Shown here: positions 1-26,984 of the stretch, one piece after another | Layout of the letters: each line of letters opens with the position of its first letter | Position numbering within the stretch: position 1 is the first letter of the stretch | Assembly: GCA_943704415.1 (NCBI GenBank) | Contig: CALSCO010000226.1 | Span: forward strand, 1 to 26,984 | Reading direction: 5' to 3' | Length of the DNA: 26,984 nucleotides | Origin: Parvularia atlantis | Lineage: Eukaryota > Opisthokonta > Rotosphaerida | The notes under the pieces: generated by a model | What the model was told of the DNA's origin: nothing | What the model saw: the letters and a program-made list of their open reading frames with translations, nothing else | Databases searched by the model: none | Translations under genes and position numbers: made by a program

Positions 1-11
1 CCCCCCCGCAG

Positions 12-3000
12 CATCGCAACAACGAGCTCGCCAGCGTCGGTGACATCTACGACACGCTGCTCAGCCTGCCCAGCGTCGTGCCCAAGTACTCGCCGTACAT
101 CTACCCGACGCTCAACCCGTGGGACAACAGCGAGCAGCCACTGCGCTTCGTGTCGCTCGCCCCGCTGCTTCACAGCACGCCGTCGTTCGTTGTGCCGACC
201 CATCCGGCCGAGCAGTTCTCAGTCACGTCTGTTCTCGTCGGCGACTGGACCCGGCCGGCGCACCTCGCGCTGCTCGCTGAGGCCCTCGCCCACACATCGA
301 CCAGGTGCGCCCATGCACACGGCATCGCTTGGCACTGATGATGCCCTCGCACAGCACGCGCGGACGACTGGCCGTGGTGAGCCGCGGCGCGCAGATGCGC
401 CCGCTCGACGCGGCTATCGACGTCCTGGCTGAGCACGCAGACGCGCTCAAGCTGCGCTCGGGCGAGGCCGCGACGCTGCTGGCCACTCTGGCCGCGCGGC
501 TGCGCGACAACGCCGAGACAGCGGCAGACGACACAGGCCAGCTGCGCGCGCTTGAGGAGCTGCTAAAGGCGGCCGAGCCGCCCCTGCGCGCGGCTGGTGC
601 GATCGTCGCGGCGGTGCGCGAGCGTCTGCAACAGCGGGACGCGTGGCACACGCGGCAGCTGGACACCGTGCGCCTGCTCGGGCTGCACATGGAACCGGCA
701 GACAGCGTGGCGGTCGTGTGCAACGGCCGCGTGCTCGTGCCCCTGCCGACGTCCAGCTTTGACCGCAGCGACTTTGCCGCGCTCGAGGTGTACGAGTACC
801 AGCACCGCGCGAAACCGCTCGCGGCGCGGCTGGAGGCGCTGCGTTTCGACGCCGTGCCGGCCGAGGAGCAGGACGGGCGCTTTTTTGCCGACGTCGCGGC
901 GGTGGCGGTGTCGACGCTCGGGCACAACGCGCGGCGGCGCGAGCCGCTGGTGAACCACTGGCCGCTGCCCAACACGTTGCACGAGGGCGCAGACGAGGCG
1001 TCGTGCTCGTTGCGCGTCGACGCGGCACTCGACCCGCTCAGCGTCGAGGCCCAGCGGCTGACGGGCGTGCTGCTGATGCTGCGCGAGATCGACGGCGTGT
1101 GCATCTCGGTGTCGCTCCACAGCCGCCCCACGCACCAGGAGCTCCCCGTCAAGCGCTACTACCGCTACGCGATCGCGACCAAGCCGCGCTTCGACGAGCA
1201 CGGACGGCGCGTGCCGACCGAGATCGTCTTCCACGGCGTGCCGGCCGACCTGCTGCTGACAATGGGGGTGGACGACCCGCAGGTGCCGTAGGCCCGACAT
1301 TGCGCCCACACACGAGCCCGCCTTAACGCGCCCGCCGCGCGGCAGTCGTGGCTCGTGGGCTCGGCAGTCGCCGTGCACGACCTCGACAACCTCAAGATCG
1401 CGGTAGGCGACGAGCGCTCGGTGGAGGTGCGCGACGGCTCTCTGGCTGTTTACGCGCCGTCTGAGACGCTGAGCCTGGCCAGGCCGTGTACGAACTCGAG
1501 CGCCTCGTCGTCGAGGGGCACTCATTCGAGACCGACACGGGCTATCCGCCGCGCGGCCTGCAGCTCGTGCTGGGCACGCCCGTGCGCCCCGCGCAGGCCG
1601 ACACGATCGTCATGGCCAACCTGGGCTACTTCCAGCTGCAGGTCTGACCCGGCACAACAGCAGCGCGCGGCTGACCCGTCGTCGCCAGGCAAACCCGGGC
1701 CTGTGGCAGCTGCGCATCCGCGATGGCCGCTCGCTCGATCTGTACCAGTTCTCGACGCCTGCGCGCGCCGGCGGCCGCGACGACGCCCCCGAGCACGCCG
1801 TGCACCCCGTCGCGGTCGACTCGCTGGTGCTGCGTGAGATGTTTGCGGGCGTGCGCAAGCGGCCGGGGCGCGAGCACGAGCGCCTCGTGATCGAGGAAGG
1901 CGGCAGTGCCGACGGCGCCAAGAAGGACGACAATTCGATTTGGGGCTCGCTCTTTGGCGACGGCGGCGGCAAGGGCCGGCCACCACTGTCGAGCAACTCG
2001 ACGATCCACATTTTCTCGCTCGCGTCGGGTGCATTCGTGCGCAGGGCCGTCGCAACCGTGTGCTCACGACCGCGCCAGGCCACCTGTACGAGCGCCTGCT
2101 GCGGATCATGATCGTGAGCGTGCTGCGCCACACGCAGAACCCGGTCAAGTTCTGGTTCGTGCAGAACTTTGCCTCGCCGCACTTCAAGGCGAGTGCGCAG
2201 GGCCGCGCTGCATGCTGTTTGCTCACCCGGGACGCTTGCAGGAGGTCATCCCGCTGATGGCCGAGCGCTACAAGTTTGAGTACGAGCTCGTCACGTACAA
2301 GTGGCCGCGGTGGCTGCGCGCGCAGACCGAGAAGCAGCGCATCATCTGGGCGTACAAGGCGCGCTCAGCGGGTTGGAGACGGCAGGCGCTGACGAATGCG
2401 TGCGCGCAGATTCTGTTCCTCGACGTGCTCTTCCCGCTCTCGGTCGACCGCATCGTGTTTGTGGACGCGGATGAGGTGCGCGGGGGGTGAGCGCACGCGG
2501 GCCAGCGACTCACGCGCGTCCAGATCGTGCGCGCCGACATGAAGGAGCTAGTCGAAATCGACCTCAAGGGCGCGCCGTACGGGTGCGTCCCGCTCAGCAG
2601 TCGCCTCGCCGGTCTGACCGTGCGGGCGCAGGTACACGCCGTTCTGCGCCAGCCGCACCGAGACGGACGGCTTCCGTTTCTGGAAGCAGGGCTGGTGGCA
2701 GCAGCACCTCATGGGCCGGCCGTACCACATCAGGTGCGCGCGGCCGGGCTCGGACGCTTGCCGACTGAGCCGCTGATTTGCAGCGCGCTGTACCTGGTCG
2801 ACCTGCACCGCTTCCGCGAGATCGCCGCGGGCGACCGCCTCCGCAGCACTTATCACATGCTCTCGCAGGACCCGAACTCGCTGGCCAACCTGGACCAGGT
2901 GCCGCGCCGACTGCACACGTCGCTCAGCCGCCTGACTCGTGCGTTTGCTGCTAGGACCTGCCAAACCACATGCAGCACGAGCTGCCGATCTTCTCGCTGC

Positions 3001-3340
3001 CGCAGGAGTGGCTCTTCTGCGAGACGTGGTGCGCCGACGGCGACCTCGCCAAGGCCAAGGTCATCGACCTGGTACGGCGCCTGCCCGTGCGTGTCACACC
3101 GCTCACGTGGCGCGCAGTGCAACAACCCGCTCACAAAGGAGCCCAAGCTGACGGTGGCGCAGCGCCTGCTGCCCGAGTGGACGGTCTACGACCAGGAGAT
3201 CCTCGAGTTTCTGGTGCGTGGCGCTACAGCCGTGCGCGCTGGTGTTGACGCTGGTCTGCGCTGTTCAGGGCGGGGGCGCGGGCAGCGGGGCAGCGCCGCC
3301 GAGCCAGCCGGCCAAGGGCAAGGCGCGTGATGAGTTGTAG
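12..3340 (+). CDS. UGGT: UDP-glucose:glycoprotein glucosyltransferase, C-terminal two thirds (5' end outside window)
   Basis: ER-lumenal folding sensor that adds glucose back to N-glycans of misfolded glycoproteins for the calnexin cycle. The window opens in an intron (C-tract plus GCAG, 1-11), and the exon reads from 12. About 13 introns of roughly 50 nt divide some 880 codons. Thioredoxin-like and beta-sandwich regions come first ([10 protein letters not shown] near 222, [11 protein letters not shown] near 1145, [12 protein letters not shown] near 1540). The GT24 catalytic domain follows from [19 protein letters not shown] (near 2010-2110). It contains [36 protein letters not shown], the DAD metal motif (VDADE near 2460-2476), [12 protein letters not shown] and [12 protein letters not shown]. 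The last exon ends KARDEL before TAG at 3338-3340, a KDEL-like ER retrieval signal. Two introns use GC donors (2189-2241 and 2359-2409). The next gene converges 60 bp away. Confidence 0.96.
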
Positions 3341-3400
3341 TTAGCAAGGCATGTGGGCCAGAAACAAAGAAAAGAGGGCCGCCAGGCGACATGGTGCGGC

Positions 3401-6400
3401 TCACGCGGGGGACCAGCCACCGCTCGCCTTGGCCACGGCCTTCTTGCGCTGCTCGAGCAGCGCCTGGATGTAGTCCTCAAGCAGGTCGGTGATCTCCGCG
3501 CCCGACGGCGTGAAGAAGATGAACTTGTCGCCGGCCTGGAGGTCGTGCACCTGGCGCGGCCCGATGTCAGCGCTGTGCGCGCGGATGCCGGTGACGGCGC
3601 GCACGGCACCTTGAGCGAAAAGTGCTTCGGGCCGTAGTACCACGAGGCGATCTCGCCCACCTTGAACAGGAGCAGCGTCTCCTGCAGCGAGCGTGCGTCA
3701 GGCAAGCACTGGGCACAGCGCGTGTCGCGCCCGACGCTGACCTTGGTGTCGCTGTGCAGCACGGCGATGCCCTTGCTGCTCACGGCCATGATAAGGTTCT
3801 CGGGGATGGCCGTCTCGAATGATTGCTGCGCCCCGCGACGGTCAGTGTGACCGTGCGCGCTTCGGCAGACTGCGCGCCGCACCCGCACGACGAAGAACGA
3901 GCTGCCGTAGTGCGGCCAGCGCCGCACGGTGTCGATGAACAGCGCCTTGGCGTCACCCTGTGACTTGCCGCTGAGCAGCGTCGCGTAGGCCGACAGGATC
4001 ATCTGCGGACGGCGTCAGCGCGCAAGCAGGACGCGAGGCCCGCGCACCTGCGTCCACTCCTCTTTGCTCTGCGTGCCGTACACGTACTCGGGGATGTACG
4101 CTGTGAAGAGCTCGGCGTACTCGCGCACCTTGCCCTGGTCGTCGCCGGAGGCCTTGTACTGCAGCGCGGCGAGGAAGGCCATGTCCTGCGCGACGCTGTC
4201 AGTGCAGCCACAGCGTGCAAGGCCACGGCTCACCTGTCCGCGCTCGTACGCGTCCTCGGACGGGCACCGCAGCAGGCCGCGCAGCACCAGCGGCACGACT
4301 TGGTGGTAGACGAGGTTGTTGAGCGCGTTGCTCGACGTGTCGTCGCGCCCGAGCCAGAGTTTCTTCTTGAACACGAGGCGACAGTTGGACGGCGCGATTC
4401 TGGCCTCGGCCATGGCGTCGAAGATGTGCTTCTTGGCAGGGATGCTCATCTCTGCCGCGGCGCGCGCTCCGTCAGCCCCATGCGAAGCCCTATCGCGCGA
4501 CGCGCGCACCGATATTGGCCGAGTCCACCACGAGGTACAGCCCGCAGCCCGACCAGACGTCGGCGTTCGTGTCTAGCTTGTTGGACACCTTGCGGATCAT
4601 CTCAGCGGCCGTCGTTGCGCCGTCGAGCATGAACGAGCGCGACGACTGGTCCGGGAAGAAGACGCGCAGGGCGATCGGCAGCTTGTTCTGCGCGCGCCGT
4701 CTGAGCCGGCCGGCCACTCACGCAGCCGCACGGCTACACACCACCAGGCAGTCAAACTCGAGTGCCACGGGTGGGTGCTCGCGCGGGCCATTGACGCGCG
4801 TGCGCTCGAGCAGCTCGGCCGACGTCTCGGCCAGATTCTGCATAGCGCCATCAGCGAGCAAGCGCGCGCAAGTTGTGCCGCACCGCACCTGGAAGATGGT
4901 CTCGTTGCGCGGCGTCGAGTGCAGCAGGAACTGGCGCAGGTACGGGAACAGGCGCTCGGTCGGGCTGAAGCTGGTCAGGCACAGCGACATGAGCCACCAG
5001 CCGCGCTCGACGCTGTCCCTGCCGAGCGAGGGTGCGTGAGCAACGGCGAGGGGCGCATCGAATGGGTGCGGGGGCGCACTTGCGCTGGTTGCCGAGCAGC
5101 TGCTTCATGAGTTGGCAGTAGAGTTCGTCACGCAGCTCCTCGCTGGCGATGCCTTCCTCGATCACCGCAACCGCGTGCTCGCGCCAGTCCTTCTTAGACG
5201 GGTAGTCGCCCATGGCGCGCATGATGCCCTGGCTGAGCGCCACGGCCAGCTTGATGCTGCGCTTGCTGACGAGGGCCGACAGCAGCGGCGCCTTGAGCGG
5301 ATCCTGCGTTTTCAAGCGCGTGTGAGCTGGCGCAACAGACACAGACAAGGGGCGACGCACCGGCGACCACGACAGGTCCTCGGGCAGGAAACCGCCGCTG
5401 ACCTCGCCGAGCACGGCCAGCGACGACAGCACGGCCTCCTCCTATGCGCAGTGAGCGCACGGCCGGCCACGCGCCGACACGCGCTGAGACGCGCTGAGAC
5501 GCACCCGTGGGAACGAAATCGAGCCGAAGCGTCGGCCCGACTTGCCGCTGAGCGACGACCGCCGCCGGTCACTTGCGGACGGCGGGCTGCCGGGCGGTGT
5601 GCCGCCCTGCGTTTGCACGCGCGGTCGTGTCAGCGCTCGCGCACAAGGCAGCCGGTCGTCCGGCGCGCACGATGGCCAGAACGCGGTTCTTCATCGTGCT
5701 CTTGCTGCGCTTGGGTTGGTTGAAGTACTTCTTGGCAAATTTGGCCAGCGTGTAGCGCTCGTCGAGCAGCATTGAGTTGGTGCGCCTGGCCACCGCGCGA
5801 GGCGTCAGCGCGGGCGGGGCGCGTAACACCGGGCCGCGCGCACTGGAAGCGGTTGTACGACTTGGGCGCCGTCTTGAGCGCCGAGACAATCTCAGACTTG
5901 GCCGACTCTTCCGAGTACGTGAGCGTTGCCTGCGCAGTGTCAGCTCGTGCAGCGCCAGCCGTGTGCGCCGCAACGCGCCTGGAACAGGATCGTCTCTTTG
6001 GACATGGGCGGGTCGTTGCCGATCAGCAGTTCGACGCGGGTCTTGGGGAACAGGCCGTGCTCGTCGTTGCACTCGCCCTGCGTCGCCGGTGCGGTCACAA
6101 AGGCGGCGAGATGAGCGAAGAGCACGCGGCGCACCTTAAGCCAGCCGTCGGGCACGTCCTCGCTGCGGTGGATGCGGATGACCGAGCCCGTGGCAAACTC
6201 GAGCAGAAGCGGGTCGTGTACCGAGTGTGACTGCCGGCGCGCGTCAGCCATGCAGGGTGAGAAAGGCGGACGTCGCGCGCACCTGCGTCGCTATGCAGTA
6301 CGACCCGTGCTCCTTCAGGTGCAGCATGTACGCGTACGCGGTCGCCTTGACCTCGGTCCCGTGCGTGTCGAAGCCGACGACCTTGTTGCTGCTCTTGCCT

Positions 6401-9400
6401 TTCAGAAAAAGCCGGCGCAACAGCCGCCCGCGCACCCAAAGAGCGTGAGCTTGACGCTGGACGTGGTCGCCGTAAACTGCGTGAGAAGGGCGTACTCGAT
6501 CTTGTTGACGAGTTGCTGTCATGCGCGCGCGCACGCGTGAGCGGCACAACAGACCGCGATGCTGCGACGCACTCGCCGTCCGTTCAGGTACCTGAACAGG
6601 ACCATGCCCGTGACGTTGACGAGCATGAACAGCTGGTCGTCCGCCGCGCCGTACGGCAGGCCCTCGGTTTGCTGCGCGGCCGTGGGCTGGTGCGAGGCGC
6701 GTCGTCACGCACACGCACCCGCACGGCAAACGTGTGCCCAAAGTACAGCGGCCACGACTCGGCCAGCACGATCATTCGCCGGAAGGCCGTCTCGGCATGC
6801 GAGTCCTCGACCAGGAAGCGGTCGTACGTCAACGTGAAGTCGGCGATCCACGTCTGCGGCGGTGATGAGCCGCCGTGCACATCGCGCTGGTGGTGCGCGC
6901 ACCTTGGTGTCCTTGAGCGTAGCGACGTGTGGCGCGAGGACGCACTCGAGCGACTTGGAGTCGCTGTGCACGCGGGCGATCAGCGTGTGTGCGCTGGCAG
7001 GGCAGACGGGACGCGCACAAATTGAGCGTGTGGATCTGCTCGCGCGCGCCGCCGTTGCCCAGGAACCATAGCACGGCCACGCTGAGCGCGTCCTCGATCG
7101 AGACCTCGACCGCGCCCGCAAACACGTCATTGTTGATCTGGTCAGCCACGAAGCGGTTGATCTCGTCCACGTCGCGGCGGTGGTCGGGCGCGAGCGTGTG
7201 GCGGCTGCAGGGGAGCGGACACTCAGGCACCATGCACGCGGCGCGACGGCATGCGCGCGCACCGGAAGATCAGCACGCATTTCGCGACTTTCTCCTCCAG
7301 CAGGCTGATCGTGTCCATCACGTGGGCCTTGCTCGCCACGACGCGCTCTGCCCGCGGCGATCAGCCGGAAGCACGCTCGCACACACAGAGCAGCGCATGC
7401 GCACCGTTAACCGTGATACCGCAGCCCTCGTCGATCGGCAGGCCGCTGAACGGGGCGAGCACGAGCGTGAGCTCGTCGCCAAGCACCTGCGCGCACGCGT
7501 CAGCCTCGGCTGGCCTCACGGCGCGCTCATGGACGCACGAGGGGGTCCAGCGCGAGCGTCGTCGGTCCGGGCAGCACGTCGACCATGACCGCACCGCGCG
7601 CGGCCGCTGCCTCGTACTCGAGCGAGCACGGCGGGCTGCGTGCACGGGCTCCGTCCATCAGCACTTGCACGCTCATCCACGGACATCACGCACCGCTTGC
7701 GCGCGCCGGTCTGCTTGACGCGCAGAATGAGGCGCTGGCAGTGCGACGCGAAGCCGTCCGGCCCGCGCTTGACAATGTACACGAGCAGGTAGCTGCGCGC
7801 GGGTTTCGTCAGCAGCGGCCGGCGATCGAGGGCCGCTGTCACGCCGCACGGGAACAGCGCGTCGGACGGCGACATGCACCCGAGCAGGAGTGCGAGCAGG
7901 TACCAGCCGGCCCAGACAGACTCCCTGTGCACAACGGCGCGCGTCAGTCGCGCGTATGCCGCTTGCGCGGCCGCGACGCACTTGGACCCGTTCATGGTCG
8001 TGTGCCGGACGAGCTGGCAGAATAGCTCGTCGGTCAGGCGTGCCGAGCCGCGGCACATGTCCCACAGCAGGTCGACCTGCTCCTTGCGCTTTGCCTGCGC
8101 CGGGCGGGTCAGCGCAGAGCACGCGGCACTCACACGCGATGCCGTGCCCGCATCTCGACCCCGGGCTCGAGCTTCAGCTTTTTGCCGTCGTCCTTGAGCA
8201 CGCACGCGCGCACAAACGCGCGGATGCACCCGTCGATCGACACAGCGTTGGCGTCCTCGGGCACGCTCAGTTTGACGTGCAGCCCGGCGGTGACGGGCTC
8301 GTCGCTGTACTGCAAGGACGCGCCCGGGCGGAGGTAGAGCGAGGCGTACTTGGCGAAGGCGTACTGCGTGGCCAGGTCGACGCCCTCGGTGCTGCCGTCG
8401 GTGAGCGCGGCCGACTGCGGCGGCGGCAGGTCGTAGGCGGCGATGTAGTCGTACTGCTCGTTGTTGAGCTCCTGGGCGAGGCCGATGATGGCGAAGCCCG
8501 GGTTGTCGAGCTGAGCCTGGCGCCGCTTCTCCTCCATCAGGCGCACTTGCTCCTCGGCCTCCTTGCGCCGGCGCTCCTCGAGCGCCTCCTCCTCCTTGAG
8601 CCGCGCCTTACGCTCCTCTTCCTCGCGCATGAAGCGGTCGTAGCCCTCTTTCTTGTGAGCTAGCGCCTGACGGCAGACGCGCGCGCGCAGGGCCGCGTTG
8701 ACGAGCTGCAGCGCGAGGTGGAAGATCTGATAGCGCTCGCGTGCGCGCCAGCCGCGGACGATCTTTTGGATCGCGACGGCAGCGCGGCGCATGCGGCGGT
8801 AGAGGCGCACGGCGCGCGCGGCGCGGAAGTTCTTCTGGAAGATGACCGTGGCCTCGCGCCTGACCTTGAAGCGCGCGCGCGCGACGACCATCTTGCCAAA
8901 GTACGCGAGGCGCAACGCGGCGGTGGCGAGGATGTTGAAGCGGCGGGCCTCGAGCACGCGCTTGGGGCCGATGCGCATGAAGATCTGCACCCCGCCGCAC
9001 GCGGGTGAGTGGCCCGCGGCGACGTGCGCGAGAGCGCAGCGGACGCACCATCGTCTTGCCAAGCTGGTAGTCGTTGCGGTCGAGTTTGAGCACGTCGGTG
9101 ATGATCTCGCAACGGCGGCGCAGCTCGTCCTTGCTGCCGTGCTGGACCTTGATCGGGAAGTAGCGCGCGTAGAACTCGTCGTAGGTCATGCGGAGCGAGT
9201 AGCCGAGCGAGCGGATCTTGACGGTCTCGATCATGCCCGTGTAGCGCAGCTGCGTCAGGACGATCTCGCGCTCAAACGTGTTGGGCGCCTTGACGACGTT
9301 GGGCTTGATACACCGGATGAAGTACGGGTCGGTGGCCTCGAGCCGGCTCATGAGCAGGTTGAGCGAGTCCTTGAACTGGCCACCGACGGTCTGCTTGGCC

Positions 9401-12399
9401 TGGCCGCGCTTGAGCGTGACGCGCTGGTTGCTGAGCTCGCGGTCGCGCTCGAACCAGCGTCGGACCATGTCCATCTGCGGCGATGTCAGAAGATGAGGGC
9501 GCCGCACGGGCACGCCGCACTTTTGAGTTGACAAAAAGCTCGATCACAAAGTCGTTCAGCAGGTCCATGTTCTTCTCAAGGAAGCTGGAGGCGTTGTACT
9601 GGACCTGCGGCGCGTGCGGCGTCAGGGGTGTCACGCAGGTGCGACTGCGGGCACGCCGCGCCTTGGCTGCGTAGTGCGAGATGGTGAAGTTGCGCGACTT
9701 GCCCTGCGCGACGGCATACATTGCGTTGCTCACGTGGTTGTCGTTGAACTTGTTCATGAGCGTGTCGTCCGTGGCCGACGGGAAGAATGACTCTGCGGCT
9801 CGCGGTCAGAGTGCGCGCGGGGGCTGTGTGGGCGAGCGACGCGCCCTCGTCGAGCAGGTTCATCAGCGACAGCTTCTTGCGGTAGAGCAGCTGCAGGCAG
9901 TCCTCGTTGTCGGTGTACTGGATGACGTCCCACTGGATGCCCTCGCGCTTGTACTCCTGCAGCGCGCATCGCCGCGTGAGCTGGCGCGCGTGCACAGGGT
10001 CGTCCGACGGCACCTCCTGCTCCATCTTGAAGATGTGGTTGTTGAAGTACGACTGCAGCGTCTCGTTGGCCATGTTGATGCAGAACTGCTCGAAGCCGTT
10101 TGTCTGCAACGACCCCGCGTGAGCGACACGCGGTACACGGCGCGCGCGGCGCACGGCGCAGGCGCACCTCCATGACCTCGAAGCCAAAGATGTCGAGAAT
10201 GCCGACCGAGTTCATGTCGGCGCCGAGGTCGTCGCTCGCCTCCTCCTCCTCCTCCAGCTTGGACCGCTTGAGCGCCATGGCCGTGTTGATTGCCTCGACG
10301 ATGTGCCGGAACAGGCGGCCGTAGACGGCCTTGGCGATCGAGTCGCGCGTGGCCTCGGCCTGCGCGGTGGTGCTGTCTCGCTGGATCGTGTCCTTGCCCG
10401 TCTGCGCACGAGGGCGTCAGCGTCGGCCTGCCGTGCCGCACGCTACGCGCCTTGAACGACTGCAGCGTGATGGCCCGAACGAGCTCGGGGGCACTCAGCC
10501 GGAGCAGCGCGGCGGTCACCTCAATCTCTGCGCGCACTGGTCAGGCGTGCATCGAGGGGGGTGAGCGTGCGCACCGCTGGTGAGGATCACGGCGCTCTTC
10601 TGCGTGTTCCTCGTGTCGGCGTCGATCGGGATGTTGCCAACGTGCAGCACAAACGCGAGCACCTGGAAGATCTCGAGTTGCTGCTGCGGGCTGAAGCCGA
10701 CGACGCCCAGGGCAAACTGCGCGAGGCGTGTGAGCTGCTGCGGCGGTGATGCGCACGCAGCAACAGCACCTTGAGCTCCTTGTACGTCTTAGCGTCGTCG
10801 ATGCCTACGATCGGCTTTGTGTTGCCGTGCTTGAGGTAGTGGAAGCCCTCGGCGTTCTTGAGCTTGAGCAGCACTGTGCAGACAGTGCGTGAATGCGGCG
10901 CTGCGGCGGCACCGTAGAGCACGCACGCTTCTCCTCGGGCGCGGCGCCGGCCAGCAGCGCGTAAAAGACGTGATAGTTGCGATCCTTGGCGTGCTGGCGG
11001 ACGATGCGCGACTGGCACCGCGCGCACGTGAGCAGCTTGCGTTATGCATGGCAACTGCGCGCACCTTTTCGAGCAGGTCTGTTTCGCGGCGAAGCGGCGC
11101 AACGGCGCGGTTAGTGGCGACGCTTGCGCGCAAGGCGAGCGGAGAGGAAGCGGTAGCAGCGGTCTTGCCCCGGGTAGTAGCCGACGCCGCGGTGGCTTTG
11201 CGGCGCCGGCGTATCTTGGCAGCGAGGCGTTCACGGAGAGAGGAAAACGGAGACAGAGTGAGATCTTGGAAGCCGGTATCGGCGGAGCGCAATCGCTCGA
11301 CCTGACGGTACCGCCTTCTATGGCTTCCGTGCCCGCACCCACCCGCAGCGTCCGCACCACCCACAGTGCCCACCCGCCCGTGCACACGCACATTCGGTGA
11401 CCTTGCCGCCGACGATCTTGCCGGCGCTGCTGAAGAAGATCTCGACATACTTGCCCTGCGCGGCGGCGCGGTCCTGGCTCAGCGGCGCACGGCATACACG
11501 CCGCGAACGCCACGCACAAAGCGGCTCGAGTTGTTGTTATTGGCCGTGGTCGCGTTGCCAAACGCCTCGAGCAGCGGCGACGACTCGAGCAGGAACTGCT
11601 CCACGGGCGAGTGCTCGCCTGACTGGAACGTGAGGTAGTTGATGATCAGCTTGGTCGACTCGGTCTTGCCCGCGCCAGACTCGCCGCTGGCACGCCGCAC
11701 ACACGGTCGGCGCGCTGATGCGGCAGACGACGGGCGCTCGCGCACCTGATGAGGATGCTCTTGTGCTGGCTCTCGTGCGAGAGCGTGCGGTAGGCGTCGT
11801 CGGCGATGGCGAAGATGTGCGGCGGCAGGTTACCGAGCTTGCTGCAGCGGCGGCGCGCCCCGTTCCGCCGTGAGCGCGATCGTGACGCAGAAGCGCAGCA
11901 CCGCCCGCACCTGTTGGAATACTTGGCGACCATGTCGGGCCCATAGAGCGGCACGGGCTTGTACGGATTGACGGCGATAAGGATCGAGCCCGTGAACGTC
12001 TGCGCCGTCGTGTGAGCGCCGCGAACCGCAGCGCAGACGGCCGAGGGCGCACGTAGATGTTGTCGGCCTTGTGGCGTACGCGCAGGTTGCGCAGCAGCGA
12101 GCCCTCAAACAGCTCCGACAGATTGATCATGTCGTCGATGCCGCGCTGCGACGCGTCGTCCATCGGGCGGCACACGTCCGGGTGCCGGCGCAGGTGCATC
12201 GTCTCGCCCGCGCGCTCGCCGCCGAGCACGGTCACGTCGACGGCGTCGCCGGCGGCCGCGTCGACAGCGGCGTCGATCCAGCCGAGCTTGTCGTGCTTGA
12301 CCCAGACGAGCGCGCCCGCCTTGTACTGTCGTTGCACGAGGGCCGTGAGCACGAGAGAGAGGGCGCAAGAGGGGGGGGGGCGCGGCGCACGTCCGACAT
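3401..12399 (-). CDS. Myosin VII-like heavy chain (motor, IQ, helix, MyTH4-FERM-SH3-MyTH4-FERM)
   Basis: Actin-based motor of the MyTH4-FERM group, with a membrane- and adhesion-binding tail. The start ATG at 12399-12397 has an in-frame TGA directly before it; exon 1 encodes only MSD. The motor has P-loop GESGAGKT (11662-11685), switch [22 protein letters not shown], switch II DIFGFE, DEESFFP and CIKPN. An acidic insert (EEEEEASDD) precedes switch II. One clear IQ motif ([17 protein letters not shown]) and weaker ones lie near 8720-8990. A charged helix follows (8480-8660). The first MyTH4 lies about 8400-7680, FERM about 7640-6290, SH3 ([21 protein letters not shown]) about 6230-5990, second MyTH4 ([42 protein letters not shown]) about 5760-4900, and a final FERM ends TGA at 3401. 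About 44 introns leave roughly 2,150 codons, close to animal MYO7A. Four introns use GC donors. The domain order fits class VII; other SH3-bearing MyTH4-FERM classes are possible. Confidence 0.95.
11079..11391 (-). other. Outlier 313-nt intron of the myosin gene, next to a 14-nt exon
   Basis: Nearly all introns here are 40 to 90 nt, but the one after GGKVTE in the myosin motor is 313 nt (donor GTGCGTGT at 11391, acceptor AACAG ending at 11079). It is followed by a 14-nt exon (11065-11078) and an ordinary intron. The spliced product reads KVTEYLLEKSRIVRQ, matching the conserved myosin YLLEKSR region in phase. The middle of the intron is richer in A and T than its surroundings. I see no convincing C/D box snoRNA motif and no recognisable protein in it. 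Confidence 0.65.
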
Positions 12400-12501
12400 T
12401 CACGACAACAGAGCGCGGGCACGGCTGATGCCTGGCGCGGACTGTGTACCACCCGTTGAAACTTGATTACTCAGAGTCGCTGTACGCCAGAACCAACAAT
12501 A
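12400..12501. promoter_or_regulatory. Shared divergent upstream region, myosin and MGRN1-like gene
   Basis: There are 102 bp between the two divergent start codons, so both promoters and both 5' leaders must fit here. The right half is relatively A/T-rich (around 12458-12501) compared with the surrounding coding DNA. I see no TATA box or other named element. Confidence 0.5.
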
Positions 12502-15439
<2,938 letters not shown>

Positions 15440-15552
15440 CGCCTGATGACGCGATGAGACGCAAAGCGTGGCTGTGGCATCCGTCTCTTTCCTCCGCCCC
15501 GCATCCGGCGCGTCCCGCATTCGCCGCGTGCCGCATCCGCCGCGCATCGACG
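15440..15552. promoter_or_regulatory. Shared divergent upstream region, AK3 and helical-WD40 gene
   Basis: These 113 bp separate two divergent start codons. They contain TGAGACGCAA at 15455-15464, a ten-mer found again at 23131-23140 just upstream of another start codon. A pyrimidine-rich stretch (15480-15510) and repeated GCATCCG/GCATTCG-like units lie nearer the + strand start. No TATA box is visible. Confidence 0.5.
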
Positions 15553-18432
15553 ATGAAGATCTCGGTCGAGCTCACGATCGAGCCGGACGAGATTTCGCTC
15601 GCGACTGAGCTGTTCGCGGTGCTGCAGCAGATCACGACGCAGATCAAGCCGCGCAACGCCCGCCAGCTGTACGAGCAGGTGCGCGCCCTTGTCCCGCGCG
15701 CCATCTGGCGCCAACCTCGTCACCGCCGCCCGCGATCAGCTCTTCCGCCAGCTCGACGCGCCCACAGCCAAGGTGCCCGACGTCGCGATGAGCCTTAACC
15801 AGCTGCTGAGCATCCAGTGCGTCTGCGCGTTCGCCGGCGCCGTCGCCGTCGCGCTCACGGCCGAGGTGAAGGGCCACCGAATCTGCCGACGAGACCGTCG
15901 CCGACCTGCTGGACGCGTTCGTCGCGGCCCTGTTCACGACCGACTACGTCGCGCGCCACTCGCCGGCCGAGCGCTACGTGGCCGTGATCCCGCAGTGCGT
16001 CCCGACTGGGCGGGCGCGCGGGCCGTGCGCTGATCAACGCGGCGCAGGCTCGTGCAGCCGTACGGCTTCAACTTTCTCAGCAAGCTCGTGCTGCACATCG
16101 TGCAGCAGCTGGGCCTGCCGCGTCCCGTCGACAGCGACCGGCTCGACTTTTTCGCCCTGACCGAGACGTTGGCGATGCTCGCACGGCTTAACCTGATCAA
16201 CGTCGAAGGTGTGTGGCGCCCCGCACGCCCGTCCCGCGCACGGCCCTCACTCGCGGCCGCGCAGTCATGCTCAGGACGATCATGAGCATGATCCCCAAGC
16301 AGGAGATGCGCTGCGCCGCCGTCACCGCGCTCGGCAAGCTGATCGAGCACAACGGCGTTGCGCTCAAGGAAAAGTGTACCGAGGCCCACTGGGCCGAGCT
16401 CGACGCGGCGCTGCGCCAGGTGCGCGCTCTGCCGGGCCCGCCGCCGTGCAAGGGCTCACGCGCGCGCACAGGTCAGCGACAGCGTGCTGCAGTACGACGT
16501 CTCGTACATCCGCCAGAACCTCGCGTCGCACGGTGTGCAGCTCGGCGTGAGCGTGACGCCGTTCATCTCGTGCGGCGCCGCCTGCCTGCCTGCCTGCCTC
16601 CCGCCACTCACGCGTGCGCACAGGCTCGGGTCCATTGGCGGGCGGATCGCGTCGGCCAGCATGATCGGTAGCGCGTCCGGTGCCCGATTGTGCGTAAGCC
16701 AGCCGCTCGCCCGCTGACGCGCCGCGCAGCGTCGCCCTTCACCACGCCGACCGGACGGCCGACGCCGATGGTGCCGGCCGCGGTCGTGTCGGGCACGCCC
16801 GCCCGCACTCCATTGAGCAACGGCGCCGTGCGCTCGGGCCGCATGGTCGGCCTGCTGCCGAAGGAGTCGTTCGCGGGCCACAACGAGCGCGTCTTCAACC
16901 TCGTGTACGACGAGCTCAATAGTACGGTATGGACTGTGCCGCCGCCGCCGCCGCGCGGCAGCTGAGCACGCGGCGCCATGCAGATCATCAGCAGTGACGG
17001 GAGCGGCCTCGTGCTCGGTCGCACGGCGTCGGGCAAGGTGCGCCGGCGCGTCATTCGCCAGCCTTGCGCGCCTGATCGCGTGTGGCGCGCCAGATCGTGC
17101 ACCAGACGCAGCTGCCGGGCTTCTTCTCGTGCGGCCTCGACGTCAACCCCAAGACAAACATCTTTCTCGTCGCCGCCAAGGTCCGTCGGCTGCATTGTTG
17201 TGCGCCTGCAGCCATCTGACGCCTCGGTGCGACGCGCAGGAAAAGCCGCAGACGCAGAACAAGACGAGCATCCTCGCGTACGACCTCTCGCCCGGCAACG
17301 GTGCGCGGGACCTCTGGCGTCGTCGTTGCCTGAGGCCGCACCGCCGCACACAGGCACGCTGCGCAACCTCGGCCTGTTCCCGAAGCCGGACGTGCGCGTG
17401 ATCTCGGCAATCAAGGTGCTTGCGGTCCTTTCTTCGCGCTCGCTCGGCTGATGCGCGGGCGGTGCTGTGCAGGCGCTGCCGGGCCGCGCGTTCGTCACGG
17501 GCGAGGTCACGCGCTCCAACAAGCAGACGCTCATGTCCGTCTACGACTACGAGAAGCTCGGGAACGGCGTCGAGCCCAAGCCGGTGTACTCGTGGAACGA
17601 GCACAAGGCACGTGCCTGCGCTGCGTGAAGTGTGGCGCACCTGACCGCACCGCTCGCGCGCGCGCGCTCAGGACCTGATCATCTGCTTTGCGCGGCACCC
17701 GGACCAGGAGCACCTGCTGTTCTCGGGCTCGAAGGACAAGACCGTGCACGTGTGGGACCTGCGGCAGACGGCGCCGGCGGGTGACGTTTGCGGGTGCGGG
17801 TGCGATCGCGGTCACTGACGGCCGGGCGCGCAGCGGTGCTCGGGCGCGTCGGCGGCGACACGACCGGTGTGGGCCACAACGAGGCAATCACGTCCGTGTC
17901 GGGTGTGGGCGCGCGTGCGGGCGTCGCGCGTCACGCAGGGCGCTGACGTCGCGCAGTCGTCGGCAACTCGGTGCTCACGGCCGACCTGAAGCAGAGCGTG
18001 CTGGCGTGGGACCTGCGCGCGGTGCGGCTGCAGCTGACATGAGTGCGCAGACCGGAAGCTTTACGCCGCGCTGCGGCAGGTGCTCACGCCGAGTGCGGCA
18101 CCGCGCCCAATCGCCTCAACGCAACTCGCAGAGGGCGTGATCAAAATCCTGCACACGCCCGCGTCCGCGCCCGACACGGCCGTGGTGTCGACGGCGGGCG
18201 AGGGCGTGCACGTGCTGTCGTACCTGGTGCGCGCTTGCGCCGGCCTGACGCGCCTCGCGCCCCGCTCACATCTCTGCCACAGACTGGTCAGCTCAGCGCG
18301 CCGCACGTGTTCCCGGGCGGCACGCCGGCCAAGTCGTACGTGGACATGGCTTGGGACGCGTCGTGCTCGACGCTCTTCTGCGGCGGCACGGACGGCACGC
18401 TGGACCTGTTTGAGCCGCAGCTCGACCTCTGA
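15553..18432 (+). CDS. Helical-repeat (HEAT/MIF4G-like) protein joined to a C-terminal WD40 domain, function unknown
   Basis: Starts MKISVELTIEPDEISLATELF. Spliced exons give about 240 residues of amphipathic helices (QLYEQLFRQLD, MSLNQLLSIQATESADETVADLLDAF, LVLHIVQQLG, LARLNLINVE, MRCAAVTALGKLIEHNG). This is the look of a HEAT or MIF4G-type solenoid, but I do not recognise the family. A Ser/Pro/Thr-rich linker follows (about 16625-16850). Then come WD-like blades: ESFAGHNERVFNLVYD, LLFSGSKDKTVHVWDLR, NSVLTADLKQSVLAWDLR, STLFCGGTDGTLDLFEPQ, ending TGA at 18430-18432. The intron in the linker (about 16550-16622) keeps frame, which argues for one gene of about 630 residues. Its exact donor is ambiguous over a short repeat, so two tandem genes cannot be ruled out. 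A GC donor intron lies at 17608-17671. Small uncertain exons lie around 18030-18140. Confidence 0.72.
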
Positions 18433-18490
18433 TCGGCACGAACGGGGCGACGGGCGCCCCTGTGTAGATGAACACATGGCAAGCCCCGCT

Positions 18491-19075
18491 TCACGAGCGC
18501 AGGCGCTGCTCGGCGATGCGCATGCGCAGGGCTTCGTCCGTGATCAGCTCCTCGTGCACGTAGAACGGCTGCCCGCGCGCCGTGAACGAGACGAAGGGGC
18601 GCGCGCCCGGCTGCACACGGCGCCCATCAGACGCGTGGGGATGCACGTGAGGCCCGTGCGTACCGGCTGCACGTCGTCGAGCGTGAACGTGGTCTGGACG
18701 GGGCGCGTCCAGAAGTTGTACGTCGTCGCGGTGACCTTGACGGCGGCATCGTCACCGTGGCCCTTTGCTTCCACGGCCCGGTTCACGCGCAGCTCGCTCA
18801 CGTACGGCCGGAACAGGAAGCTGAGCAGCCCGGTCGAGCCGAGGCCGAAGATCGCGACGGTCGACGTGATCGCGATGCGCCCGGCCAGCGGCACGGCCGT
18901 GTCGCCGACGGCCTGCGATCGATCGTCACCACATCGTGCGTGAGCAGCAACACGCGCCACGCACCGTCAGGAACGGCGACGCGGCGACGGCGAGCGCGCT
19001 GCTCGTGAGCGACACGCGCTTGAGCCGCAGGATCGTCCGCGCGAGCGCGCCTCTGTAGATCACGCTACTGCTCAT
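18491..19075 (-). CDS. TMEM70-like mitochondrial inner-membrane protein
   Basis: Probable assembly factor of the TMEM70 family, which supports ATP synthase and complex I assembly in animal mitochondria. Three exons (introns 18913-18964 and 18611-18663) encode 159 residues. It starts MSSSVIYRGALARTILRLKRVSL, matching the family's IYxG...K..S opening. Two hydrophobic stretches follow (SLTSSALAVAASPFLT and IAITSTVAIFGLGSTGLLSFLF). The soluble tail has TATTYNFWTRPVQTTFTLDDVQP, then PFVSFTARGQPFYVHEELI, the equivalent of the TMEM70 F.TF.A...S.LV segment. Without the second intron the reading frame appears broken; with it the frame is clean. Family assignment is by pattern, so a related TMEM186/TMEM223-type protein is an alternative. 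Confidence 0.72.
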
Positions 19076-19103
19076 TCCGCAAGTGTGCTGCCTGCGCGTA
19101 GAG
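19076..19103. promoter_or_regulatory. 28-bp divergent intergenic region (TMEM70-like and PPCDC)
   Basis: Only 28 bp separate the divergent start codons at 19075 and 19104. It holds CGCAAGTG (19078-19085), an 8-mer that also occurs close to the starts of the genes at 23128 and 26762. Core promoter elements must overlap coding sequence or be read in both directions. Confidence 0.5.
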
Positions 19104-19997
19104 ATGCGCCAACGACGTGTTCTGGTCGCGGTGACGGGCAGTGTGGCCACCGTCAAGCTGCCGGAGCTCGTGCGCGCGCTGCTGATGCTCGGGGTGCGGC
19201 GGCTGCTGCTGCTGCTGCTGCGATCGATGGCGCTAATCGTGTGGCGCGGGCAGGCCCACGTCAAGGTCGTCAAGACGACGGCAGCAGGGCACTTTTTTCG
19301 CGATGACGAGGTTGCGCCGGCGCGCGTCTTCTCGGACCGCGACGAGTGGGCCGTGCGTGGGCGCCGGCGCGTGCCGTCGACGACAGAGGCCTGATCGGCG
19401 CGCGCAGGGGTGGAGCAGGATGGGCGACCCCGTGCTGCACATCGAGGCGCGTGCGCCCGTCGGACGCGCGTGCAGCCGCTGACTCGGCGCCATCCGCCAG
19501 TTGCGCCGTTGGGCCGACGTCCTTGTCGTCGCGCCGCTCGACGCCAACACGCTGGCCAAGCTCGCGATCGGCCTGTCGGACAACCTGCTTGTGCGCCGCG
19601 CGATCGCCCCCCGGTTCCGCTTACGTCGCGCATCGCAGACTTGCGTCGTGCGCGCGTGGGACGTCAAGCGGCCCGTGATCGTGTGCCCGGCCATGAACAC
19701 GTTCATGTGGGACCACCCGCTGACGGCGCAGCACCTCGCGGCGATCGAGCGCGTGCCGAACGTGCACGTCGTGCCGCCCATCATGAAGCTGCTCGCGTGC
19801 GGTGACTATGGTGCGTGCACCGCTCGCCTGTGCACTACACCACTGACCCGCGGACACCAGGTGCCGGCGCGATGGCCAGTGTCGGCACCATCGTCGACGA
19901 GACGCACCGCCTGCTCGAGCTGCACCCGCCCGCCGAGGACGACACCGAGGGCGCGGCGGCCGCGGCCGTGCTGACCGGGTGGTGCGTCAGTCTGTAG
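19104..19997 (+). CDS. PPCDC: Phosphopantothenoylcysteine decarboxylase
   Basis: FMN-dependent enzyme of coenzyme A synthesis, decarboxylating 4'-phosphopantothenoylcysteine to 4'-phosphopantetheine. Six exons give about 205 residues, the same as animal PPCDC. It starts MRQRRVLVAVTGSVATVKLPELV (flavin-binding TGS). Further motifs are VFSDRDEW, DPVLHIELRRWAD with the conserved His, VVAPLDANTLAKLAIGLSDNLLTCVVRAWD, the PxMNxxMW motif as CPAMNTFMWDHP, and the active-site Cys loop LLACGDYGAGAMASVGTIVD. TAG stop at 19995-19997. The intron 19447-19500 uses a GC donor (GAG|GCGCGT). It shares a 28-bp divergent promoter with the TMEM70-like gene, and its stop is 30 bp from the stop of the next gene. 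Confidence 0.96.
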
Positions 19998-20027
19998 CAT
20001 GTGCATTGTTGTGTCCATCCCGTTCAA

Positions 20028-20449
20028 TCAGCGCGCTTGCGAAAGCAGCCGCAGTGCACTCTCACGCTGCGAGCGCACGCCGCGCTCCTGCTTCTTTCGC
20101 TGCCGCTGCTGCTGGAACTGCTGGCGTGTCGTCGGGCGTGCGGTGTTGACGGGCGCCCTGTTCTCGGCTTCTTGCGCGCGTTCGCTTGCAATGTTCTCGG
20201 TCTCCACCTGCTTGGCCTCCTGCTTGGCCTCGGCCTGCTTGGTACATGTCTGCTTGATGCGCTCCAGCTCGAGACGTGCCAGCTCGAGACGTGCCTGCTC
20301 GAGACGTGCCTGCTCGATGCGCGTCCACAAACGCGCGCTGCGTCGCGAGAGACGCGTGCGGCGACGGCAGCGCGCTCATCGATGACTGACGTGCCCCTCC
20401 AAGGTCGATTTGCAATTGTGTCGTAAGTACCGTACGGGTAGGTAGCCAT
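20028..20449 (-). CDS. Small coiled-coil protein, unrecognised
   Basis: Two exons separated by a 53-nt intron (20338-20390) give 122 residues. The N-terminus [19 protein letters not shown] is aromatic and not helical. The rest is one highly charged helix built on RLEQA/RLELA pentapeptides (ARLEQARLELARLELERIKQ), then Gln/Arg-rich sequence ending LRLLSQAR and TGA at 20028-20030. I do not recognise a family, so the function is unknown. Support comes from the family-typical intron length, phase match and conserved strand alternation. Its start codon overlaps that of the ARP1 gene on the other strand. Confidence 0.62.
20266..20310 (-). repeat. 15-bp tandem repeat inside the coiled-coil gene
   Basis: Three near-identical 15-bp units (20266-20280, 20281-20295, 20296-20310), flanked on both sides by a more diverged unit. 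Each encodes one RLE(Q/L)A pentapeptide. In-frame unit length means copy changes would lengthen or shorten the helix without breaking it. Confidence 0.85.
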
Positions 20450-22203
20450 GGCGAACCAGCCCGTCGTCCTCGACAACGTGCGCGCCGTGCCTCTTGCCGC
20501 CTGTGCCGCCTGCCTATCGCCTGACTCCCCCGCGCGCTGTCGCGCACTGTCATGCAGGGCTCGGGCGTGATCAAGGCCGGCTTCGCGGGCGACTCGCAGC
20601 CCAAGTGCTTCTTCCCGGCCTACGTCGGGCGGCCGAAGCACACGCGCGTGATGGCGGGCGGGCCGGTCGACAGCGACCACTTTGTGGGGCCCAAGGCGCA
20701 GGAGCTGCGCGGCCTGCTCAAGGCGCGTGCCGTGTTGTGTGCGTGACGTGTGTCGTGACGCGCGGCGCACGCGCAGATCCGCTACCCGATCGAGCACGGC
20801 GTCGTCGAGGACTGGGCTGACATGGAGCGGATCTGGCACCACGTCTACACGAAGGAGCTCAACACGCCGGCGGAGGAGGCGCGCGCGTGCACGAGGGCGT
20901 GCACGTGCGACGATGACGGCTGACGTGCCCTCGATGGGGACGACGCACAGCATCCCGTGCTACTGACCGAGGCGCCGCTGAACCCGCGACGCAACCGCGA
21001 GGAGGCCGCCAAGGTCCTGTTTGAGACGTTCAACGTGCCGGCGCTGTACATCTCCATGCAGGCCGTCCTCAGCCTGTGCGTGTCGCGCTGCGTGGGCTTT
21101 GGCGGCTTTGGCGGCTGTGGCGCTGACGCCGATGGCGCGCCGCAAAACAGCTACGCGAGCGGCCGGACGACAGGCGTCGTGCTCGACAGCGGCGACGGCG
21201 TCACCCACGCCGTGCCCGTGTACGAGGGCTTTGCGCTCAATAATGCCATCCGTCGCATCGACGTCGCGGGCCGGTGCGCTGCCGCGGGGACACGCGCAGA
21301 CGGTCGCCGCCTAATCCCCCCCCCCCCCCCCCCCCCCCCCGTCGCGCAGCGACGTCACGCACCAGCTGCAGATGCTCCTACGGAAAGCGGGCCACAGCTT
21401 CAGCACCTCGGCCGAGTTTGAGGTCGTGCGTGAGATCAAGGAGCGCATGTGCACCGTCTCGCCCACGGCCATGCGCGAGGTCCGTTCACGCCGCAACAAA
21501 CGGCAGCGAGCGCTGATGGCCGCCGCGCAGAACACCCTGCGGCCAGCTGACGCGCTGCGCGAGGTGCAGCCGTACACGCTACCGGACGGCACGGAGATTA
21601 AGGTTCGCGCCGCCTGCGTGCCAAAAACCCTGGCTGATCTGCGCGACAGCTCGGGTCTGAGCGGCTGCTGGCGCCCGAGGTGCTGTTTAACCCGGAGCTG
21701 ATCGGTGAGGAGTGCGTGGGCGTGCACCAGGTGCGCAGCGTCGCTGCTTGGCGGCGCGGCCGTGCCTCACGCCCCGCGCGCGGCGTGCAAAGGTCGTGCT
21801 TGACGCGATCCGGAAAACCGACCTCGACCTGCGCCAGCAGCTGTACGCCAACATCGTGCTGTCGGGCGGGTCGACCATGTTCAAGGGTACACGCGCGTCC
21901 CCCTCCCCGCCGCGTACGTGCACGTGGGTTTAACCGCGCCGTCAGGGTTCCCGGACCGCCTGCTGGCCGAGCTCAACGCGAGCAAGATCAAGACCAAGAT
22001 GCGCATCTACGCGCCGCCCGAGCGCAAGTATTCGACGTGGATCGGCGGGTGCGTGTGCGGCCTTGTTGGTGCTCGCCGCCTGATGCGCACATGCCAGGTC
22101 CATCTTCGCGGGCCTCACCACGTTCCGCAAGGTGTGGGTCTCGGCCGACGAGTACAAGGAGGACCCAGACGTGATCCACAAGAAGATGCTCAACCTGAGC
22201 TGA
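20448..22203 (+). CDS. ARP1: Centractin (actin-related protein 1, dynactin filament subunit)
   Basis: Builds the short actin-like filament of dynactin, which links dynein to cargo. Eleven exons give about 356 residues. The start ATG at 20448 has an in-frame TAG just upstream. The protein opens [22 protein letters not shown], matching animal centractin [21 protein letters not shown]. It continues [122 protein letters not shown] and [28 protein letters not shown] at 22201-22203. The [12 protein letters not shown] phosphate loop and IVLSGGST are intact. Two introns have GC donors (20723-20776, 20879-20950) and another contains a 25-nt C run. Confidence 0.97.
21316..21340 (+). repeat. Poly-C run of 25 in an ARP1 intron
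   Basis: Twenty-five consecutive C residues directly upstream of the acceptor (GTCGCGCAG) of the intron between VAGR and DVTHQL. It occupies the place of the polypyrimidine tract. A 10-mer poly-C on the sense strand also lies in the first myosin intron (12371-12380 as G), and seven Cs precede the acceptor at the window start. Confidence 0.9.
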
Positions 22204-22278
22204 GCGCGGGGGGTGGTGCCCGCGGCCCCCTTCCCTTCCGTTCCCCGTGTCTGTCTGTGTCTGTCGACCGTGCGCAGA

Positions 22279-23128
22279 TCACAGGGCCAGGTCGCGCAGC
22301 ACGACCGGACACAGCACGACGTCTGCCAGCGGCGTGTACGACACGCGCGCGTGCACCTTGCGCAGCGCCTCGAGCCACGCCTCGTTCGTGTCAAGCGCCG
22401 CCCGCTCGCGCACGACCGCCGCCAGCAGTGCCTCGGCCAGGGCCTGCTGCAGCGCGCCTTCGCACGAGACGTCAGCAGCTCCGGACACACGCACATGGCA
22501 AGTTAAGCGCACCCGCAGACGCCGCCGACGTGCCCGGTAGCACCCCACCCTCGGTCGCCGGCCCGCGCATGAGCACCTCGTGCAGCACGGCCATCGCGGC
22601 GACGGGCCCTGCGCGGGCGCGCGTCGTAAGTCCTTCAGCAAGCGCGACGACGACGCACGACGCACGCCGAGGGCCATCGCGCGCGCACACGGCGCCGACG
22701 AGCCGCCAGAGACAGACGGGCTTGAGCCGGCGGTGACGCGCGAGTTCGACCAGGGGCGTGAGCAGGACGACGGCGCCGGTCTCGTTCTCGGCGTCCTCGC
22801 AGCGCGTCGCGAGGCGCACGAGGCCGTCGACCACCGTGCAGATCGCCAGCGCCGCGACGTCGCCCGCCACGCCGCCGCCGTCGAGCAGCGCGCAGAGCAG
22901 CTCGATCAGCTCGATCAGGTCGCGCCAGGCCGTGTCCGCCTCGACGTCGCCCGCGAGCCGCAGCCGCGCCAGGGCGCCGTCCACGTCGTCCACGAGGCCC
23001 GCGATCGCCTCGGCCACCGTCGGCGGGCGCAGCGTCGCTCGCAGCCGGCGTACGGCCTCGTCCACGGGCATCGCCGCCGGCTTGCGCCGCACCAGCGCCA
23101 CGGCAAGCGCCAGGTGGAGCTGCCGCAT
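22279..23128 (-). CDS. Unassigned helical-repeat protein
   Basis: Three exons (introns about 57 nt near 22620-22676 and 91 nt at 22458-22548) give 233 residues. The ATG at 23128 follows an in-frame TGA a few codons upstream. The sequence is almost entirely Leu/Ala-rich helices: MRQLHLALAVALVRRKP, TVAEAIAGLVDDVDGALARLRLAG, DLIELIELLCALLDGGG, LVRLATRCEDAENETGAVVLLTPLVELARH. The tail QALAEALLAAVVRERAALDTNEAWLEALRKVHARVSYTPLADVVL leads to TGA at 22279. It resembles an ARM/HEAT-type solenoid, but I recognise no family and assign no function. It follows the ChAPs gene on the same strand with a 76-bp gap. Confidence 0.6.
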
Positions 23129-23204
23129 CCTGAGACGCAAGTGCGACAACGCGTCTCAGCCGTCACGGTCGCACAACTCACACACACACACGCACACACA
23201 TGAG
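23129..23204 (-). promoter_or_regulatory. 76-bp region upstream of the helical gene, with inverted repeat and CA tract
   Basis: Contains a perfect 9-bp inverted repeat (CTGAGACGC at 23130-23138 and GCGTCTCAG at 23151-23159, 12-nt loop). This begins two bases before the start codon and includes CGCAAGTG at 23136-23143. A CA dinucleotide run (about 23178-23200) lies between this and the ChAPs stop codon. Confidence 0.5.
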
Positions 23205-26200
23205 TCACACGCGCTGCGGTGCGGCAGGCGTCGTCTGCGCCGTCCACATCGTGTCGACCACCTGTGCACGCATGGGCGGTGTGCGCGTCAGTGCGAGCGC
23301 GGGCCACAGCACGCAGAGGACGCACTTGCAGCGCGTGCAGCAGGAGCGCCTGCCGCCGCGGCTCGATCGCCGGCAGCGACGTGATGCGCGCCGCCAGCTC
23401 CTTGCGCGAGCCGAGGCGCACGAGCAGCACCGCAAGGCCCCGCAGCAGCGCCGACGGGTACTGTGCGCATGCGCGCACGTGTGGTCAATGCAACGTGCCT
23501 GCGCGCCGTGCCGCGCACCACGACGGCTGTCGTCGTCTCGTCCGGGCCAAACAGGTGCGCGAGAACGTCGAGCGCGCGGTCCGTGTCGTGGTCGTCCAGG
23601 TGCATCTGCAGCAGCGCCACCCACGCGCGCCGCGAGAAGCGCTCGGGCGACGCCGCGCACAGCGAGTAGCACAAGCGTGCCTCGTTCTGCGTGCCCGCGC
23701 CGGTAAGCCCGCAGCCCCATATGCACAACGCGCGCCGCACACCTTCTTGTGCAGGCGCAGGCACAGGTCACCGAGCAGCCGCAGCTCGGCCGGCGAAAAG
23801 TTCATCGTCTGCAGCGGCGGCTGGTCGTCATTGAAGATCGACGTGAACAGGCGCAGGTCCTCAAACAGGCACAGGAACAGCTCCGTCAGCCATGGCGCGC
23901 TCAGCCGCTTGGCCCCGTCGGCGCCGATCGTCGGTGGCAGCACGGGCGATGGCGGGCCCTGGTCGGTCGACGGGCGCCGCACGAGCTGTAGGTTGCTCTC
24001 CCTGCCCAGCCTCCGTCAGCCACGTCCCCATTAACAAACGGCCGCACCGCTTGATCCGGCTGTCTTTGCGTGTCAGCCGACCCATCGGCAGCCGCGCGTT
24101 CTCGCCAGAGTCGCGCCGCGCCAGCAGCCGCACGGCCGGAGGCGCTTCGTCGCCGGACGCGGACGACGCCGCGCGGCGCCGCATCTCGGGCGACGTCTGC
24201 AGGTCCTCTGCCCGGGTCTCGCACGTCAAGACAGCAAGCGCGGGTGCACGCAACGCAGCGCACCGAGCTTGCGCGGCGCCGTGCACTCGGTCGTGCTCGC
24301 CGACTCGGCCGTGATCACGTCCTCGGCCTTGACGATGCCAGCGGCCACGAGCGCTGGCAGCAGCGGCGCCGACATGCCGAGCGACGAGCTAGCGGCTCAG
24401 ACGTCAGGGCGAGCAGCGTCCGGTAGCGCAGACACGCACCGCCGCAGCGGCTTCTCTTCAAACGCGAGCGACGGCCGCCGCCCCTGCAGCGTCGCGCCGG
24501 CCATGAGCGGCGTGCTCGCGTGCAGCACGTTGGCGGCGGCGGGCGGGCGGTCGAGCGTGACCTGCGAGCACTGGTCAAGCTGCCGCGGCAATAAGCAGAG
24601 CGGACCGGCCACGCACGCTGCCCCGCGGCGACGATGCGTCGTCCACGGCCGACTGCGGCTGCGACATGTCGTCTGCGCACACCGTCGTCACGCACCACCC
24701 CCTGCGCCACGCACGGTCCGAGCGCACCGCCCTCCATCCAGAACGTCTCGCTGCGCGCTTGCAGCAGCCGCGCCCACGACACCTGCTCGCACATCTTGGC
24801 CAGGAGCGCGTACGCTGCAACGCGCGCGTGAGCAACACGTGCACACGCGCAAGCAGTCATCGTCGCCGCACCGCGCTTGAATGTGCCCTCGAGGTCCTGC
24901 GCCGGCAGCGCAGCCAGGCGCTCGTCCACCTCGTCGTCCTCTTCGTCCTCCTCGTACTCGAGGCGGATGTTGCGCCACTCGGCCGGGTCGCCGGGCGCCG
25001 GGATCGCGTCCTGCGTGCACGCCGCAAGCTCAGCGCGTGTACACGAGCGGCTCGCACGGCGCACCGGCAGCGGGCGGATCATCGGGCACGAGTTGAGCGC
25101 GCACAGGGCCTGGTGCGGCTTGTCCTGCGCCAGCCACGCCGTCGCCAGGGCCAGCCACGCGCGCGGCTCAGTCGGCGCGCGCTCAACGGCGGCCTGGGCG
25201 ACCTTGGTGGTAAAGTCGGCGTTGTCCTGCGTCTACTGCGTCAGCGCCACACTACCCGCGCGCGCTGCCTCCGCGCACCTTGAGCAGCAGGTACTCGGCC
25301 TGGATGACGAGCGCGGCAAAGTCGAGCGCGGTCCAGGCGCTGGCCGTGAGGGAGTGGTGAAGGATCTGGACGCCGCGTGCCTCGTCGTCTGCGCGCGCGC
25401 ACGGGGGTCAGCGGCGACACCACCGATGCGGCGACGCACCCGTCTTGAGGTAGCTGTAGGCCTGCCACGTGCGGAATGCCGTGTTCTCCGACGCGACTGC
25501 GGGCGAACACGCGTGTGCCGCGTCACGCCGCGGAAGTCTGCGACTGCGACGGGTCAAAAAACGCACGCTGTTCGAAAAAGTTGCGCGCGATGTCCATCCG
25601 ATTGTAGCTCTCAAAGTACTCGAGCAGCTCACTGGGCGACGCTCAGCCGCCACGTGGCGCACTGCGGGCCTCCTCACACGCACCGGACGAGCAGGTTGTT
25701 GGTCACGGTCGCCTGCTTGGTGTAGTCGTCCGGGCCGAGGTCGACGCCCTTGTCGATCAGTGCCTGCACGGCGTCGAGAAACTTGCGCTCGTCCGCGCGG
25801 TTCGCAAACACGGGCAGGCGCCTGGCGCGGTGCCGTCAGCCTCAGTGTAGCCGAAGCCCGGCGCGGAGGACGCACCGCAGCCCAGCGACGCTCTGCTTCT
25901 TGCGGCGCAGGGCGCGCAGCACGCCCGAGACGTAGATCTCCTGCCACGCGGCGTCCCCGACCGGCACGCTGACGGCGACAACGTTCAGCACGCGTGCACC
26001 TTGCACGCACACCGCGCAGCGCACCGCGCGTTGTGCTCGTCCAACACAAAGGCCGTGACGCCGCCGGGGATCTGGAACTCGACGTAGACGTCCTCCTGGC
26101 GGAACGCGTTCCACGTGCAGTACAGGCCGCCGGCGACGGACCATTTGGTGCGGCTCGAGAACCACCCGGACGATCCCTCCTGCGCAACCATTGCAGTTCA

Positions 26201-26762
26201 GCACGGCGCGGTGCCTCACGTGCGGCACACGCGCCTCGCGCGAGAGGATCGTCGTGAGCGAGGTCAGGTACGCGGCGACGCCGGCGAGGGACGCCGTGTT
26301 GAGCCCAAGCACGTGATGGTACGTGCCCTGCCGCCGCACGCCCTTCACCGTCCCGCCTCCTCCGCCTCCTCCGCGCAGCGTCTTCTCGGAGCCGGCTGCA
26401 TGTGCGGCGCGTGAGCACGTTGACGACGTCTCCCGTCGCACGCACACGGCGCGAGCACGGCGGGCACGCTGCTGCTGCTGCTGCTGCCGCCGCCGCCGCC
26501 GGCCGATGGCGACGTGCCCGCGCCCACGAGCGACGCCGACGAGCCGCTGGCGCCGGCGCCGCTCGACGTCGTGCTAAGCACGATGTGGCACAGATCGGGC
26601 GGGCCGATGCCGCGCTCGTCGGCTGCGGCGCGCGTGGCGTCAGCGCCCGGCGATTGCGCACGAGGCAGGAGAGGGCGGGCGCAGCAGCGCACCGAGCGCC
26701 GTCTGCCGCAGGCGCAGCGCCTCGCCCAGCACGCGCTCGCCGAGCTCCCCGAACGCCGCCAT
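23205..26762 (-). CDS. ChAPs family protein (Chs5/Arf1-binding, exomer-type cargo adaptor)
   Basis: In fungi, ChAPs (Chs6, Bud7, Bch1, Bch2) bind Chs5 and Arf1 at the trans-Golgi and carry selected membrane proteins to the cell surface. The ATG at 26762 has an in-frame TAG two codons upstream. About 20 exons give some 820 residues. Recognisable family segments are GPPDLCHIVLST, GTYHHVLGLNTASLAGVAAYLTSL, WQEIYVSGVLRALRRKKQS, ELLEYFESYNRMDIARNFFEQ and a TPR-like block ERAPTEPRAWLALATAWLAQDKPHQALCALNSCPM. An acidic stretch (EYEEDEEDDEVDE) and AYALLAKMCEQVSWARLLQARSETFWME follow, then LTELFLCLFEDLRLFTSIFNDD and the C-terminal helices to TGA at 23205. One GC donor intron lies at 26180-26234. Assignment rests on remembered family motifs. 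Confidence 0.75.
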
Positions 26763-26810
26763 CGGCTATGTACCGCTCCACTTGCGATCGGATGCTGCAC
26801 TAGATCCGTA

Positions 26811-26929
26811 CAAAAGTGCCTTTTCAAAACTTAACTGAACTCCTTGTGTCACTGTGGAGCCGAGTCGTCCTTGGTGGCACCTTTCTCCGGGCCCGAGGGG
26901 TTTCCCCCGCATCACGAGCAGTGCTCGTG
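26811..26929 (-). ncRNA. Candidate omega-RNA / element-end region with serial hairpins
   Basis: On the minus strand, starting within the last codons of the nuclease, five small perfect inverted repeats follow each other: 26913-26929 (8-bp arms, 1-nt loop), 26897-26908 (GGGG GAAA CCCC, a GNRA-type loop), 26888-26895 (CGGGCCCG), 26873-26881 (GGTG C CACC) and 26812-26824 (AAAAG GCA CTTTT reading). In this family the guide RNA scaffold overlaps the 3' end of the gene and runs to the transposon right end. The A/T-rich part near 26811-26845 is unlike the flanking host DNA and could be that end. This is inference from position and foldability only. Confidence 0.35.
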
Positions 26930-26984
26930 GTTCTTGAGATAGACGTTCCGTGCGCCGTTGATGTCGCGTCCCACTGCAGTGCCG
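26912..26984 (-). CDS. TnpB/Fanzor-type nuclease, C-terminal end only (continues past the window)
   Basis: The last 23 codons read AVGRDINGARNVYLKNHEHCS and stop TGA at 26914-26912. RD(I/V)N(G/A)ARN is the third RuvC motif of TnpB, Cas12-like OrfB and the eukaryotic and giant-virus Fanzor proteins. The Asp (codon 26965-26963) is the third catalytic acidic residue. This family consists of RNA-guided DNA nucleases carried by IS200/IS605/IS607-like transposons and their eukaryotic relatives. Only the tail is visible, so completeness, element type and whether it is active cannot be judged. Its stop lies 150 bp from the start of the ChAPs gene. Confidence 0.72.
   Translation of the reverse strand, partial: GTAVGRDINGARNVYLKNHEHCS

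Follow-up and report, generated by a model that had tools for sequence, protein, structure and literature searches.

Features at the right edge of the window

The window, that is the whole stretch of 26,984 bases analysed here, is contig C49 in its entirety, from a genome of 16.25 Mb in 616 contigs. C49 stops at 26984, inside a copy of a repeated element. Read on the minus strand, host DNA is taken to begin at 26806, and the element together with a CG shared with the flank makes up the final 178 bases of the window. The following features are present at this edge.

26809..26984, minus strand: assembled part of the element copy, comprising its right end; the contig terminates within the element
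26911..26984, minus strand: 3' end of a Fanzor (TnpB-like) reading frame by translation, ...GTAVGRDINGARNVYLKNHEHCS and stop, with the RuvC III motif
26913..26929, minus strand: hairpin 1, CACGAGC-ACT-GCTCGTG, 7 bp with loop ACT, overlapping the stop TGA (26914-26912); predicted start of a guide (omega/reRNA) scaffold
26897..26908, minus strand: G-rich/C-rich hairpin GGGGG-AAA-CCCC with AAA between the arms, from the letters and the comparison of copies
26812..26884, minus strand: long closing helix of AAAGGTGCC (26884-26876) with GGCACTTTT (26820-26812) enclosing inner stems; putative core of the scaffold, close to the right end
26807..26808, minus strand: putative crossover dinucleotide CG, common to both borders, deduced from other copies; the window copy lacks the usual end motif
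26760..26762, minus strand: ATG of the adjoining host open reading frame, 44 bases past the CG

The sequence-only reading had described a RuvC III motif followed by a stop, small inverted repeats and an A/T-rich block, and all of these were found. The protein end is translated from 26983-26911, with the RuvC III aspartate codon at 26965-26963. The inverted repeat spanning the stop lies at 26929-26913 and the second at 26908-26897, followed by the A/T-rich block at about 26834-26809. The closing pairing of 26884-26876 with 26820-26812 is additional to those named in that reading. Only 23 residues of the Fanzor are visible, without RuvC I, RuvC II or the zinc ribbon, as the contig ends there, and these residues alone matched no Pfam family. 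The element had been taken to end at 26811. A sharp end does exist, but it was placed slightly further on: the element reaches 26809, and the shared CG occupies 26808-26807.

The window copy departs from the family in two places. Most of the hairpin CCTGAGG-CTG-CCTCGGG, which in most copies follows the GGGGG-AAA-CCCC hairpin, is missing, and the copy ends in the variant ...TTTTGTA-CG-GATC, where other copies read GTAAGAGGCG in place of GTA-CG. With one hairpin and a few end bases missing, this copy is probably dead. Rfam gave nothing in the window at gathering scores, and a sigma-70 promoter and terminator scan of 26750-26984 also gave nothing, the sigma-70 model not being a eukaryotic test.

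On the host side, a ChAPs Pfam match is situated at 24318-25082 on the minus strand, further on from the ATG at 26762, and the two are inferred to belong to one gene. Pieces of a myosin heavy chain are found at 8133-12403 (minus strand), with a clear myosin head and weak Myosin_N and IQ matches below the cut-offs. A search of the genome for chlorophyll-binding proteins gave no match, and the host is apparently non-photosynthetic.

The repeat family and its proteins

The last 223 bases of the window were used as query for the right end, and 40 places on 40 contigs were scored out of 58 candidates. The 39 other copies are 82-93% identical to the window copy. Since the same DNA is present at 40 scored places in the genome, the right end is not a chance pattern. 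The sharp homology boundary called for by the sequence-only reading is present: the copies are alike up to ...TTTTGTAAGAGGCG and unrelated DNA lies beyond. Of 30 right-end loci (L010-L039), 25 have a contig end no more than 500 bases away, and the break of the window within its own copy is explained by this. The left-end region of the family begins T(G/A)GAGACCTTTTCGCGC and gave 42 matches on 40 contigs, a few of them starting inside the region.

The genome carries dozens of copies, most of them shortened. Five copies possess both ends: C339 (523 bp), C141 (813 bp), C62 (502 bp), C67 (555 bp) and C346 (514 bp). All are deletion derivatives with internal loss, 502-813 bp in length. Inspected by eye over 14 bases per border, none of the five shows inverted ends or target duplication, and only CG is shared with the flank. 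Beside the C67 copy lies a Prp28-like frame; the best 120 of its 5911 matches, from 7993 candidates scored, are mainly fungal with 43-53% identity, the first being labelled beetle. Taken with the myosin and ChAPs matches in the window, this points tentatively to a host among the early-branching fungi or their relatives.

A recurrent junction was observed among the short copies. The match starts at query base 44 or 45 in 24 of the 40 right-end matches. Sixteen loci with such a start were examined; L025 has no upstream DNA and L039 has 7 bases, and in the 14 with enough upstream DNA the N-terminal sequence of a recombinase is joined to the tail. The repetition of one junction at many unrelated sites indicates that the short form moved as such, and hence it was probably mobilised in trans. 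A sequence of about 180 bp interrupts three Fanzor element copies, at L043:5097-5279 (C533), at about L086:1807-1900 (C574, reversed) and at about L138:620-815 (C334). Judged by shared translations, it is probably a second, small nested mobile element.

No whole Fanzor was found in the assembly, nor an intact TnpA; the relative P0005, of 389 residues, has 21 matches there, each of them partial. The sequence-only reading had called for RuvC I, RuvC II and a zinc ribbon upstream. RuvC I, the alternative RuvC II glutamate and the parts of the ribbon are seen in other copies. All the motif parts of the C4 zinc ribbon were seen, and the frame is lost between its two halves in all 13 distinct copies having the first half, so that in none does one frame join the first CxxC to the second CxxC and the RD. 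With no intact Fanzor or TnpA in the assembly and the ribbon frame lost in 13/13, activity is not claimed. Where the zinc ribbon is shifted, an alternative frame in many copies (L006, L013, L014 and others) is open past the tail and ends in ...GATKDDSAPQ; it may be a product of chance or a shared altered protein.

The remaining motifs were read from individual copies. RuvC I is DPGVRTF in C533 and C574 and DPGIRTF in C141. The alternative RuvC II glutamate, six residues ahead of the zinc ribbon, is seen in VDESYTSKTCGWCG of C339 and TEEYTSKTCGACG of C26, and copies carry RD at RuvC III. A DPG motif together with a glutamate at this place is given as a Fanzor fingerprint in PMC10711439. A serine recombinase of IS607 type is represented by pieces that lie between the same element ends, with PF00239 matched at 4 places, in the C440 frame (L050) with 1.9e-10, and a MerR-like helix-turn-helix (RKRYGVSNTTLQRWHR) is read upstream of the resolvase part, in C440 in a different frame from it. 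The recombinase is known from fragments only; the relative P0132 carries both PF12728 and PF00239. Three recombinase frames (L050:1312-1704, P0131 and P0132) depart at one common point (AHSSEV...), where P0141 continues AHSSEIDTVYIAH; this would be accounted for by an intron or by a deletion that the three have in common.

The DPG and glutamate fingerprints along with the IS607-type recombinase pieces point to a Fanzor2 of the IS607 kind and not to a Fanzor1 in some other transposon. The comparison with other copies thus bears out the Fanzor identity proposed earlier and refines it. Fanzor1s, and a few Fanzor2s, do live in cut-and-paste, Helitron or similar eukaryotic transposons (PMC10711439, PMC3627910). 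Capture of a Fanzor1 or other Fanzor by such a transposon is nevertheless very improbable here, given the serine-recombinase pieces between the same ends and the borders of the 5 complete copies, where the terminal inverted repeats and target-site duplication of the Fanzor1 type were not seen by eye. The serine recombinase was the one transposase type seen among the copies, IS200/IS605 elements being marked by a Y1 (HUH) transposase. The window feature is very probably the right end of an IS607-type transposon copy carrying a gene for a Fanzor2, a relative of CRISPR nucleases, in a high-GC eukaryote.

Other Fanzor fragments are found in C26 (L046:1642-2271, minus strand), C566 (L040:5404-5988) and C334 (L138:3-698, an N-terminal part). 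The C26 fragment has 48% identity to P0005 over 154 columns, its RuvC I reads DLG (DLGVRTF) and its frame is broken. The hairpin tail of C566 is distinct and finishes in GTAGCG followed by T, and both C26 and C566 seem to represent families of their own.

A protein search with the Fanzor region gave 8 relatives. The relative P0003, from a metagenome contig of 862 bases, matches 53% of the query at 82% identity and ends in the same NHEHCS. Its C-terminus, GRDINGARNILIKNHEHCS, is near-identical to that of the window copy, and its zinc ribbon is complete (PF07282, 2.8e-16). P0003 is an open frame in which the recombinase helix-turn-helix is fused to the C-terminal half of the Fanzor, without the RuvC I aspartate. 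Such a frame may have arisen by a chance deletion, or it may encode an RNA-binding regulator without catalytic activity. No relatives of P0003 were found in viral contigs. The closest solved structure to P0005 is 'TnpB-like protein L79' (9b0l, E 3.4e-26), which we take to be a mimivirus protein.

A tree was constructed from 28 rows and 185 columns, using 17 of the 41 DPG-type loci and leaving out L116 and P0009. C533 and C574 form a starred clade with P0003 (100/98). This clade stands with other metagenome proteins, the viral contig L096 and the 'uncultured bacterium' contig L097, and apart from the 16 bacterial rows, on deeper branches which are unstarred (bootstrap 81-87, SH-aLRT 69-88). DPG-type TnpB relatives do occur in bacteria, at 41 loci, as a bacterial contaminant or a remnant of a bacterial TnpB would have it. 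Such an origin can scarcely be credited, as the element is on at least 40 contigs, lies next to eukaryotic genes (in the window those for myosin and ChAPs, beside the C67 copy that for the Prp28 helicase) and, at unstarred support, falls outside the 16 bacterial rows. Among these 41 loci (L097-L137), 27 are titled Thiomargarita, Parabeggiatoa or Thioploca, the giant sulfur bacteria, and 1 names a cyanobacterium; several of the translations show degenerate zinc ribbons. The pro-Fanzors reported in PMC10711439 are mostly cyanobacterial.

Insertion sites and the folded tail

Flanks were compared at 27 left and 25 right ends, all of which matched a fixed anchor with few mismatches allowed and had 40 or more flanking bases. 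ACCG precedes the element at 23 of the 27 left borders (0.5% expected; p 1e-49) and is absent from 4. The background was 262 ACCG in 53,969 window bases, both strands, or about 1 per 206 bases. At the right, T follows CG in 19 of 25 ends, against 19% expected from the CpGs of the window (p 1e-9). When indels are allowed, T is present in 22 and absent in 9 of 31 right ends. The usual end motif is present in 31 of 34 distinct right regions and absent from 3, the window's included. In the two-ended copies the left border is ACCG and the right border CG without exception (5/5), and a T comes after the CG in 2/5. No empty site was found for three flanks searched, each single-copy in the genome.

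These borders suggest crossover at the CG of ACCG^T as the simplest reading, with CG as the crossover dinucleotide and CCG as the target motif. If the left ACCG and the right CG were themselves part of the element, the crossover would lie elsewhere, for example at GA/AG inside GAGACC and AAGAGG. The presence of ACCG at 23/27 left ends would agree with such borders, as would the T in only 2/5 two-ended copies and the AAGAGGCG seen in 24 of the 25 right ends, a count that is not independent because the search anchor included AAGAGGCG. The base before GAGACC, however, varies (G 14, A 11, T 1 and C 1 in 27 ends), and four left ends keep GAGACC while their flanks differ. A GA/AG crossover would also need a target of 11-12 bases, with about 12 sites in 16 Mb by a hand estimate against more than 25 insertions, and the preference for T after CG is as expected if the last base of ACCGT belongs to the target. 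We consider these other borders quite unlikely. Crossover at GG, the dinucleotide of bacterial IS607, was considered separately and rejected: with the variable base before GAGACC, 13 of the 27 left ends are not GG.

From the same flanks, (A)CCG is predicted as the target-adjacent motif (TAM) for RNA-guided cleavage. The flank motif was fixed before its comparison with the TAM of NlovFz2, the Fanzor2 of Naegleria lovaniensis, and the two agree.

The folding of the tail was compared with shuffled sequences. A structured tail overlapping the stop, as the sequence-only reading had proposed, is seen across the copies, but the stretch from 26984 to 26800 folded alone is no better than its shuffles (z -0.72, 41/200 as good). 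The shorter stretch 26939-26805, folded alone, gave z -2.89 with 1/60 shuffles as good. The 147-nt tail of L006, a fuller copy, gave z -2.33 (3/200), and that of a second family, C566, gave z -3.21 (0/200). Over 27 aligned tails, with 60 shuffles each, z ranged from -0.3 to -3.3. Six of the 7 pairs of hairpin 1 are formed in 27/27 rows and the seventh in 26/27. This alignment omits 7 of the 33 distinct tails: L003, L007, L009, L016 and L019 lack one anchor, L002 has an extended G run and the end of L038 is cut off. L009 is the window copy, which was entered as the window reference instead.

The layout and the literature favour the tail as a plausible guide RNA. It might instead be a right end which only binds the recombinase, its hairpins forming no guide RNA. 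This was counted as favoured by the modest fold scores and by RNAalifold, where 0 of 33 pairs of the 27-row alignment covary, the copies being too alike for covariation to inform. Single hairpins are missing from several copies, and L007, L032 and L052 among them still carry normal ends, which also agrees with a recombinase-binding role. Against it, the layout matches Fanzor2 and IS607 reRNAs that run into the flank, as published in PMC10711439 and PMC10432273, and a different family (C566) folds more strongly at the same place. A purely recombinase-binding tail is on balance unlikely, though it keeps some weight.

For an IS607-type element with a guide RNA, the following course may be proposed. 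The recombinase would excise the element as a circle, which would be inserted at the CG of ACCG^T sites without target-site duplication. Transcription from the end of the Fanzor gene, across the folded right end and on into the host flank, would supply the guide RNA, and Fanzor would cut guide-matched sites carrying (A)CCG, for example the just-emptied donor site. Repair of the cut donor site from a filled copy would restore the element. The shortened copies would be spread in trans by an intact copy, presumed to be unassembled or lost.

A TATAAAAG box is present in 16 of the 32 left ends obtained by looser matching, and this hints at a promoter for the recombinase. The derivatives keep the left end and the folded right end, and half of the left ends have this box. 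On this basis, the derivatives of about 500 bp could be pictured as scattered guide-RNA genes, each supplying a Fanzor encoded elsewhere with a guide read from its own insertion site, a swarm of small elements being kept by one shared nuclease. We regard this idea as speculative, with a small chance of being right.

Comparison with known systems

The Fanzor2 elements of IS607 type known from eukaryotes and giant viruses (ACa, CRv and ISvMimi; PMC3627910) likewise combine a serine recombinase and a Fanzor2 in one element, and are described there without terminal inverted repeats or target-site duplication. The present family differs from them in its many short internal-deletion derivatives, the lack of an intact copy in the assembly and a strong preference for ACCG^T. 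Bacterial IS607 and ISXfa1 are similar in their serine transposase, in crossover between matching dinucleotides and in a reRNA which includes a fixed flanking base (PMC4058570, PMC10711439). Their crossover is at GG with little target specificity, and the assay motif of ISXfa1 is GGG, whereas here it is inferred to be at CG in ACCG^T. TE-N2_CMe and CMe-1A of Cyanidioschyzon offer a parallel to the derivatives, a short many-copy element sharing the 5' part of a Fanzor element (PMC3627910); they concern Fanzor1 and an unknown transposon class, in contrast to the Fanzor2/IS607 kind seen here.

For NlovFz2, the measured TAM 5'-CCG is the motif found left of the elements here (PMC10432273). NlovFz2 is active and expressed while only fragments are present in this genome, and the likeness noted here is that of the motif.

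By title and opening abstract, with subscription journals largely outside the coverage, no treatment of short Fanzor2/IS607 derivatives in a eukaryote was found. The element type and non-autonomous relatives of Fanzor elements are already known, and what is added here is an informative set of insertions. With many Fanzor2 insertions in one genome, the flanks reveal, with no experiment, which target the recombinase uses and which TAM the nuclease probably has, and the (A)CCG so derived matches the TAM found by measurement for another Fanzor2. The many derivatives provide a natural case on how Fanzor-type nucleases affect the spread of their non-autonomous relatives.
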